From assembly GCA_951813395.1 (NCBI GenBank), contig OX638356.1, forward strand, positions 1,033,340-1,097,339: a DNA stretch of 64,000 nt, in the 5' to 3' direction. A model generated the notes under the pieces. The model searched no databases, was not told the origin of the DNA, and worked only from the letters and a program-made list of their open reading frames with translations. Position 1 is the first letter of the stretch; every line of letters begins with the position of its first letter. Source of the stretch: Longimicrobiales bacterium (lineage in GTDB: Bacteria; Gemmatimonadota; Gemmatimonadetes; Longimicrobiales; Gaopeijiaceae). Made by a program: the position numbers and the translations under genes. Positions 1 to 64,000 of this stretch are shown in pieces.

Positions 1-240
1 GGCGGCGTACTGGAGCGGCGGCGTCTCCTCCCAGAGCTCGGATCCGGCCAGGTAGACCTCGCCGGTGCGGGAGTTCTCGGCCAGGTCGCCGTTCATCCGC
101 CGCATCAGATCCCGGCGGTACGCCTCCGCGGCCGTCGCAAAGTGCCGATGCTGCTCTACATCGGTCCCGGCCAGTCCCATCGACAGCGTGCGCACCGCCA
201 GCAACGGCGCCACCACCGCGAGCGTCTCGTGCACGGCGCC
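1..240 (-). pseudogene. C-terminal continuation of the NosY-like ABC permease, beyond an in-frame stop
   Basis: Read in the same frame as the permease at 241..1290, the 80 codons after its TAG stop stay open to the window edge. They encode text typical of the DUF3526 end of this permease family, including PLLAVRTLSMGLAGTD, HRHFATAAEAYRRDL, and SELWEETPPLQY. The gene therefore looks like one reading frame split by a single stop codon, with its true end lying outside the window. Whether this is real gene decay, stop read-through or a base-calling error cannot be told from the sequence. Confidence 0.75.
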
Positions 241-1290
241 CTAGCGCTCGAAGGTGTCCCACAACGCGCCGTAGTTGCGGTCGAAGATCCGGTTGCCGAA
301 CTCCTCGCTCTCCTGCAGATAGACAGCCACCGCATTCACGGGCAGATCCTCGACCCGCTCCGCTCCGTGCTCGGCCAGCAGGCGCGCGGTCGACGCGTCC
401 AGGTCCGGCCGGTGGATGTCCTCCACGCCGGAGGCCATCTCGCGTTCGATGTTGCGGGCGAACTCGATTGCCGATGGCGTCGGGTGCAGCCACTTCGACA
501 GATCCACCGCGACACGAGGCGCCACCAGCCCGTTCACCACCCACACGCCGAGCAGGATCGCCAGCGCGGTGCGCGCCGAGCGCGCCCAGGCGGACACGGC
601 CAGGGAGAGCGCCAGGAAGGCGGTGAAGTAGGCAAGGTAGACGGCGGCCAGGACGGCACCGCGGGCAATCGGGGATGCCGCCGGACCGGGGCTCCCGACA
701 ACCAGGGCCGCCGCGCCCACCAGTGCCGCCGGAACCAGCAGCAACGCCAGCGCCCCGGCTACGCCCAGCGCCTTTCCCAGAGCCAGCTCTCGCCGGCCGA
801 TTCCGGTGGCCAGCAACTGGCGCAGCGTGCCCCGCTCCCGCTCGCCGGCGAGCGCGCCGAAGGTGAGCAGGATGATGAGCAGGGGCACGAGGTGCTGCAG
901 CACCTGCGCCGCCGTCAGTACCCCGATGCGCTGGGCTGCCGTTGCATCCTGCGCCGGGCGCAGAAGGAAGTCGTTCTGCCGGTGCGCCTCGAGCCAGACC
1001 GAGGTGCCGGTGTAGGGATCGACGCCCTCGTCGACAAAGGACAGCGCCAGCCTCGGCTTGAACGCGTACATGCCGTAGTGGGCCGCCGAATGGGGATTCT
1101 TCTCGCCCTGCGACTCCCAGTGGTCGCGGGCGGTGTCCTGCGCGGCCGCGTGCTCCTGCTGCGCGCTGCGTGCCTGAACCCACCCGTGGCCCAGGGAAAC
1201 CAGCAGGAGCGCGCCCACCAGGACCGAGCACCAGCGGAAGCGCCCGTCCCGGAGGATGTCCGTGAACTCCTTGCGTACTATGTGCTTCAT
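241..1290 (-). CDS. ABC transporter permease (NosY/DUF3526-like), prematurely terminated
   Basis: This encodes a 349-residue inner-membrane permease of the type paired with NosF-like ATPases, often linked to multicopper enzyme or copper handling. It has an N-terminal membrane segment (about residues 22-40), a long periplasmic loop, then a cluster of hydrophobic helices with the GERERGTLRQLLATG coupling motif near residue 150, and a C-terminal soluble part. It starts 9 bp downstream of the ATPase stop, so the two are co-transcribed. The frame ends at TAG (241-243) but continues open with clear family sequence to base 1, so this product is a truncation of a roughly 430+ residue protein. The simplest explanation is CAG to TAG, since a Gln would fit there. 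The substrate is not predictable from sequence. Confidence 0.85.
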   Translation of the reverse strand: MKHIVRKEFTDILRDGRFRWCSVLVGALLLVSLGHGWVQARSAQQEHAAAQDTARDHWESQGEKNPHSAAHYGMYAFKPRLALSFVDEGVDPYTGTSVWLEAHRQNDFLLRPAQDATAAQRIGVLTAAQVLQHLVPLLIILLTFGALAGERERGTLRQLLATGIGRRELALGKALGVAGALALLLVPAALVGAAALVVGSPGPAASPIARGAVLAAVYLAYFTAFLALSLAVSAWARSARTALAILLGVWVVNGLVAPRVAVDLSKWLHPTPSAIEFARNIEREMASGVEDIHRPDLDASTARLLAEHGAERVEDLPVNAVAVYLQESEEFGNRIFDRNYGALWDTFER

Positions 1291-1299
1291 CGTCGTCTC

Positions 1300-2067
1300 C
1301 TAGTCGTGCATGTGCTTCAGATAGATGCGCTCGAGATCCGCGTGGCCGATCTCTTCGGTGCCCATCTCCGTGACCAGGCGTCCGTAGCGCATGATGCCCA
1401 CGCGCGTCCCTGTCTCCTTGGCGCGAAACAGATCGTGGGTCGCCATCAGCACCGCGACGCCGCGATCCTTGAGCCGTTCGATCAGCTCGGAGAACTCGTT
1501 GGAGGCCTGCGGGTCGAGACCGGAGGTCGGCTCGTCGAGAAGCAGCGCGTCGGCCTCCTTGGCGATCGCGATCGCGATGCCGACCTTCTGCCGCATGCCC
1601 TTGGAGTACCCGGACACGCGGTCCTGGACCGCGGCGCGCTGAAGTCCCGCTTCGACCAGGATGTCGGTGAGCCGGTCCGGGGACAGCGATCCCCTCCCGC
1701 CCAGAGCGGCGAAGTACTCCAGGTTCTCCAGGCCGCTCAGGTTGCGGTAGAGCATGACCTGCTCGGGGATATACGCGATCCGCTGTTTCGTCTCGCGGTC
1801 GTGGGCGGACACGTCCAGGCCGGCGATCAGCGCCTGCCCGGATGTGGGCGCCACGAATCCGAGGAAGAGGTTGATGGTGGTGGTCTTGCCCGCCCCGTTG
1901 GGGCCGAGGAGGCAGTAGACCTCTCCGGGGGCTATGGCCAGGTCGAGGGAGTCGAGGGCCCGGGTCGCGCCGTAGTTCTTGCTGAGGCCTCGGGCTTCGA
2001 GAAGGGGCGTGGGCCCATTCCCGGATTCGGCGGCGTGCCGAGATGCGGGCATATGCATGGATTCCAT
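1300..2067 (-). CDS. ABC transporter ATP-binding protein (NosF/CcmA-like)
   Basis: This is a 255-residue cytoplasmic ATPase that powers the adjacent permease. Walker A GPNGAGKT is at residues 55-62, the signature is the variant YSKGMRQK (154-161), Walker B LLLDEP is near 175-180, and the switch His sits in MATHD near 211. Such YSKGMRQK signatures are usual in NosF-like and Nat-like exporters. The ATG at 2067 has a weak GAGAG upstream; a second ATG four codons later is possible. The first 20 residues are not conserved family sequence. It lies 78 bp downstream of the small exported protein and 9 bp upstream of the permease, and is probably transcribed from the promoter at 2544-2572. Confidence 0.93.
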   Translation of the reverse strand: MESMHMPASRHAAESGNGPTPLLEARGLSKNYGATRALDSLDLAIAPGEVYCLLGPNGAGKTTTINLFLGFVAPTSGQALIAGLDVSAHDRETKQRIAYIPEQVMLYRNLSGLENLEYFAALGGRGSLSPDRLTDILVEAGLQRAAVQDRVSGYSKGMRQKVGIAIAIAKEADALLLDEPTSGLDPQASNEFSELIERLKDRGVAVLMATHDLFRAKETGTRVGIMRYGRLVTEMGTEEIGHADLERIYLKHMHD

Positions 2068-2145
2068 CTCTCGTGTTGGGTGCGCCGTCGCGGACGCAAC
2101 CAGCTACAGGGGTCGGCCGACGGACGGGTCGGCCGGATGACTCCG

Positions 2146-2463
2146 CTAGAGAGAGATGAAGAGAGGCGGGGCGCGGCTGCGGCGAGGGGCGAGATCGATG
2201 ATCCCGGGAACGAACCGGCGCCCGCGGAATGCGGGAGTCCGCAGCAGACTCGATCCCCCGAGGCTCGGAGTACCCGAGACGATGGTCGATCCAGGGTTGT
2301 GGACGACCTGGCACACCGAACACGCGCCCGGAGAATCGGGGCCGTCGCCGTGCGTGTGGGAACCTTCCGCGGAGTTGACGAGGAGGAGGGAGAGGATGAC
2401 CGCCATTCCGGTCGTCGCACGCACGCGGTCCCGAGATCTCGCTGGATCAAACAGGTGCGCCAC
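2146..2463 (-). CDS. small exported His/Cys protein, DUF2946-like
   Basis: The product is about 105 residues. It has one hydrophobic segment (MAVILSLLLVNS) followed by a short metal-binding-looking stretch, HTHGD then CSVCQVVH, and a basic proline-rich tail ending RAPP. This layout resembles DUF2946-type proteins that accompany copper-related genes in Gram-negative bacteria; the match is by eye only. A GTG at 2478 is also in frame, but the GTG at 2463 is preferred because GGAGGA (2471-2476) sits 7 bp upstream of it. It is the first gene after the predicted promoter and precedes the NosF-like ATPase, which fits a metal-related transport unit. Confidence 0.55.
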   Translation of the reverse strand: MAHLFDPARSRDRVRATTGMAVILSLLLVNSAEGSHTHGDGPDSPGACSVCQVVHNPGSTIVSGTPSLGGSSLLRTPAFRGRRFVPGIIDLAPRRSRAPPLFISL

Positions 2464-2543
2464 CGTTCGCTCCTCCACCTCGCGGACCTCCCATTCACCT
2501 GCCTTCGACCGTCTCCTGGACGATCGGGGACACGCCGAACGCT

Positions 2544-2572
2544 ACTGTAGCGCGCTGGTCCGGAGCGGTCAA
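2544..2572 (-). promoter_or_regulatory. sigma70-type promoter for the ABC transporter operon
   Basis: On the minus strand TTGACC (2567-2572, 5 of 6 consensus) is separated by exactly 17 bp from TACAGT (2544-2549, 4 of 6). Transcription would start near 2536, about 70 bp upstream of the first start codon. It is the clearest promoter seen in the window. It sits between the amidohydrolase stop and the small exported protein. Confidence 0.6.
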
Positions 2573-2579
2573 TACATGC

Positions 2580-5500
2580 TCAGTTCCCCGGCCGCCAGCG
2601 GCTGACCGGCAGCGTGTCCGTCTTCATGATTTCGTCGTTGACCCAGTAGTAGGATCCGAACGGCCGGGGCGACGGCCACACTTCGTCCATCGTGGCTGCG
2701 TCGTACAGGACTCCGTCCTTCATCACCAGATCGATGTCCAGCGTGTTCTCGATGTCGTCGAGCGGATTCGACCCCAGCACCATCAGGTCCGCGTACTTGC
2801 CCGGTGATAGGCTCCCAAGGTCCTCCTGAAGCCCGATCATGCGGGCCCCGTGCACGCTGGCGACCTCGAGGGCTCCGAGCGGTCCCAGCGCCTCGGCGTA
2901 CATCCACACCTCCCAGTGCGAGGCCGGTCCGTGCTGCTGACCGTGGGACCCGATGCCGCCATAGCCGCCCGCGGCGATTACGTCGGCAAGCCCTTCGGCT
3001 ACGAGCTTGAAGCCGTAGTCGGTCTCGGGGCGCATCATGCGTCGGCGAGCGTGCGGGATCAGGTGGCGCCATGGGAGCCAGCGCCGGCTCTTCTCGTCCA
3101 GCCAGGTGTCTTCGCGCTGGAAGAAGTATTCCTCGCTCCACGGGGCCGATCCCCCCACGACGACGGTTGGCGAGTAGTAGAATCCGGCCTGCCCCAGGAA
3201 GCGTGAGACGTCGGAATAGATGGGGAACTGCACGAGCGCGTGCTCGAAACCCGCGTGCCCGTCCATGACGAGGCCGATGTTGTGGGACAGGTCGAAGTTG
3301 CCCCCTTCGGACGTGGCGATCATGCCGCGCTCGCGGGCCGCGTCCACGAGCCACTGGGCCCGCCGCCGGTTCGGCTGGAGGTACTGCTTGATGCTCTCGG
3401 CTCCCCAGTTCTGCAGTCGCGCGGCCTGGTGGTCCGCGTCCTCGCGCGAGACCACGTCGGCCTTCCAGGGGGTGTCGCCCGCGGTCAGGGTTTCGCCGGT
3501 CGCGTAGATGCGCGGCCCGACCATCCGGCCCGCCTGCACCAGGTCCTTTGTGCTCCAGACATTGGCCGACCACGCGGCCGGGTCGCGCGTGGTCGTCACG
3601 CCGTAGGCCAGGTAGGCGGCGTGCTCGAAGCCCCGCTCCGGCAGGAGTCCGGCGGACTGGCGGTTGTGGTGTCCGTGCACGTCGATCCAGCCCGGAATGA
3701 CGGTCTTGCCGGTGCCGTCGATCGCGTGGTCCGCGCCGGAGGTGTCGCATGTGCCGACGCAGACGATGCGCCCCTGGGCGGTCACGACGTCGGCCCCCTC
3801 GATCACGCCGGCGTCGTCAAGGGTGACCACGCGTGCGTTCGTGATGGCCACGGACCCTTCCGGGACGCTCCGCGGGACGGTGAGGCGGAGGTCGGTGGTC
3901 GACGTCTCGCCGTTGGCCAGGTCATGGGTCGCGTAGAGCGTGCCGCCGCCCCCGAACTCCAGCGTCGAGGCGTCGCGCCAGCGCGGGAAGAGTCCGCCCT
4001 GGGTCGTCAACCGCGTGACGGGCAGACTTCCCCCTTTGCGCGAAATCGCGGGTACCGCATCCGGGGAACGCGCCGCCGGCAGCGGAGCCACGAAGATGTC
4101 GCCCACGGTGACAAAGGCCACGCTGGTGGCGTCCGGAGACGCTACAGCCTCCACGGAAGGGGGCAGGCGCACGTGTTCCCGTCGGTCCGCGCCGTCGGCA
4201 GTGACGGAAACCAGGGTGCCGCCGCTCACGAAATAGATGCGACCGTCCTGGCCCCAGCTGGCCAGCGGGGCCAGCGCTCCCATCTCGCGGGAGACCCTCA
4301 CGATGGCCGTGCCGGCCGACGGGTCCCCCTGTGCCCCGGCCCCGCCTCCACTCCCGCCCACCCGAAACCGCACCAGCTCGTGCCACGGGTTGTCCTCCGG
4401 GGTGCGGCCGCGCGCCGTCGCCCCCGCGCTCCGCGCCACGAGAATCTCGCTGCCGTCCGGACTCCACACCGGGTTCATGTACTCGGCGGGCCGGTCCGAG
4501 ACCCGCGTCGGTTCGCCGCCATCGGCCGGGACGCGCCACAGGTGGCCGCCGTCGGCCCAGTCGAAGGTGGTAAACGCGACCTCGGTGCCGTCCGGGGACC
4601 ACGCCGGCGCGTATTCGAAGCCCTCGAAGGAATCGGGGGTGAGCCGGCGGGGTTCACCGCCCGACGCATCCTGCACCCACAGCTTGCCCACGCCCTCGAA
4701 GACGATGTGCTGCCCGTCGCGCGACCCTGTGGGCCAGCGCAGAAAGCGCGCGTCGAACGTCCCGTCGGGAATGCTCCTCGTGCCGTACGCCATTTCCGAG
4801 ATCGTACGCTGGACGCGCGCGGTGAACGGCACGGTCCCCACGCTGCCGCTGGCGGGGTCCAGAACCCGTATGCCTCCGCCCTGCGACAGGTAGATGCGGC
4901 TGCCGTCGGCGGACCACGTGAACCGGGGGAGAATCGGCCCCGCCCGGGTGATCTCCTGGGACATGTCCCACTCCACGGGGTCCATGATCAGGCGCTCGGT
5001 ACCGTCCTCCAGGTCCCGCAGCCAGAGCCCGGTCCGCGGGCCGAAGACGTGTCCGCGGAACTCCAGGAGACCGTCGGGGATTCTTCGTCCGAACGCGAGA
5101 AAACGCCCGTCGGGGGAGACTTCGGGGGCGAATGCGCCGCCGCTCGTCATGCGCCCCTGCTGCATGGACTGTCCGCTGGTGATGCGGGTGACTTCTCCGG
5201 TGGCCAGTTCCAGCCGCCGGATCTGAAAGTCGCCCTTCGACGAGTCCTGCCCGCCGTAGGGGAGGATCGATCCCACGAACTGGTGGGAATACAGATACCG
5301 TCCGTCGGGCGAGACCGATGGCCAGCCCGGCATCTCGGTGGTGTACGGGACGAGCTCGATTCCGGTGCCACCGTCGCGGTGGTACATGAACAGGCCGTAG
5401 GAGAAGAGCCCGCCGGCGTTCATGTCGGTCTGCCGCACCACGATGTACTGGCCGTCCGGGGTCCACACCGGCTCCGACGCGCGGATGTTGATGTTCGTGA

Positions 5501-5900
5501 ACACGGGACGCGGATCCGTGCCGTCGGCGTTCATGATCCAGAGGTTGTTCTGGCCTTCGCGGTCCGAAATGAACGCGATCTCCGAGCCGTCGGGCGAGAA
5601 GACGGGGTGGATGTTGAGCGCGAGATCGGAGTCCTGGGTTATGCTGGCGGCCTCGCCGCCGCCCGGCGGCATTCTGTAGATGTGGCCGAGCAGGTCGAAG
5701 ACGAGCCAGCTTCCGTCCGGCGAGACATCGACCGACATCCAGGTGCCCTCGGTCGTGGTGAAGGCGATCTCGCGGGTCTCGCCGCGGGGCTCCGTGATGT
5801 CCCAGTCGGCGGGGGTCTGGGCGGACGCCGGGGTCGGGCTCAGGGCGGCGGCGAGTGCGACGGCGAGCGCGATGGCGAGCGCGGGGGTTGGGTTTGGCAC
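2580..5900 (-). CDS. secreted TolB-like propeller/amidohydrolase fusion protein
   Basis: The product is about 1106 residues and is exported: the first 29 residues form a signal peptide ending ASAQT. The N-terminal two thirds carry many SPDGS/SADGS repeats (PD40/TolB-type beta-propeller). The C-terminal third is an amidohydrolase-superfamily TIM barrel with the metal motif DVHGHH near residue 740 and a typical KYADLMVLGSNPL end. Proteins with this architecture are annotated as periplasmic amidohydrolases or imidazolonepropionase-like enzymes, but the substrate is unknown. The start is GTG at 5900, chosen because AAGGAGG lies 6 bp upstream and the signal peptide begins there; the frame stays open further upstream without signal-like sequence. 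It is divergent from the S9 peptidase at 6073, with 172 bp between them. Confidence 0.9.
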   Translation of the reverse strand: MPNPTPALAIALAVALAAALSPTPASAQTPADWDITEPRGETREIAFTTTEGTWMSVDVSPDGSWLVFDLLGHIYRMPPGGGEAASITQDSDLALNIHPVFSPDGSEIAFISDREGQNNLWIMNADGTDPRPVFTNINIRASEPVWTPDGQYIVVRQTDMNAGGLFSYGLFMYHRDGGTGIELVPYTTEMPGWPSVSPDGRYLYSHQFVGSILPYGGQDSSKGDFQIRRLELATGEVTRITSGQSMQQGRMTSGGAFAPEVSPDGRFLAFGRRIPDGLLEFRGHVFGPRTGLWLRDLEDGTERLIMDPVEWDMSQEITRAGPILPRFTWSADGSRIYLSQGGGIRVLDPASGSVGTVPFTARVQRTISEMAYGTRSIPDGTFDARFLRWPTGSRDGQHIVFEGVGKLWVQDASGGEPRRLTPDSFEGFEYAPAWSPDGTEVAFTTFDWADGGHLWRVPADGGEPTRVSDRPAEYMNPVWSPDGSEILVARSAGATARGRTPEDNPWHELVRFRVGGSGGGAGAQGDPSAGTAIVRVSREMGALAPLASWGQDGRIYFVSGGTLVSVTADGADRREHVRLPPSVEAVASPDATSVAFVTVGDIFVAPLPAARSPDAVPAISRKGGSLPVTRLTTQGGLFPRWRDASTLEFGGGGTLYATHDLANGETSTTDLRLTVPRSVPEGSVAITNARVVTLDDAGVIEGADVVTAQGRIVCVGTCDTSGADHAIDGTGKTVIPGWIDVHGHHNRQSAGLLPERGFEHAAYLAYGVTTTRDPAAWSANVWSTKDLVQAGRMVGPRIYATGETLTAGDTPWKADVVSREDADHQAARLQNWGAESIKQYLQPNRRRAQWLVDAARERGMIATSEGGNFDLSHNIGLVMDGHAGFEHALVQFPIYSDVSRFLGQAGFYYSPTVVVGGSAPWSEEYFFQREDTWLDEKSRRWLPWRHLIPHARRRMMRPETDYGFKLVAEGLADVIAAGGYGGIGSHGQQHGPASHWEVWMYAEALGPLGALEVASVHGARMIGLQEDLGSLSPGKYADLMVLGSNPLDDIENTLDIDLVMKDGVLYDAATMDEVWPSPRPFGSYYWVNDEIMKTDTLPVSRWRPGN

Positions 5901-6072
5901 CTGATGCCTCCTTGCGTGGGGGCTGGAGAAAGTCGCATCCGACGCGGCGGGCCGCGAGAGTCCGATCCCTTGGGGAGAACTGCCCCTGTCGGGTTTGCCG
6001 CCGTGTCCCCACGTTATCGTTCCCCGCCAGTCGCCAGTGAAGCCCCTCAAAAAGGACGGACAGGAGGAAGTC

Positions 6073-8778
6073 ATGATCCGCCTCGCTTCTCGAAGCACGC
6101 TCGCCAGCAGAATTCCCCGCACGTTCCTTGCCCTGTTGGCATTTTTTGCCATCGCCCTGCCCGGCCGTGTGTTGTCGGCCCAGGATGCCGGCGACGGCGC
6201 CAATCAGGTTCCGCCGAGCGCGGCCGAAAGGATTCTCGCGGCCAAGGACTGGGTGCAGCCGCCCGCAGAGATCGCCGACGCCGTGCTCGCGCCGCGCTAC
6301 CTGAACGTGACGCTCAACCAGCGCAGCCCGGACGGGCGCTGGTTCCTCCACGAGGTCGGCGACGGCCCGGTCACAATGGATCGCTTCTCGCGTCCGTTCG
6401 ACGAGCTCGGCGGCCAGTTCTTCGAGCCCCAGGCGAATCGGCACCGCAGACTCTCCACGCGGAGTTCCGCCGGGCTGCAGGTGATCTCGGCGGCCGACGG
6501 ATCCGTCACGGACATCGAGGTCCCGAGCGACGCCCGGGTCTCCGCTCCGCAGTGGTCACCGGACGGGTCCCGGATCGCCTTCTACGTCCACTTCGACGAT
6601 GCCACGCACATCCAGGTGGCCGACCCGGAGAGCGGCGATTCGCGGCAGGTCACCCGCGACCCCGTGCTCGCTACCATGGTCACCACCTTCCAGTGGACCT
6701 CCGGCGGCGACGAGATCGCGACCGTGCTCGTTCCCGAGGATCGCCCGTCCCGTCCCATGGCGCCGGGCGTCCCGAGCGGCCCGCAGGTCAAGCAGACGGA
6801 AGACGGGAAGAACGTGCTGCGGACGTACGCGAGCCTGATGGCGACGCCCCATGACGAAGCGCTGCTCAAGTGGCACGTCACCGGTCAGCTGGCCACGATC
6901 GCGGTCGACAACCGGCGCGTCACCACCGTCGGCGAGCCGGCGTTGATCCGCAGCTTCGACTTTTCGCCGGACGGACAGCACGCGCGCGTCACCACGATGA
7001 TCGAGCCGTTCAGCTACATCGTCCCGGTTACCAGCTTCGGCCGCATCGAAGAGATCTGGGACCGCGACGGCAACGTGCTTGCCGAGATCGAGGAGACCGA
7101 ACTCAACACGGGCATTCGCGGCGCCCCGTCCGCCCCCGGAGTCGCGGGTGACGAGGAGGAGGCCGACCGCCGCCAGATGGCTTGGCGCGAGGACGGGGCC
7201 GGGCTCGTCTTCCTGCAGATGGAGCCCGAGCCGGAAGGGGAAGAGGGCGAGGACGCTGCCGAGGAAGAGGACGAGGACGAGCGTCCCGACGCCCGCCGCA
7301 AGGATCGCGTGGTGCTCTGGTCGCCGCCGTTCGGCGAAGAGGACACGACGATCCTCTACGAGAGCGACCGGCGCATGGCCAATCATCGCTACACGGCCGA
7401 CTACGGGTGGCTCTTCGTCACCCAGCGGCCCGGTGGGGGCGGGGGTGGCCCGGCGGCCTTCGGCGGGGGCGGCGCGCGCGGCACGGTGACCGAGTATGCC
7501 GTCCGGCTGGACGATCCCGAAACGCGCTACACGATCAGCGAGTGGGACTCCGACGACTTCTACGCCAATCCGGGCTCGCTGCTGATGAGCGGCGGGCGCG
7601 CGGGCGGAGGCGCCGTCTTCCGCTTCGGGGGCGGCGGTGGCGGGGGTGCCGGCAACCAGTTCGTCGAGATCACGGGGGAGGACGGGACCGAATCCGTCTT
7701 CCTGATGGGGACGCAGTACTCCGAGGATCCGCTGGCGGAGTCGCCCAGGTCGTTCATGGACCGCGTCGACATTCGCACGGGCGACAGGGAACGCGTCTAC
7801 GAGAGCTCCAACGACGGCGAATCCGAGCGCATCACTTCGGTGCTGGACGCCGCCGCGGGCCGCTTCGTCGTGCACCGCGAGAGCCCGACCGAAATCGGCC
7901 AGTCGTTCCTGGTCGACGGCGACACGCGCACGCAGCTGACGAGCAACGTCGACTACACGCCCGACCTCACCAACGCGCCGCGCCAGCGCTTCACGGTCGA
8001 GCGACCCGACGGCTTCAGCTTCCTGGTGAACGTGACGCTGCCTCCGGACTTCGAGGAAGGCCAGGAGCGCCCGGCAATGTTCTGGTTCTACCCGCGCGAA
8101 TACGAGGACCAGGAGTCGTACGACGAGGGCGCCCGGACCTTCAACAAGAACGCCTTCCCCAACTTCGGGACCCGGTCGATCGAGTACCTCGTGCGGCTCG
8201 GGTACGTCGTGGTCGAGCCCGATGCTCCGATCGTGGGCGAGGCCGGACGGATCAACAACAACTACCAGCACGATCTGCGCAACAACCTCGCCGCCGTGAT
8301 CGACGAACTCGACGCGCGCGGAATCATCGACCGCCGCAGGCTGGGTCTGGGTGGCCATTCCTACGGTGCCTTCGGTACGGTCAACGCCATGGTCCACACG
8401 CCCTTCTTCAAGGCTGGGATCGCGGGCGACGGCAACTACAACCGCACCTTCACTCCCCTGGGATTCCAGCGGGAGCGCCGCCACTTCTGGGACGCGCGCG
8501 AGGTCTACCTGGGGATGTCGCCGTTCGTTTACGCCAACAACCTGACCGGCGCGCTGCTCCTCTACCACGGCATGCACGACCAGAACGTGGGCACGGCCCC
8601 GGACCATTCGCCGCGCCTCTTCCACGCCCTCAACGGGCTGGGCAAGGATGCGGCGATGTATCTCTATCCGTTCGAGGACCACGGACCCGCGACCAGGGAG
8701 ACGCTGCTCGACCTGTGGGCGCGCTGGGCCGCGTGGCTGGACGTACACCTTGCGGAGCAGGAGAGGCCGGTGACCTGA
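6073..8778 (+). CDS. secreted S9 family prolyl oligopeptidase, glutamyl-peptidase (S9D)-like
   Basis: This is a 901-residue exported serine peptidase with a signal peptide over residues 1-36 (cleavage near LSAQ). A beta-propeller fills the first two thirds and an alpha/beta-hydrolase domain the rest. The catalytic triad is visible: Ser763 in GGHSYGAFG, Asp836 in GMHDQNVG and His870 in EDHGP. Length and the GGHSYGAF motif best match the S9D glutamyl endopeptidase-like group. Unusual features are an acidic insert near residue 380 and two glycine-rich inserts near 455 and 520. The ATG has AGGAGG (6062-6067) 5-6 bp upstream. A truncated mtnA follows 19 bp downstream. Confidence 0.93.
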   Translation: MIRLASRSTLASRIPRTFLALLAFFAIALPGRVLSAQDAGDGANQVPPSAAERILAAKDWVQPPAEIADAVLAPRYLNVTLNQRSPDGRWFLHEVGDGPVTMDRFSRPFDELGGQFFEPQANRHRRLSTRSSAGLQVISAADGSVTDIEVPSDARVSAPQWSPDGSRIAFYVHFDDATHIQVADPESGDSRQVTRDPVLATMVTTFQWTSGGDEIATVLVPEDRPSRPMAPGVPSGPQVKQTEDGKNVLRTYASLMATPHDEALLKWHVTGQLATIAVDNRRVTTVGEPALIRSFDFSPDGQHARVTTMIEPFSYIVPVTSFGRIEEIWDRDGNVLAEIEETELNTGIRGAPSAPGVAGDEEEADRRQMAWREDGAGLVFLQMEPEPEGEEGEDAAEEEDEDERPDARRKDRVVLWSPPFGEEDTTILYESDRRMANHRYTADYGWLFVTQRPGGGGGGPAAFGGGGARGTVTEYAVRLDDPETRYTISEWDSDDFYANPGSLLMSGGRAGGGAVFRFGGGGGGGAGNQFVEITGEDGTESVFLMGTQYSEDPLAESPRSFMDRVDIRTGDRERVYESSNDGESERITSVLDAAAGRFVVHRESPTEIGQSFLVDGDTRTQLTSNVDYTPDLTNAPRQRFTVERPDGFSFLVNVTLPPDFEEGQERPAMFWFYPREYEDQESYDEGARTFNKNAFPNFGTRSIEYLVRLGYVVVEPDAPIVGEAGRINNNYQHDLRNNLAAVIDELDARGIIDRRRLGLGGHSYGAFGTVNAMVHTPFFKAGIAGDGNYNRTFTPLGFQRERRHFWDAREVYLGMSPFVYANNLTGALLLYHGMHDQNVGTAPDHSPRLFHALNGLGKDAAMYLYPFEDHGPATRETLLDLWARWAAWLDVHLAEQERPVT

Positions 8779-8797
8779 TCGGCGGAGGGGAGGCCGA

Positions 8798-8977
8798 ATG
8801 AAGGTCGGCGGCGTCCCCTACCGCGCGATCTTCACAGGGGGCGACGGGAGGGGGGTCCGGGTCATCGACCAGACCCTCCTTCCGCACCGGTTCGAGACCG
8901 TCCTATCCGCTCGCCCTTGCGGCCCGAGATGTTCGGGCGCGGAGGAGCCTGACGTCAGCATCGCGGCACGCTATTGA
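8798..8977 (+). pseudogene. mtnA: truncated mtnA (methylthioribose-1-phosphate isomerase) N-terminal fragment
   Basis: This 59-codon frame begins with a good ribosome site (GGAGGGG, 8784-8790). Its first 35 residues match the start of S-methyl-5-thioribose-1-phosphate isomerase: MKVGGVPYR, then VRVIDQTLLPHRFETV. The normal enzyme has about 340-370 residues. After FETV the sequence leaves the family and stops at TGA 8975. The catalytic part is absent both here and on the far side of the next two genes. The break lies within roughly 8901-8975, directly upstream of the DUF4143/NACHT gene pair, so that pair probably entered by insertion or recombination that destroyed mtnA. The gene is not expected to be functional. 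Confidence 0.8.
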
Positions 8978-8990
8978 GTATTTTCACTCA
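8975..8990. promoter_or_regulatory. short inverted repeat at the left edge of the NTPase/nuclease unit
   Basis: TGAGT (8975-8979) and ACTCA (8986-8990) are perfect inverted arms around ATTTTC. The surrounding 8971-9007 is strongly AT-rich in a GC-rich genome and lies 18-33 bp before the ATG of the ATPase gene. It could be an operator or part of a promoter. No convincing -35/-10 pair with 16-18 bp spacing was found. Confidence 0.3.
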
Positions 8991-9007
8991 GTAATTAGCT
9001 TATTCAC

Positions 9008-10309
9008 ATGAGTACCTTCCACCGCGCCCATGTTCAACGCCTGTTGAAGCTTCTCACGGAGAGCGGGCGACGACGCCTCATCGCCATCACCGGGCCTCGC
9101 CAGACAGGCAAGACGACCATCGCCCGTCAGGCGCTGGCGACACTACGGTCATCGGGAATCGCCTGGCGATATGTAGCCGTGGACGCGCCTCTGGGTGCGG
9201 GTCCGGAACTGCAACCCGGCGACACCCACTCGTGGCCCGAGTTTCGCGAATCATCGCACGCGGATGGTCGCGCCTTCCTCGGTCAACGCGATACCAGGTG
9301 GCTCGTTGGAATATGGGAACAGGCGCGCTATGCGGCCGAACGCTCACCTCGCGGTGCCGTCCTGGTGTTGGACGAGGTCCAGGACATATCGGACTGGTCC
9401 CGAACGGTTAAGGGTCTCTGGGACCAGGACCAGGCGACTGACTGTCCGCTCCGCGTGGTCGTCATGGGATCTGCGCCGCTTCAGTTGCTGGTCGGTCTCG
9501 GGGAACGGCTGGCCGGAAGGTTCTTGCCGTTTCCGGTCAGCCACTGGTCGTTACCCGAGATGGTCCGCGCCTTCGATTGCAGCATGGACCAATACCTGTT
9601 TTTTGGCGGGTATCCAGCCGGAGCGGAACGATGGGACGACGAGGACGATTGGCGGACGTACATCCAGGATGGAATCGTCCAGAGCAATGTTGAGCGGGAC
9701 ATCCTTGCCCTTACCCGGGTGGACAAGCCGGCGCTCCTTTCCAACCTGCTTGAACTGGGTTCCTTCTATTCGGGACAAATCCTGTCCTTCAACAAGATGC
9801 TCGGGCAACTCCAGGACGCTGGCAACACGACGACGCTGGCGCGCTACCTCATGCTCCTGGGCGGCGCCGGACTGCTGGCCGGGCTCAGCAAGTACAGCCC
9901 GAAGACTCACCGCCGACGTGCCTCCAGTCCCAAGCTCAACGTGCTCAATACGGCCCTCATGACGGCTTCGTCAGGGTACTCGTTCGAGGAGGCGAAGGCT
10001 GACCGCTCTTTCTGGGGTCGGATCGTGGAGAGTGCAGTGGGTGCTCATCTCTACAATACCCGAGCGCCGGGAGTGAGCCTCCACTACTGGCGCCGCAACG
10101 GCCTGGAGGTGGATTTCGTACTCGCACGCGGACCGCGCTTGACGGCTATTGAAGTGAAGACCGGCCTGCGGCGCGGAGCCGTGGGCGGAATGGAGGAGTT
10201 TGCGAAGCGGTTCAAGCCCACCCGCACCGAGATAGTGGGTACGGGTGGTGTGGCGCTCCACGAGTTCCTGTCTGAACCCGCCAGCTACTGGCTCGAGGAA
10301 GAGCAGTGA
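9008..10309 (+). CDS. AAA ATPase with C-terminal DUF4143 domain
   Basis: This 433-residue protein has an N-terminal AAA_14-type ATPase: Walker A TGPRQTGKTT (residues 28-37) and Walker B VLVLDEVQD (118-126). The C-terminal half is DUF4143-like, with the restriction-endonuclease-fold signature D369 followed by E382-V-K384 in the string YWRRNGLEVDF...AIEVKTG. Family members are common accessory-genome ATPases of unclear role. It overlaps the next gene by four bases (GTGA), implying translational coupling and joint function. No clear Shine-Dalgarno precedes the ATG at 9008. The gene looks less GC-rich than its neighbours and follows the broken mtnA, both consistent with horizontal acquisition. 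Confidence 0.9.
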   Translation: MSTFHRAHVQRLLKLLTESGRRRLIAITGPRQTGKTTIARQALATLRSSGIAWRYVAVDAPLGAGPELQPGDTHSWPEFRESSHADGRAFLGQRDTRWLVGIWEQARYAAERSPRGAVLVLDEVQDISDWSRTVKGLWDQDQATDCPLRVVVMGSAPLQLLVGLGERLAGRFLPFPVSHWSLPEMVRAFDCSMDQYLFFGGYPAGAERWDDEDDWRTYIQDGIVQSNVERDILALTRVDKPALLSNLLELGSFYSGQILSFNKMLGQLQDAGNTTTLARYLMLLGGAGLLAGLSKYSPKTHRRRASSPKLNVLNTALMTASSGYSFEEAKADRSFWGRIVESAVGAHLYNTRAPGVSLHYWRRNGLEVDFVLARGPRLTAIEVKTGLRRGAVGGMEEFAKRFKPTRTEIVGTGGVALHEFLSEPASYWLEEEQ

Positions 10310-13300
10310 CGCTTCGGGTGCCGCGGCGGGTTCACGAAGCGAGTCATGATCTGGTCCCGTCGCCCGAGGCCAATGCGGTCCGTTCCACAGAGGCCGGTTG
10401 GTTGGCGGACCACCGCGACGCGTCAGCGTATGTGCTGCTCGGCGAGCCCGGATCGGGAAAGACGACGGCGTTCGAGATGGAATGCCATGCCGATCCGGAG
10501 GGCAGCGAACTGGTGAGCGCCAGGGACTTCGCGGAGTTGGACTTGGAGAGCCACCCCGAGTGGCGCGGGAAGACCCTCTTCATCGACGGGCTGGACGAGA
10601 TACGAACGGCATCCGGCAACTGGCGTGAACCGCTCGACTCAATTCGGAGATCCCTGGAGGGTCTCGGTCACCCGCGTTTTCGTCTCTCGTGCAGGGGAGG
10701 TGAGTGGTTGGGCGAGGATGATGCCGCCGCCCTCAGGCTGCTCGGCTCGTACCATGAATTGGTCTTGCTCCGATTGGATCCCCTGGACGAAGACGAGGTC
10801 CGCACCCTTATTGAACACCGCGTCGGGACAGTGCGTGCCAGCGCGCTCATGAGCGACGCACACGCGTTTGGCCTATATGGGTTTCTTCAGCACCCGCTCT
10901 ATGTCGAGTTGCTGTTGGAAGGCGGAATGGGCACCGGTCGGATCTCGGGGCGCCGGAGCTTGTTCGAAGCGGCCTGCAAGTCGATGATCCGGGAGCGAAA
11001 CCCGGCTCACCGCGCCGCTACACGGGGGGCATCTCGTCCTTCCGAGGCCGCATTGCTGAATGCGAGCGGCTGCCTCTGTGCCCTGAGCCTCTCCACGGAT
11101 TCTCTCGGATGGGCGGTCGATCCGGCCGAAGCGACCCCGGGTTATCCGTCGATTCGCGAGATCGAGAATGCGGATTCCGCTGTCGTCGCCGAGGAATTGG
11201 ACGGCGCGCTTCGTACCCGGCTGTTCAGGCTCGCTTCGTCCGGTCGTTTCGAACCGATTCATCGACAGGTCGCGGAGTTTCTTGGGGGCCGATTCCTGGG
11301 AAGACAGGTGGAAGACCGCAATGTGTCGCCGGCCCGGTTGCGCGCACTCATGGCGGGCGACGACGGTGCACCCGCGCCGTCGCTGCGTGGTCTGGCGGCA
11401 TGGATCGCGGTGCATAGCCCGACAGCTCGCCCTTCTCTGATCCATGACGATCCGGTTGGTGTGGCCAGCTACGGGGACCCTTCGGAGTTCTCCCGGGAAG
11501 ATCAGCGACAACTCCTGTCGAACCTTCGCGTGCGAGCGCGGGAGATCGACATATGGCAATGGCCGCCCTCAGCGCTCCCGTCGCTGGCCGGACCCGGAGC
11601 CCTTCCGATTGTGCGGGACATGATCTCTGGCCTGGAGCGTGACAACGCGACACAGTCGCTTGCATATCTGGCGTTGCAAGCCGTGGCTCAAATCGACGGT
11701 TCGTCCATTCCGGCGGATCTCGGGCCCCAATTGCTCAGCGTAGTCCGCGATCCGCACTGGTGGCCGGGGACCCGGGCTGCAGCCTTGAGATCGTGGATCG
11801 CAAGCTCGTCCGACGATCGCCATGCCATCGTCGAGGCTCTGAGGCTCCTGAAGGAGATCGGGGAAGACCGATTGGATGACCCGCGGGGGAGCCTGAGCGG
11901 GCTGCTCCTCGGCATTCTGTACCCGGGACACGTCACGCCCGAAAAGATCTGGAATCATGCGTGGCCGGTTGCCCCAGACCCCATTGGCAGTGGCCACCTG
12001 GACTTCTGGCTGCACGAGTTGCCGCGACGATCCGAAAGGGAGGGTTGCCTGGCGGAGGTGCTCGACAGCCTGTGTCAATGGCTGGGCGGAAGGCCGTATG
12101 GCATTGGCGACTCCTGCACTCGCAAAGGCGTTGCATGGATGCTCGCCCGCGCCCTCGAACAGCACGGCGACGACATCGAAACCGAGCGGTTGTACGCCTG
12201 GCTTGCGGCGGTCCTTCCCTTGATGCCGAGCAAGGGCGATCTCGAACTGTCAAGTCTGGTTCGACGTCATCTTGGTGTGGACACGCCGGAGGAGGACATC
12301 AGGTCCAGGACCGACGCCTGGCTCAGAGATCGACCATCGACGCAGAAAGCGCTGATGCTGGAGATCGTTCGCTGCCAGGATGACGATGATATCATCGTTC
12401 CGGCGGATCCCGTATCGCCCGCGGGCTCGCTGACCCTGGACGATGTACTCGCCGACGCTCCGGTCGCGGATTTCGCGCTCTGGTTCCTGGAACAGGCCGT
12501 ATCGCTGTCGGAATCCCGTCCGTGGCTCGCGTGTCACATGCTGCGCCGGACTGGCGTCGGTAGCGGGCTCACCCTCGAGGAGGTCCGTGCCCGCGTTTCC
12601 GGCCACCCGCCACTCGAAGAGTGCCTCGAATCGCTGCTGGCACCCCTCCCGCAACCGAACCCGCGGCACCCGCTTGTCCTGAAGCGGGCCCGCAGACGGA
12701 AGGCATGGATCGATTGGGTGCGGCAGGAAGCCGGCGCACTGGAGTGCGGCGAGGGTCCGCCAAGAGCGTACCATGATGTTGCAAGTGCCTATCTGGGCGT
12801 CAACAGGTCGGTACCCGGTGACACTCCCGATGAGCGCGTCAGCAGTCTCTTCCTTGGCGACAAGGAGTTGTCGCGCGTCGCGCTGAACGGCCTCCGGCGG
12901 ATGGCTCATCGCACCGATCTGCCATCGCTGGCCGAACTGGTCCGGCTCGATGACGACGGGAAGAACTCCTATTTCATCCTTCCGGTGCTGGCGGCCCTGG
13001 AGGAAGAAGAACGGATAGCCAACCGGGACAGCGCGCGGCTGGAGGGAGACGCGTTGCAACGCGCGCTCGGCTCCTTCTTCCTGGCCAGGGGCTACGAAGG
13101 CACCGACCCGGCGTGGTATCGAAGGGTATTGCGGTCCGACCCCGAAGACGTGGCCGATGCGTTCGTCAAGGTGTATGGGTCGCGCGTTCGGCGGTCCCCG
13201 GGCGTGGACAGACACCTGCGCGCATTGAGCGGTGACGAGTCTCATGGGAGCGTAGCCCGGGCCGCGCTTCCACGACTGCTGAAGTCGTTTCCCGCGAAAG

Positions 13301-14445
13301 CGAGGGCCGATCAGGTATTCCTGCTGGACCATCTGATACCGGCGGCGTTGGAGCACGTCGACCGGGACGAGTTGGCATCGATTGTTCACAGGAGGCTTCA
13401 ATCGGCCAGCTTACGAATCGGGCACCGCGTACGGTGGCTGGCCACCAGCGTATTGCTTGGCCACCCGCAGTCGGGGGAACAGCTGGACCGTTTCCTTTCC
13501 GAGGGCTCGGACGCCCGGGTGCGCGAGTTCGCGGCCTTTCTGGGGGTTCCGGCGGTCGCGAAGCGCGTCCGATCTCTATCGGGCCGGTCGTTGGCGACGC
13601 TTGTCAGGAGGCTTGGCAGGCACTTCGGTCCCGTTTCCGGAGGAGTTCCCGGGCACTTGTCTTTCGAGGTGGACGAAGCGCTTCAAACCGACGGCCTGAT
13701 CCGCACGGCTCTCGACGCACTCTCGTACCGCCACATGCCGGAGACCACGGAGCTCTTTCAAACCCTTCTCGGCGATGAACATCTTGCCGAATGGCGGCAG
13801 CCAATCGCCCAGGCGTCCGACGCGCAGAGGGCCGGTCGTCTGCGCGCGGAATATGAGCCGCCGACGATCCTGGATGTGGTGAGCGTGCTGAAGGACGGCC
13901 AGCCGGCCAGCGCGGCGGATCTGGCCGCGCTGGCCGTGGACAGAATCCTGGCGATCAGTGAGCGGGTGCGGGATGGTGATGCCGATCTCTGGCGCGACTT
14001 CTGGAGCGAAGGAAAACGCGGAATACCGAGAACGCCCAAGGTGGAGCCCTCCTGCGGGCTGGCACTTCTCCGCGCGCTGCGTCCTCGACTCCCGCCACGG
14101 GTGCGAGCGGAGTCAGAGGCAAGGTATGCGGGGGACAAGCGCTCCGACCTGCAGGTCTCCTTCCGCGACTTCGCCATTCCGGTCGAGACAAAGAAGAGCT
14201 CGAGCCGCGACTTGTGGACCGCCGTCGCCGATCAACTGATTCCCCGCTATGCCCGCGACCCGAGATCGGACGGCTACGGCATCTACGTCGTGTTCTGGCA
14301 CGGCCAGGAGCACGCGAAGATCCCAGCGCCTACGGGAACACCCCCGCGAACGCCGGACGAACTAGGAGATCGCCTTGTGCGGCAACTGACGACCGAGGCC
14401 CGACGGACGATCTCGGTGATTGTGCTGGACGTAAGTCCGCCGTGA
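10306..14445 (+). CDS. large NACHT/STAND-type NTPase with C-terminal PD-(D/E)XK-like nuclease motif
   Basis: This 1379-residue protein has an N-terminal NTPase: Walker A GEPGSGKTT (residues 46-54) and Walker B LFIDGLDE (91-98), the DGLDE form being typical of NACHT proteins. A long helical middle (about 300-1240) with repeat-like character could be a sensor. The last 110 residues carry D1281 in KRSDLQVSF, E1294-T-K1296 in PVETKKSSSRDLW, and a YGIYVVFW strand. That is the layout of a PD-(D/E)XK nuclease. STAND ATPases fused to nucleases are known anti-phage sensors (Avs-type), though in several of those the effector is N-terminal. The GTG start overlaps the stop of the DUF4143 ATPase. An anti-phage role is inference. 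Confidence 0.85.
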   Translation: MTLRVPRRVHEASHDLVPSPEANAVRSTEAGWLADHRDASAYVLLGEPGSGKTTAFEMECHADPEGSELVSARDFAELDLESHPEWRGKTLFIDGLDEIRTASGNWREPLDSIRRSLEGLGHPRFRLSCRGGEWLGEDDAAALRLLGSYHELVLLRLDPLDEDEVRTLIEHRVGTVRASALMSDAHAFGLYGFLQHPLYVELLLEGGMGTGRISGRRSLFEAACKSMIRERNPAHRAATRGASRPSEAALLNASGCLCALSLSTDSLGWAVDPAEATPGYPSIREIENADSAVVAEELDGALRTRLFRLASSGRFEPIHRQVAEFLGGRFLGRQVEDRNVSPARLRALMAGDDGAPAPSLRGLAAWIAVHSPTARPSLIHDDPVGVASYGDPSEFSREDQRQLLSNLRVRAREIDIWQWPPSALPSLAGPGALPIVRDMISGLERDNATQSLAYLALQAVAQIDGSSIPADLGPQLLSVVRDPHWWPGTRAAALRSWIASSSDDRHAIVEALRLLKEIGEDRLDDPRGSLSGLLLGILYPGHVTPEKIWNHAWPVAPDPIGSGHLDFWLHELPRRSEREGCLAEVLDSLCQWLGGRPYGIGDSCTRKGVAWMLARALEQHGDDIETERLYAWLAAVLPLMPSKGDLELSSLVRRHLGVDTPEEDIRSRTDAWLRDRPSTQKALMLEIVRCQDDDDIIVPADPVSPAGSLTLDDVLADAPVADFALWFLEQAVSLSESRPWLACHMLRRTGVGSGLTLEEVRARVSGHPPLEECLESLLAPLPQPNPRHPLVLKRARRRKAWIDWVRQEAGALECGEGPPRAYHDVASAYLGVNRSVPGDTPDERVSSLFLGDKELSRVALNGLRRMAHRTDLPSLAELVRLDDDGKNSYFILPVLAALEEEERIANRDSARLEGDALQRALGSFFLARGYEGTDPAWYRRVLRSDPEDVADAFVKVYGSRVRRSPGVDRHLRALSGDESHGSVARAALPRLLKSFPAKARADQVFLLDHLIPAALEHVDRDELASIVHRRLQSASLRIGHRVRWLATSVLLGHPQSGEQLDRFLSEGSDARVREFAAFLGVPAVAKRVRSLSGRSLATLVRRLGRHFGPVSGGVPGHLSFEVDEALQTDGLIRTALDALSYRHMPETTELFQTLLGDEHLAEWRQPIAQASDAQRAGRLRAEYEPPTILDVVSVLKDGQPASAADLAALAVDRILAISERVRDGDADLWRDFWSEGKRGIPRTPKVEPSCGLALLRALRPRLPPRVRAESEARYAGDKRSDLQVSFRDFAIPVETKKSSSRDLWTAVADQLIPRYARDPRSDGYGIYVVFWHGQEHAKIPAPTGTPPRTPDELGDRLVRQLTTEARRTISVIVLDVSPP

Positions 14446-14457
14446 ACGGCGGGCTCC

Positions 14458-15744
14458 CTATCCCGCGACGATCTTCCAGATTTTTCCGCGCAGCGAGTCG
14501 CTCACGTAGATCGAGCCGTCCGGTCCCGCGGCCACCCCCGTCGGACGGTTGTCCGCCTGGTTGGACGACGTGATCTGTCCTCCTGCGAACCCTTCCGCGA
14601 AGACGGACCAGTCTCCGGTGGGCGCGTCGCCCTCGAACGGGATCCACACCACGTTGTAGCCGGCCTGAACGGGCGTCCGGTTCCACGACCCGTGAAAGGC
14701 GACGAAAGCGCCGTTCCGGTAGGCCGGGGGGAAGGAGTCACCGCTCGAGAACGCCATCGCGTTGGGGGCCCAGTGGGCGGGCAGTCCGATCGCGGGCATG
14801 TCCATGTCGGCGCAACGCCCGACCGCGACGCCCTCGCCGCCGTACTCGGGGGCCAGCACCTTGGTGTTGTTGCTCGGATCGTGGAAGCAGTAGGGCCAGC
14901 CGAAGTCGGACCCCTGGCGGATGCGGGCGAATTCCTCGGAGGGCTTCTCGGTGCCGTCGGTGGTCGTGAAGTGCGCGGGCCAGAGCTCGCGCAGCTGGTC
15001 GCGCCCGTGTATGACCGCGTACAGCTCGCCGGACCCGGGGTGCACCGCGATTGCCGCTGCGTTGCGCACGCCGGTCGAGAAGCGTTCCCCGTCCGCCTGG
15101 GTCTGTCCGAGCACGTCGGTCGAAAAGCGCCAGATTCCCGCCCTCGCTGTGAGTTCGCCGCACGGATCGCGACCGGGCGCGCCAGGTGTGCGCGGGGTGG
15201 TCTGGCAGGCGTTGGACGGCGAGCCGATGCCCACGAAGACGCTGCCGTCGGAGTGCAGGGCGATGCTCTTGGTCGGATGATTGCGCGCGCTCGGAAGTCC
15301 GTCGACGATGGTCTCGGGTGCACCGGACGGCGTCAGCGAACCGGCGGCGACGGGGTAGCGCAGTACCGCGTTGTTTGTGGCCAGGTACAGCACGCCGTCG
15401 CCCAGCACGATCCCGCTACCGCCCTCATCGCCCCACCGCTCCGTCTGGTCGGCGGTGCCATCCCCATCGAGGTCGCGCAGCGCCACGACGCCGCCCGTCG
15501 TGGTGCCGCGGTTGCGTAGCGCCACGAACACGTCACCGTTGGCGGCCACCGCCAGTTGTCGGGCGGCGCCCACGCCAGGGTGGTAGACGCGCGCGCAGAA
15601 GCCGTCCGGCACCGAGATGGCGGGATCGCAAAGCGGATCCACGGGAACTTCGGTCGGCACCTCGGGCGCGGGGGAGTCGACGGGCCCGCACGCGGCGGTG
15701 ATCGCGACGCCGGCGGCCATCGGATACAGCATTCTCGGTTTCAT
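14458..15744 (-). CDS. PQQ-dependent sugar dehydrogenase-like lipoprotein
   Basis: A 428-residue predicted lipoprotein (lipobox ITAAC near residue 20) folding as a six-bladed propeller of the glucose/sorbosone dehydrogenase family. Family features include the ARQLAVAANGDVFVA start of the propeller, the NHPTKSIALHSDGSVFVGIGSPSNAC segment region, and the closing GRIW-like SLRGKIWKI. It probably oxidises sugars or aldoses with PQQ in the periplasm; substrate unknown. The ATG at 15744 is preferred over an in-frame ATG 15 bp upstream because AGGGA sits 7 bp before it. It converges on the NACHT gene with only 12 bp between stops and diverges from the NHL protein. Confidence 0.87.
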   Translation of the reverse strand: MKPRMLYPMAAGVAITAACGPVDSPAPEVPTEVPVDPLCDPAISVPDGFCARVYHPGVGAARQLAVAANGDVFVALRNRGTTTGGVVALRDLDGDGTADQTERWGDEGGSGIVLGDGVLYLATNNAVLRYPVAAGSLTPSGAPETIVDGLPSARNHPTKSIALHSDGSVFVGIGSPSNACQTTPRTPGAPGRDPCGELTARAGIWRFSTDVLGQTQADGERFSTGVRNAAAIAVHPGSGELYAVIHGRDQLRELWPAHFTTTDGTEKPSEEFARIRQGSDFGWPYCFHDPSNNTKVLAPEYGGEGVAVGRCADMDMPAIGLPAHWAPNAMAFSSGDSFPPAYRNGAFVAFHGSWNRTPVQAGYNVVWIPFEGDAPTGDWSVFAEGFAGGQITSSNQADNRPTGVAAGPDGSIYVSDSLRGKIWKIVAG

Positions 15745-15825
15745 TAGATATCCCTGCATAGATTCCAGGTGAGAACGGGACGACGATCAAGTCGCGACGG
15801 CGACCCAGGCACGAGCCGCCTCAAC

Positions 15826-16911
15826 ATGATAATGCTACGCCGCAGTGCACAGGCAATTGCAGTCGGCCTGCTTCTGGCCACCGCCCTCGACGCCCAGTCC
15901 TTCCCCAACCCGTACCGCGCCACGCTCGGCTGGGAACGGCTGCCCGAGGGCCGCACCCTCGGAATCGTAAGCGGGGTGATCCCGGACCCTGACGGCGAGC
16001 ACCTGTGGATCCTCGACCGCTGCGGTGCCAACCAGTGCGCGGGCACCGATCTCGATCCGATCCTCAAGTTCGACCTGGAAGGCAACCTGGTAGACAGCTA
16101 CGGCGCGGGACTCTTCGCCTTCCCGCATGGCTTCGCGCTCGACCGGGACGGCTACCTGTGGGTCACGGAGGGCGGCGCGCACGGCGACGCGCGGGCCGCA
16201 TTGGGCGAGTCCATGGGGATGGGCCACCAGGTCTTCAAGCTCACGCGCCAGGGCGAGGTGGTGATGCGGCTCGGCGAGGCGGGCGTGCACGGCGACGACG
16301 AGTCGCACTTCAACGGGCCCTCGGGCGTGGCGATCGCGCCCAGCGGGGACATCTGGATCGCGGACGGCCACCGGGGCGGCAACAACCGCATCGTCCGCCT
16401 GGCCCCCGACGGCACGTTCATCCGCGCCATCGGCGGCGGCATCGGCTCCGAGAGCCGCGAGCCGGCCCGCTTCAGCGATCCCCACGACATCAAGATCGAC
16501 TCTCGCGGGCGGGTCTACGTCGCGGACCGGGGCAACAGCCGCATCCAGGTCTTCGGCCCGGAGGGGGACCTTCTCTATATCTGGACGCAGTACGGCAAGC
16601 CGAGCGGCCTCTTCATCGACCCCAACGACATCCTGTACGCGGGCGACGGCCTCTCGGGCGACCTGCGCACCGGCCCGCCCGACCCCTGGCGCAGCAACTT
16701 CGGCTGGGAGAAGGGCATCCGCATCGGCGACCTCAAGACCGAGCAGGCCTGGGTCACCTACTTCATCCCCCAGCACGACGAGAACGTCGGCCCGGGGATC
16801 GAGTTTCTGGGCGTCGACTTCGACGGCAACATCTACGCCGGCGAAATCAACCGCATGCGCATGGTGCGCTACGTGCCGGAACGCCCGCTGCTGATCGGGG
16901 GAAGGCGCTAG
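15826..16911 (+). CDS. secreted NHL-repeat beta-propeller protein
   Basis: About 361 residues, with a signal peptide (AIAVGLLLATALDAQ) and NHL-type repeats along the length, for example GPSGVAIAPSGDIWIADG and DPHDIKIDSRGRVYVADRGNSRIQVF. The family includes peptidyl-alpha-hydroxyglycine lyase-like proteins, but no catalytic assignment can be made; a binding or lyase role is possible. Two in-frame ATGs lie 6 bp apart (15826 and 15832), and no good Shine-Dalgarno is seen for either. It diverges from the PQQ-type dehydrogenase, sharing an 81 bp intergenic region. Confidence 0.85.
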   Translation: MIMLRRSAQAIAVGLLLATALDAQSFPNPYRATLGWERLPEGRTLGIVSGVIPDPDGEHLWILDRCGANQCAGTDLDPILKFDLEGNLVDSYGAGLFAFPHGFALDRDGYLWVTEGGAHGDARAALGESMGMGHQVFKLTRQGEVVMRLGEAGVHGDDESHFNGPSGVAIAPSGDIWIADGHRGGNNRIVRLAPDGTFIRAIGGGIGSESREPARFSDPHDIKIDSRGRVYVADRGNSRIQVFGPEGDLLYIWTQYGKPSGLFIDPNDILYAGDGLSGDLRTGPPDPWRSNFGWEKGIRIGDLKTEQAWVTYFIPQHDENVGPGIEFLGVDFDGNIYAGEINRMRMVRYVPERPLLIGGRR

Positions 16912-16947
16912 CGGGGTCCGGCGCCTCCGTGTCGGCGCGTGCGCCCC

Positions 16948-17565
16948 CTACCTGGCAACCGAGAACGCCGCGCTCGCGACCTGGTCGTCCCACCAGACCG
17001 TGAGCATGCCGCCATTGCTCGTCATGTCGGTGAAGGCGATCACCATCTGGTCGGCGGACATCGCGCTTGTGGCCACGCTCATGGTCGTGCGCAGCACGTC
17101 ACGGTCCGGCGTGTAGTTGTAGGCACCCCACAGCGTGTTCGGGTCCTCGTCGCGCGGGTTGGCCTTGGCTCCCCAGTTGGAGAAGATCAGCGTCCACTCG
17201 CTCTCGGTGAGCTCGGCGAACACGGTGTAGTCGCCGGCCGGCAGGCGCTGGCCGCCGAACATGAGGTCCGTCTCGGTCATCAAGGTGGTGGACTGGTTCG
17301 CGCCGAGCCGCCAGACGGGTGCACCGCGCAGGAACGCCTGACCGTACTCCGCCCCGGAGCCGAAGAGGTCGCGCCCGCGCAGAATTGGCCTTCCGTAGTC
17401 GACCACGACCCAGCTGCCGCCCTCGTAGCGGCCGTTGTCGTTGTATGAGCCACCGACCTGCGTGGCGGCTTCGCCGCGGGGGCTGGCCGGCCGCTCCTGG
17501 GCGTTGGCGGTGGCCGCGAAGGCGAGTGTCAGGGCAAGGGGGGCGAGCGTGCGGGCGATCTTCAT
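16948..17565 (-). CDS. secreted DUF2911 protein
   Basis: 205 residues with a clear signal peptide (MKIARTLAPLALTLAFAATANAQ). The body shows the DUF2911 pattern: VVDYGRPILRGRDLFG near residue 55, then WRLGANQSTTL and LPAGDYTVFAELTESEWTLIFS. The molecular function of DUF2911 is unknown; members are abundant in Bacteroidota and Gemmatimonadota. The ATG has AGGAGA five bases upstream. It converges with the NHL gene, 36 bp between stops. Confidence 0.9.
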   Translation of the reverse strand: MKIARTLAPLALTLAFAATANAQERPASPRGEAATQVGGSYNDNGRYEGGSWVVVDYGRPILRGRDLFGSGAEYGQAFLRGAPVWRLGANQSTTLMTETDLMFGGQRLPAGDYTVFAELTESEWTLIFSNWGAKANPRDEDPNTLWGAYNYTPDRDVLRTTMSVATSAMSADQMVIAFTDMTSNGGMLTVWWDDQVASAAFSVAR

Positions 17566-17752
17566 CGGTTTCTCCTGCGGGGTGAATGGAACGACCTCTC
17601 TGGTAACCAGGGGAGGGACTGAATACTAAGTATGCGCCGGGGAACCGGGAAGTGGCGTTGCGTCAATCTGCGGGGCGAGGGAGATTCGGATTGGTCCGCA
17701 ATGACGACTATCTGATGGGGCTGTCGAATACGATGAGCGGCTGTGCGGCGGA

Positions 17753-18724
17753 TTGAGCGCGGGTAGCGGAGCCGGCGGGGGCGGCAGCGGCATCCGCTGG
17801 ATCCTGAAGCAGATCCTCGGCCGCGCGCTATTGCCGCACCACGTACTCCGCTGGCTCGGTCGCCGACGGGTGCATCGCCGCGTCCCAGCCGTGCATGCCA
17901 ACGCCCAGCTGGCGCTCTACAACCGCATGCTCCCGGGAGACTTCCTCCACTACGGCTACTTCGACGACCCGGACACGCCCCCCGGGGCGATCAGCTTCGA
18001 CGACCTCCATCGAGCCCAGGCTCGCTACGCCGAAGAGGTGATCGCTCTGATCGAGCCCTCCGACGCGCCGATCCTCGATGCCGGCTGCGGAATGGGCGGC
18101 ATGCCGGGACTCCTCCGCGCAGCGGGCCACGACGTCACAGGCCTCACCCCGGACCGCTTCCAGGCCGAGCACATTCGTAGGTCCTACCCCGGCGTCCCCG
18201 TCCTGCATTGCCGTTTCGAAGAAACCGATGTTGACAAATACAAAGCATATTTTGACACCATCATCCACGCGGAGTCCCTCCAGTACATGAACGCTGAGGG
18301 TGTTTTCGGCGTATTGGACAAAATCCTAATACAATCTGGCACATGGATCGTGGCCGACTACTTCCGGGTGGGTCGCCGCACCGACGGCCGCCGCACCGAC
18401 CGCCGCCACCGGTCCGGATGGCGCCTCGACACCTTCCGCACCAGTCTGCGGCGGCACGGATTCAAGGTGATCCACGAATCCGACATCACCGCCCACGTGC
18501 TTCCGACGCTGGCCTTCGCCCGCATGCTCGCCGATCGCATCGCGCTCCCCGCACTCGACTTCGCGCACGACAAGCTCCGCGCAAAAAACCCGGCACTCCA
18601 TTACGTTCTGGAGAACGTGGCCGAACGCGCCAGCGATGCCGCGGTCCGCAGCGCGGCCGTGCTCGATCCGGCCTTGTTCGCCGCGCACAAACGCTATCTG
18701 CTGATGAAGATCCGCAGGACCTGA
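17753..18724 (+). CDS. class I SAM-dependent methyltransferase
   Basis: 323 residues with a Rossmann-fold methyltransferase core: motif I ILDAGCGMGGMPGLL near residue 107, preceded by a FLHYGYFDD segment typical of small-molecule, sterol or tocopherol-type methyltransferases. The substrate is unknown. The start is uncertain: TTG at 17753 gives the full conserved-looking N-terminus (GIRWILKQILGRALL), and no ATG is available until Met-59. An AT-rich patch (18225-18345) inside the gene contrasts with its surroundings. It is followed 14 bp later by the amidohydrolase and is probably co-transcribed with it. Confidence 0.8.
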   Translation: MSAGSGAGGGGSGIRWILKQILGRALLPHHVLRWLGRRRVHRRVPAVHANAQLALYNRMLPGDFLHYGYFDDPDTPPGAISFDDLHRAQARYAEEVIALIEPSDAPILDAGCGMGGMPGLLRAAGHDVTGLTPDRFQAEHIRRSYPGVPVLHCRFEETDVDKYKAYFDTIIHAESLQYMNAEGVFGVLDKILIQSGTWIVADYFRVGRRTDGRRTDRRHRSGWRLDTFRTSLRRHGFKVIHESDITAHVLPTLAFARMLADRIALPALDFAHDKLRAKNPALHYVLENVAERASDAAVRSAAVLDPALFAAHKRYLLMKIRRT

Positions 18725-18738
18725 AGGGGAGAAGAGTG

Positions 18739-19860
18739 ATGTTCCGGAGTCATGCCCTTGTCGCCACAGCCGTTCTCGCCGCTTCCGTCCCCGGCCTCGC
18801 CATCCCGGCCCTGTCCCCGCTGGCCGCCCAGGACGTTACCGTCGTCGAGTACGAGCCGCGCAACACCCTGGTCGTCCCGGAGAACCCGGTCACCCGGGCC
18901 CGCTTCCCGTTCGTGGACATTCACGGCCATCAGCGTGGCGAGAGGATGTCGGCCGCCGACATCGAGCGGCTGGTGGGGGAGATGGACGAACTCAACATGG
19001 CGGTCATGGTGAACCTCTCCGGTGGCAGCGGCTTCTCGCTGACCGCGGGGCTCGAGAACATGACCGCGCGGCACCCGTCGCGCTTCGTTTTCTTCGCCAA
19101 CACCAACTTCTTCGGCGTCGGGGAGCCCGGCTGGGGCGAGGAGGCCGCCGCGCAACTCGAAGAGGACGTGAGGAACGGGGCCGCGGGCCTCAAGATCTTC
19201 AAGGGCCTCGGCATGGCGGATCGGGACACCGACGGGAACCGGATCCCGGTTGACGACCCGCGTATGGCGCCGCTGTGGGACAAGGCCGGCGAGCTCGGGA
19301 TTCCGGTGCTCATCCACTCCGCCGACCCCGCTGAATTCTGGCAGCCCCACGACCGCTTCAACGAGCGCTGGCTCGAACTGCGGCTGCGGCCGCGGCGGAT
19401 TCGGCCTCCCGACCGGTTCCCCTCGTTCGAGCAGATCATCGGCGAACAGCACAACCTCTTCCGCAACCACCCGAACACGAACTTCATCGCGGCCCACCTC
19501 GGCTGGCTCGGCCATGACCTCGAGCGGCTCGGCGAGATCCTCGACGAGATCCCGAACATGTACGTCGGCCTGGGCGCGGTCGTGTACGAACTGGGCCGGC
19601 AGCCGAGGTTCGCGCGCGAGTGGCTGATCGAGTACGGGGACCGCGTTCTGATGGGGAAGGACTCCTACAACCAGGAGGAATTCCACACCTACTTCCGCGT
19701 CTTCGAGACCGAGGACGACTACTTCGACTACTACCGCAACTACCACGCGTTCTGGCAGATGTACGGCCTGGGCCTCCCCGACGAAGTGCTGCGGAAGATC
19801 TACTACGAGAACGCGCTGAACCTCGTCCCGGCGATCGACCGGAGCCTGTTTCCCGGCTGA
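18739..19860 (+). CDS. secreted amidohydrolase (amidohydrolase-2 type)
   Basis: 373 residues with a signal peptide ending PLAAQ. The TIM-barrel enzyme begins with the metal-binding FVDIHGHQ motif near residue 60, has VLIHSADPAEFW near 190, FIAAHLGWLGHD near 250 and ends with VLMGKDSYNQEEF and YYENALNL, the order expected for PF04909 metal-dependent hydrolases. Substrate unknown. GGGGAGAAG upstream of the ATG supports the start. It follows the methyltransferase by 14 bp and precedes the interrupted oxidoreductase by 13 bp, suggesting one operon. Confidence 0.9.
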   Translation: MFRSHALVATAVLAASVPGLAIPALSPLAAQDVTVVEYEPRNTLVVPENPVTRARFPFVDIHGHQRGERMSAADIERLVGEMDELNMAVMVNLSGGSGFSLTAGLENMTARHPSRFVFFANTNFFGVGEPGWGEEAAAQLEEDVRNGAAGLKIFKGLGMADRDTDGNRIPVDDPRMAPLWDKAGELGIPVLIHSADPAEFWQPHDRFNERWLELRLRPRRIRPPDRFPSFEQIIGEQHNLFRNHPNTNFIAAHLGWLGHDLERLGEILDEIPNMYVGLGAVVYELGRQPRFAREWLIEYGDRVLMGKDSYNQEEFHTYFRVFETEDDYFDYYRNYHAFWQMYGLGLPDEVLRKIYYENALNLVPAIDRSLFPG

Positions 19861-19873
19861 CGGCGCGCCTCGC

Positions 19874-20770
19874 GTGACAGCGGTTTGGTACGAGTCGACG
19901 GGGCCCGCCCGGGACGTGCTCCGCTACGGGGAGGCCGAGACGCCGCGCCCGGGGCGAGGGGAGGTTCGCGTTCGCGTCGCGGCGTCGGGGGTCAATCCCT
20001 CCGATACCAAGCGGCGGGGCGGTTGGCTCGGCATGGATATGGGGCACGCACGCGTGATCCCTCACTCGGATGGGGCGGGGACGGTGGACGCGGTGGGCGA
20101 GGGGGTCGATCCGGGGCGGATCGGTGAGCGGGTCTGGGTGTGGAACGCGCAGGGCGGCGGCGGGCGGCCGTTCGGGACTGCTGCCGAATGGGTGACGGTG
20201 CCGGCCGGGCAGGCGGTGCGGTTGCCGGACGGGGTGCCATGGTCGGTCGGGGCCGGGTTGGGCGTCCCCGGGTGCACCGCGCACTACGCCGTGCTGGGGG
20301 ACGGGCCGGTGCGCGGGAAGCGCGTGCTCGTGCAGGGCGGGGCGGGGGCGGTGGGCCACATGGCCGTGCAGATCGCGGCGCTGGGCGGGGCCGAGGTGAT
20401 CGCAACGGTGAGCGGCGCGGCGAAGGGGGAGGCGGCGGTGCGGGGCGGTGCGCGCCACGTGGTGGACCGCGCCCGGGAAGATGTGGTGGATCGGGTACGG
20501 GATCTGACCGGCGGCGACGAAGTGGATCGCGTGATCGAGGTGGACCTCGCGGCCAACATCGGGATCGACGTGGAGGTGCTGCGGCCGAACGGCACGATCG
20601 CGTCGTATTCGTCGACCTCGGGACCGGAGTTGCCGCTGGCCTACTACCCGCTGGCCTTCAAGGACCTGCGGATCCACTTCGTGCAGGGCTACCTGCTTCC
20701 GGCCGCGGCGCGCCAGGCGGCGATCCGCGATCTCACGGTGTGGTTGTGCGCGGACCAGCTGGAGGTCTGA
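19874..20770 (+). CDS. NADPH:quinone oxidoreductase-like protein, C-terminally truncated by an in-frame TGA
   Basis: 298 residues of a zinc-independent MDR-family reductase. It has the N-terminal GroES-like domain (GRGEVRVRVAASGVNPSDTK) and the nucleotide-binding motif VQGGAGAVGHMAVQIA near residue 155. GTG start at 19874. The frame stops at TGA (20768-20770), yet the following codons continue the family C-terminus (see next entry), so the last strand and helix are lost. Fold stability may suffer. Likely co-transcribed with the preceding amidohydrolase. Confidence 0.75.
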   Translation: MTAVWYESTGPARDVLRYGEAETPRPGRGEVRVRVAASGVNPSDTKRRGGWLGMDMGHARVIPHSDGAGTVDAVGEGVDPGRIGERVWVWNAQGGGGRPFGTAAEWVTVPAGQAVRLPDGVPWSVGAGLGVPGCTAHYAVLGDGPVRGKRVLVQGGAGAVGHMAVQIAALGGAEVIATVSGAAKGEAAVRGGARHVVDRAREDVVDRVRDLTGGDEVDRVIEVDLAANIGIDVEVLRPNGTIASYSSTSGPELPLAYYPLAFKDLRIHFVQGYLLPAAARQAAIRDLTVWLCADQLEV

Positions 20771-20884
20771 ATCGCGGAGACATTCCCGCTCGTGGACACC
20801 GCCGCTGCCCACGAGCTGCTCGAGTCCGGACGGGCCGACGGAAAGGTGGTGGTGGCGATGCAGCACGACTACCGGGAGGCTTGA
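20771..20884 (+). pseudogene. C-terminal remainder of the quinone oxidoreductase after an in-frame TGA
   Basis: Directly after the TGA at 20768-20770, the same frame reads IAETFPLVDTAAAHELLESG and then RADGKVVVAM before a second TGA at 20882. This is the standard end of quinone oxidoreductases. One substitution (for example CGA to TGA) therefore explains the split. The natural end overlaps the 3' end of the HNH gene on the other strand by 16 bp. Confidence 0.75.
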
Positions 20885-22266
20885 CGTTGTTGTTCGTTGC
20901 AGAACCAGTCCAGGGCCCAGGCCCAGTCGATGCGCTCGCCGTGCCACAGCGTGGTGCCGGCCCAGGGGCTGATATCCGCCCGCCCGTGCCAGCGGGCCAG
21001 GCCGTAGTCCGGCGGTGGCACTGCCTCGCCGTCTACCGCAGGCCCGGCCAAACCGCCGCGAGGCAGCAACTTGCCGATGTCCGGAGGATCGGGCGCCACG
21101 GGCATCGGCACCCCCAGCGGGTTGAGGAAGCGCAGCACTCCCCTGTCGTCCACCTCCACCCGCCAGCCGCCCTCGTGGACCGCGCGGTGGTGGAAGGGGC
21201 AGAGCAGCACGAGGTTGCCCAGAGCGGTTTCGCCGCCCTCGGCCCAGGGGATGATGTGATGGGCGTGGGTGCGGAGCCGCGACCCGCATCCGGGGAATCG
21301 GCAGCCGCCGTCGCGGGCGTCCAGCGCCTTGCGGAGCCGCCAGTCCACGGTCCGCCGCCGCCGTCCGACGTCGAGCACCGAGCCGTCCTTCCCCCGCGCG
21401 ATGGGCACGACCTCGGCATCGCAGGCGAGCCGCGAAGACGTTTCAGCTGAAACGCGCGAGCCCTCTTCCGTGACTAGGGCCAGCGGCGCTTCTTCCGCCA
21501 GACTGTCCGGCGCCTCCGGCGTCTCCAACCCGCCCTCTGCAAACGCGTGCACGACGAGATGGACCCGGGGCTGGACGTGCTCGTCGAGCCACAGGCCCAG
21601 GGCGTCGGCCCGGCGCTGGTTGGGTGTGATCTTCTGCTCGGTTCCGGCGGCGCGCTGCTCGCGGTAGAGCTTCCGTTCGGCCGCCTCGAGCGCCTTGAGC
21701 AGCAGGCTTCCCACCTCGGGGCTGAGCCGGCCGCGGATCTCGTAGTTGCCGTCTTCGACGGGGTACAGGTCGAGGCCCCGGCGCTCGGCGCGGACGGCCT
21801 GCGCGTCCTCGCTCCGGGCGATGCGGCGCGAGTCCCGGACCAGGCGCTCGACGTGGGCGGCGGTGCCGTGGTGGGCGAAGGAGAGGAGTTCCTTCTCGTT
21901 CTCGGGTGTGGCGATGCGGGTCAGGGCCCGGACCTTGGAGTAGGAGAGCTTCCCCCTGGCGAGGGCCTTCGAGATGCGGGGCAGTGCGGGCAGGCAGCGG
22001 GCCACGCGGACCTTCTCGCGAGCGGGTCCGAGCGAGATGCCGGTGCGCCAGGAGAGCCAGTGGGCGCAGGAGCGGAAGCCCTGCCAGCGTCCTTCTTCGT
22101 CGTAGGTCTGGAGCCGGCAGAGGAGCTGGTAGACGGCGGCGTCCAGGTGCGCGGAGAGCGCCGCGATCTCGTCGCCGAGCGGGTCGTCGCCGGGGGAGGG
22201 GGCAGTGGGGACAAGGGCCGTGGAGGCCGTGGAGGCGGTGGTCGTGGTGGTCGTGGTGGTAGACAT
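20869..22266 (-). CDS. DUF222 / HNH endonuclease (13E12-repeat-like)
   Basis: 465 residues. A helical DUF222 domain occupies about residues 30-300, and a C-terminal HNH nuclease lies near 320-370 with CRFPGCGSRLRTHAHHIIPW, the Cys pair and NLVLLCPFHHRAVHEGGW. The family is widespread, often repeated within genomes, and suspected to be mobile or selfish, but its function is unproven. The N-terminus is a run of eight threonines made by a low-complexity ACC/ACG tract (about 22230-22260). Both neighbours are broken genes, which fits insertion or local instability. The ATG at 22266 is the only start upstream of the conserved domain. Confidence 0.88.
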   Translation of the reverse strand: MSTTTTTTTTASTASTALVPTAPSPGDDPLGDEIAALSAHLDAAVYQLLCRLQTYDEEGRWQGFRSCAHWLSWRTGISLGPAREKVRVARCLPALPRISKALARGKLSYSKVRALTRIATPENEKELLSFAHHGTAAHVERLVRDSRRIARSEDAQAVRAERRGLDLYPVEDGNYEIRGRLSPEVGSLLLKALEAAERKLYREQRAAGTEQKITPNQRRADALGLWLDEHVQPRVHLVVHAFAEGGLETPEAPDSLAEEAPLALVTEEGSRVSAETSSRLACDAEVVPIARGKDGSVLDVGRRRRTVDWRLRKALDARDGGCRFPGCGSRLRTHAHHIIPWAEGGETALGNLVLLCPFHHRAVHEGGWRVEVDDRGVLRFLNPLGVPMPVAPDPPDIGKLLPRGGLAGPAVDGEAVPPPDYGLARWHGRADISPWAGTTLWHGERIDWAWALDWFCNEQQRQASR

Positions 22267-22379
22267 GCTGATCCGATCCCGGAGTCATGGGTGGCTGGTT
22301 GTGTTCTTACCCTCTTATACCCCACAGTTCGGGAAAAGTTCGGGTCGATGTTCAAAGGAAACGGGCCGGGCCGTGGCCG

Positions 22380-22881
22380 CTACGGCCCGTCCACTACCAG
22401 CACCCCCGACCCGTCGATCCTTCCCGACTTGAGTGCGATCAGCGCCTCGTTGGCCTGCTCCAGCGGGAATCTGGTGACCTTGGGCCGGATGGGAATTTCC
22501 GCGGCGGCTTTCAGGAGTTTCCGCCCGTCGTCGCGGGTGTTAGACCGATTCACTGCAGAGATTCTCTCGCCCCGCCGCGCAGTATCCGCACGCGCCGCAT
22601 GTGCCGCGCAGCCAGGCGATGCCCACGCGGTCTCCCGGCCGGTACCGCCTCGCGCCGGCTCCCCGCGCCTCCACCACGCCCACCACCTGGTGGCCGGGGA
22701 CCAGCGGCAGGTTCGCCGCCCTCAGATCCCCTTCGATTACATGCAGATCCGTGCGGCAAACGCCGCAGGCCGTGACGCGGATCCGGACTTCGCCGGGGCC
22801 GGGTTCGGGTCGCGCGACCTCGACGGTTTGCAGGGGCCGGCTTTCGATGGGCGTCTGCCGTTTCAGAATGCAGGCTCGGAG
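22380..22881 (-). pseudogene. zinc-dependent alcohol dehydrogenase remnant with internal deletion
   Basis: The 5' part encodes the N-terminal GroES-like domain of a zinc alcohol dehydrogenase: RACILKRQTPIESRPL, ACGVCRTDLHVIEGDL, and the structural-zinc stretch GTCGACGYCAAGRENLC, then SESV and a TAA. Immediately after, in another frame, comes the family's C-terminus: NTRDDGRKLLKAAAEIP, VTRFPLEQANEALIALKSG, and VLVVDGP before TAG at 22380. The roughly 150-residue nucleotide-binding domain that should lie between is missing and the frame is shifted. No standard start codon is found at the expected site near 22881. The gene is dead. Confidence 0.8.
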
Positions 22882-23129
22882 TGGATCGTCGCTCCTTTCC
22901 GGCGTCGGGGCCTGGGGGGACTCGTGTCGTGCGGCGGGGAGTCGTGTCCGGTGATCGTCGTTCGGGGGCGCTGGTCGGGGCAAGGTTCTCGGCCTCCCAA
23001 CGGGAGCGGGGTCCCGTTTGTCCCTGTATGTACCCGCTGTGGCGTTGCGGCTTCGCGCGAGGCCACACAATATGACGTTCCGCGGCTTCGAGATGGCTGC
23101 GGGAACCACTTCCAGGGAGGATCCGACCG

Positions 23130-24107
23130 ATGTTGACCCGACGTGAATGGCTCCAATCGACCGCAGCCGCCGGCGCCGCCGGGGCGGTGCTCGCTCTCGA
23201 TCCCGGCTTGCTGCGTGCGTTGCGACGGCAGGAAATGATGACCCGAGCGATTCCGGCTACTGGCGAGCAGGTGCCGATTGTGGGGCTGGGGAGTTCCGCG
23301 ACGTTTTCGCGGGTGGCCCGGGGCGACGATGTGAGTCAGCTTCGCGATGTCCTGCGCACCTTTGTGGACTACGGCGGAACCGTGTTCGACACGGCGCCCA
23401 GTTACGGATCCTCCGAGGAGGTGTCCGGACGGCTGGCGATGGAGATGGGCATCTCCGACCGGATTTTCTGGGCGACCAAGGTCAACGTGGCGGGGCGGGG
23501 AGGCGGATCGGTGGATCCGGCTGCGGCCCGCGCGCAGGTCGAGCGTTCCTTCGAGTACTTCGGCGTGGATGAGATGGATCTGATCCAGGTGCACAACCTG
23601 GGTGACCCGCCCACGCAGGTGGGCATCATCGAGGAGCTGAAGCAGGAAGGGCGGATCCGCTACATCGGGATTACCAGCACCAGCAAGCGGCAGTATCCGG
23701 CGCTCGTGCAGGCCATGCAGGACTATCCGCTCGACTTCATCGGGATCGACTATGCGGTCGACAACCGGAGCGCGGCCGAGGAGATCTTCCCGGTGGCCGA
23801 GGACCAGGGCATCGGGATCCTGGTATACGTGCCCTTCGGCCGCACCCGGCTGTGGTCGCGGATCGGCGACCGCGAGGTGCCCGAGTGGGCCCATGAGTTC
23901 GGTGCCGATTCGTGGGCGCGGTTCTTCATCAAGTTCGCCGCGGCGCACCCGGCCGTGACGTGCGTGACGCCGGCCACGAGCAACCCGGAGCACATGATCG
24001 ACAACCTGGGCGCCGGCATGGGCGGGCTGCCCGACGAAGACCAGCAGGCGCGGATGATCGAACTGGTGGACGCGCTGCCGCCGGCTCCGCGCCGCCGCGG
24101 AGTCTGA
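23130..24107 (+). CDS. aldo/keto reductase with twin-arginine-like leader
   Basis: 325 residues. The N-terminus (MLTRREWLQSTAAAGAAGAVLAL) looks like a twin-arginine export signal, though it is not a perfect RR-x-FLK. The catalytic tetrad of aldo/keto reductases is visible: Asp87 and Tyr92 in FDTAPSYG, Lys117 in ATKV, and His155 in QVHN. It likely reduces carbonyl compounds with NAD(P)H; if exported folded, the cofactor would be loaded in the cytoplasm. GGGAGG lies 9 bp before the ATG. The amidase gene begins 2 bp after its stop, so the pair is an operon. Confidence 0.9.
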   Translation: MLTRREWLQSTAAAGAAGAVLALDPGLLRALRRQEMMTRAIPATGEQVPIVGLGSSATFSRVARGDDVSQLRDVLRTFVDYGGTVFDTAPSYGSSEEVSGRLAMEMGISDRIFWATKVNVAGRGGGSVDPAAARAQVERSFEYFGVDEMDLIQVHNLGDPPTQVGIIEELKQEGRIRYIGITSTSKRQYPALVQAMQDYPLDFIGIDYAVDNRSAAEEIFPVAEDQGIGILVYVPFGRTRLWSRIGDREVPEWAHEFGADSWARFFIKFAAAHPAVTCVTPATSNPEHMIDNLGAGMGGLPDEDQQARMIELVDALPPAPRRRGV

Positions 24108-24109
24108 AA

Positions 24110-25762
24110 GTGATCGACCGCCGCCGCTTTATCGGAACGTCAATCGCCGGGGGCGCCGCCGCCGCGCTGGGCACTTCCGCGTGCGCTCCCGACAGCCCGA
24201 CGCGGGATTCGGAGCCCGGTGCGGGGGCAGGGGCCGGGGCCGCGGGCACCCGGCCCGGAGCCTTCGAACTGGACGAGACCACGGTCGCCGACCTGCAGGC
24301 GGCGATGGCCTCCGGCGAGCGGACGGCGCGCTCGATCACCGAGCTCTACCTGGAACGCATCGCGGCGCTGGATGGGCAGGGTCCGGAGTTGCGGTCGGTG
24401 ATCGAGACCAACCCGGAGGCGCTGGACATCGCTGACCAGCTCGACGAGGAGCGGCGGACGAGCGGGCCGCGCGGGCCCCTGCACGGCATTCCGGTCGCGC
24501 TCAAGGACAACCTCGACACGCACGACAGCATGACGACCACGGCGGGGTCGCTTGCGCTGGAGGGCTCGATTCCGCCGCAGGACTCGTTCGTCGCGCAGCG
24601 GCTGCGCGAGGCGGGCGCGATCATCCTGGCCAAGTTGAACATGAGCGAGTGGGCGTACTTCCGCGGGGAGCGGGCGACGAGCGGGTGGAGTGCGCGGGGC
24701 GGCCAGTGCCGCAACCCGTATGCGCTCGACCGCAACCCGTGCGGGTCGAGCTCCGGCTCGGGCGTGGCGGCCGCGGCGAACCTGTCGGCGCTGACCGTCG
24801 GCACCGAGACCGGGGGGTCGATCATGTGCCCCTCCTCGACCAACGGGATCGTGGGGATCAAGCCGACGGTGGGGCTGTGGAGCCGCTCCGGGATCATCCC
24901 CATCTCGCACTCGCAGGATACCGCGGGCCCGATGTGCCGCACGGTGGCCGACGCGGCCGCGCTGCTGGGGCCGGTCACCGGCGTGGATCCGCGCGATCCG
25001 GCTACGGCGGCGAGCGACGGCAACGCGCACGCGGACTACACGCAGTTTCTGGACGCGGGCGGCCTGCAGGGGGCGCGCGTCGGCGTGGCCAGGAGTTTTC
25101 CGGGCTTCTCGCCCGATTTGCTGGCGGTCTTCGACGAAGCGGTCGAGGCGATGCGCGAGGCGGGCGCGGTCGTGGTGGATCCCGCCAACCTGCCCAACGC
25201 GGCCTGGAACGACGAACAGCCGCTGCTGGTGCTCGAGTACGAGTTCAAGGCCAACCTGAACGCGTACCTGGCCAGCCTGGGGCCGGACGCGCCGGTGAAG
25301 ACGCTCGCCGAGGTCATCGCGTTCAACGAGCGCAACGCCGACCTGGAGATGCCGCACTTCGGGCAGGAGCGGCTGATTGCGTCGGAGGCGCGCGGGCCGC
25401 TGACCGACCAGGTCTACCTCGACGCGGTCCGCGCGATCCAGCGTGGCAGCCGCGAGGACGGGATCGACGCGGTGATGGACGAGCACAACCTGGACGCGAT
25501 CGTCGCTCCGACGCGCGGTCCGGGCTGGAAGACCGACCACATCCTGGGCGACTCGCTCGGCGGCGGGTCGAGCGCGGGTCCGGCGGCGATCGCCGGGTAT
25601 CCGGACATCACGGTGCCGATGGGGTTCGTGTCGGGGCTGCCGGTGGGCGTGTCCTTCTTCGGTCGCCGCTGGAGCGAGCCCGTGCTCCTGCGCATCGCGT
25701 ACGCGTACGAACAGGCGACCGGCCACCGGGTGGCGCCGACCTTCGCGGAGACGCTGGGGTAG
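24110..25762 (+). CDS. exported amidase-signature enzyme
   Basis: 550 residues starting at GTG 24110, two bases after the reductase stop. A twin-arginine signal (DRRRFIGTSIAGG) leads to a lipobox-like TSAC. The amidase signature is intact: Lys132 in VALKDN, the serine-rich GSSSGSG loop (212-218) providing the cis-Ser, and nucleophile Ser237 in GTETGGSIMCPS. The family hydrolyses amides by a Ser-cisSer-Lys triad; the natural amide is unknown. The frame is open far upstream, but earlier starts would lie inside the reductase gene and lack the signal peptide. Confidence 0.92.
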   Translation: MIDRRRFIGTSIAGGAAAALGTSACAPDSPTRDSEPGAGAGAGAAGTRPGAFELDETTVADLQAAMASGERTARSITELYLERIAALDGQGPELRSVIETNPEALDIADQLDEERRTSGPRGPLHGIPVALKDNLDTHDSMTTTAGSLALEGSIPPQDSFVAQRLREAGAIILAKLNMSEWAYFRGERATSGWSARGGQCRNPYALDRNPCGSSSGSGVAAAANLSALTVGTETGGSIMCPSSTNGIVGIKPTVGLWSRSGIIPISHSQDTAGPMCRTVADAAALLGPVTGVDPRDPATAASDGNAHADYTQFLDAGGLQGARVGVARSFPGFSPDLLAVFDEAVEAMREAGAVVVDPANLPNAAWNDEQPLLVLEYEFKANLNAYLASLGPDAPVKTLAEVIAFNERNADLEMPHFGQERLIASEARGPLTDQVYLDAVRAIQRGSREDGIDAVMDEHNLDAIVAPTRGPGWKTDHILGDSLGGGSSAGPAAIAGYPDITVPMGFVSGLPVGVSFFGRRWSEPVLLRIAYAYEQATGHRVAPTFAETLG

Positions 25763-25782
25763 GGCGCGTCAGGCTCGCGCCC
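25762..25782. terminator. GC-rich hairpin between convergent genes
   Basis: GGGCGCG (25762-25768) and CGCGCCC (25776-25782) are perfect 7-bp arms with a 7-nt loop. It begins at the last base of the amidase stop codon and ends 12 bp before the stop of the convergent SRPBCC gene. No T-tract follows on either strand, so it would be a weak or Rho-assisted terminator, or simply an mRNA 3'-end stabiliser. Confidence 0.45.
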
Positions 25783-25793
25783 CGAGCCGTCCG

Positions 25794-26576
25794 TCAGGCT
25801 TTCTGAAAGCCGGTCACCCGGCGGATCGTCCCGTCCGGATCCGCCTTGATGTGATTGAATCCCTCGCTGCCGCCGCCCGGTCCCGTGGCGCGCCATCCGA
25901 CCAGCGCCTCGCCGCGGCAGACGCGCACGTCGCCCGTGTGCTCGAGGCTGTAGCCGGGCATGTAGTGGTGACAGCTGGCGATATGCATGGAGAGCAGGCC
26001 GAGTCCGGTGAGGCCGGTCCAGTCGTCCCGGAAGGTGATGTCTTCCGCGCAGCACCGGCGCAGTGCGGCCATGCGCTTCTCTTCGTCCTGCTCGTTCCAC
26101 GCGGAGACCCATTCCGGCAGCGTGCGCTCCAGTCCCGCGCCCAGGTCGATCCGGTTCGCCTCCAGGTTGAGCCGGCTCATCTGGAAGTGCCAGCCGCCCT
26201 CCTGCTGCTTTGCCGCCTTTGCCGAGGGCAGCCCGCTGTGACGCAGGTCGACCCTGCACCCCGACCCGGCGGCGTTCACCCGGAACTCCAGCAGCGAGGA
26301 CCCGGCCGGGTGCGTGTCGGCCTGGATTCCCGTCTCCATCCCCCAGGTCAGTTCCAGGCGACGCGCATCCGCGTCCACGGCCACGATCTCGCCGGCGATC
26401 ACGATGTTGAAGTTCGGAAACGCCGCCCGGAACGGGCTTCCAGGCTTCGGTTCGAAGGTGACCTCGCCCTGCATCCAGGTCGAAAAAAGCTCCGGTTCGG
26501 TGAGGATCGACCACACCGTCGCGGGGCTCGCGTCGATCTCGACCGACAGGTCGATCACGCTTGCATCTTTTTCCAC
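25794..26576 (-). CDS. SRPBCC (START/AHSA1-like) domain protein
   Basis: 260 residues. The first half is a SRPBCC ligand-binding fold (IDLSVEIDASPATVWSILTEPE, then FSTWMQGEVTFEPKPG), as in AHSA1-type proteins. The second half (from about residue 155) has conserved-looking aromatic and His residues (MHIASCHHYMPGYS) and could be a SnoaL-like domain, but that is uncertain. It probably binds a hydrophobic small molecule in the cytoplasm. GTG at 26576 is chosen because GGGAGA lies 5 bp upstream and the domain starts there. Confidence 0.8.
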   Translation of the reverse strand: MEKDASVIDLSVEIDASPATVWSILTEPELFSTWMQGEVTFEPKPGSPFRAAFPNFNIVIAGEIVAVDADARRLELTWGMETGIQADTHPAGSSLLEFRVNAAGSGCRVDLRHSGLPSAKAAKQQEGGWHFQMSRLNLEANRIDLGAGLERTLPEWVSAWNEQDEEKRMAALRRCCAEDITFRDDWTGLTGLGLLSMHIASCHHYMPGYSLEHTGDVRVCRGEALVGWRATGPGGGSEGFNHIKADPDGTIRRVTGFQKA

Positions 26577-26680
26577 GTCCGTCTCCCGGCTTAAGCCCGT
26601 TTGAATCCGGTTGCCCGCTTTCGGCGTCCGGCTTACCGTCTCTCGGTCTCGTCCGATCACAAGAGGGGGAGGAAGGTACG

Positions 26681-27130
26681 ATGAGCGAGCATCTGCGCAA
26701 CGTCGGAGGGGCGGTGCTGGGCTGGGTCGTCATGTACGGCTGCGTTTTCGTGCTGATGTTGGGCGTCTGGACGATGCTGGGCGCTGACCGAGTCTTCCAG
26801 CCGGGGAGCTGGGAGGTGTCGGGGACATGGAACGTCCTGTCGATCGCGATCGGCCTGATTGCCGCGGTCATGGGCGGTCTGGTGTGCGCCAGGGTCTCCG
26901 CCGACAAGCGCGGCGTGTGGATGCTTGTGGCGCTGGTCGTGGTGCTGGGCGTAGCAAGCGCGCTGCTCTATGCTCCCGTGACGGACGCGGCGTCGGGTGT
27001 CCGCCCACCGGGTGTTTCCATGGCGGAAGCAATGATGACCTCCCAGCAGCCGACATGGAGTGTGTGGCTGAATCCGGTGCTGGGCGCGATCGGAGCGCTG
27101 TTCGGCGCCAGGCTGGTCAAGAGCGATTAG
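26681..27130 (+). CDS. hypothetical membrane protein, four predicted helices
   Basis: 149 residues with four hydrophobic segments (about 8-34, 50-72, 78-97 and 125-145) and short loops. No family is recognised; the layout resembles small uncharacterised membrane proteins often found beside transporters. GGGGAGGAAGG just upstream gives a strong ribosome site. The MATE exporter coding sequence begins at or right after its stop codon, so the two are probably linked. Confidence 0.8.
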   Translation: MSEHLRNVGGAVLGWVVMYGCVFVLMLGVWTMLGADRVFQPGSWEVSGTWNVLSIAIGLIAAVMGGLVCARVSADKRGVWMLVALVVVLGVASALLYAPVTDAASGVRPPGVSMAEAMMTSQQPTWSVWLNPVLGAIGALFGARLVKSD

Positions 27131-27212
27131 TCGGAGTCGACCCAGCTCCTTCGACCGCTCCATCGTCGAGGGGCCCATCGGCCGCGCCGTCTGGAAGCTG
27201 GCGTGGCCCACG

Positions 27213-28523
27213 ATGCTGCAGAACGTCATCGGAGGTCTCCAGGGCCTCGTCGACCACGCCATGGTGGGGAACTTCGTCGGTTACGCGGGGAACGCGGCGA
27301 TCGGCGTGTCGTGGCAGATCTTTCTGGTCGTTCACGTGTTCATCGGGTCGCTGTTTACCGGCATGGGCGTCCTGGTGGCGCGGTTCGCCGGCAGGAACGA
27401 GCCCGAAATAGTTAACAAAGTTGTTTACCAATCGTTCCTGACCGCGGCGATCCTGTCCATCGGCATCCTGGCGCCGGTCGGCTACTTCCTCGCGCCCGCC
27501 CTTCTCGATCTGGTCCACGCCGCCCCCTCGGTGCAGGCCGAGGCCCTGCCCTACATCCGCACACTTTTCATCTTCAGCTTCGGGATGATGGTGTTCTTCA
27601 TGCTGGGCGGGGCGCTGCGCTCGGCAGGTGACGCGCGGACGCCGTTGCGTCTCGGCATCTGGATGACCGTGCTCAATCTGATCCTGAACGTGATTCTCAT
27701 CCGCGGGTTGGGACCGATCCCGGCGTTCGGCACGCTCGGGGCGGCGATGGGCACGGTGATCGCGGCCGGGATCATGGCGGTCGCCGCCGCCTACTCACTC
27801 TTCCGCGGCCGCTGGGTGATCCGCATGCGCCGCGGCATGGACTGGAGACCGGACCCGGCGATCATCCGCCAGCTCTTCCGGTTCGGACTGCCGACGGGGA
27901 TTCAGGGCGTGGCCATGAACATCGGTGGAGTCGTCCTGCTGCGCTTCATCGGCTCGCTGGCGAGCAGCGCCGAGGCCCAGGCCGCGTATTCGGTGGCCTA
28001 CGGCCAGCTGTTCTCGCTCGTTACCTGGACCTCGGTCGGGCTGATGGGGGCGACCGCCGCCGTCGCGGGACAGAACCTGGGCGCGGGCAAGCCCGAGCGG
28101 TCCGCAGAGGGGGTGAAGATCGCTTCACGGATCGGGATCTGTGTTGCGGTGGGCATCGGGCTGCTCTTCCTGCTCGCTCCCGGGCTGCTGCTCGACGCTT
28201 TCGGGATGGACGACCCCGCCGTGGCCGCGCTGGGTGCGCAGCTGCTGGCGTTCCTCAGCGTTTCAGGAGTCTTCGTGGCGGTTGCGCTTGCGTACAACGG
28301 CGCCTTGCAGGGCACGGGCGACACCCGGGGCGCACTGTACATATCGCTCATCTCCCAACTCGCGCTGCCCCTGGCGATTTGCGGCGCGATCCAGGCCGCG
28401 GTCGGCCTCGAGCCCCACCACATCTGGTTCGCGATCCTGGCGGGACACGTGACGCGGTGCGGCCTGGGGGTCCTCCGCTTTCGCCAGGGCCGCTGGCGCC
28501 GGATCGAGGTGGGGATCGGCTAG
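27213..28523 (+). CDS. MATE family efflux transporter
   Basis: At least 436 residues with about twelve membrane helices in two homologous halves; MATE hallmarks include WPTMLQNVIGGLQGLVDHAMVG at the first helix region and GLPTGIQGVAMNIGGVVLLRFIG at the start of the second half. It likely exports drugs or metabolites using sodium or proton gradients. The first standard start is ATG 27213, but in-frame codons upstream encode FDRSIVEGPIGRAVWKLAWP, the usual MATE N-terminus, with no ATG, GTG or TTG. The only plausible upstream initiator is ATT at 27126, overlapping the previous stop. The true start may therefore be nonstandard or lost. Confidence 0.88.
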   Translation: MLQNVIGGLQGLVDHAMVGNFVGYAGNAAIGVSWQIFLVVHVFIGSLFTGMGVLVARFAGRNEPEIVNKVVYQSFLTAAILSIGILAPVGYFLAPALLDLVHAAPSVQAEALPYIRTLFIFSFGMMVFFMLGGALRSAGDARTPLRLGIWMTVLNLILNVILIRGLGPIPAFGTLGAAMGTVIAAGIMAVAAAYSLFRGRWVIRMRRGMDWRPDPAIIRQLFRFGLPTGIQGVAMNIGGVVLLRFIGSLASSAEAQAAYSVAYGQLFSLVTWTSVGLMGATAAVAGQNLGAGKPERSAEGVKIASRIGICVAVGIGLLFLLAPGLLLDAFGMDDPAVAALGAQLLAFLSVSGVFVAVALAYNGALQGTGDTRGALYISLISQLALPLAICGAIQAAVGLEPHHIWFAILAGHVTRCGLGVLRFRQGRWRRIEVGIG

Positions 28524-28530
28524 CTGCGGC

Positions 28531-28565
28531 TGGCCCGCCGGCATGGCGCCGGAGCCGGCCGGCCA
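28531..28565 (+). terminator. long hairpin downstream of the MATE gene
   Basis: Arms TGGCCCGCCGGC (28531-28542) and GCCGGCCGGCCA (28554-28565) pair with one mismatch in 12 around an 11-nt loop, starting 8 bp after the MATE stop codon. Only a weak T-rich stretch follows, so termination strength is uncertain. It separates the MATE unit from the S9 peptidase gene. Confidence 0.5.
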
Positions 28566-28628
28566 CCAGCTTGTCGTTGCGACCCGGTATTCGCACGTGT
28601 TCCATCTCCCACCGGAAGGCATTCAGAG

Positions 28629-30758
28629 ATGTCCGGAAGTTGCCCGAAAGCCGCAGCCGCAGTCGTTCTCCCGGCGATGCTCGCCACCGTCGCGCTGCTC
28701 GTTCCCGCCGACGTCGCCGCCCAGCCGCGCCGCCCGCTCGAGATCGAGGACTACTACCGCCTGAAGGCGGTCGGCAGTCCGGCGCTGTCTCCCGACGGTT
28801 CCCGCGTGGCCTTTGTGGTGACGTCGGTTCTGGAGGATGAGAACCGCCGCCACAGCGAGATCTGGCTGGCCGGCGCGGACGGGGCGGGGGAGGCCACACG
28901 TCTGACCAGCCCGAGCTTCAGCGCCTCGAGCCCGGCCTGGACCCCGGACGGCCGCCACCTCCATTTCTCGTCGCGGCGGCCCGCCCCCGGTGGCGAATCC
29001 TCCGGCGGACCCTGGTTCCTGCGGATGGACGGCGCGATGGGGGAGGCGTTCCAGATCGAGGGACTGGACGGCTCCCCGACCTTCAGCCCGGACGGGCGCT
29101 GGATCGCATTCACCAGGGCCGTTCCCCCCGCGGGCACGAGGCCCGCGCCCGCCTACGATTCGGACTTCGAGCGCCGCACCGCCGAGCGCTTCGACGGTCG
29201 CGTCTACGACTGGATGAACTACCGCTTCGACCGGCGCGGCTACCTCCCCGACCCCCGCGACCCCTGGGCCACGCCGCCGCGCGAGGTCTTCCTCCTGCCG
29301 GCCGAGGGCGGCGAGCCCCGGCAGCTGACCGAACTGGGCGTCAACGCTTCCGGGCTGGCGTGGAGTCCGGACGGCAGCCGCATCGCCTTCACTGCGGATG
29401 CCCAGCAGCGTGACGAGCACAGCTACGAGCGCGCCGACCTCTGGGTGGTGTCCGTCGACGGGACGATGGCCCGGCTGACCGACGACGAGTTCAACTACGG
29501 CGGTCCTGCGTGGTCCGCCGACGGCCGTGAGATCGTGGTGCGCGGCAACGAGGGCCTCGACGTGATCATCCGCGAAGCGCGCGACCGCGGAGCCCCGTCG
29601 GACCTGTTCGTGTTCGATGCCGGCACCGGCGAGCGCCTGCGCAACCTCACCGAGGACTGGGATCTCATTCCCGGGGGTGCGACGTGGTCCGCCGATGGAA
29701 GCCACGTGTACTTTTCGGCGAGTGTGACCGGGAATTCGCATCTGTTCCGGGTCCCGGCGGCTGGCGGCACGGTGGAACAGGTTACCGACGGTGACCGGCG
29801 GCTTGGCGGTTTCTCGTTCTCGTCCGACTTCTCCCGGATGGCTTTCACGGTTACCGATCCGGTACGCCCGGCCGACATCCGGGTCGCGCGGACGACCGGC
29901 GCGGACGAGCGGCGGGTGAGCAACAGCAACGACGCGCTGCTGGCCGAACTCGACCTTTCAAGTCCCGACCGACTTCTCTTTCGGAGCGAGGACGGCACCG
30001 AAGTAGAGGGCTGGATGCTGCCGGCGCGCGGGTACGGCGATGGGGTGGGTGGGGGCGGCTTCCCCATGATCCTCCAGATGCACGGCGGGCCGCACGGCGC
30101 ATACGGCAACGACTTCTCCTTCGATCGGCAACTCCTCGCGGCGCGGGGCTACCTCGTGCTGTACACCAACCCGCGCGCGTCCACCGGGTACGGCGAGGAC
30201 TTCCGCTGGGGCACGTGGGGCGGGTGGGGATTCAACGACTACGAGGATGTCATGGCCGGGGTGGATCACGCGATCGCCAACTACGATGTCGACACGGATC
30301 GGATGGGTGTCACCGGCTACTCCTACGGTGGCTACCTGACCAACTGGGTCATCACGCAGACGGACCGGTTCGCCGCCGCGATCGCGGGCGCGTCGATCTC
30401 GAACTGGGTGAGCGACTACGCCGTCGCCGACATCCCGCGCACCAAGGAGAGCGAGTTCTACGGTCCGCCCTGGGAAGAGCGGGGACTCGAGCACCTGCTG
30501 CGCTCGTCTCCGCTTATCCACGCGAAGGGCGTCACGACGCCGACGATGTTCGTGCACGGCGAGTACGACCACCGCGTGCCCATCGAGGAGGCCGAACAGA
30601 TGTACGTGGCGCTGCGCAAGCAGCAGGTACCGGCGAAGTTCGTCCGCTACCCGGAGTCGTATCACGGGGGCTGGACCCCGTGGCGCACCGTGCACCGGAC
30701 CTGGGTGCAACTGGAGTGGTGGGATCAGTGGCTGGGGCGCCGCCCGGCGTCTGATTGA
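28629..30758 (+). CDS. secreted S9 family peptidase (acylaminoacyl/dipeptidyl-peptidase type)
   Basis: 709 residues with a signal peptide ending DVAAQ. Propeller repeats (LSPDGSRVAF and WSPDGSRIAF types) fill residues 50-430, and the hydrolase domain follows with MILQMHGGPHGAYG. The triad is Ser565 in GYSYGGYL, Asp647 in HGEYDHRVP and His679 in ESYHGG. This is the acylaminoacyl-peptidase-like group, removing residues or dipeptides from peptide N-termini outside the cytoplasm. GGAAGG lies upstream of the ATG. Its last 34 bp overlap the convergent cyanophycinase-like gene. Confidence 0.95.
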   Translation: MSGSCPKAAAAVVLPAMLATVALLVPADVAAQPRRPLEIEDYYRLKAVGSPALSPDGSRVAFVVTSVLEDENRRHSEIWLAGADGAGEATRLTSPSFSASSPAWTPDGRHLHFSSRRPAPGGESSGGPWFLRMDGAMGEAFQIEGLDGSPTFSPDGRWIAFTRAVPPAGTRPAPAYDSDFERRTAERFDGRVYDWMNYRFDRRGYLPDPRDPWATPPREVFLLPAEGGEPRQLTELGVNASGLAWSPDGSRIAFTADAQQRDEHSYERADLWVVSVDGTMARLTDDEFNYGGPAWSADGREIVVRGNEGLDVIIREARDRGAPSDLFVFDAGTGERLRNLTEDWDLIPGGATWSADGSHVYFSASVTGNSHLFRVPAAGGTVEQVTDGDRRLGGFSFSSDFSRMAFTVTDPVRPADIRVARTTGADERRVSNSNDALLAELDLSSPDRLLFRSEDGTEVEGWMLPARGYGDGVGGGGFPMILQMHGGPHGAYGNDFSFDRQLLAARGYLVLYTNPRASTGYGEDFRWGTWGGWGFNDYEDVMAGVDHAIANYDVDTDRMGVTGYSYGGYLTNWVITQTDRFAAAIAGASISNWVSDYAVADIPRTKESEFYGPPWEERGLEHLLRSSPLIHAKGVTTPTMFVHGEYDHRVPIEEAEQMYVALRKQQVPAKFVRYPESYHGGWTPWRTVHRTWVQLEWWDQWLGRRPASD

Positions 30759-31819
30759 CCGCGCGGCCCCGCGATCACAACGCCGTTCGCCACGTGGAGG
30801 ACCTGTACGTCCCTGCGCTCGTCAAAGGGAAACGGCCAGGGCCCGAGGCTGCCGCCCGGAAGCCGCACCCGGCGAATCCCGTCAAGCGAGAGCGGGACGC
30901 CCGGTGCGAGCGACGCGGGGCCGGTGACCTCGTACATCCACGCCGCTCCCAGCCCGCGCGAGGTCACTTCGTAGGAGCCGGCTTCAATCAGCAGCCCGAC
31001 GCCTTCGTCCAGCCCCACTCCCACCACCGCGCCCTCCCCTCGCTCCGTCAGAAAGCGGGCGAGGAAGACGAGGAGGCGACCCTCGCGCGCGCGGTTCGTG
31101 AAGTGGCTGTCCACCAGAGCCCCGTCCAGCTCCGGCTGGGCGAACACCGGGCGGGAGAGGCTGACTTCGCGCCGCAGTGGATCGGCCAGGGCCTCGCGCG
31201 AACCGACCGTACCGAACTGCGCGTCAAATGCGGCTTCTCCGAGCGACACGGCCCCCGCGCTGGTTCCGCCCATCGTGGCGCGCCGCTCGGCGACCGCCGC
31301 CAGCGCCTCGTGCAGCGCGGTGGGCCAGCGGCCCAGGTAGTCCCACTGGTTGCCCCCGGCGAGCCACACCGCTTCGGCGCGGGCGACCCGGCAGAGCACC
31401 GCGGGATCGGCACCCGCCTCGGGGTTGCTGGTGCGGATCGTAATCACCGTCGCCGGCGTGACGCTGGCCAGGAAGCCGATGAAGTACTCCGGATAACTGG
31501 TCAGGGAGCCGGTGGTGCGAAGGACGACTATGTCGCCGGCCACCGCCGCCTCGACGAACTGCCGCGCGGCAAGGTCTTCCTCCGGGCCGCCGCCCATCAG
31601 CACCAGTCGCCGGTGCGGGCTGCGATTCGTGTCGGCGCCGGTACCGTCGAACCCGCCGATTTCGATGCCCGCGCCCGGATCCGGGCAACGGTCGACGGGT
31701 GCCCTGTCGGGGATGGCCTCGATCGGCGGAGGGCCGCACGCCGTCAGGCCGAGGAGGAACGCAGCGCAGGCTGCTAAATCAGGGCGCCGTCCCTTCGCAG
31801 CTTTTTCACCACCGCCCAT
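30725..31819 (-). CDS. cyanophycinase-like (peptidase S51) lipoprotein
   Basis: 364 residues with a lipobox LTAC near residue 27. The serine peptidase fold of family S51 is indicated by LVLMGGG near residue 74, the AGGNQWDY motif (154-161) and nucleophile Ser187 in MGGTSAGA. Cyanophycinases cut cyanophycin to Asp-Arg dipeptides, but this extracellular member may act on another isoaspartyl or acidic peptide. The ATG at 31819 has AGGGG just upstream and overlaps the end of the preceding DUF697-like gene by 46 bp. Its own 3' end overlaps the S9 peptidase gene on the other strand by 34 bp. Confidence 0.85.
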   Translation of the reverse strand: MGGGEKAAKGRRPDLAACAAFLLGLTACGPPPIEAIPDRAPVDRCPDPGAGIEIGGFDGTGADTNRSPHRRLVLMGGGPEEDLAARQFVEAAVAGDIVVLRTTGSLTSYPEYFIGFLASVTPATVITIRTSNPEAGADPAVLCRVARAEAVWLAGGNQWDYLGRWPTALHEALAAVAERRATMGGTSAGAVSLGEAAFDAQFGTVGSREALADPLRREVSLSRPVFAQPELDGALVDSHFTNRAREGRLLVFLARFLTERGEGAVVGVGLDEGVGLLIEAGSYEVTSRGLGAAWMYEVTGPASLAPGVPLSLDGIRRVRLPGGSLGPWPFPFDERRDVQVLHVANGVVIAGPRGQSDAGRRPSH

Positions 31820-32160
31820 CCGAGCCCCTGGGTGACGCTTGCGGCCACGGCGGCCCGAATCACGTTTCCGTATACCGGAACCCACCGCAGCACCAGATTC
31901 GCCCCTCCCCGACCGACCATGGTGCCGAGCGTGGCGTAGAGCGTGGACCTCACGGCGGCATCGGACCAGTGCACCTCGAACTCGTCCGCGAGCGCGGTGA
32001 TCATCGCGACTTGAATGGGTGCGATCGCCACCGAGTCGGACCCCGGTATGACGGTCGCCGCGGCCGCGGTCGCTGCCGCCGCCGAAGCACCGTGGATGAT
32101 CGCGGCGCAGCGCTTGTCCTGGTCGGGTACGTACTTTCTGAATTCTTCCTTTAGACGCAT
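31774..32160 (-). CDS. small DUF697/GTPase-associated-like membrane protein
   Basis: 128 residues. Two alanine- and glycine-rich amphipathic or membrane segments are arranged around HGASAAAATAAAATVIPGSD and TLGTMVGRGGANLVLRWVPVYG. This resembles DUF697-type proteins (IPGSD and W(I/V)P.(Y/L)GN motifs), whose role is unknown. The assignment is by eye. AAGGG lies about 9 bp upstream of the ATG. It overlaps the cyanophycinase-like gene, suggesting translational coupling. Confidence 0.7.
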   Translation of the reverse strand: MRLKEEFRKYVPDQDKRCAAIIHGASAAAATAAAATVIPGSDSVAIAPIQVAMITALADEFEVHWSDAAVRSTLYATLGTMVGRGGANLVLRWVPVYGNVIRAAVAASVTQGLGWAVVKKLRRDGALI

Positions 32161-32251
32161 TTGCAGAGCCCTTCATCCAGGTGATTCGCTACCGAAAACT
32201 ACGTTGGCGGGGCAAGAAGTGTTCCGGTGGGCGGGCGCGACGGGACGGTCA

Positions 32252-35200
32252 TCAACTTACGATCCTTCCCCGCCTCGGCAGCACGACCGCCGGGAGCCCG
32301 AGCAGCTCCACGGCCTCGTTGAAGCGGCGGAGTTCGTTTTCGAGCAGGTCCAGGTACCGGACGCGCACCCCCTCCCATTCTTCCAGCAGGTCGTCGAGCC
32401 GCTCCATCGTGCCTTCCTGGGGCGCCCCGTCCGCGCCGCCCGAGATGTAGCCGTCGGTGCCGGTCACACGCCCGTAGAGCTCCATCCACTGGTTGTCGAG
32501 GCGCGGCGGGAAGCGGATCGGATCCTGATTGGAACGATTCTTCGTCTGCATTAGGTCCTCGGTCACGGCGGTCGACTTGTCGCTTAGCGTGTCCGCGAGG
32601 GCCTGCAGGTTGTCCGCCTGATCCGCCGCCGTGGCGCGCTCCATGACCTCTTCGACCTGGGTGCGAATCGTGGCGAGGTCTTCAATGGCCCGCGTGATCG
32701 AGTTGATCGAGTCGCGCGCCAGCATCGCCAACTGGAACTGCTCCTGGTAGCTGGCGATGGTGACCTCGGGAATGCGCGGATCGGGCAGCAGTTCGAAGTT
32801 CCGCTCGGCCATGGTCTCGCCCACGGTCATACGGACCGAGTACGTGCCGGGAGGCGCGGTGACCCCGCCGGTGTATCCCCATTGGACGGCCCCCTCCGGC
32901 AGGTCCGGCCCCGGGTACGAAAGGGTCCAGGCAACGCGGTTCAGTCCCGCCGCGGCGGGGATCCGCTCGCCGTCCGCGTCTTCCGCTGCCGCGGAGTCCG
33001 AAGAGAATGTGCGCACCACCTCGCCTGCCGGGTCGATGACCTCGATCCGCACCTCCTCGGTGGCCTCCTCGGCCAGGTAGTAGTGGATCCGGGCGCCCGA
33101 CGGCCGGGGTTCGGGGTTGAATTCGGCCAGGAAGTTTGCGCCCACATTGGTGAGGCGGCGAACGTCGCGGGGGGCGAAGAGGTGGGTCCCGGCGGCCACC
33201 GCCGCCTCGATCTCGCGCAGCGGACTGATGTCGTCCAGCACCCAGAACGACCGTCCCTGGGTGGAGAGGATGAGGTCGTCGTGGGCCACGCGCATCCCGG
33301 TCACGGGCGTGATCGGGAGATTGCGCTGCAGGCTCTGCCAGGCGTCCCCCGCGTCGAGCGAGACGAAGACGCCGAACTCCGTCCCCGCGAAGAGCAGGCC
33401 TTCGCGCACGGGGTCCTCGCGCACGGTGCGCACCGGATGGTCGCCCGGGATGCCGTCGGCAGTCAGCGTCCACGACGCGCCGAAATCGTCGGTGCGGAAG
33501 ATGTACGGACCGAAGTCGTCCAGCCGGTAGCGCTGCACGGCCACATAGGCGCGGCCGGGGCGATGGGTCGAGAGTTCCATCTCGTCGACCGTCCCCAGTT
33601 CGGGCATGCCGGCCGGTGTGATGTCGCTCCAGTTCATGCCGCCGTCACGGGTCACGTGGATACGGCCATCGTCGGTGCCGGCCCAGATCTCGTCCGCGTC
33701 GAAGGGAGATTCCGCGAGCGAAAACACGACGTTGTAGATCTCGACGCCGGTCACGTCGGCGTTGATCGGCCCGCCGGACTGCTCCTGGTGGGCCGGGTTG
33801 TCGGTCGTGAGGTCCGGGCTGATCGTCTCCCACGTCGCGCCCTCGTCGCGCGATCGGTTCACGAACTGCGATCCGTGGTAGATGACGCTCGGGTCGTGCG
33901 CGCTGACCAGCATGGGCGAGACCCACTGGAAGCGGTGCCGCAGGTCCCTGGCGGCCATCCCGAGCTGAAGCTGCGGGTAGAGCATGATGTTGCGGCGCTG
34001 GCCGGACTCCAGGTCGTAACGGTCCATCACTCCGCCGTAGCAACCGGCGTAGACGATGTGGGGCCGGTCCGGGTCCAGGGCGATCGGACCCGTCTCGCAG
34101 CCGCCGACGTTCTGCCAGTGTTGTTTGGGATAGAGGGTGTTGACGTCGGACCAGGCCGGGACCGAGATCGTGGTGTTGTCCTGCTGCGCTCCGTAGAGGC
34201 GATAGGGGAAGCCGTTGTCGACGATCACGTCGTAGAGTTCGGCGGTGGGCTGGTTGTAATAGGTGGACCAGCTCTCGCCGCCGTTCACGCTGACCTGGGC
34301 GCCCCCGTCGTTGGCCACGACCATCCGGTCCGGATCGGTGGGAAGGATCCAGAGGTCGTGCACATCGCCGTGCGGCACCTGGATCGGCTCGAAGGTCGTC
34401 CCGCCGTCGACCGACCGGTACATGCCGGTGTTGAGCGCATACACCGTGTTCGGATCGGCCGGGTCGGCCTGGACGTGGGTGTAATACCAAGCCCGCTGGC
34501 GCAGGTTGTTGTCCGAGTTGGTGCGGGTCCACGTCGCGCCCGCGTCGTCCGAGCGGTAGACGCCCCCGTCCGGCTCGGCCTCGATGATCGCCCACACCCG
34601 GTCCGGGTCCGCCGGCGAGACGCTCACGCCGACCTTCCCCACGATTCCCTCCGGAAGCCCTCCGCCCAGCTTCGTCCAGGTGTCGCCCCCGTCCGTGGTC
34701 TTGTAGACGCCGCCCTCCTCGGCGCCCGAGATCAGCGCCCACGGCTTGCGCTCGCCACGCCACATGCCCGCATACAGGATGCGCGGGTTGGTCATGTCCA
34801 TGGTCAGATCGGACGCGCCCGTCGAGTCGTTCAGCGCGAGCACGTGCTCCCACGTGTCGCCGCCGTCCCGCGAGCGGAAGATGCCCCGCTCCGGGTTCTT
34901 CCCGAAGGGGTGTCCGAGCGCTGCCATGTACACCAGGTCGTGGTCGCGCGGGTGCACCTCGATCCGACCGATCTGACCCGCTTCCGGCAACCCGATGAAC
35001 GTCCAGGTTCGGCCCTTGTCCATCGACTTCCAGGCGCCCCTTCCGGTGGAGGTGTTGCCACGGATGTCCACCGACCCCTGTCCCACGTAGATCACGTTCG
35101 GGTCCGAATCGGCGACCGTCACCGCCCCGATCGAGCCCCCGAAGTACCCGTCGGAGATGTTGCGCCAGGTGGTCCCGTTGTCGTCGGACTCCCAGATGCC

Positions 35201-35431
35201 GCCCCCGGTTGTGCCCATCAGCCAGCGGTCGGGGTCGTCGGGAAAGCCGGTCGCCGCCGTCGAGCGCCCTCCGCGGTACGGGCCGGCCATGCGGTAGCGC
35301 AGGTCCTTGAAGGCGAGCGTGTCGAGCGGCTGGGCGGCGAGTGGCGTGGGGGAGAAGGGGGTCGCGGGCGGGCCGGGCATGGCGGCCGTCGCCAGCGCGG
35401 AAGCGAGCATGAGGTGTCGTGCGAATCGCAT
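32252..35431 (-). CDS. large secreted sortilin/BNR-like beta-propeller protein
   Basis: 1059 residues with a signal peptide ending PLAAQ. The first 750 residues contain many BNR/sortilin-type repeats with the S-x-D-x-G-x-T-W pattern, for example SDDNGTTWRNIS, SRDGGDTWEHV and STDGGDTWTKLGG-like stretches. The last 300 residues form a beta-rich domain followed by a long helical tail. Such VPS10-like proteins are common in Gemmatimonadota and Acidobacteriota and are often mislabelled glycosyl hydrolases; no catalytic residues can be named. Likely a cell-surface or periplasmic binding protein. No strong ribosome site precedes the ATG. Confidence 0.9.
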   Translation of the reverse strand: MRFARHLMLASALATAAMPGPPATPFSPTPLAAQPLDTLAFKDLRYRMAGPYRGGRSTAATGFPDDPDRWLMGTTGGGIWESDDNGTTWRNISDGYFGGSIGAVTVADSDPNVIYVGQGSVDIRGNTSTGRGAWKSMDKGRTWTFIGLPEAGQIGRIEVHPRDHDLVYMAALGHPFGKNPERGIFRSRDGGDTWEHVLALNDSTGASDLTMDMTNPRILYAGMWRGERKPWALISGAEEGGVYKTTDGGDTWTKLGGGLPEGIVGKVGVSVSPADPDRVWAIIEAEPDGGVYRSDDAGATWTRTNSDNNLRQRAWYYTHVQADPADPNTVYALNTGMYRSVDGGTTFEPIQVPHGDVHDLWILPTDPDRMVVANDGGAQVSVNGGESWSTYYNQPTAELYDVIVDNGFPYRLYGAQQDNTTISVPAWSDVNTLYPKQHWQNVGGCETGPIALDPDRPHIVYAGCYGGVMDRYDLESGQRRNIMLYPQLQLGMAARDLRHRFQWVSPMLVSAHDPSVIYHGSQFVNRSRDEGATWETISPDLTTDNPAHQEQSGGPINADVTGVEIYNVVFSLAESPFDADEIWAGTDDGRIHVTRDGGMNWSDITPAGMPELGTVDEMELSTHRPGRAYVAVQRYRLDDFGPYIFRTDDFGASWTLTADGIPGDHPVRTVREDPVREGLLFAGTEFGVFVSLDAGDAWQSLQRNLPITPVTGMRVAHDDLILSTQGRSFWVLDDISPLREIEAAVAAGTHLFAPRDVRRLTNVGANFLAEFNPEPRPSGARIHYYLAEEATEEVRIEVIDPAGEVVRTFSSDSAAAEDADGERIPAAAGLNRVAWTLSYPGPDLPEGAVQWGYTGGVTAPPGTYSVRMTVGETMAERNFELLPDPRIPEVTIASYQEQFQLAMLARDSINSITRAIEDLATIRTQVEEVMERATAADQADNLQALADTLSDKSTAVTEDLMQTKNRSNQDPIRFPPRLDNQWMELYGRVTGTDGYISGGADGAPQEGTMERLDDLLEEWEGVRVRYLDLLENELRRFNEAVELLGLPAVVLPRRGRIVS

Positions 35432-35494
35432 TTCGGGCTTGTCCCGGGAAGGGGTGATGTCAGGGATGGTCCATGGGTGGTACAGCGCCCGCGC

Positions 35495-36895
35495 TCAACG
35501 CCGCGCGCCGGTCCCCAGCGCTGCGGCCTGCGTGCGGATGTCGTCCCGGTCGCGAACGAACAGGTCGGGATGCCTATCCAGTACGTCGGCGGGATAGTTC
35601 GACTCGATACCCTTCATGTAGCGGTCCAGGAATCCCAGCACGAGGTCGTTCTGAATCGCGGTCAGCCTGGCGGTTACCTCCGGCTCGCCGAGGAGGACGG
35701 CGGTGCCGGGCGCTCCCAGGATCTCGGGGAAATCGCTGATGGCAACGTGCTGGATCCCCGGAATCATGATGCGGTGGATATCGTCGCGCATGCCCGCGGT
35801 GGCCAGGCGCTCGTAGGCGAGGTCGCCGGCCGTGGGCGCGTGTGCCCCGAAGGTGCCCCGGTACACGTTGAAGTCCTCCGGCAGCGTCGCCATGACCGCG
35901 GTGGGGTCCGAATTGAGCATCAGGAAGGGCGTGCGCAGGTCGGCGTCGATCAGCTCGCCGGTCCAATAGCCGCCGTCGAGGTTGATCGCAGCCTTCGCGC
36001 GGTGGTCGTCCTGCGCCAGCATGGCCGCGATGTAGCCGCCGTACGACATCCCCATGTAGCCTCGGTTCCCATGGTCGATGGCCGCCGCGATCCCCGCGGC
36101 CGCCGTGGGCACGTTCATTCCCTCGAGGCGGTCGAGGACGAACCGGACGTCTGCCTGCCAGACCGGGCCGAGCTGTCCCAGCGAGGTTTCGCGCAGGCCC
36201 CTGAGGTAACGGGGAACTACGGCCAGCGCCTCCCCGAGGCTCGGCGGGTAGTGCACGGTCATCGAGGAGGTGTTCGCCGCGTAGCGCGTCAAGTCCTCCA
36301 TGATCACGGGTGACAGCAGGAGGGTGTCGCCGTTCGGGTAGACCAGGCCGCCGGACTCGTACGGATGCCCGACGGAGAACACCACGTAGCCGTTGGCGGC
36401 GAGATGCTCGAAGAGCGTGGACTGCTGGGCCGGATACGACGTGTACCCGTGGTTGAACCCGATGACGGGAAAGGAACCGGGCCTGGGCGGGGCGTCCTGA
36501 TGGCTGTTTGAAGCGAGGGACGCGCAGCCCCTCAGGGCGTCTGTCGGCTGCTGGAGCGCGGGCAGGAGCATGCCGGGAAGCACCGTGGCTTCCGCTTCGG
36601 TGAAATATGGGCGGGGTTGGGCATCGGGGCCCGGCGCCCGCGCGGGATACCAGGCGCGCACGTAAAGGCGCCTGTAGTCGGTTGGCTCCGGGGCGTACTG
36701 GGCGCTCCGCAACGAATCCGTGACCTCGAACTCGACGGTGCCTACGGCGTGAGGCCCGGAAACGGATGGCCAGCTCGCGCAGTTGGCGGTGTAGTCGTAG
36801 TCCTCCTGGGCCGCGCCGGGGCCTGGCGCCAACAGAAACCCGAGCACTGTCAGGGCGACCATATGAAGGGTTGGTCTCGTGGGGTTCGGTCTCAT
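35495..36895 (-). CDS. secreted alpha/beta hydrolase, PAF-acetylhydrolase-like
   Basis: 466 residues with a signal peptide ending PGAAQ. The alpha/beta-hydrolase core shows the oxyanion segment FPVIGFNHGY near residue 147, the nucleophile elbow GMSYGGY with Ser284, and a C-terminal His in IPGIQHVAISDFP. Overall layout matches platelet-activating-factor acetylhydrolase-like lipases, which remove short acyl chains; the true substrate is unknown. The start at 36895 has only a distant GGAG. The gene diverges from the M20 amidohydrolase. Confidence 0.85.
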   Translation of the reverse strand: MRPNPTRPTLHMVALTVLGFLLAPGPGAAQEDYDYTANCASWPSVSGPHAVGTVEFEVTDSLRSAQYAPEPTDYRRLYVRAWYPARAPGPDAQPRPYFTEAEATVLPGMLLPALQQPTDALRGCASLASNSHQDAPPRPGSFPVIGFNHGYTSYPAQQSTLFEHLAANGYVVFSVGHPYESGGLVYPNGDTLLLSPVIMEDLTRYAANTSSMTVHYPPSLGEALAVVPRYLRGLRETSLGQLGPVWQADVRFVLDRLEGMNVPTAAAGIAAAIDHGNRGYMGMSYGGYIAAMLAQDDHRAKAAINLDGGYWTGELIDADLRTPFLMLNSDPTAVMATLPEDFNVYRGTFGAHAPTAGDLAYERLATAGMRDDIHRIMIPGIQHVAISDFPEILGAPGTAVLLGEPEVTARLTAIQNDLVLGFLDRYMKGIESNYPADVLDRHPDLFVRDRDDIRTQAAALGTGARR

Positions 36896-37062
36896 GGGGC
36901 TTGCCGTGCTCCGGTTTTTCGTGGCCGACGATTCGCACGGGAGATCATGGGCACTGTGGCGAATCGCCGCCAGTATTCCGTCGTGGTCTTGCCCGGCCAC
37001 CCGTACCGTCGCACTCTCGGGCGTCGACAACCGCCTCTCCCGGCCCCACGGAGGATCCGCAA

Positions 37063-38529
37063 ATGAGCATAGATCGAGTCGGCCGCCCGGCCCTCGCCGC
37101 GGCACTGATGGCCGCATTCCTCGCTTACCCCATCGCCGCCCAGTCCGTCGAGGCCGGCAAGCAGGCCGCCCTCGACCACGCCGTCGGGCTGGAGGCACTC
37201 GTCGGCGAGATGTCGTCGCGCCTATGGGACTTCTCGGAGATCGCCCTGCAGGAACACCAGTCGGCCGGCTACCTCGCCGGGGTCCTGGAAGAGGAGGGCT
37301 TCAGCGTCGAGTCCGGCGTCGCCGGCATGCCCACCGCGTTCGTCGCGTCGTGGGGCTCCGGCCGCCCGATCGTCGGCGTGCTCGCCGAATACGACGCGCT
37401 GCCCAACATCGGCAACTCGGTCCACCCCGGCCGCGCCCCCCGCGAAGACGGCCACCCGCACGGTCAGGGCTGCGGCCACAACCTCTTCGGCGCGGCGTCG
37501 GTCGCGGCCGCCATCGCGATCAAGCGCATGATGGCCGACCAGGGAACCGTCGGCACCATCCGCCTCTACGGCACCCCCGCCGAGGAGACCGTCGTGGGCA
37601 AGGTCTACATGGCCAGGGACGGACTCTTCGACGATCTCGACGCCTCCATCGTGTGGCATCCGGGACAGAGGACTGCGGTCAGCAACAACCGCGCGCGTTC
37701 GCTCAACAACTTCGAGGTCACCTTCCGCGGGCAGGCGGCCCACGGCGCGGCCGACCCGTGGAACGGACGCAGCGCGCTGGACGCGGTCGAACTCATGAAC
37801 CACGGTGTCAACATGATGCGCGAACACGTCGAGCCCAGCGCGCGCATCCACTACGTCATCCCCGCCGCGGGCGACGCGCCAAACGTGGTACCGGAGTACG
37901 CGAAAGTATGGTACTACGTGCGCGACACGACCCGTGTCGCCGTCGAGGAGAACTACCAGTGGATTCTCGACATCGCGGCGGGCGCGGCCCGGATGACCCG
38001 CACGGAACACGAGAGCTTCCTGATCACCGGCGTGCATTCCTACACGCTGGTCCGGCCGCTGCAGGAAGCAATGCAGGCCAACCTGGAACGGGTCGGCGCC
38101 CCGCAATTCAGCGCCGCCGACCACGAGTTCGCGCGCGAGCTGCAGTCGTTCCTGGAGGTGGAGACCTCCGGTTTGCGGGACACGATCGACCACCTCGCGG
38201 ATGCCCCGCTGCCGGCCGGGGGCGGCTCTTCCGATGTGGCCGAGGTGAGCTACATAACCCCCACCGTCGAGTTCAGCGTGACGACCGCCGCGGAGCATGT
38301 GCCCTGGCACTCGTGGGCGACGAGCGCGTCGCACGGCACCGCGGGCGCGATCAAGGGTGCCCAGGTGGCCACGCGGGCGCTGGCGCTGATGGGCGCGGAG
38401 CTGATGCTCGACGCCGACCTGCTGGCACGGGCCAGAGAGGCCCACGAGCGGGAAACCGGTGGCGAGCCGTACAACTCGCCGGTTCCGGAGGGCCAGGCGG
38501 TGCCGCTGCCGGAGCGTGGGGGGTCCTGA
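37063..38529 (+). CDS. secreted M20 family amidohydrolase (AbgB-like)
   Basis: 488 residues with a signal peptide ending PIAAQ. It belongs to the M20 metallopeptidase/amidohydrolase family related to p-aminobenzoyl-glutamate hydrolase subunit B. Metal ligands appear in GHPHGQGCGHNLFGAA near residue 130 and AEET near 180, and the dimerisation domain starts around NNFEVTFRGQAAHGA. It probably cleaves an N-acyl amino acid or amide in the periplasm. GGAGG (37050-37054) sits 8 bp before the ATG. The frame stays open upstream without signal-like sequence. Confidence 0.9.
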   Translation: MSIDRVGRPALAAALMAAFLAYPIAAQSVEAGKQAALDHAVGLEALVGEMSSRLWDFSEIALQEHQSAGYLAGVLEEEGFSVESGVAGMPTAFVASWGSGRPIVGVLAEYDALPNIGNSVHPGRAPREDGHPHGQGCGHNLFGAASVAAAIAIKRMMADQGTVGTIRLYGTPAEETVVGKVYMARDGLFDDLDASIVWHPGQRTAVSNNRARSLNNFEVTFRGQAAHGAADPWNGRSALDAVELMNHGVNMMREHVEPSARIHYVIPAAGDAPNVVPEYAKVWYYVRDTTRVAVEENYQWILDIAAGAARMTRTEHESFLITGVHSYTLVRPLQEAMQANLERVGAPQFSAADHEFARELQSFLEVETSGLRDTIDHLADAPLPAGGGSSDVAEVSYITPTVEFSVTTAAEHVPWHSWATSASHGTAGAIKGAQVATRALALMGAELMLDADLLARAREAHERETGGEPYNSPVPEGQAVPLPERGGS

Positions 38530-38564
38530 GGGGCAGGGGGCCACCTGCCTGGGTGGAGGGGTCG

Positions 38565-39395
38565 TCAGTCCCCGCCCACTACCGCCATCCTCCCCGAGAT
38601 CTCACGTAGTCTCAGCCACTGCTGGTAGTGGAACGGGAGCGCGAGCATCGCCTCGATGAACTGGAAGACGTACATCACGATGGCGAAGACGGCGCCGTAC
38701 TCGGCGGTGGATTGGGCCGCGGCGGTCACCGCGAAGACCAGCAGGCCCAGCATGAACACCCAGTTGATCCCGAAATTGGCGGCTTCCAGGTCGGACAGCC
38801 TGATATTCCATCGCATCAGGCGCCTGATGTGGCGGGCCACGCGGACGGGGTCGCCGCTGTCCACCGCGTCGACCTGCCGTTCGTGTTCGTCGTTGAGTCC
38901 CTCGTTATAGCGAGTGGTGAGCTTTCCGGTCAGCGCATAGAGCGTCACCGTCACCAGGCTGACCGCCAGGCATCCGATGAAGACCGGGAGGTTCAGCACC
39001 GACAGGATCAGCACGGTCCCGACGAGTCCCAGCGCACTGTTGATCAATTGAGGCAGGGAGTTCTCGAAGAACTCGACGATCTCCCTGAGCATCCCCAGGC
39101 GGGCCGTCTTCGTGGACGTGCTGTGCTCGGCGGCGTCGACGACCATCTCCTGACCCAGCGTCGTGTAGATCCGCGCATAGGCGCGGCTGTCGACGAGGCG
39201 GCGGACGATGGCGATGGCCATGGTCACCGTACCGAGCACCCCGAGTTCGATGAGGCCCCGGAGCGTATCCGATAGCACCGCGTCGATCGCGCGGCCGATG
39301 ACCAGCGGGAAGAGGATCCATCCCGCCGCCTCCAGGACGACGAGGAGAAGGGTCAGCGTGAACCGGCCGGCAAACCGTCCGAGAAGTGCGCGCAT
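38565..39395 (-). CDS. ABC exporter six-TM domain protein lacking an ATPase domain
   Basis: 276 residues consisting only of a six-helix ABC-exporter membrane domain (ABC_membrane_3-like), with ILFPLVIGRAIDAVL at helix 1-2 and a QFIEAMLALPFHYQQWLRLREIS end. No Walker motifs are present and no ATPase gene is adjacent, so it either pairs with a distant ATPase or acts without one. The small membrane protein at 39441 precedes it by 45 bp on the same strand. Confidence 0.85.
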   Translation of the reverse strand: MRALLGRFAGRFTLTLLLVVLEAAGWILFPLVIGRAIDAVLSDTLRGLIELGVLGTVTMAIAIVRRLVDSRAYARIYTTLGQEMVVDAAEHSTSTKTARLGMLREIVEFFENSLPQLINSALGLVGTVLILSVLNLPVFIGCLAVSLVTVTLYALTGKLTTRYNEGLNDEHERQVDAVDSGDPVRVARHIRRLMRWNIRLSDLEAANFGINWVFMLGLLVFAVTAAAQSTAEYGAVFAIVMYVFQFIEAMLALPFHYQQWLRLREISGRMAVVGGD

Positions 39396-39440
39396 CGGTG
39401 GTTCGGGTGGAATCCCCTAACAGTCCGTGAGGGAGTGCGT

Positions 39441-39686
39441 CTACAGAGTACGATTGTCCTGACGGTGTCCTCTGCGGGGGTCAGTCCTGGGCGCAGTGCG
39501 GGACTTCGCGTGTTGAAAATGCTCCACGGGCTCTTCCACCACCTCCGAACGCTCGGGCGCGGCTTTGTCCCCCGGCGTTTCCAGCCTGGTGATCCCGATG
39601 GCACTCAGGATGAGCGCCATGGATACCCCCAGTCCCAACGCGGTAAGTCGTCGATTTGAACGTCGTCTCAAGTGTGCCCTGGTCAT
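39441..39686 (-). CDS. small hypothetical membrane-anchored protein
   Basis: 81 residues: a basic start (RRRSNRR), one hydrophobic segment (LGLGVSMALILSAIGIT) and a charged tail. No family is recognised. GGGAGGGA, 6-8 bp upstream of the ATG, is a strong ribosome site and the main reason to believe the gene. It lies 45 bp upstream of the ABC membrane-domain gene in the same direction. Confidence 0.55.
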   Translation of the reverse strand: MTRAHLRRRSNRRLTALGLGVSMALILSAIGITRLETPGDKAAPERSEVVEEPVEHFQHAKSRTAPRTDPRRGHRQDNRTL

Positions 39687-39766
39687 CTTTCTTCCCTCCC
39701 CTGGATCCCGCGGAATGCCCTCCAGACGCTACGGATTAGACAGCAAAAACCGTGCCAGGGTTGCCT

Positions 39767-39781
39767 CGGCCATTTTGGCCG
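39767..39781. promoter_or_regulatory. 15-bp palindrome in a divergent intergenic region
   Basis: CGGCCA-TTT-TGGCCG is a perfect 6-bp inverted repeat located between the divergent genes at 39686 (minus) and 39856 (plus). Position and symmetry suggest a repressor site, but a palindrome this short can occur by chance in GC-rich DNA. No -35/-10 pair with proper spacing could be assigned beside it. Confidence 0.25.
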
Positions 39782-39855
39782 ATGTGGCCGCGGACCCTCG
39801 CCGTGCGACGTTATCTTGGTGACGAGCACGAGGAGCCCGAGCCGATGGAGGGGTG

Positions 39856-40950
39856 ATGCGCCGAGCAAAGAGGGTTGGACTGCCCGCGCTGATCATGACT
39901 TCGCTGGGATTCTCGCCCGCTGCGGGACAGGAAAATGTCGCGGGGCTCGAGAATCCGACGGCCGCCGACTGGATCACCGATGTCGCCGGCATCCGGGTCG
40001 GCCACTTCACGTACGCGGACGCCCACACGGGCTGCACGGTCGTGATCGCCGACGGTGGCGCGACGGGGGGCGTCGACGTGCGGGGCGGCGCTCCCGGGAC
40101 CGCCGAGACCGACCTGCTGGATCCGGTGAACACCGTGCAGGAGGTCAACGCGGTGGTGCTGTCGGGCGGGAGCGCCTACGGCCTCGCCGCGCGGGACGGC
40201 GTCATGCGCTACCTGGAAGAACGCGGCGAGGGCTACCGTGTGGGGGCCGACCTTGTCGTCCCGATCGTGCCGGCGGCGATCATCTTCGACCTGCGTCTGT
40301 CCGGCGGCGTTCGTCCCGGTCCCGACTGCGGGTACGAGGCCGCGGCCGGCGCCTCCGCGGGGGTCGTTGCGGAGGGGAACGTGGGCGCCGGCGCCGGCGC
40401 CACCGTGGGGAAGATGCGCGGGATGGCCATGGCCATGAAGGGCGGCCTGGGCACGGCGTCGATCACGCTGGAGAGCGGCCTCGCGGTTGGCGCGATCGTG
40501 GTCGTCAATGCGGCGGGCGACGTGATCGATCCGCGAACGGGCCGCATCGTGGCGGGAGCCCGCACGGAGGACGGCGGCTTCGCCGACGCGCGGCTCATTC
40601 TGCGCGGGGAGGCCCCCCGGAGCCGCCCGCGCGAGAACACCACGATCGGTGTCGTCGCAAGCAACGCGCGCCTGACCCAGGCGGAAGCCACCAAAGTGGC
40701 GCAGATGGCGCAGGACGGGTTGGCGCGCGCGATCGTGCCGGCGCACACCCCGGGTGACGGGGACACCGTGTTCTCGCTGGCCACGGGGACGCTCGAGACG
40801 GGCTTCAACGTGGGGCAGGTGGGGGCGCTTGCGGCGGAAGTCATGGCGGACGCCATCGTGCGGGCGGTGCGCGCGGCCCGTGGACTGCCGTCGCTGCCCG
40901 CCGTGCGCGATCTGCCGGGAGCCGGGCGGCCCAGCAACCCCGGGCGATGA
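39856..40950 (+). CDS. secreted P1 family peptidase (DmpA-like)
   Basis: 364 residues with a signal peptide (ALIMTSLGFSPAAGQ). Family P1 N-terminal-nucleophile hydrolases self-cleave before a Ser or Thr; here the site is probably N-Thr262 in ENTTIGVVASNA, Thr replacing the Ser of DmpA. Other family motifs are GIRVGHFTYADAHTGCTVV at the start and NAVVLSGGSAYGLAA. It would act as an aminopeptidase on small or beta-amino peptides. GGAGGGG precedes overlapping GTG (39853) and ATG (39856) starts; ATG is preferred. Its stop overlaps the symporter start by four bases. Confidence 0.9.
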   Translation: MRRAKRVGLPALIMTSLGFSPAAGQENVAGLENPTAADWITDVAGIRVGHFTYADAHTGCTVVIADGGATGGVDVRGGAPGTAETDLLDPVNTVQEVNAVVLSGGSAYGLAARDGVMRYLEERGEGYRVGADLVVPIVPAAIIFDLRLSGGVRPGPDCGYEAAAGASAGVVAEGNVGAGAGATVGKMRGMAMAMKGGLGTASITLESGLAVGAIVVVNAAGDVIDPRTGRIVAGARTEDGGFADARLILRGEAPRSRPRENTTIGVVASNARLTQAEATKVAQMAQDGLARAIVPAHTPGDGDTVFSLATGTLETGFNVGQVGALAAEVMADAIVRAVRAARGLPSLPAVRDLPGAGRPSNPGR

Positions 40951-42344
40951 ACGCAACCCTGGCGGGGCTGCTCGTCTACGTCGTCCTGATCACAGTCGTG
41001 GGCCTGGCGATCGGACGCCGTGTTTCGGGTACGCGGGACTTCTTCGTCGCGGGCCGCGCGCTCGGTCCCGGATTGCTCTTTGCCACGCTCCTTGCGGCCA
41101 ACATCGGTGCCGGGTCGACCGTCAACGCGGCGGGCCTGGGATACCAGAACGGGATCGCGGCGTGGTGGTGGGTGGGGTCGGCGGGAATCGGCACGCTGGT
41201 GCTCGCCTTCTGGCTCGGGCCGCGCATGTGGCGCGTCGCCAGGGAACACTCGCTGCGCACCGTCGGCGACTACCTGGAACTCCGTTACGGACCCTCGGTG
41301 CGGGCTTCCATGGCGGCGCTCCTCTGGCTCGGCACGCTGGCCATCCTGGCAGGACAGCTGATCGCGATGGCCTGGATCCTGGAGGTCGTTGCGGGTGCGC
41401 CGCGGTGGCTGGGGGCCGTCGCCGGCGGGCTGGTGATGACGGTGTACTTCATTGCGGGAGGACTCCTCAGTTCGGCTTGGGTCAACCTGGTGCAACTGGT
41501 CGTGCTGGTGGCGGGTTTTCTGGTTGCCGTGCCGCTGGCGCTCGAGGGAGCGGGGGGGCTCTCGGCGGTATTGGAGGATGCCCGGGCGGCGCAGGGTCAC
41601 CTGGATTTCATGGGCAACGGGGGCTCGGGCTGGCCATACCTGATCCTGCTGGCCCCGGCCTTCATCGTCTCGCCCGGGATCCTGCAGAAGACCTTCGGGG
41701 CGCGCGACGTGCGCACCGTCCGGCTGGGACTGGGAGCGTGCGGCGTGGCCCTGCTGCTCTTCGCGATTCTCCCTCCGTTGCTGGGGATGATCGCGCATGC
41801 CGTGGCGCCGGGTCTGGACAACCCGGAGACGGCCCTGCCGGAGATCCTGACCCGGGGCGTGCCGGCGTGGGCGGGGCTCCTTGGCCTCGCCGCCGTGCTC
41901 TCGGCGGAGATCAGTTCGGCGGACGCGATCCTCTTCATGCTGTCCACTTCGTTGTCGAAGGACCTGTACAAGCGCTTCGCGAGACCGGACGCGACCGATG
42001 TGCAGGTGCTGCGGGTGGCGCGCATCGCCGCCGCCGCGGGCGGCTCCGCAGGGGTGCTGCTGGCGGTGATCATCCCGACGGTCGTCGACGCGCTCAGCAT
42101 CTTCTATTCGCTTCTGGGCGTGAGCCTCTTCGTGCCGGTCGTGGCCGGGCTGCATTCGCGGCGTCCCGGCTCGGCCGAAGCGCTGGCGGCCGCCGCGGCC
42201 GGGGTCCTGGCGCTCCTCCTCTCGCGCCAGTGGGGGAGCGGCCCGGCCTGGATGGTTCCGTCGGCCTGGGGGCTTGTTTCGGCGGCCGCCGCCTACGGTG
42301 TATTCTTCGTGGCGCGACGAATGGTGAGGACCGCAAACACATGA
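40947..42344 (+). CDS. sodium:solute symporter (SSS family)
   Basis: 465 residues with about thirteen membrane helices. SSS-family features include FFVAGRALGPGLLFATLLAANIGAGST in the first helices and SAEISSADAILFMLSTSLSKDLYK in the conserved helix-8/9 region. Overlaps of ATGA type at both ends (40947-40950 with the P1 peptidase and 42341-42344 with the dehydratase) make a three-gene translationally coupled unit, which suggests the solute is a peptide product or hydroxyproline-type amino acid. The solute itself is inference. Confidence 0.93.
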   Translation: MNATLAGLLVYVVLITVVGLAIGRRVSGTRDFFVAGRALGPGLLFATLLAANIGAGSTVNAAGLGYQNGIAAWWWVGSAGIGTLVLAFWLGPRMWRVAREHSLRTVGDYLELRYGPSVRASMAALLWLGTLAILAGQLIAMAWILEVVAGAPRWLGAVAGGLVMTVYFIAGGLLSSAWVNLVQLVVLVAGFLVAVPLALEGAGGLSAVLEDARAAQGHLDFMGNGGSGWPYLILLAPAFIVSPGILQKTFGARDVRTVRLGLGACGVALLLFAILPPLLGMIAHAVAPGLDNPETALPEILTRGVPAWAGLLGLAAVLSAEISSADAILFMLSTSLSKDLYKRFARPDATDVQVLRVARIAAAAGGSAGVLLAVIIPTVVDALSIFYSLLGVSLFVPVVAGLHSRRPGSAEALAAAAAGVLALLLSRQWGSGPAWMVPSAWGLVSAAAAYGVFFVARRMVRTANT

Positions 42345-43351
42345 ATCTCTTCCCCGACGAGATCCGCACCTGCGAAATGCACACGGGCGGCGAGCCCGTG
42401 CGCATCGTCACGGCCGGCTATCCGCGGATTCCCGGGGCCACGATCCTCGACAAGCGGCGCCACGCCAGAGACGAGCTCGACCACCTGCGCCGCTTCCTGA
42501 TGCACGAGCCGCGCGGGCATGCGGACATGTACGGCGTGATTCGGGTCGAACCGGACCATCCGGACGCCGATCTGGCCGTGCTCTTCTGCCACAACGAGGG
42601 CTATTCGACGATGTGCGGCCACGCGACCATCGCCATGGCGCGCTGGGCGGTGGACGAGGGCCTGGTCCCGGCGCGGGAGCCGCGCACCACGGTGCGCATC
42701 CAGTGCCCTTGTGGCCTGGTGACCGCGCACGTGCAGGTTCGGGACGGGCGTGCCGGGATGGTCCACTTCGAGAGCGTGGGTGCCTTCGCGCCCCTCCTCG
42801 AAGCGAAGGTGGACGTGGAGGGCGTGGGGCAGGTGGCGGTGGACATCGGCTACGGCGGCGCCTTCTACGCGTTCGCGCCGGCCTCCCGATTCGGTCTGGA
42901 TGTCCGCACCTCGCCTGCGCGCACCCTGGTCGACGCGGCGTGGGCGGTGACGTGCGCGGCCAAGGCGCAGCTCGATTTCGACCACCCGGACCACCCCGAC
43001 CTCGCCTTCCTGTACGGGACGATCCTGACGGACGGCGGCCACGGGCGGACCCGGCCCAGCGCCAACGTGTGCGTGTTCGCGGACCGCCAGGTGGACCGCA
43101 GCCCGACGGGCAGCGGCGTCACGGCCCGCATGGCCATCCAGAAGGCGAGGGGGCTCGCCGGCGTGGGCGAGGAACGTCGTTTTTCGAGCGTGACGGGCAG
43201 CGTCTTCACGGGGTGCATCGTCGAGGAGACGCGGGTGGCCGAGCACGAGGCCGTGACGGTGCTCGTCGGGGGCCGCGCCCACTACACGGGCTCGGCGCGC
43301 TTCCGTCCCGAGGAGGGGGATCCACTGGTGGGGGGATTCCGGGTGCGATGA
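42341..43351 (+). CDS. trans-3-hydroxy-L-proline dehydratase (proline racemase family)
   Basis: 336 residues of the proline racemase fold. The first catalytic Cys is present, Cys92 in STMCGHATIA. The second position is Thr256 in RSPTGSGVTAR, where racemases and 4-hydroxyproline epimerases have Cys. Cys/Thr pairs characterise trans-3-hydroxy-L-proline dehydratases, which make delta1-pyrroline-2-carboxylate; this is established for the family and the assignment here follows from the residue pair. The ATG overlaps the symporter stop, fitting uptake followed by dehydration. The product's reductase is not in the window. Confidence 0.88.
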   Translation: MNLFPDEIRTCEMHTGGEPVRIVTAGYPRIPGATILDKRRHARDELDHLRRFLMHEPRGHADMYGVIRVEPDHPDADLAVLFCHNEGYSTMCGHATIAMARWAVDEGLVPAREPRTTVRIQCPCGLVTAHVQVRDGRAGMVHFESVGAFAPLLEAKVDVEGVGQVAVDIGYGGAFYAFAPASRFGLDVRTSPARTLVDAAWAVTCAAKAQLDFDHPDHPDLAFLYGTILTDGGHGRTRPSANVCVFADRQVDRSPTGSGVTARMAIQKARGLAGVGEERRFSSVTGSVFTGCIVEETRVAEHEAVTVLVGGRAHYTGSARFRPEEGDPLVGGFRVR

Positions 43352-43436
43352 AGGGCGGAGGGGACGACGCGGGCGGGGATTGTGCCGCGCGCGCCGAATG
43401 CGCCTATTCCTCCGCATGATCACTCGAATCGGACAG

Positions 43437-44339
43437 ATGGACCGGAAGCGCTTCCTGCGGGCGATGGGGCTGGGATGGGGTGCCGGCTGGCTGGGAGGAT
43501 GCGCGGGGGAGGGGAGGCCGGACCGGGCGGGCGAAGGGGACGCAAGCCCTGGCCCCGAGGAGTCCGCCGGGCTGCGGCTTGCACTGGACAGGATCGGTGT
43601 GCAGCTGTACACCGTGCGCTCCCTGATGGCCGATGACGTGGCCGGGACGCTGGATGCGGTTGCCGCCATCGGCTACGACGAGGTGGAGTTCGCGGGATAC
43701 TTCGGCCACGAACCGGCGCTCGTGCGCGGGTGGCTCGATGCGTCGGGCCTGGCCGCCCCCGCCGCACACGTGGACCTGGACGCGATCACGGGCTCGGCCC
43801 TGGAAGCGAGCATCGAGGCCGCGACCGTTGTGGGACATCGTTGGCTGGTCGTTCCCTGGATACCGGACGCGATGCGCACCAGCGACGGCTACCGGGAGGT
43901 GGCGGACCTGCTGAACAGGGCCGGCAATACCTCGGCCGCCGCGGGCGTTCGAGTGGGCTACCACAACCACGCCTTCGAGTTCGAGGCGCTCAACGGTCCG
44001 TCCGACGCCGATGGAGGAACCACCGGTTACTCGCTGCTCCTGGAACACCTGGACCCCGCGCTCGTCGACCTGGAGATCGATCTTCACTGGTCGGCCGTGG
44101 GTGGTGCCGACGCGCTCGAACTCTTTGCCGAGAACCCGGGCCGCTTCCCGCTCTGCCACGTGAAGGACCTCACCGCCGACGGGCGCATGGCCGATGTCGG
44201 TGCCGGCACGATCGATTGGCTCGGGCTGTTCGCCCGCTCCGATGAGGCCGGGCTCGTTCACTACTTCGTCGAGCACGACCAGCCCGGCGACGCGCTGGCT
44301 TCGATCGAGGCGAGCTACCGCTACCTTTCCGCGCTGTAA
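43437..44339 (+). CDS. sugar phosphate isomerase/epimerase-like TIM-barrel lipoprotein
   Basis: 300 residues from ATG 43437. The leader (RKRFLRAMGLGWGAGWLGGC) ends in a lipobox GGC, so the enzyme is likely exported and lipid-anchored. The AP-endonuclease-2-type TIM barrel shows IGVQLYTVRSLM, YDEVEFAGYFG, RVGYHNHAFEFE and LCHVKDLTADG with His and Glu metal ligands. Members act as xylose-isomerase-like epimerases, isomerases or 3-keto-glycoside lyases. Earlier in-frame starts at 43380 and 43416 exist but would bury the leader. No strong ribosome site is seen. Confidence 0.87.
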   Translation: MDRKRFLRAMGLGWGAGWLGGCAGEGRPDRAGEGDASPGPEESAGLRLALDRIGVQLYTVRSLMADDVAGTLDAVAAIGYDEVEFAGYFGHEPALVRGWLDASGLAAPAAHVDLDAITGSALEASIEAATVVGHRWLVVPWIPDAMRTSDGYREVADLLNRAGNTSAAAGVRVGYHNHAFEFEALNGPSDADGGTTGYSLLLEHLDPALVDLEIDLHWSAVGGADALELFAENPGRFPLCHVKDLTADGRMADVGAGTIDWLGLFARSDEAGLVHYFVEHDQPGDALASIEASYRYLSAL

Positions 44340-44369
44340 ACCGGACATTACATCACGAGAGGAGAGCCA

Positions 44370-45863
44370 GTGAGCGAGTCATCGGCCAGCGGATCCACCG
44401 TAGGCACGGACGTGGACGCCAGGCGGCTGTTTCTGGGAAGCTGCGTCGCCCTGATCGCCACTTCGGTGGCATTTGCGACCATCGGCGCAGTGATGTTCGC
44501 CCTGAAGGGGGAATTCGTCCTCAACAATGCCCAGGTCGGCTGGATCGGCGGGGCCGCGATCTGGGGATTCGCGGTTTCGCAGCTGGTCTTTGCGCCGCTG
44601 TGCGACACGTGGGGAATGCGCCGCCTGGTCAGACTCGCCTTCGTCTTCCACCTCGGCGGGTCCCTGATCATGATCTTCGCGGGCGGCTTCGCGACCCTCT
44701 TCGCGGGGGCGCTGGTCATCTCCATGGCGAACGGGCTGGTGGAGGCGGCGTGCAACCCGCTGGTCGCTGCGCTCTACCCGGGCAACAAGACCGTGAAGCT
44801 CAACCAGTTCCACGTGTGGTTCCCCGGGGGAATCGTCCTCGGCGGGCTGGCGGCCTTCGCGCTGGACGGAGCCGGGATCACCTCGTGGCAGATCAAGATC
44901 GCCCTGATCCTCATCCCCACGATCGCCTACGGCGTGCTGCTCCTGGGTCAGCGCTTCCCGGCGACCGAGGGCGTGCGCTCCGGGGTCTCGATGGGTGAAA
45001 TGTTCAAGGCCACCCTCGGAACCCCGCTGATGCTGCTGATGCTCCTGTGCATGGCGATGACCGCGTCAATCGAACTGGGTCCGAATCGCTGGGTGCCCGC
45101 GGTGCTGGAGGCCGGCGGGATGGCGGGCATCCTGGTGCTTGTCTACGTGAACGGGATCATGGCGGTCATGCGGTTCAAGGCCGGGGCCGTGGTTCACCGC
45201 ATCTCGCCGACCGGCATTCTGTTCGTGTCGGCGATCCTGTCGGGGGCAGGGCTGCTGTGGCTGAGCATGGGCGGGTCCGCCGTGTCGATCTTTGCCGCGG
45301 CGACGGTGTTCGCCCTCGGGGTGTGCTACTTCTGGCCGACGATGCTCGGCTTCGTGTCGGAAAGGATTCCCCGCAGCGGGGCGCTGGGTCTGGGGCTGAT
45401 GGGGACGGTGGGAATGGCGGTGGTCGGGCTGGTCACCTCGCCGTGGATGGGCGGGGTCGCGGACCGCGCCGCGCACGAGGTCCTCGCGGACGACCGGACG
45501 TTCATCGTGCTCGTCGAGGCGGGCGGCGCCCTGCAGTCCCAGTCGCTGCGCACCCCCGGCCCGGAGGGCGAGGACCTCAGGGTGGCGCTCGATCTCGTCA
45601 CGGGTGTCCTCGAGATCTACAACGAGGAAGAGGTGCTTCCGCCGCTGGAGACCGCGAACGCGATGCGCGCGTTCATCGAATCGGGCTCCACCTCTCCGGC
45701 CGTCGATCGGGCGAGGGCGATACTGGGACCGGCGGAAAACCACGGAGGACTCGTTTCGTTCCGCTACCTGGTGCCGGTGAGTCTGGTTCTGGTGCTGATC
45801 TTCGGGTTGCTCTACCTGAACGAGCGCAAATCGGGCGGCTACCGCCCGGAGCGTCTGAGTTGA
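44370..45863 (+). CDS. MFS transporter
   Basis: 497 residues with about twelve helices and the fucose-permease-like pattern (ANGLVEAACNPLVAALYPGNKTVKLNQFH). A hydrophilic stretch of about 85 residues (roughly 370-460) separates the last helix (YLVPVSLVLVLIFGLLYLNE) from the rest, which is longer than usual. The GTG start has AGAGGAGA upstream. It sits inside the sugar-modifying gene set, so a saccharide or glycoside is the likely cargo. Confidence 0.9.
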   Translation: MSESSASGSTVGTDVDARRLFLGSCVALIATSVAFATIGAVMFALKGEFVLNNAQVGWIGGAAIWGFAVSQLVFAPLCDTWGMRRLVRLAFVFHLGGSLIMIFAGGFATLFAGALVISMANGLVEAACNPLVAALYPGNKTVKLNQFHVWFPGGIVLGGLAAFALDGAGITSWQIKIALILIPTIAYGVLLLGQRFPATEGVRSGVSMGEMFKATLGTPLMLLMLLCMAMTASIELGPNRWVPAVLEAGGMAGILVLVYVNGIMAVMRFKAGAVVHRISPTGILFVSAILSGAGLLWLSMGGSAVSIFAAATVFALGVCYFWPTMLGFVSERIPRSGALGLGLMGTVGMAVVGLVTSPWMGGVADRAAHEVLADDRTFIVLVEAGGALQSQSLRTPGPEGEDLRVALDLVTGVLEIYNEEEVLPPLETANAMRAFIESGSTSPAVDRARAILGPAENHGGLVSFRYLVPVSLVLVLIFGLLYLNERKSGGYRPERLS

Positions 45864-45882
45864 TGGCGTACGCTGGCGGGGA

Positions 45883-47070
45883 GTGCCGGGGCGCGTGAAT
45901 CCCCACATCGGGCGGCGGCTTCGGTACGGCATGGTGGGCGGCGGGCCCGGTGCGTTCATCGGCGCCGTGCACCGCATGGCCGCCGCGCTGGACGGGGAGT
46001 ACGAGCTCGTCGCGGGCGCCTTCGCTTCGCAGCCGGGACGGTCCCGCGAGCAGGGACGACTGCTCGGCATCGACGCGCGGCGAACCTACGACTCCTTTCA
46101 CGACATGGCGCGTGCGGAAGCCGCTCTGGGCGAAGATCGGCGCATCGATGCCGTGTCCATCGTCACCCCCAACCACCTCCACCATCCGGTCGCGAAGACG
46201 TTCCTCCGCGCAGGCTTCCACGTTATCTGCGACAAGCCGATGACCACGACCCTGGCCGACGCCGAGGACCTCTGCCGCACGGTGGAGGCGACGGGCCTGA
46301 CCTTTGCGCTCACGCACAACTACACCGGCTATCCGATGATCAGGGAAGCCCGTCACCTTGTGCGCGAGGGACGGCTCGGGGCGGTGCGGAAGGTGGTCGC
46401 GGAATACCCGCAGGGCTGGCTCGGCACGCGGCTGGAGGCGACGGGACACAAGCAGGCGAGCTGGCGGCAGGACCCGGCGCGGGCGGGCGCGTCGTCGGCG
46501 GTGGCGGACATCGGATCGCACGTGCACAACCTGGTCGGCCATGTGACCGGGCTGGAGATCGGGGAGGTGTTCGCCGAGCTGTCGAGCCTGGTGCCGGGGC
46601 GCGCGATGGAGGACGACGCGGCGATCCTTGTGCGGTTCGTGGGTGGCGCGCGCGGCGTGTACTCGGCCAGCCAGGTTGCGACGGGCGAGGAAAACGGACT
46701 GGCGCTGCGCGTCTACGGTGAGGAGGCAGGCCTGAGCTGGAGGCAGGAACGGCCCAACGAACTGCGGCTGCTGCCCGCCGAGGGTCCGCGGGAGATCCTG
46801 ACGCGCGGCAGTCCCGGGCTTTCGCCGGCGGCGCGGCATGCCACACGCCTGCCCCCGGGGCACCCGGAGGGCTTTATCGAGGCCTTTGCGAACCTGTATC
46901 GGAGTGCCGGAAGGGTGATCGGTGCGGCGATTGCGGGCCGCGAGGCCGATCCGCTCGACTACGACGTCCCGGACCACAGGGACGGAGCGCGGGGAATGCA
47001 CTTTATCGAGAGCGTGCTCGAGTCGGCCGCCGAGGGGCGCTGGGTGGACATGGCGGGATACCGTCCATGA
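45883..47070 (+). CDS. Gfo/Idh/MocA family oxidoreductase
   Basis: About 395 residues. The NAD-binding motif is [14 protein letters not shown] at the N-terminus, the [11 protein letters not shown] strand follows, and the catalytic-region CDKPM sits near residue 116. Unlike many neighbours, it has no signal peptide. In 3-keto-glycoside pathways such enzymes oxidise C3 of a glycoside. GTG at 45883 and at 45895 are both possible; each has only a G-rich sequence close upstream. Its stop overlaps the next start (ATGA). Confidence 0.9.
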
Positions 47071-48071
47071 ACCGGCCGGTCACCCTCTTTACGGGGCAGT
47101 GGGCCGACCTGCCGCTGGCCACGCTGGCCGAAAAGGCGGCGGCGTGGGGCTACGACGGGCTGGAGCTTGCGTGCTGGGGCGACCACTTCGACGTGCAGGC
47201 CGCGCTCTCGGACCGGTCGTATTGCGAGGAGCGGCGGGAGCTGCTGGCCGGGCACGGGCTGGGCTTGTGGGCGGTCAGCAATCACCTGGTGGGGCAGGCC
47301 GTGTGCGACCGGATCGACGAGCGGCACCGGGCCATTCTGCCGGCCCGGGTGTGGGGCGACGGGGATCCGGCGGGAGTCCGGGAGCGGGCCGCGCGCGAGA
47401 TGAGGGACACGGCCAGGGCGGCGTCGCGTTTGGGCGTCGGGGTGGTGAACGGCTTCACCGGGAGCCCGATCTGGCATCTGCTCTACTCGTTTCCGCCCGT
47501 ACCGCCGGAGTGGATCGACGAGGGGTACGAAGCGTTCGCAGCCGCGTGGACACCCGTTCTGGACGTATTCGCGCAAGAGGACGTGCGGTTTGCGCTGGAG
47601 GTCCACCCGACCGAGATCGCCTTCGATCTCGTCACGGCCGGCCGGGCGCTGGAAGTGCTGAATGGGCATCCGGCGTTCGGCTTCAACTACGATCCGAGTC
47701 ACCTGGCCTACCAGGGGGCCGACTATGTTGATTTCATCCGCAGGTTCGGCGAACGGATCGTCCACGTACACATGAAGGACGTCTGGTGGTCGCGGACACC
47801 GGCCGAGGCCGGCGTTTTCGGCGGGCACACCGAATTCGGCGATGCCCGCCGCTTCTGGGATTTCCGGTCGCTCGGCCGCGGGCGCGTGGACTTCGAGGAG
47901 GTGATCCGGGCGCTGAATCGGACGGGATACGGGGGGGCGCTGTCCGTCGAGTGGGAAGACGCCGGCATGGACCGCGAGCATGGGGCGGCGGAGGCGTGTG
48001 CCTTTGTCCGCAGGCTCGCCTTCCCGCCGGCGGATACGGCGTTCGACGCGGCCTTTCAAAGTCGAGAGTGA
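47067..48071 (+). CDS. cytoplasmic sugar phosphate isomerase/epimerase
   Basis: 334 residues, TIM barrel of the AP-endonuclease-2/xylose-isomerase-like family. Metal-binding strands appear as [51 protein letters not shown] and GALSVEWED, a well-preserved set. It overlaps the oxidoreductase by four bases, so the pair probably acts in sequence on the same sugar. Confidence 0.9.
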
Positions 48072-48084
48072 AAGCGAGGACACG

Positions 48085-48819
48085 ATGCGCATGAGCATGC
48101 TGGGAATGATCCTGGTCGCACCCCTGATGGCGGCTGCGATGTCGGGCACCGCGGCGGCGATGCAGGAAGCCCTGCCAAACCGGTTGACCGCGGAAGAGGA
48201 AGCGGCGGGTTGGAGACTGCTCTTCGACGGCACGATGGACGGCTGGCGCGGCTATCGGCGCGCGGACGTTCCCCCCGGATGGTCGGTGGTGAACGGGGTC
48301 CTCACCTTCACGCCGGGCGTGGGGGACGGCGACCTGATGACCACGGAACAGTACGGCGACTTCGAACTCGCGCTGGAGTGGAAGATCGGCGACGGCGGCA
48401 ACAGCGGCATCTTCTACCGCGCGACCGAGGCCGAGCGTGCCCCGTACTGGACGGGACCCGAATTCCAGATCCTCCACAACGCGGGGCATCCGGACGGCCG
48501 GACGCCGGAGACATCCGCGGGTTCGAACTACGCGCTGCACGCCCCGGTTGAGGACGTGACGCGGCCGGTGGGCGAGTGGAACCGGGTCCGGATCGTACTT
48601 GACGGCGGCCGCGTGGAACACTGGATGAACGGCGTGAAAGTCGTCGAATACGAACTCTGGACCGACGAATGGCGTCAACTGGTCGCGGCGACCAAGTTCG
48701 TGGATTGGCCAGGATATGGGATGGCGCGTGCCGGTCACATCGGGCTCCAGGATCACGGCGATCCGGTCTGGTTCAGGAACATCAGGATACGGGTGGCGCG
48801 GGCGGGTTCCGGCCAGTAG
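48085..48819 (+). CDS. secreted DUF1080 (3-keto-disaccharide hydrolase-like) protein
   Basis: 244 residues with a signal peptide (LGMILVAPLMAAAMSGTAAAMQ). The concanavalin-like DUF1080 fold is marked by GWRLLFDGTMDGWRGY, DLMTTEQYGDFELALEWKI and GGNSGIFYRA. DUF1080 proteins have been linked to hydrolysis of 3-keto-glycosides, matching the oxidoreductase and epimerases next to it. AGGA precedes the ATG at 48085 by four bases; an ATG at 48091 is also possible. Confidence 0.9.
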   Translation: MRMSMLGMILVAPLMAAAMSGTAAAMQEALPNRLTAEEEAAGWRLLFDGTMDGWRGYRRADVPPGWSVVNGVLTFTPGVGDGDLMTTEQYGDFELALEWKIGDGGNSGIFYRATEAERAPYWTGPEFQILHNAGHPDGRTPETSAGSNYALHAPVEDVTRPVGEWNRVRIVLDGGRVEHWMNGVKVVEYELWTDEWRQLVAATKFVDWPGYGMARAGHIGLQDHGDPVWFRNIRIRVARAGSGQ

Positions 48820-48893
48820 GATTGGCGGGACCATTCTCTGTGCGGCCAACGCGGATTGCGCGCGACCCGCGCCGGGCAGCAGCAGGAGGTTCC

Positions 48894-50711
48894 ATGGGGA
48901 TGAGGATTCCGAGGCAGCCGATTGTCGTGGCAGCTGTCGCGGTGGCGTTTGGAGGCTGCGCCGACTTGGCGCTGGAACCCGCACGCGTCCCGCATTCCAT
49001 GGTGTTGCTGCCCGCCGACACTCTGATTACCGAAGGCGATCCGCTAAGGCTCAGGGTGACGGTTCTGGACGTGGAGGGGAACGTGATTCCGGGGCCCCCA
49101 TCATGGGCGCCGCCGGCCTGGGAGGTTGCGGACTCCGGCGCGGTGCAGATCGCGCCCGACGGGACCGTGACGGGCGCGGCCGGCACCAGTACCCGGGTAG
49201 TTGCCAGGTCCGCCGGGCTCGAGGCGTGGACTACGCTGCGGATCAATCCGCTCAGCGTCGCCCTGTCCGCGCCCTCCATATATCTCAACCAGGCCGCCCA
49301 GAACGTTGACGGCACCGTGCCGATCATCGCGGGGCGGAGGGCGCTGCTCCGCGTGTTCGCGAACGGCGATGAGGTCAGCTTCTACGAGCCACGCGTGCGG
49401 GCCACCTTCTACCGGGACGGCGATGTCGTGCATGAGGTATCGATCAATCCGCCCGGGGAACTGCTCCCCGACGAGGTCATCGAGAGCCGCCTCGACCGGT
49501 CCTACAACGCCGTGATTCCCGGTGAGGTGCTCCAACCGGGCGTCGGGCTGGTGGTCGAAATCGATCCGGACGGGGTGGTGCCTCAAAGCGCGGCGAGCCG
49601 GTCCCGCATTCCCGCCGAGGGCGTGATGCCGCTCGACATCGTCGACATGCCCCCCCTGCACCAGGTCATCGTTCCCGTCCTGGTCGCATGGGCCCCGGAC
49701 GAGCGCGTGTTCAACTGGACGCGTGGCCTGACCGCCGAAAGTCCCCAACTGCAAATGGCGCGGACGCTTCTTCCCATCGGCGACATGACCGTGGAGGTCC
49801 ACGAGACCTACTACACGTCCGCGGACCTTACCGAGGGGGCCGGGTGGAATGCGTTCCTGCGCGAGATCGAGTTCCTCTATAACACGGAGGGCCGGAAAGG
49901 CTATTACTACGGAGCGCTGGAACTCCCGCCCGGTTCCGCCTGGGGGGGACTCGGCTACCTCAACCGGCGCGTCAGCGTGGGACGGGCGAGGGAAGACACG
50001 TACGCCCACGAACTGGGCCACAACATGAACCTGCGGCACGCTCCGTGCGGCAGCGCGGGCGGACCGGATCCCGACTACCCGTACGACGACGGCAGCTCGG
50101 GAATATGGGGCTACAACATCGAGCGGGGCCGACTGATCGACCCGGAGCAGTACAGGGACCTGATGGGCTACTGTACTCCGGATTGGGTGAGTGACTTCCA
50201 CTTCATCCGGGCGACGAACTACAGGATGGCGAGGGATGCGGGTCCGGCGTCCGCGGCGGTGGATGCGCCCGCTCCGCGCGAGAAGACACTCCTGCTGTGG
50301 GGCGGTGCGGGCGGCGGCGAGCTGCTGCTTGAGCCGGCGTTCCTGGTCGATGCGCCCGTGAAGCTGCCCGAAGCGGGCGGCCCGTACCAGCTGGAAGGGC
50401 TTGGCCCCGACGGGGAGCAGCGTTTCTCGTTGGCGTTCACCCCCGACCCCGTGGAACACGGCGGCGCGCACTTCTTCTTTGCCGTGCCCTACGATCCTGC
50501 CCGGGACGGCGCGCTGGAGCGCGTCGTGCTCACGGGGCCGGCGGGCGAAATCACCTTGCGGTCCGGGAGCACGCCGCCGATGGCGATCATCAGCGACCGC
50601 GCCACCGGCCGGGTGCGCGCGATCCTGCGGGACTGGGACGGCGGCTTCAACCGCGTCGACGGCGACACCGAGATCATGGTCAGCGACGGGTTGCCCGGAG
50701 GCGCAAGATGA
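48894..50711 (+). CDS. metzincin-type zinc metalloprotease lipoprotein, copy 1
   Basis: About 605 residues, with a lipobox FGGC near residue 21 followed by ADLALEP. A Big-like beta domain spans about 40-120. The zinc site is H372-E-L-G-H-N-M-N-L-R-H382, HExxHxxxxxH, and the Met-turn is DLMGYC, both hallmarks of metzincins (M66-like). The conserved metzincin Gly in the eighth position of the motif is Asn here. A C-terminal beta domain (residues 460-600) is shared with the second copy. AGGAGG lies 4 bp before ATG 48894 and 10 bp before ATG 48900, so either may be used. It overlaps the next gene by four bases. Confidence 0.85.
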   Translation: MGMRIPRQPIVVAAVAVAFGGCADLALEPARVPHSMVLLPADTLITEGDPLRLRVTVLDVEGNVIPGPPSWAPPAWEVADSGAVQIAPDGTVTGAAGTSTRVVARSAGLEAWTTLRINPLSVALSAPSIYLNQAAQNVDGTVPIIAGRRALLRVFANGDEVSFYEPRVRATFYRDGDVVHEVSINPPGELLPDEVIESRLDRSYNAVIPGEVLQPGVGLVVEIDPDGVVPQSAASRSRIPAEGVMPLDIVDMPPLHQVIVPVLVAWAPDERVFNWTRGLTAESPQLQMARTLLPIGDMTVEVHETYYTSADLTEGAGWNAFLREIEFLYNTEGRKGYYYGALELPPGSAWGGLGYLNRRVSVGRAREDTYAHELGHNMNLRHAPCGSAGGPDPDYPYDDGSSGIWGYNIERGRLIDPEQYRDLMGYCTPDWVSDFHFIRATNYRMARDAGPASAAVDAPAPREKTLLLWGGAGGGELLLEPAFLVDAPVKLPEAGGPYQLEGLGPDGEQRFSLAFTPDPVEHGGAHFFFAVPYDPARDGALERVVLTGPAGEITLRSGSTPPMAIISDRATGRVRAILRDWDGGFNRVDGDTEIMVSDGLPGGAR

Positions 50712-51259
50712 GGGCCTGGCGACTGGCTGTTCTCGCGGTCGCGATGCTGTTGCCCGCCGCTCTCGGCGCCCAGACGCAGGCCGAGGTCCGGGGTGGCCTG
50801 ACGGTGGGCAGTCATTCGGCCTCGGCCGCCGCCCTCGACATCGCCCCAGCGGTCTCGTTCGACGTCGTGATCAAGCGGCAGGTGACCCCGTCGATCGCGG
50901 TCTTCGGCGGCTTCTTCCGCACGGCATTCGGCTGTGAGGAGGGCTTCTGCAAGGACAGGAACCTGACGATCGTGGGCAATCACGGGGCGCTGGGCGGCGA
51001 ATGGGGAATGGGTAGCGCCTGGTTGCGGGGCGGCGTGCTCTTCGGTTCGACGCGCGTGGGTACCGAGGGAGAGCCCGCCGAACCGGGCGTCGGGGCTCAC
51101 GCGGCGGCGGGGCTGAACATCGGCATCGGACGCCTGCGCTTCCTTCCCGGCGTGTCCTACCGGTGGATGTCCGCGGCTACCGCGACCAGCACCGACCATG
51201 CCATCGCGCTCGCGCTCGACCTTGGTTTCGGCATCCAGCTCGGCGGAGGTGCAAGCTGA
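50708..51259 (+). CDS. small outer-membrane beta-barrel-like protein
   Basis: 183 residues with a signal peptide ending ALGAQ. The rest alternates hydrophobic and polar residues in glycine- and aromatic-punctuated strands, ending FGIQLGGGAS, as in OmpA/OmpX-like eight-stranded barrels. No family could be named. A Cys pair (GCEEGFC) sits in a predicted loop. Four-base overlaps with both flanking metalloprotease genes show strict translational coupling. Confidence 0.75.
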   Translation: MRAWRLAVLAVAMLLPAALGAQTQAEVRGGLTVGSHSASAAALDIAPAVSFDVVIKRQVTPSIAVFGGFFRTAFGCEEGFCKDRNLTIVGNHGALGGEWGMGSAWLRGGVLFGSTRVGTEGEPAEPGVGAHAAAGLNIGIGRLRFLPGVSYRWMSAATATSTDHAIALALDLGFGIQLGGGAS

Positions 51260-53091
51260 CCAACCTGCGCAGGTTCGGCCTCGGCCTGGCCGCGATCCTG
51301 ATCTCGGCAAACTGTGCCGACCTGGCGCTGGAACCCCAGCGCGCCCTGTCGTCGCTTGCGATCTCGCCGTCGGACACCGTGCTGATCGTCGGTGACAGGG
51401 TGCGTTTCGAGGTTGCGGCCCTGGACCAGCACGGGGACACGCTGCGGCCCTGGCCGGCATGGGCGGCCCCGGCGTGGTCCTCGGCGGATCCCGAGGCGGT
51501 CTGGGTCTATGACGATGGCCGCGCCGAAGCGCTCAGACATTCAAGGACCGAAGTCCAGGTCTCCTTCGCGGGCCTGACCGCTCGCACCCGGCTCCTGATC
51601 AATCCCCCCAGTCTGGTCCTGACCGCGCCGCATTTCTACCTGACGCAAGGCATTCAGAACCGTGAGCAGGGCGTGCCGCTGATGGCGGGACGAGAGGCCC
51701 TGCTGCGCGTGTTCGTCACGGGCGACCAGGACAGCTTCTACCAGCCGCATGTGGTCGCCCTTTTCTACCACGGCGACCGGCTGTCCTACGGCGCGGACAT
51801 GCGCATCGACTCGGAGGTGCTGCCCGGAGAGGTCCGCGAGGGCCGCCTGGAACAGTCGTTCAATGCGGTCATTCCCGGCTGGGTCATCAGGCCGGGCACG
51901 AGAATGGTGATCGAGCTGGATCGCGACCGGAGCGTGCCCCTGGGTCCGGGAAGCCAGCTCAGAATACCTGACGTGGGCAGGCTCGAACTGAACGTGACGA
52001 CGTTGCCCGTCCTGGATCTCACCGTGGTGCCGATCGTGGTTGCCTCGAAGCAGGGCGACGGCATCTACGACTGGACGCGGGATCTCGACGCAGACAGCGA
52101 ACCGCTGCACTTCACCCGGTCCGTACTGCCCATCAAGGACATGGTCGTCAGCGTCCACGAGGGATATGTGACCACCGCCGACCTCAGCACCGGAGCCGGC
52201 TGGGGCGAACTCCTGGGAGAACTCACGTTCCTGCGCCGGACGGAGGCCAGAAAAGGGTACTATTACGGGGCCATCGAGCTCGACGAGACGGCGACCTGGG
52301 ATGGCCTGGCCTACATCGGCTTTCCGCTGGCCATCGGGGCCGCCGATCCGCGCACGATCGCTCACGAGCTGGGTCATACCCTCAGTCTGCGCCACGCTCC
52401 CTGTGGCGGCGCGATAGGTCCCGATCCCGCGTACCCCCATGAGGGCGGGATCATCGGCGCGTGGGGGTTCGACTTCCGGGAGGCGCGCGTCGTGGACTCG
52501 CTGCTCTACAAGGACGTGATGGGGTATTGCCGTCCGTCCTGGATCAGCGACTACAGCTTCGCGAAGGCCCTCGCGTTCCGCACGGAGATGGAGTCCACCG
52601 TCCTGGAGAATTCGGTTGCCGGGGACCCGTGGGCTTCGGCCGGAGCGTCCACCGGTGCCAGAACCATGTTGTTGTGGGGCAGGACCGGGCCGGGCATGCT
52701 GGCGCTGGAGCCGTCCTTCATGGTGGATCTGCCGGCCGCCCTGCCCACGGGAGAAGGGCCTTATCGGCTCGACGGCGTGGGACCGAACGGAGAACGGCGA
52801 TTCTCGTTCAGCTTCGCGCCGCGGCCGGTCGAGTTCGGCAGCGGGCAGTTCATGTTCACCATTCCCTTCGATCCCGCTCGCGACGGGGCGCTGGAGCGAG
52901 TCGTGCTGTCGGGCCCCGACGGCGTGGTCTCCCTCGAGGCGTGGGGTGCGGCCCCCATGGCGCTGGTGACGGATCGAGCCACGGGCCGGGTGCGGGGGAT
53001 GCTGCGGGACTGGAGCGGGGGGAGCGCGGACGTGCGCCGCCTGATGGGTCGGGGCGTGGAGGTGACCATCAGCGAGGGGCTGGCACACTAG
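51256..53091 (+). CDS. metzincin-type zinc metalloprotease lipoprotein, copy 2 (CTG start)
   Basis: About 611 residues, paralogous to copy 1 along its length: lipobox ISANC then ADLALEP, zinc motif H370-E-L-G-H-T-L-S-L-R-H, Met-turn KDVMGYC, and the same C-terminal domain (DPARDGALERVVLSGP, then DRATGRVR). The motif Gly is Ser here. The best start is CTG at 51256: it overlaps the previous stop as CTGA and has GGAGG (51245-51249) six bases upstream. The only earlier standard start (51163) would lie deep in the previous gene. A tRNA-Pro gene follows on the other strand. Confidence 0.83.
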   Translation: MTNLRRFGLGLAAILISANCADLALEPQRALSSLAISPSDTVLIVGDRVRFEVAALDQHGDTLRPWPAWAAPAWSSADPEAVWVYDDGRAEALRHSRTEVQVSFAGLTARTRLLINPPSLVLTAPHFYLTQGIQNREQGVPLMAGREALLRVFVTGDQDSFYQPHVVALFYHGDRLSYGADMRIDSEVLPGEVREGRLEQSFNAVIPGWVIRPGTRMVIELDRDRSVPLGPGSQLRIPDVGRLELNVTTLPVLDLTVVPIVVASKQGDGIYDWTRDLDADSEPLHFTRSVLPIKDMVVSVHEGYVTTADLSTGAGWGELLGELTFLRRTEARKGYYYGAIELDETATWDGLAYIGFPLAIGAADPRTIAHELGHTLSLRHAPCGGAIGPDPAYPHEGGIIGAWGFDFREARVVDSLLYKDVMGYCRPSWISDYSFAKALAFRTEMESTVLENSVAGDPWASAGASTGARTMLLWGRTGPGMLALEPSFMVDLPAALPTGEGPYRLDGVGPNGERRFSFSFAPRPVEFGSGQFMFTIPFDPARDGALERVVLSGPDGVVSLEAWGAAPMALVTDRATGRVRGMLRDWSGGSADVRRLMGRGVEVTISEGLAH

Positions 53092-53115
53092 GCTGCTCGT
53101 GCAGGAACCCCCCAG

Positions 53116-53189
53116 TCGGGACGGCCGGATTCGAACCGGCGACCCCCTGAACCCCATTCAGGTGCGCTACCGGACTGCGCCACGTCCCG
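53116..53189 (-). tRNA. tRNA-Pro (anticodon GGG)
   Basis: A 74-nt cloverleaf can be drawn on the minus strand. The acceptor stem CGGGACG/CGTCCCG is a perfect 7 bp, the D-stem is GCGC/GCGC, the anticodon stem CCTGA/TCAGG holds the loop ATGGGGT with anticodon GGG, and the T-arm is GCCGG-TTCGAAT-CCGGC. C1:G72 and A73 are the proline identity features. CCA is not encoded. Confidence 0.95.
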
Positions 53190-53276
53190 TGGGTGATGAA
53201 GCTAAAGGTTCGGTTGCGGATGGGGAACCCGCTCCGCCGGGGGCAGTTGCGCCGCCGGCCGCTCCTCCACGGGCCG

Positions 53277-53996
53277 CTACGCGGTGTCCCGTTCGATGCG
53301 GCCGTCCACCATGTGGATGACCCGGCGCGCTCTCTCGACGACGCGGGGGTCGTGCGTCGAGAACAGGAACGTGACGTTCTCCGTGCGGTTCAGCTGCTCC
53401 ATCAGGGTGATCAGGCTCTCGGCGGTCTCCGAATCCACGTTGGCGGTGGGTTCGTCGGCCAGCACGATGGCCGGGCGGGCCGCGATGGCACGCGCAATCG
53501 CGACCCGCTGCTGCTGTCCTCCCGAGAGCTCGGTGGGCCGACGGTCCTCCAGCCCCTCCAACCCGACCGCGCGGAGCAGATCCATGACGCGTTCCCTGCG
53601 CTGGGCCGCGGGCACGCCCTGGACCCACATCACCATTTCCGCGTTCTCGTAGGCGGTAAGGACGGGGATCAGGTTGTAGGACTGGAAGACGAAGCCGATC
53701 CGGTCGCGCCGCAGGCGGCTGAGGTCCTTGCGGGCCATGTCGGCCAGATCCCTGCCGTCGACGACTACCGAACCCGAAGTGGGCGTGTCGAGGGCGCCGA
53801 CCAGGTTCAGCGTCGTCGTCTTCCCCGACCCGGAGGGGCCGACAAGCGCGGTGAATTCACCCTCTTGGATGTCGAGATCCAGGCCACGAAGGGCGTGCAC
53901 GTCCACCGTTCCCTGGTGGTAGACCTTCGACACGTCCTCCAGTCGGACGACTGCCCGGCCGTTCGGTTGCGCCTCTTCGTTTTTTCGAGCCATCAT
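53277..53996 (-). CDS. MacB/LolD-like ABC transporter ATP-binding protein
   Basis: 239 residues. Walker A is GPSGSGKTT near residue 53, the signature LSGGQQQRVAIARA is near 155, Walker B is IVLADEPT near 178 and the switch His is in FSTHD. This is the ATPase type that works with FtsX-like permeases on lipoprotein or peptide export or membrane maintenance. The start ATG overlaps the stop of the second permease (ATGA). It is the last gene of the operon. Confidence 0.95.
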   Translation of the reverse strand: MMARKNEEAQPNGRAVVRLEDVSKVYHQGTVDVHALRGLDLDIQEGEFTALVGPSGSGKTTTLNLVGALDTPTSGSVVVDGRDLADMARKDLSRLRRDRIGFVFQSYNLIPVLTAYENAEMVMWVQGVPAAQRRERVMDLLRAVGLEGLEDRRPTELSGGQQQRVAIARAIAARPAIVLADEPTANVDSETAESLITLMEQLNRTENVTFLFSTHDPRVVERARRVIHMVDGRIERDTA

Positions 53997-55240
53997 CCGA
54001 TCCTGATGCTTTCGACGGGTCTCACTCGCCCCGCACGCCACGCCGGATAGATCCCCGCGAGGACCACGGCCACAAACGCGAGGGCCACGATGCGAACTGC
54101 GTTCTCGGGGTAGATCCCGAACTTGAGGTGGGTCGCCATCGCGACGCCCGAGATCTCGGTTGGGCTGTTGCCCAGCATGGCGCCCATGTCGATACCGAAC
54201 CGGCTGAGGTACAGGTACGGGCCAATGGTCAGCATCCCGGCGAGCACCAGGCCGATCACGCCGAGCCACACACTCTCGTAGACGACCAGCCGGAAGAGCT
54301 TTGCGGGGCTGAACCCCACCGCCATCATGATGCCGAATTCGCGCAGGCGCTCCATGACGCTGATGAAGACCGTGTTGAAGATCCCCGCGGCGACCATGAG
54401 CGCGATGATGCCGATCATGATGACCCCGCCACCCACCTTCATGGCGATGAAGGCGTAGAGGTCGGGGCGGCCCTCGAACCAGGGGATTGCCGCCACTTCA
54501 TCGCCCACCTGTTCCTGGAGCCGGGCGGCCAGCGCCTCCGACCTCCGGTGGTCCGTGACGAAGATGGCCACCTGGGTGGCTTCGTCGGAGGCGAAGCCGA
54601 GCACACCGCGTGCCGCCTCGATCGGCAGCAGGACCATCCCGACATCGATGCTCGGCGCGCCGGTGCGGAGGATGCCCCGCACGCGCCCCAGCCCCGCGAC
54701 GATTTCGCCACTGCGGTCCGTGGCCGTGTAGACGACCCGATCCCCGAGCTCGGCGCCGAGGTTCTGCGCCAGCTGCGCGCCGAGCACCATGCCGGTGGGA
54801 TCGTCGGCCGCGAACATCTCGCCCTCGGAGACGGCTTCCAGGTAGGAAATCGTGTTGAGGTCCTCGGCCTCCGGGTCGAAGGCGATGAAGGAGGCCCCAT
54901 AGCTCTCGCGGGCGGTGCTCACCATGAGCTGGCCGCTGAGGCGTTCCACCGCGCGGTCGACCTCGGGGTCGCCTGAGGCGGCCTCGATCAGGGCGTCCGT
55001 CCCGGTGACGGTCCGCGACAGGCTCGGCGTGTCCAGGTATTCGGGGTGCTGCAGGGTCACGTGTCCGCCGCCCATGCGCGCGCCCAGGTCGATCATGTCC
55101 TGCCAGTTCCGATCCTGGGATGCCATCGAGAAGATCGCGAGGAAGACACCGAAGGCGATCGACGCGAGGGTCAGCAGGGTTCGACGGCGGTTCCGGCCCA
55201 GGTTCCGCCAGGCCATCAACCAGAGGCTGGTTTGTTTCAT
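53993..55240 (-). CDS. FtsX-like ABC permease 2
   Basis: 415 residues with the MacB-type arrangement: N-terminal helix (LLTLASIAFGVFLAIFSMAS), a periplasmic domain of about 230 residues, then three C-terminal helices containing FNTVFISVMERLREFGIMMAVG, the usual cytoplasmic coupling motif. It starts two bases after the stop of permease 1, so the pair likely forms the membrane heterodimer. Confidence 0.92.
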   Translation of the reverse strand: MKQTSLWLMAWRNLGRNRRRTLLTLASIAFGVFLAIFSMASQDRNWQDMIDLGARMGGGHVTLQHPEYLDTPSLSRTVTGTDALIEAASGDPEVDRAVERLSGQLMVSTARESYGASFIAFDPEAEDLNTISYLEAVSEGEMFAADDPTGMVLGAQLAQNLGAELGDRVVYTATDRSGEIVAGLGRVRGILRTGAPSIDVGMVLLPIEAARGVLGFASDEATQVAIFVTDHRRSEALAARLQEQVGDEVAAIPWFEGRPDLYAFIAMKVGGGVIMIGIIALMVAAGIFNTVFISVMERLREFGIMMAVGFSPAKLFRLVVYESVWLGVIGLVLAGMLTIGPYLYLSRFGIDMGAMLGNSPTEISGVAMATHLKFGIYPENAVRIVALAFVAVVLAGIYPAWRAGRVRPVESIRIG

Positions 55241-55242
55241 GC

Positions 55243-56460
55243 TCACTGGTGCCTCATGGCTTCGACCGGCTGGATCCGTGCCGCTTTCAGGGCGGGGTAG
55301 AGCATGGACAGCAGGACGATCACGAACATTGCGCTCAGCGGACCCACCACGATCGTCGGGCTGACGACGCCCCGCATGACCGGGTCGAGACCGATGCCGG
55401 ACATCGAGATCTGACCGCCGAGCGCCGCCAGGTTGATCCCCACGCGGGTGAAGTACAAGAGGAGGGGGACGGCGAGGATCAATCCTGCCGCGGTGGCCAG
55501 CATGGCCTGAAACAGGCCCTCCCACAGGATCAGTCGCACCACCTTCGTCGGCGAAAGACCGACGGCCTTCAGCAGCCCCAGCTCCTTGATGCGCTCGAAC
55601 ACGGCCATCAGCGTCGCGTTGACGAGGAGGATCGCAATCGCGAGGTAGACGATCATGAAGAGGATGTACATGCTGCCCTCCACCGAGTCCAGCATGGTGG
55701 CCAGCGTCGGGAAGAGTTCGCGCCAGGTCAGGACATCGAGGCCGGGGACCGCCGCCCGGATCTGCGCGGCCGAGGCTTCGAGGGGCTGGTCTGCGGAGTT
55801 GCGCACCACCACCTGGTGTGCTCCGCCCGGGAGCACGAAGAAGTCGAGGAAGGCCTGGCGCACAAGGAAGACGCCGCTCCGGTCCGTCGCCTCGCTGAAC
55901 GGGGCGAGTATCCCTCGTACCCGGTAGAGATCGTTCGCAATGCTTCCGTCGGTGGCCTGACCGAGGAGGACGACCTCATCCTCCAAACCCACGTCCAGCG
56001 TTCTGGCGAGCCTGCCACCGATCACGATCCCGGCAGGGTCGGAAGGGTCGAGCCAGCTGCCCTGTGCGACCCGGTCGTAGACGACGCTCACGCGCGCGTC
56101 CTGGACGGTTTCGACCCCCCGGAGCGAAACGCCCGCGGACGCCTCGCCCGCGGCCGCCAGCCCGCCGGCCAGGAGACGAGCCGACGCGTCGAAGCCCATT
56201 GCGCCGAGGGTGTCCACGAGTTCGGCGGGGGCCCCGATGCGGTCGAAAATCGACGGCTGGGTGCGGTAGTCCGGCGGGTAGACCTGCATGTCGCCGATCT
56301 CGACCTCGACGATCGTGGTCTCCAGGTCGCGCAGGAAACCCTGCACGAACGACGTCCACACGATCAGCGTGAGGAGCGCCAGCGTCATCGCCCCGATGGT
56401 CGTGACCGTTCGCCGGCCGTATCGCCACAGGTTGCGCCAGGCCATCACGGCGAGTTTCAT
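55243..56460 (-). CDS. FtsX-like ABC permease 1
   Basis: 405 residues with the same plan as permease 2: an N-terminal helix (IGAMTLALLTLIVWTSFVQGF), a periplasmic domain, and three C-terminal helices with LMAVFERIKELGLLKAVGLSP. The ATG overlaps the stop of the homocysteine methyltransferase gene (ATGA), tying export machinery to a sulfur-amino-acid enzyme in one transcript. Confidence 0.92.
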   Translation of the reverse strand: MKLAVMAWRNLWRYGRRTVTTIGAMTLALLTLIVWTSFVQGFLRDLETTIVEVEIGDMQVYPPDYRTQPSIFDRIGAPAELVDTLGAMGFDASARLLAGGLAAAGEASAGVSLRGVETVQDARVSVVYDRVAQGSWLDPSDPAGIVIGGRLARTLDVGLEDEVVLLGQATDGSIANDLYRVRGILAPFSEATDRSGVFLVRQAFLDFFVLPGGAHQVVVRNSADQPLEASAAQIRAAVPGLDVLTWRELFPTLATMLDSVEGSMYILFMIVYLAIAILLVNATLMAVFERIKELGLLKAVGLSPTKVVRLILWEGLFQAMLATAAGLILAVPLLLYFTRVGINLAALGGQISMSGIGLDPVMRGVVSPTIVVGPLSAMFVIVLLSMLYPALKAARIQPVEAMRHQ

Positions 56461-57461
56461 GCGGTTGCCTCTCGCGGGCTGTCTGCGTCCCGGACGCCTT
56501 CCGCCATAGTTTGCGACTCGCGCGCTCCGGGTGCAAGCGCGTCCCGCATGGCACGGACGGCTTCCGGTCCGACGCGGCAGCAGCCCCCGACGGCCACCGC
56601 GCCCGCGGCGATCCAGCTGCGGCACGCCCCGGCCCAGTCGGGTTCGTCGTCGGCGATGCCCCAGGTCTTCGTCCCGGCGTCCCAATCGCCGCCACCGTTC
56701 GGGTAGGCCACGACGGGCTTGTCCGTCGCGGCGGCCAGCGCGCGGATGATCCCCGGCAGAAGGCGCGCGGGCGTGCAGTTTACGCCGGTGGCACCGACGC
56801 CCCCGGCCTCGCCGGCCCACGCGGCCACCTCGGCGAGCGGGGTTCCGTCGCTAAGGTGGGCGTCGTCGCGGCAGGTGAAGGTGAACCAGGCCGGCTTGTC
56901 GGTCGCTTCCTCCACGAGCGCCGCCAGCACGCGTGCCTCGGTGAACGAGGGGATCGTCTCGCAGGCGAGCATGTCGGCCGGGCTGCTCGCGAGAAGGCGC
57001 AGGCGGGCGCGGTGGAAGTCGGCGAGCGCGGCCGGGCCCGCCCCGTAGTTGCCGTGGTACTCGGAGCCGTCGGCGAGGAAGGCTCCGTAGGGGCCGATGC
57101 TGGCTGCGACGAGAGGGCGGGGGCGCCGGCGATTCACGGTGCCGGCCCGGAAGCGGTCGCGTGCACGGACCGCCAGATCGACCGCGTCCCGGAAGACGGC
57201 CTCGGCTTCGGAGCGGGTTAGCCCCCGCGCGGCAAGTCCCTCGAAGGTCGCCTGGTAGGTTGCCGTGATCACGCAATCGGCGCCCGCCCGCAGATACGAG
57301 GCGTGCACGGACTCTACCGCGGCGGGGTCTTCGAGCAGGATCCTGGTGGACCAGAGCGGATCGTTCAGATCGTGTCCCGCGCGTTCGAGCTCGCTTGCCA
57401 GCCCGCCGTCCAGGAGCACGAAGCCCTGACTATGCAGGAAAGCGTCGAAGCAGGAAGGCAT
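56457..57461 (-). CDS. mmuM: homocysteine S-methyltransferase
   Basis: 334 residues. The three zinc-binding cysteines of the family are present: Cys229 in GVNCT and Cys294-Cys295 in GGCCR. LLDGGLASELERAG near the N-terminus and the SIGPYGAFLADGSEYHGNYG segment are typical. It transfers methyl from S-methylmethionine or S-adenosylmethionine to homocysteine, giving methionine. It overlaps the transporter gene by 32 bp upstream and permease 1 by four bases downstream. The mmuM name is by family resemblance. Confidence 0.9.
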   Translation of the reverse strand: MPSCFDAFLHSQGFVLLDGGLASELERAGHDLNDPLWSTRILLEDPAAVESVHASYLRAGADCVITATYQATFEGLAARGLTRSEAEAVFRDAVDLAVRARDRFRAGTVNRRRPRPLVAASIGPYGAFLADGSEYHGNYGAGPAALADFHRARLRLLASSPADMLACETIPSFTEARVLAALVEEATDKPAWFTFTCRDDAHLSDGTPLAEVAAWAGEAGGVGATGVNCTPARLLPGIIRALAAATDKPVVAYPNGGGDWDAGTKTWGIADDEPDWAGACRSWIAAGAVAVGGCCRVGPEAVRAMRDALAPGARESQTMAEGVRDADSPREATA

Positions 57462-58854
57462 AGACCACGATGACGGCGGCCGCGCAGCCCAGGAAGAGCG
57501 GCGGGTTGCCGGCTCCCACGCCGAAGCCGCCCAGCAGCACGAGCGCGACCGCGACGGGGATGATGAAGCGGAAGAAGTATCCCCACGCGGCGCTGACCCG
57601 GACTCGTCCGGCGCCCAGGTTGGCCTCGTCCTGGAACCGCTTCCACCCCCACTGCGACAGGACGAAGAGTGACATCAGCAGGCCGCCCGCCGCGAGCACG
57701 TAGTCGCTCGAGACGGTGTCGGCGAAGTCGAAGAAGTTCATGCCGAAGATGTGGATCTCCGACCAGGGGCCCTGCGACAGGATGACCGGGATCCCGACGA
57801 CAAAGGATGCGACCGCGCAAAGGAGCACCGCCTTTCCGCGGGTCATGCGCAGCGAGTCCACGGCCGACGAGACGAGGATCTCGAAGACGGCGACCTGTGA
57901 CGTGAATCCGGCGATGATCATCAGGAAGAAGAAGGCAACGCCGAAGACCACGCCGCCGGGCATCTGCTGGAACAGCGACGTCATCGTCACGAAAAGCAGG
58001 CCTGCGCCCTGGTCCGGATTCATTCCGAAGGCGAACAGGGCGGGGAAGAGGACCAGTCCGGCAACCACCGCGACGCCTGTGTCGAAGGCCACGACCAGGG
58101 CCGCGTTTCCCGGCACGTCGCTCTTCCGCCGGTCCAGGTAGCTGCCCAGCCCGAAGGCCGCGGCCATCCCGATCCCGATCGAGAAGAACGCCTGTCCGAG
58201 CGCGGCAAGGTAGGATGCGGGCGTCAGGGCGGAGAAGTCGGGGGTCAGGTACCAGGCCAGACCGGCGCCGGCCCCGGGGAGCGTCATCGCCCGCACCGCC
58301 AGAGCCACCAGGATCAGGACCAGCAGCGGCATGAGGAACTTGGCGTAGCGCTCGACGCCCTTTGCCACTCCGCGGCTCACCACGAAGGCAATGAGCAGCA
58401 TGACGAGCAGCGCGTAGCCGAGAACCGGCCCGGGATCGGCGATGAACGCGTCGAACGCGGCGCGGGTCTCATCCGGCGACCGGCCCATGCCGCCGCCGCC
58501 CAGGAGCTTGACGAAGTAGGCCGCCATCCAGGCGATGATCATGACGTAGTACGACGTGATCAGCACGGCCGCGGCGATCCCGAACCAGCCGATCAGGTTC
58601 CACGGGCTGGTCTTCGAACCCGTCAGCCGCGGCATTCCCGCGATGGGTGTGAGCTGCACCTTTCGGCCCAGCGTGATCTCGGCCGTCATCAACGGTATGC
58701 CGATGAGGATCGCGAAGGCCACATAGACGAGCAGGAAGGCGCCCCCGCCGTTCTCGCCGGCCAGGTAGGGGAAACGCCAGATGTTCCCGAGGCCCACGGA
58801 GAATCCGGCGGTGGCCAGGATGAAGCCGATTCGGCTCGTCCAGTGTTCGCGCAT
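57430..58854 (-). CDS. sodium-dependent neurotransmitter-symporter family (SNF/NSS) transporter
   Basis: 474 residues with about twelve helices. The NSS sodium-site signature ATAGFSVGLGNIWRFPYLAG lies in helix 1. Bacterial members import amino acids; coupling to homocysteine S-methyltransferase suggests methionine or S-methylmethionine, which is inference. ATG 58854 is chosen because family sequence starts there (MREHWTSRIGF); no Shine-Dalgarno is visible and the 5' region is G/C-tract rich. First gene of the operon. Confidence 0.9.
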   Translation of the reverse strand: MREHWTSRIGFILATAGFSVGLGNIWRFPYLAGENGGGAFLLVYVAFAILIGIPLMTAEITLGRKVQLTPIAGMPRLTGSKTSPWNLIGWFGIAAAVLITSYYVMIIAWMAAYFVKLLGGGGMGRSPDETRAAFDAFIADPGPVLGYALLVMLLIAFVVSRGVAKGVERYAKFLMPLLVLILVALAVRAMTLPGAGAGLAWYLTPDFSALTPASYLAALGQAFFSIGIGMAAAFGLGSYLDRRKSDVPGNAALVVAFDTGVAVVAGLVLFPALFAFGMNPDQGAGLLFVTMTSLFQQMPGGVVFGVAFFFLMIIAGFTSQVAVFEILVSSAVDSLRMTRGKAVLLCAVASFVVGIPVILSQGPWSEIHIFGMNFFDFADTVSSDYVLAAGGLLMSLFVLSQWGWKRFQDEANLGAGRVRVSAAWGYFFRFIIPVAVALVLLGGFGVGAGNPPLFLGCAAAVIVVYAFLLRRFPA

Positions 58855-59281
58855 GGTGTGGTTGGGCGGGGGTGGGGGGTGGCGGTGTGGGCCGGCGGGG
58901 AGGCCGCTCTGCCCGGTGAACATAATAGGGGCGTGGGGTTGCGCCACTGGGTGGAGGGCGTTATCGACAGTGGTGCGGGTGCGCTGGCACCACGCGATCA
59001 AGACACTCAGGGCCAGGGTTGCTGGGAGAGGAGGGAAACATATGTGCCCACCCACCCAGCCACCCACCCACCCACCCTGACCATTGGTTCGAGCCGGTGA
59101 AACATTTCGCCATTGTCATGGTGCCCGTTATAAACAGAGGAGGCGACAGTCGCTTCCTGTCGATTGAAAGAAAGGCCACGGAGATGAGAAAGGTGTCCGC
59201 GATGGCGGAGCAACTCCAGTTGCCATGCGTCAGCAGCTTCGAGAGACGGGGCCGACGAATGAGGCAGGATAAAGTGAAACC
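58855..59281. other. intergenic region between divergent operons
   Basis: These 427 bp separate the minus-strand transporter operon from the plus-strand 59282 cassette. The left end has a G-run block on the plus strand (GGCGGGGGTGGGGGGTGG), and the middle holds the CCCA tandem tract. A TATAAA (59129-59134) lies about 150 bp before the plus-strand genes but has no good -35 at proper spacing. A 33-codon frame (59184-59285) overlapping the next start as ATGA is too short to support as a gene. Confidence 0.5.
59047..59077 (-). repeat. CCCA tandem tract / G-quadruplex motif
   Basis: The plus strand reads CCCA repeated, with one degenerate unit. On the minus strand this gives seven GGG tracts plus one GG, mostly separated by single T, including an uninterrupted (GGGT)3GGG at 59063-59077. 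Single-nucleotide loops give the most stable class of G-quadruplex. It lies about 200 bp upstream of the sodium-dependent transporter start, on that gene's sense strand. Confidence 0.85.
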
Positions 59282-59791
59282 ATGAAGCACCACATCGCAG
59301 CTCTGCGAAAGCATAGGAGCCCTTGGTGGTTTACAGCTGTTCTATTGCTGGCATGCCTCCTGTTCTCAACTAATAGCTTGAGGGAGAGGGCGGGTGTCCG
59401 AGAGTTTCGGTCTCACATTGCCGAAATAGCATCGGAGGGCGGGGGAGTCCTGCTCGTCATGTCGCCAGCGGATTGCATGGCCGCAGCTAACGCCGCCGGT
59501 ATAGTGGCTGCTAGACTTGAAAGTGAGGGCTTCCCTACAAGGGGGCTCGTAATCAGAGACTGGGTGGATAAGGCGGCCTTAAAAGCTGTCTTGGACTCTG
59601 GCAACCACCGATTTCCACATGTCCCCATTGGAGCACGCGGAGCTATTGCGTTTATCGGTCGAGGCGGAACCCCGGTAGCTATTGGGGTCGCCTCGGACGG
59701 GTCGGCTGTGGTTGTAGAGCGCTTCGGCGGTGCCGGGGTGGCAGATGCCACGGCTCTCGGGCAACGACTTCTTCGTGCGGTTGGCGGGTAG
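59282..59791 (+). CDS. membrane-anchored protein, possibly thioredoxin-like fold
   Basis: 169 residues. An N-terminal anchor (WWFTAVLLLACLLFS) is followed by a domain with VLLVMSPADCMAAANA, then a beta-alpha pattern and GAIAFIGRGGTPVAIG. The order resembles TlpA/peroxiredoxin-like folds where a strand ends in a Cys, but only one Cys is present, so redox activity is doubtful. No family was recognised with certainty. The gene starts a run of overlapping or closely spaced genes of lower GC content than the rest of the window. Confidence 0.65.
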   Translation: MKHHIAALRKHRSPWWFTAVLLLACLLFSTNSLRERAGVREFRSHIAEIASEGGGVLLVMSPADCMAAANAAGIVAARLESEGFPTRGLVIRDWVDKAALKAVLDSGNHRFPHVPIGARGAIAFIGRGGTPVAIGVASDGSAVVVERFGGAGVADATALGQRLLRAVGG

Positions 59792-59798
59792 GCAAGTG

Positions 59799-60836
59799 AT
59801 GCGGTGGACGAGAGTGAGAGTTGCGGTGGTGCTGCCAGCTCTATTGGCGTGTGATAGGGAACCGCCCCTTGCGAACTATCCGCCGAAGAACCTCTTTGAA
59901 CGTGGCGCGGGTGAGCGAACGCTTGAGCGCCCCGGGTTCGATACCCTGTGGACCTATGGTCGCGGAGACTCCGTGCTTGCGAGCGCTTTGCAAGTTGAAG
60001 CTTTCCCTGGCGGAGATGCCGCGATCCTCGATGTCCTGGATCAGAAGATTCACCGGATTGGTCCTAGTGGCCTAGTTTGGTCTTGGGGACGGACGGGAGA
60101 GGGTCCTCAAGAGATTCGAAACGTGCGTTCCATGACCATCAACCATCGCGGCGAAGTGGTCCTTGCAGATTCCAAGAACCGACGACTGGTGTGGCTGTCA
60201 TCGACCGGAGAGTGGTTACGTGAGGTGCCGACGGAACTCCCACGGGCTGGGGGGCAGTGGCTGAATGGTGTAGTGGTCGGTATCGTCGCGCTAGAGACTG
60301 GGGACTATGTGCTTGCTCGAGACGGCGCGGAACCTTGGGTTATCGTCTCAGAGGCTGGAGATGTAGTGGGGGTCGTCCCGTCTCCGTGGACCGGGTTCGG
60401 GGAAATGCACTCGCTGCAGACCCATGGTAAGGTGACGGGTGGCAGCGCTGATCGGTGGGTGTTCGGCTTTGCGGTCGGCAACGGGTTTTTCTTGTTCGAG
60501 GGTGGAGAGGCGCGGAGTTCCCATCCTTATGCTGAGCATTTCGACTTCCCACCTGTGGTTGGTTCTGTGTTGCCATCCGGCCATTTCCAGCTTTCTTTCC
60601 CGTACCGCCCGCCGCGCGCGGCACAAGATATGACGATGAGAGCAGACACCCTACTCGTCCTAGTGCGCGACTGGATGCTTGATCGCTATGCCTTGGGTAC
60701 GGGCAGCTACATAGGGACGGTGGTTCTTCCTGGTCCTGCTAGAGGTGTTGCCGTGTCCGGTGATACCTTGTTGGTCATAGATGCCGTGGGGATGTTCCCT
60801 GCGGTTATTGCACTTCAGCAGAAAGAGAAACGATGA
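59799..60836 (+). CDS. six-bladed beta-propeller lipoprotein
   Basis: 345 residues with a lipobox LLAC near residue 17. Propeller-like repeats include FPGGDAAILDVLDQKIHRIG, GEVVLADSKNRRLVWLS and GDTLLVIDAVGMFPAVI, similar to the 6-bladed (BF3164-like) lipoproteins of Bacteroidota and Gemmatimonadota. Function unknown, probably ligand binding. ATG 59799 follows the previous stop by 7 bp; GTG 59796 is an alternative. Its stop overlaps the next gene (ATGA). Confidence 0.75.
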   Translation: MRWTRVRVAVVLPALLACDREPPLANYPPKNLFERGAGERTLERPGFDTLWTYGRGDSVLASALQVEAFPGGDAAILDVLDQKIHRIGPSGLVWSWGRTGEGPQEIRNVRSMTINHRGEVVLADSKNRRLVWLSSTGEWLREVPTELPRAGGQWLNGVVVGIVALETGDYVLARDGAEPWVIVSEAGDVVGVVPSPWTGFGEMHSLQTHGKVTGGSADRWVFGFAVGNGFFLFEGGEARSSHPYAEHFDFPPVVGSVLPSGHFQLSFPYRPPRAAQDMTMRADTLLVLVRDWMLDRYALGTGSYIGTVVLPGPARGVAVSGDTLLVIDAVGMFPAVIALQQKEKR

Positions 60837-61075
60837 AAAAGGCAATGAAAACCTGTCTGCTGGCGCTGTTCGCGCTGGCCGTTCTGACCGTGGCTGTCAC
60901 GGAAGGTGGATCCCAGGGACCGGCTCCGCTTGGCTGCAATGGATCAGACGACCTGTGCAACCACGTGTGCACCTGCGATTGGTCCGGGTCGGGAAACGCC
61001 TGCGTCCCACGCGCAGGGGAGGCCGAGTGCATCGCCCTTTGGGAAGATGGACCACCGCCGCACCCCTCCCCGTGA
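60833..61075 (+). CDS. cysteine-rich secreted microprotein
   Basis: 80 residues. A signal peptide (MKKAMKTCLLALFALAVLTVAV) leads to a mature part of about 55 residues with six cysteines (GCNGSDDLCNHVCTCDW, then NACVP and EAEC), then a Pro/His-rich tail. The spacing suggests two or three disulfides; no known family was recognised. The ATG overlaps the propeller lipoprotein stop, so it is translated with it. It might be a surface partner or a secreted peptide. Confidence 0.65.
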   Translation: MKKAMKTCLLALFALAVLTVAVTEGGSQGPAPLGCNGSDDLCNHVCTCDWSGSGNACVPRAGEAECIALWEDGPPPHPSP

Positions 61076-61465
61076 TGGTTGCCCCAAGCGGAGGCGGGTC
61101 GGGCTACCCGCAACGCCTTCGCCCCAGTCGTCTGGTACGCCCGTCGGCGGTTTCCAACGATGTACGCCAGCCTTGATCGGCAGGTGGGAAACCGAGCACT
61201 TCCGGCTACTCCGACGGTTGAGATCGGGCGTCCAGAGAGCGAAAAATGCTGAGCAAGCAAATGTGCGCCCGTCGAAGCTGCCCTCTCGCGCGGTGGCCCA
61301 AGTGCAATCTGCCGCTCGGCTGGTTGTGCGGCGCGGCAACTTGGGTTTCAGGAGAAAACGCTACATGCTGGCAATTCATACATGGAGATGTCCCGTTGGC
61401 GGGATCGCCAGGTACGAGGTCCTGCTCAGCTGATGATGGTCGTAGTGAAACGGAGAGCTTGCCCA
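61076..61465. other. 390 bp without a convincing gene
   Basis: Nothing well supported was seen. One 75-codon frame (61246-61473) is open, has seven cysteines, and begins MLSKQMCARRSC, but lacks a ribosome site and overlaps the next gene's start. No hairpin with a T-tract was found. Confidence 0.5.
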
Positions 61466-63181
61466 ATGCCTGACTTCACTTCGCGAGAGGGCACCCGTGC
61501 TTCGAAGTCGGCCTTCATGGTGTTGACGCTGGTGGCCACTGGCAGCCTGTTCGCCCCGCAGGGCGTTGCACAGGTCATCAACGGCGTCGTCGTTGACTCG
61601 GCATCGCATGTTCCGGTCCCGGGAGCACTCGTCTCGCTAGTCGATAAGGACGGCCGCGACCTTCAGCGATTCCTGGTCGATGCGGACGGATCGTTCCGAT
61701 TCCTGGTTGCCGGGCCACCAGGCGCCTACAGCGTGCGGGGAGAGCGTATCGGGCTGTCCACCACAACGGTGGGCGCCTTCGATCTGGGGCCGATGGACAC
61801 AGTCACGATCCGGATCGTGCTCGGGCAGCGTCCAATCGCCCTGGCGGGGATCGAGGCTTCGGGAGAAAGGCGTTGTGAGCTGCGCGCCTCCGCCGGCGAG
61901 GCAACCCACAGGGTATGGGAAGGGGCGCGGAAGATGCTGCTGGCGGTTGGCACGGCAGAATCCGCCGGCCGGTACGTCTACGATCTCGAGAGACATGTCC
62001 GGGAGCTTGAACCGCGTTCCCTGAAGATCCGCAGTGAAAGGCGCACGCGTACGCGATCAACGGACGGACGGCCGATCAGGAGCCGTCCCGTGGAACTGCT
62101 CGTCGCCGACGGCTGGGTTGTCGGCGATGGGGGAGGGTACCGCTATTTCGCACCCGACGCGCACACGCTGCTTTCCGATTCGTTCCTCGCCACGCACTGC
62201 CTGCGGCTACGCGCCCGCGACGACTCGCGCCCCGACCTGGTCGGATTGGAGTTTGAGCCCGTTAGCATCCATTCGGGGCGCGCCGACATCGAGGGTGTCC
62301 TTTGGCTGTCGCGCGAGACTGGCGAAGTCCTCTGGCTTGACTTCGGCTACACCGGACTGCCCGGGCTTGCGGCAGAGCATCGAAGCGATCAGATCGGCGG
62401 TCGCGTCGAATTCCTCGGCGTGCCCGACGGCGGATGGATCGTGTCGAAGTGGCATATCAGAATGCCGATGATGATCGAAGAGGTTGACGGGCTCTTCGGG
62501 GGCCGCCGGACGAGTCTGGCCGGAATCCGGGAGGAAGGGGGCCGGGTTCGGCAGGCGCTGCGACGCGGCACGGGACGGGTGGCCTACGCCGAGCGGTCAG
62601 GGACGGTGGCCGGGAAGGTCGCGGGAGGCGCCCCTGGGGACAGAGTAGCCCTCGTGGGCATCGGTATCGACGCGGCGGTTGACGAGAACGGGAGCTTTGC
62701 CATGGCCGGGGTTTCCGAGGGAAGCTATCGACTTGCCTACCTTCGTCCTTCTCTACTGGGGCTGGATCGTGAATACGTCGTGGCGAACGCCACGGTTGTG
62801 GCCGGCGACACTGCGACAGTGCGCTTCGAGGTCCCTTCCCGGCAGCGCGTGCTGGCTGCGGCGTGCCAGGTGGGGGAGTTGAACCCGGCGTTGGGAGTCT
62901 TGCTCGGTGACGTCTCCGATGCGGGCGGTCGCACGCTCGAGGGCATCAAGGTGGTGGCCGAGTGGGTCGAGGTGCGCGACATTGGCGACAGAATGCGTGC
63001 CGAAGCCCGCAGGGAGGAGACCATGACGAATCGCCTCGGCGAGTTCCGCATCTGCGGCATCCGGGCCGATGGTAACACTATTGCCGTGACCGTCGGTACC
63101 GGCGCGGAGCGTGCCACGAGAGAGGTGGTGCTGTCGCCGGAGGGGCCCGTCGGAAGGCTGTCGCTCACGCTCGGAAGGTAG
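61466..63181 (+). CDS. secreted carboxypeptidase-regulatory-like domain protein
   Basis: About 571 residues. A signal peptide (AFMVLTLVATGSLFAPQGVAQ) precedes a carboxypeptidase-D regulatory-like domain (VINGVVVDSASHVPVPGALVSLVD near residue 38), then a long middle region with ERRCELRAS, VWEGARKML and FAPDAHTLLSDSFLATHC, and a second small beta domain near 400. It lacks the TonB-dependent receptor barrel. Function unknown. ATG 61466 is preferred because GGAGAG lies 8 bp upstream; earlier in-frame ATGs at 61433 and 61436 exist. Confidence 0.75.
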   Translation: MPDFTSREGTRASKSAFMVLTLVATGSLFAPQGVAQVINGVVVDSASHVPVPGALVSLVDKDGRDLQRFLVDADGSFRFLVAGPPGAYSVRGERIGLSTTTVGAFDLGPMDTVTIRIVLGQRPIALAGIEASGERRCELRASAGEATHRVWEGARKMLLAVGTAESAGRYVYDLERHVRELEPRSLKIRSERRTRTRSTDGRPIRSRPVELLVADGWVVGDGGGYRYFAPDAHTLLSDSFLATHCLRLRARDDSRPDLVGLEFEPVSIHSGRADIEGVLWLSRETGEVLWLDFGYTGLPGLAAEHRSDQIGGRVEFLGVPDGGWIVSKWHIRMPMMIEEVDGLFGGRRTSLAGIREEGGRVRQALRRGTGRVAYAERSGTVAGKVAGGAPGDRVALVGIGIDAAVDENGSFAMAGVSEGSYRLAYLRPSLLGLDREYVVANATVVAGDTATVRFEVPSRQRVLAAACQVGELNPALGVLLGDVSDAGGRTLEGIKVVAEWVEVRDIGDRMRAEARREETMTNRLGEFRICGIRADGNTIAVTVGTGAERATREVVLSPEGPVGRLSLTLGR

Positions 63182-63278
63182 CTACCCCGGCGCCACCTGC
63201 ACGAGACGCCTCGCAGCCCACCGGTCAGCGCGGCTTTACTCCCGTACATACGGATACAGCGAAGGGTCAGGCGGCACG

Positions 63279-64000
63279 ATGGCGACAAGGTTGTCCATGA
63301 ACAGTACCAGACCACTTCCGCTCCTGGCCGTTCTCTGGCTCTTTGCCGGCGTCCCCCAATCCGCCAGGGCGCAGGTGGTCCGTGGCAGGCTGGTCGACGG
63401 CGTTGGAGGAAACGGGATCAGCGGCGCCATGGTAAGCCTCGTGGATCGAAGTGCCCGGACGACAGAGCAGGCAATCACGCGCAGCAGCGGCCTTTTCCAA
63501 CTTCGGGCCGCCAACCCCGGCGAGTACCGCCTCAGGGCCGACCGGATCGGTTACGCCACGATCTTCTCCGACTTCTTCGGCGTGGGCGCCGCGGACACGC
63601 TGACGATCGACTTGGAGGCACGGATCGAACCGGTCTCCCTGGAGGGGATCGAAGCGGAGGCCGATCGCCGGTGCCGCGTTCGCCCGGAGGAGGGTTTGGC
63701 CGTTGCTCGCGTATGGGAGGAGGCACGGAAAGCCCTCGCGGCTGCCGCATGGACCCAGGAACGGGGACTGTATCGGTACCAGGTGCTCCGGATCAAGCGC
63801 CGGTTGGACGACAGGGGCCGGCGGGTGGAGCGTGAAGACCGCTTTCACAGCCGGATGTCGGCCCCGGCCCCCTACGTTTCCCGTCCCGCAGACTCATTGT
63901 TGGCCGAGGGATTCGCGCGTTTCTCGACCGGGGAGTCCGAGTTCTGGGCACCGGACGCCGACGTACTTCTCTCCGACTTCTTCCTGGACACGCACTGTTT
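63279..64000 (+). CDS. second carboxypeptidase-regulatory-like protein, cut by window end
   Basis: The frame is open from ATG 63279 (alternative ATG 63297) to the window edge, at least 240 residues. The signal peptide ends SARAQ and is followed by VVRGRLVDGVGGNGISGAMV. It is a paralog of the preceding gene: shared strings include RRCRVR, VWEEARKAL and WAPDADVLLSDFFLDTHC. The tandem arrangement indicates local duplication. Confidence 0.75.
   Translation, partial: MATRLSMNSTRPLPLLAVLWLFAGVPQSARAQVVRGRLVDGVGGNGISGAMVSLVDRSARTTEQAITRSSGLFQLRAANPGEYRLRADRIGYATIFSDFFGVGAADTLTIDLEARIEPVSLEGIEAEADRRCRVRPEEGLAVARVWEEARKALAAAAWTQERGLYRYQVLRIKRRLDDRGRRVEREDRFHSRMSAPAPYVSRPADSLLAEGFARFSTGESEFWAPDADVLLSDFFLDTHC

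Follow-up and report, generated by a model that had tools for sequence, protein, structure and literature searches.

The window, by which we mean the whole 64-kb stretch of DNA that was analyzed, contains three adjacent genes that encode a membrane-anchored thioredoxin-like (Trx-like) protein, a beta-propeller lipoprotein, and a secreted cysteine-rich microprotein. This cassette diverges from, yet belongs to, a module that is widespread in Gemmatimonadota and lacks annotation. The module itself is well supported and suggests that disulfide-bonded peptides are made and retained by a system not described before. We give about even odds (a probability of roughly 0.5) to the reading that the microprotein is exported, is held together by disulfide bonds, and has a monothiol thioredoxin-fold maturation factor of its own as well as a propeller partner. 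An unannotated microprotein family thereby gains a defined set of genetic partners, which makes its chemistry testable, and the cassette offers a natural case of a single-cysteine thioredoxin fold alongside a cysteine-rich candidate substrate and an NHL propeller. The arrangement is also relevant to NHLRC2 (human disease) and SOQ1 (plant photoprotection), in which Trx and NHL parts are fused, and to the way in which these proteins may deal with their targets. No paper on a module of thioredoxin, propeller, and cysteine-rich peptide was among the titles listed in the open-licence literature, which is weak evidence that the module is unpublished.

Organization of the cassette

The genome of the window is a single contig of 4.09 Mb. 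All three genes lie on the plus strand, in the order Trx-like, propeller lipoprotein, and microprotein (Table 1). The stop codon of the Trx-like gene, which ends at 59791, is separated by 7 bases from the ATG of the propeller gene at 59799, and the stop codon of the propeller gene shares bases with the ATG of the microprotein gene (AAACGATGA, an ATGA overlap). The preliminary description had presented the genes as a coupled three-gene cassette, less GC-rich than the rest, in which the microprotein gene overlaps a propeller lipoprotein gene. These points hold: the overlap and the lipobox (LLAC) are present, the GC content is 0.595 in the cassette vs 0.679 in the window, and coupling is borne out by the overlap, the 7-base gap, the related cassettes elsewhere, and the co-occurrence of Trx-like and microprotein genes described below. 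No model of Pfam (E up to 1) or NCBIfam (E up to 5) matched any of the three window proteins, and PADLOC (E up to 0.1) and PHROGs (E up to 0.01) returned nothing for them. A scan for promoters and terminators gave one promoter-like site and zero terminator-like sites, no more than in shuffled sequences.

Table 1 Genes of the cassette and features within them
Feature	Position	Strand	Description or basis
Trx-like gene	59282..59791	+	Membrane-anchored thioredoxin-fold protein, 169 aa, single conserved cysteine at the active-site position, no CXXC
N-terminal transmembrane segment of Trx-like protein (approximate)	59336..59389	+	Hydrophobic stretch; within model helix 14-51
Cys65 codon, conserved cysteine of xDC motif	59474..59476	+	Invariant in 10/10 same-genus rows and 24/24 of the wider set
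Thr130-Pro131, thioredoxin cis-proline position	59669..59674	+	Pro131 invariant in 24/24, Thr130 nearly so
Propeller lipoprotein gene	59799..60836	+	NHL-type beta-propeller, 345 aa; profile A2 vs PDB, AlphaFold2, Foldseek
Lipobox cysteine of propeller (lipobox LLAC, 59841-59852)	59850..59852	+	Sequence
Microprotein gene	60833..61075	+	80 aa, ATG start, six-cysteine, secreted; ATGA overlap with propeller stop
Signal peptide, residues 1-27	60833..60913	+	Sequence and alignment with relatives; cut site inferred
Mature cysteine-rich region, ~53 aa, six cysteines	60914..61072	+	Sequence; alignment A5

Co-occurrence of the three genes in Gemmatimonadota

Relatives of the propeller were found in 16 of 98 genomes, that of the window included (E up to 1e−20), and, with a propeller profile, in 38 of 395 genomes of the phylum (E up to 1e−40); profile A2 consists mostly of cassette-bearing propellers and may favor such loci in the search. 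The first search gave 30 places, one of which, a propeller fragment (G000:C1:323515), was left out, and the remaining 29 together with 24 new loci from the phylum search make up a set of 53 propeller loci. The window propeller alone, used as a query of a library of genome contigs, found no relative.

A search for the gene order in other genomes, proposed in the preliminary description, did recover related cassettes in which Trx-like and microprotein genes co-occur. Under automatic criteria, which are free of the judgment made on inspection, 27 of the 53 loci have both genes, 4 have the Trx-like gene only, 7 the microprotein gene only, and 15 neither, and the association between the two genes is significant (Fisher test, P = 8.7e−5). 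It stays significant when the loci are reduced to 35 clusters at 70% propeller identity (19, 3, 4, and 9 clusters, respectively; P = 0.002). On the reverse strand, taken as a control, a microprotein was called in 3 of 53 loci (vs 34 of 53 on the gene strand) and a Trx-like gene in 0 of 53.

Inspection changed the counts to 32 loci with both genes, 1 with the Trx-like gene only, 2 with the microprotein only, and 18 with neither. Moved to "both" were a locus whose Trx-like frame is in two pieces (L089), two loci whose Trx-like gene was recognized by eye and missed by the pattern (L161 and L168), and two with a 128-aa six-cysteine secreted protein in the slot, above the length limit (L171 and L172). 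Moved to "neither" were two loci with an unrelated 110-aa cysteine-containing protein (L081 and L085) and one with a Trx-pattern match far downstream (L095). The two loci with a peptide only are L164 and L093, the latter with its peptide 1.36 kb upstream; L077 begins 333 bases ahead of its propeller, and its place among "neither" is uncertain. The preliminary description had named homologous cassettes without the microprotein as evidence against its account, and one such case exists: L096, with a Trx-like gene, a propeller, and no visible peptide, is the sole Trx-only locus after inspection (1 of 33 inspected Trx-bearing propeller loci; 4 of 31 by the automatic criteria).

Gene order varies among the loci. 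The microprotein precedes the Trx-like gene and the propeller in L079, L082, L086, L098, L100, L154 to L163, and L165 to L168; the window shares the order Trx-like, propeller, microprotein(s) with L078, L087 to L089, L092, L097, L101, and L149; and peptides stand on both sides in L150 and L151.

With a profile of the peptides and E values up to 0.01, matches were obtained in 47 of the 395 phylum genomes; the weakest of them are probably due to chance. Reading outward from microproteins at 14 further loci, we found five with a Trx-like gene in the same module (L211, L212, L217, L219, and L222; best matches E 1.1e−13 or better), one with a weak Trx-like match (L220, E 0.015), and one with a DsbA-like protein. 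In the last of these, L215, the microprotein is followed by the DsbA-like protein, which carries CVWC and takes the place of the Trx-like gene, and then by a propeller; this DsbA-like protein scores 40 bits against PF01323 (cut-off, 25.6). Propellers are present in L215, L217, L219, and L222. No Trx-like gene was found in L214, L216, L218, L223, and L224, of which L223 and L224 have peptide matches that look like chance (E 0.004 and 0.006); L213 and L221 stop at a contig edge. A peptide can stand without a Trx-like gene (L164), with a membrane protein only (L214), or alone (L216), and these cases count against the reading proposed below. Two weak tblastn matches, of the window peptide in L094 (E 0.003) and of the window Trx-like protein in L047 (E 0.002), do not lie beside a counted propeller. 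Judged by sequence, related cassettes are present in several families of Gemmatimonadota, and the view that the three genes would form a functional unit is supported.

A family of cysteine-rich peptides and the window copy

The window microprotein has seven cysteines, one in the signal peptide (C8) and six later (C35, C42, C46, C48, C57, and C66), and is the sole ORF in the window that passes a screen for a signal-peptide-like start followed by at least four cysteines. The signal peptide and the six mature cysteines agree with the preliminary description; its mature length of 55 residues has to be revised, as alignment with relatives places the probable cut near S27/Q28 and leaves a mature part of ~53 residues. 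In an alignment of 29 peptides (A5), the core is C-x(6-8)-C; most rows also have a third cysteine, and most have a fourth with an aromatic pair directly after it. Conservation of the cysteines had been named as a check, and it is found in part: three cysteine columns are invariant in these 29 peptides, which were screened for at least four cysteines, a requirement that bears on the conservation, and the total number of cysteines varies.

Within the family, a tight core group (A4) has the pattern CGGPGE.LCKEN.SC..I.FFRQCTTTYDYW, with 44 to 94% identity to the first row and one invariant Trp. Its cysteines are single and evenly spaced, and no His or Met clusters were seen by eye. A core-group peptide occurs in nine database records, all from a Gemmatimonadetes or Gemmatimonadales bacterium. 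The nearest intact relative of the window cassette is L078, whose propeller is 50% identical and is directly followed by a six-cysteine peptide with a TTG start. The ATGA overlap of peptide and propeller recurs in L087, L088, L089, L092, and L097, and three tandem, diversified peptides stand behind one propeller in each of L087, L088, L089, and L092.

Among pairs of relatives' peptides, the five whose dS lies between 0.25 and 1 have dN/dS of 0.13, 0.17, 0.16, 0.24, and 0.25 and appear to be under purifying selection. Seven further pairs are uninformative, five of them too close (dS 0.09 or less) and two distant (dS 1.63 or saturated); three close pairs (dS 0.02 to 0.09) have dN/dS of 0.67 to 0.83, from 1 to 5 synonymous changes. 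All of these pairs come from relatives' peptides, and the window microprotein itself has no close relative. As a query of the 98 genomes, its own included, it gave elsewhere only chance-level matches (best E 0.0046).

Because the profile held most of the sequences it found, the E-value of the window peptide in the phylum search is not independent, and leave-one-out scoring is the fair test. Against a profile built without it, the window peptide scores 16.2 bits, a score reached by 7 of 2,000 shuffles of the mature part; against a profile built without it and without L078, 19.8 bits (0 of 2,000 shuffles); and against one that lacks every same-genus row, 9.0 bits (44 of 2,000 shuffles and 1 of 188 scored window ORFs). 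The window peptide is probably a divergent member of the family; its sequence ties it to the others only modestly, and much of the argument comes from its position. Given these modest scores, its membership rests on position and cysteine pattern jointly. We take the window ORF as a real gene on account of the cysteine-rich secreted genes in the same position elsewhere and of the dN/dS values of relatives. The possibility that the microprotein is an isolated orphan was considered and rejected: related cysteine-rich genes adjoin related propellers and Trx-like genes.

A thioredoxin fold with one conserved cysteine and an NHL-type propeller

The preliminary description had placed a membrane-anchored thioredoxin-like gene ahead of the propeller, and comparison of an AlphaFold2 model (pLDDT 91.8) with the PDB supports the thioredoxin fold. 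In the model, an anchor helix at the N-terminus precedes this fold, and the matches are the Mycobacterium tuberculosis DsbE-like protein and DsbF, ResA, DsbE, and CcmG, with TlpA also in the list (best Foldseek E 4.6e−5, TM about 0.5 to 0.6; VIA-align Z 11.5, 121 residues, rmsd 2.6). With a predicted thioredoxin fold and a proline at the cis-proline position, the protein appears to share the fold of the TlpA/ResA/DsbE type. A sequence-profile search of the PDB with the Trx-like set was not significant (best E 0.2), and no Pfam thioredoxin model matched any of 10 Trx-like members at E up to 1.

Across 24 aligned Trx-like proteins, only Cys65 and Pro131 are invariant, and Asp64 and Thr130 are nearly so. 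The first 10 rows, found by BLAST beside propellers, already have Cys65 and Pro131 in common; most later rows were recognized by eye, partly via the xDC...TP motif, so that the invariance in the wider set is in part a product of selection. A CXXC active site is absent, and none of the 24 rows has a second active-site cysteine; L217 has two Trx-like copies, one without any cysteine and the other with it. Having no CXXC and one conserved cysteine, the Trx-like protein cannot by itself be a classical dithiol oxidase. The earlier proposal that the first protein could assist disulfide formation is favored by the fold (AlphaFold2, PDB) and, as worded, disfavored by the active site.

The propeller is assigned to the NHL type by profile search and by fold. 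Profile A2, built from 18 propeller relatives, matched NHL domains in the PDB (E 5.5e−40, TRIM71 NHL), and the AlphaFold2 model of the window propeller (pLDDT 90.0) had NHL domains, Thin/TRIM2, as its best Foldseek matches (TMq 0.62; TMt 0.73 to Thin NHL). Single sequences match more weakly. The window propeller matched no model in a single-sequence Pfam scan, and 8 of 9 relatives had weak NHL or DUF5128 matches, among which solely the NHL score of L092 passed the cut-off; the best DUF5128 score, in L093, is 22.2 of the required 22.9 bits. The NHL model NF035926 was matched at E up to 0.1 by 16 of 18 members (best 6.8e−10), the window propeller not among them.

L212 and L214 each have a free-standing gene for a membrane protein of 146 to 168 aa, and the same domain is fused N-terminally to the propeller in L158, L160, L162, L163, and L165 to L168 (L214 protein vs fused N-termini, E 2.5e−10 to 5e−40). 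No gene of this type was seen beside the window cassette. The fusions hint that the propeller may work at the membrane. Elsewhere in the genome of the window, a cluster of propeller paralogs stands without microproteins (L047, G000:C1:312000-331000), and one of these paralogs is, by eye, apparently broken by a transposase pair.

Possible gain or loss of the Trx-like and peptide genes

The left flank of the window aligns with 17 same-genus genomes up to ~58856, the start of a transporter gene, and over the 1,500 bases that the loci covered beyond this point there is no alignment save for an 87-base match in L231. In those same-genus draft assemblies, cassettes lie on contigs other than that of the transporter gene. 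Low GC content recurs in six further cassettes of the genus (0.575 to 0.633 vs 0.646 to 0.695). A short CCCA-type tandem repeat (59047-59077) lies directly 5′ of the window cassette, close to the end of the syntenic block.

Five propellers that are 80 to 83% identical to that of L079 have neither a Trx-like nor a peptide gene (L080, L081, L083, L084, and L085), and tblastn revealed no remnant of these genes next to them; its best match (E 0.02) lay at another place on the contig. This pattern fits a gain or loss of the Trx-like and peptide genes as a pair, with a propeller that may persist alone. Viral contigs searched with the core-group peptides and plasmids searched with the Trx-like protein yielded no relative.

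Comparison with known systems

The systems closest in kind are NHLRC2/SOQ1 and MauD/MauA. With NHLRC2 and SOQ1, the cassette has in common a Trx-like fold paired with an NHL propeller (six-bladed in NHLRC2/SOQ1), and the matches of the Trx-like model include PDB 7djk, a "quenching protein" (Z 10.1, rmsd 2.9, 124 aligned) that we take to be SOQ1. The NHL part of SOQ1 is described as substrate-binding, and the Trx-like part is said to hand redox power over to a target, LCNP being one example (PMC10173003, PMC6107167). NHLRC2 is described as having a conserved cleft between its Trx-like and NHL domains, and the same paper reports no conserved neighbors in seven bacterial genomes (PMC6107167). In NHLRC2 and SOQ1, a single chain with a CCINC motif comprises both domains, whereas in the window they are encoded by two separate genes, the motif CC[IV]NC is absent, the Trx-like protein has a single conserved cysteine, and a cysteine-rich peptide gene is attached.

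The mau cluster encodes MauD/MauE, the methylamine dehydrogenase light chain MauA, and the propeller MauB, and is similar in having an anchored Trx-fold helper, a cysteine-rich small subunit, and a propeller partner. The window differs from it in having no Mau light-chain match, an NHL-type propeller, and one conserved cysteine in the Trx-like protein. Upstream of the propeller in L152 and L153, small membrane proteins stand where the Trx-like gene stands elsewhere; they look DoxX-like (by eye in L152), as MauE is. According to one report, MauD and MauE serve the maturation of methylamine dehydrogenase, and Streptomyces candidate clusters with MauE homologs (one also with a MauD homolog) have precursors with at least eight cysteines (PMC7794033).

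The membrane-anchored thioredoxins TlpA, ResA, CcmG, and DsbE/F resemble the Trx-like protein in fold and anchoring, whereas the latter lacks CXXC, has one conserved cysteine, and has no Pfam thioredoxin match. The NVEALA peptides of Bacteroidota (PF14055) pair with six-bladed DUF5128 propellers; here, too, a small secreted peptide is near a propeller, and the scores of some related propellers fall narrowly short of the DUF5128 cut-off. Membership in the NVEALA family was rejected, as PF14055 was matched neither by the 29 aligned peptides (E up to 10) nor by the window locus. No PF14055 match exceeded the cut-off in the genome of the window, and 1 of 14 control genomes had one over it. We found no paper on NVEALA in the open-licence literature.

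Proposed function and alternative explanations

We propose that the peptide would be exported by Sec and oxidized by general DsbA/VKOR machinery. In the genome of the window, a VKOR gene adjoins a DsbA-type match (C1:681332-682097), and the DsbA-type matches that exceed the cut-off number six; by these predicted genes, general oxidation is available. A single-cysteine thioredoxin fold with a cis-proline beside a cysteine-rich peptide suggests mixed-disulfide capture or isomerization, or chaperoning, and not dithiol oxidation. The anchored monothiol protein may capture reduced or misbridged peptide via a mixed disulfide or the cis-proline groove, let the right cysteines pair, and then pass the peptide on; the DsbA-like substitute in L215 supports a role of the Trx slot in the thiol chemistry of the peptide. 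By analogy with the SOQ1 NHL domain and the NHLRC2 cleft, the propeller is a likely binding partner of the peptide: as a lipoprotein of the same membrane, it could bind the folded peptide and either keep it at the envelope or hand it out. The work of the finished peptide could be that of a signal, surface contact, or competition. More tentatively, there may be an undescribed envelope system throughout Gemmatimonadota, a split bacterial counterpart of SOQ1-LCNP. Each disulfide-rich peptide would then have its own anchored monothiol thioredoxin, with an NHL propeller as acceptor that some lineages have joined to a membrane subunit, and peptides would diversify by tandem duplication while the helper is kept.

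Other explanations distribute the roles differently. The peptide might be a secreted antagonist or signal, bacteriocin-like or pheromone-like, with the propeller as its immunity protein or receptor and the Trx-like protein as just a folding aid. Tandem diversified peptides, three each behind one propeller in four loci, would suit such a role, as would the patchy presence of the module (the Trx profile was found in 14 of the 395 phylum genomes), and low GC content and loss of synteny at the cassette fit an accessory trait of competition or signaling. We nonetheless consider this reading unlikely, given that the core-group peptides are conserved to a degree unusual for antagonists, that inspection by eye of a few kilobases at the loci, on rough gene calls, showed neither a dedicated exporter nor a peptidase or maturation enzyme, and that PADLOC and PHROGs had no match for the three window proteins. 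At the other extreme, the propeller operon might simply end in an ORF that arose by chance or in a gene that has decayed, which would account for a window copy that is divergent and has no close relatives; this we regard as very improbable in view of relatives with the same place and architecture, the purifying selection in five of their pairs, and the fact that no other ORF of its kind exists in the window.

Two further alternatives invoke a redox enzyme or a metal, and we think each of them rather improbable. In the first, the cassette would encode a periplasmic redox enzyme similar to methylamine dehydrogenase: the peptide would be its small subunit (as MauA), the propeller its large subunit (as MauB), and the Trx-like protein would take the role of MauD. 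The same three kinds of parts would then be explained, including a cysteine-rich small subunit with conserved aromatics. However, the propeller is NHL-type, no Mau light-chain family was among the Pfam and NCBIfam matches of the 29 peptides at E up to 10, and the core group has only one invariant Trp; the TTQ cofactor requires two. The cysteines could instead bind copper or zinc, with the single-cysteine Trx-like protein and the propeller delivering or sensing the metal and disulfides being secondary. CC and CXC spacings occur in some members (C46-x-C48 in the window, CC in L215 and L217), and TlpA and CcmG, whose relatives serve metal and heme insertion, are both among the PDB matches of the Trx-like model. 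The evenly spaced single cysteines of the core group, its lack of His or Met clusters by eye, and the DsbA-like protein in place of the Trx-like one in L215 count against metal binding. A disulfide-bonded peptide with a monothiol maturation factor and a propeller partner is the reading that we retain.

Several neighbors of the propellers deserve mention in their own right. In L169, whose propeller has neither a Trx-like nor a microprotein gene, two further genes were seen by eye ~0.5 to 1.8 kb upstream of the propeller, one for a DsbA-like protein (CPHC) and, after it, one for a VKOR-like membrane protein. In L081 and L085, ~630 bp after the propeller, there is an identical 110-aa secreted-looking, acidic, Thr-rich protein with five cysteines, followed by a 354-aa protein with six. 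In the window itself, two tandem secreted-looking proteins that are 35% identical by BLAST are encoded at 61382-63181 and 63297-64000, and the first of them contains a CarboxypepD_reg domain (PF13620).
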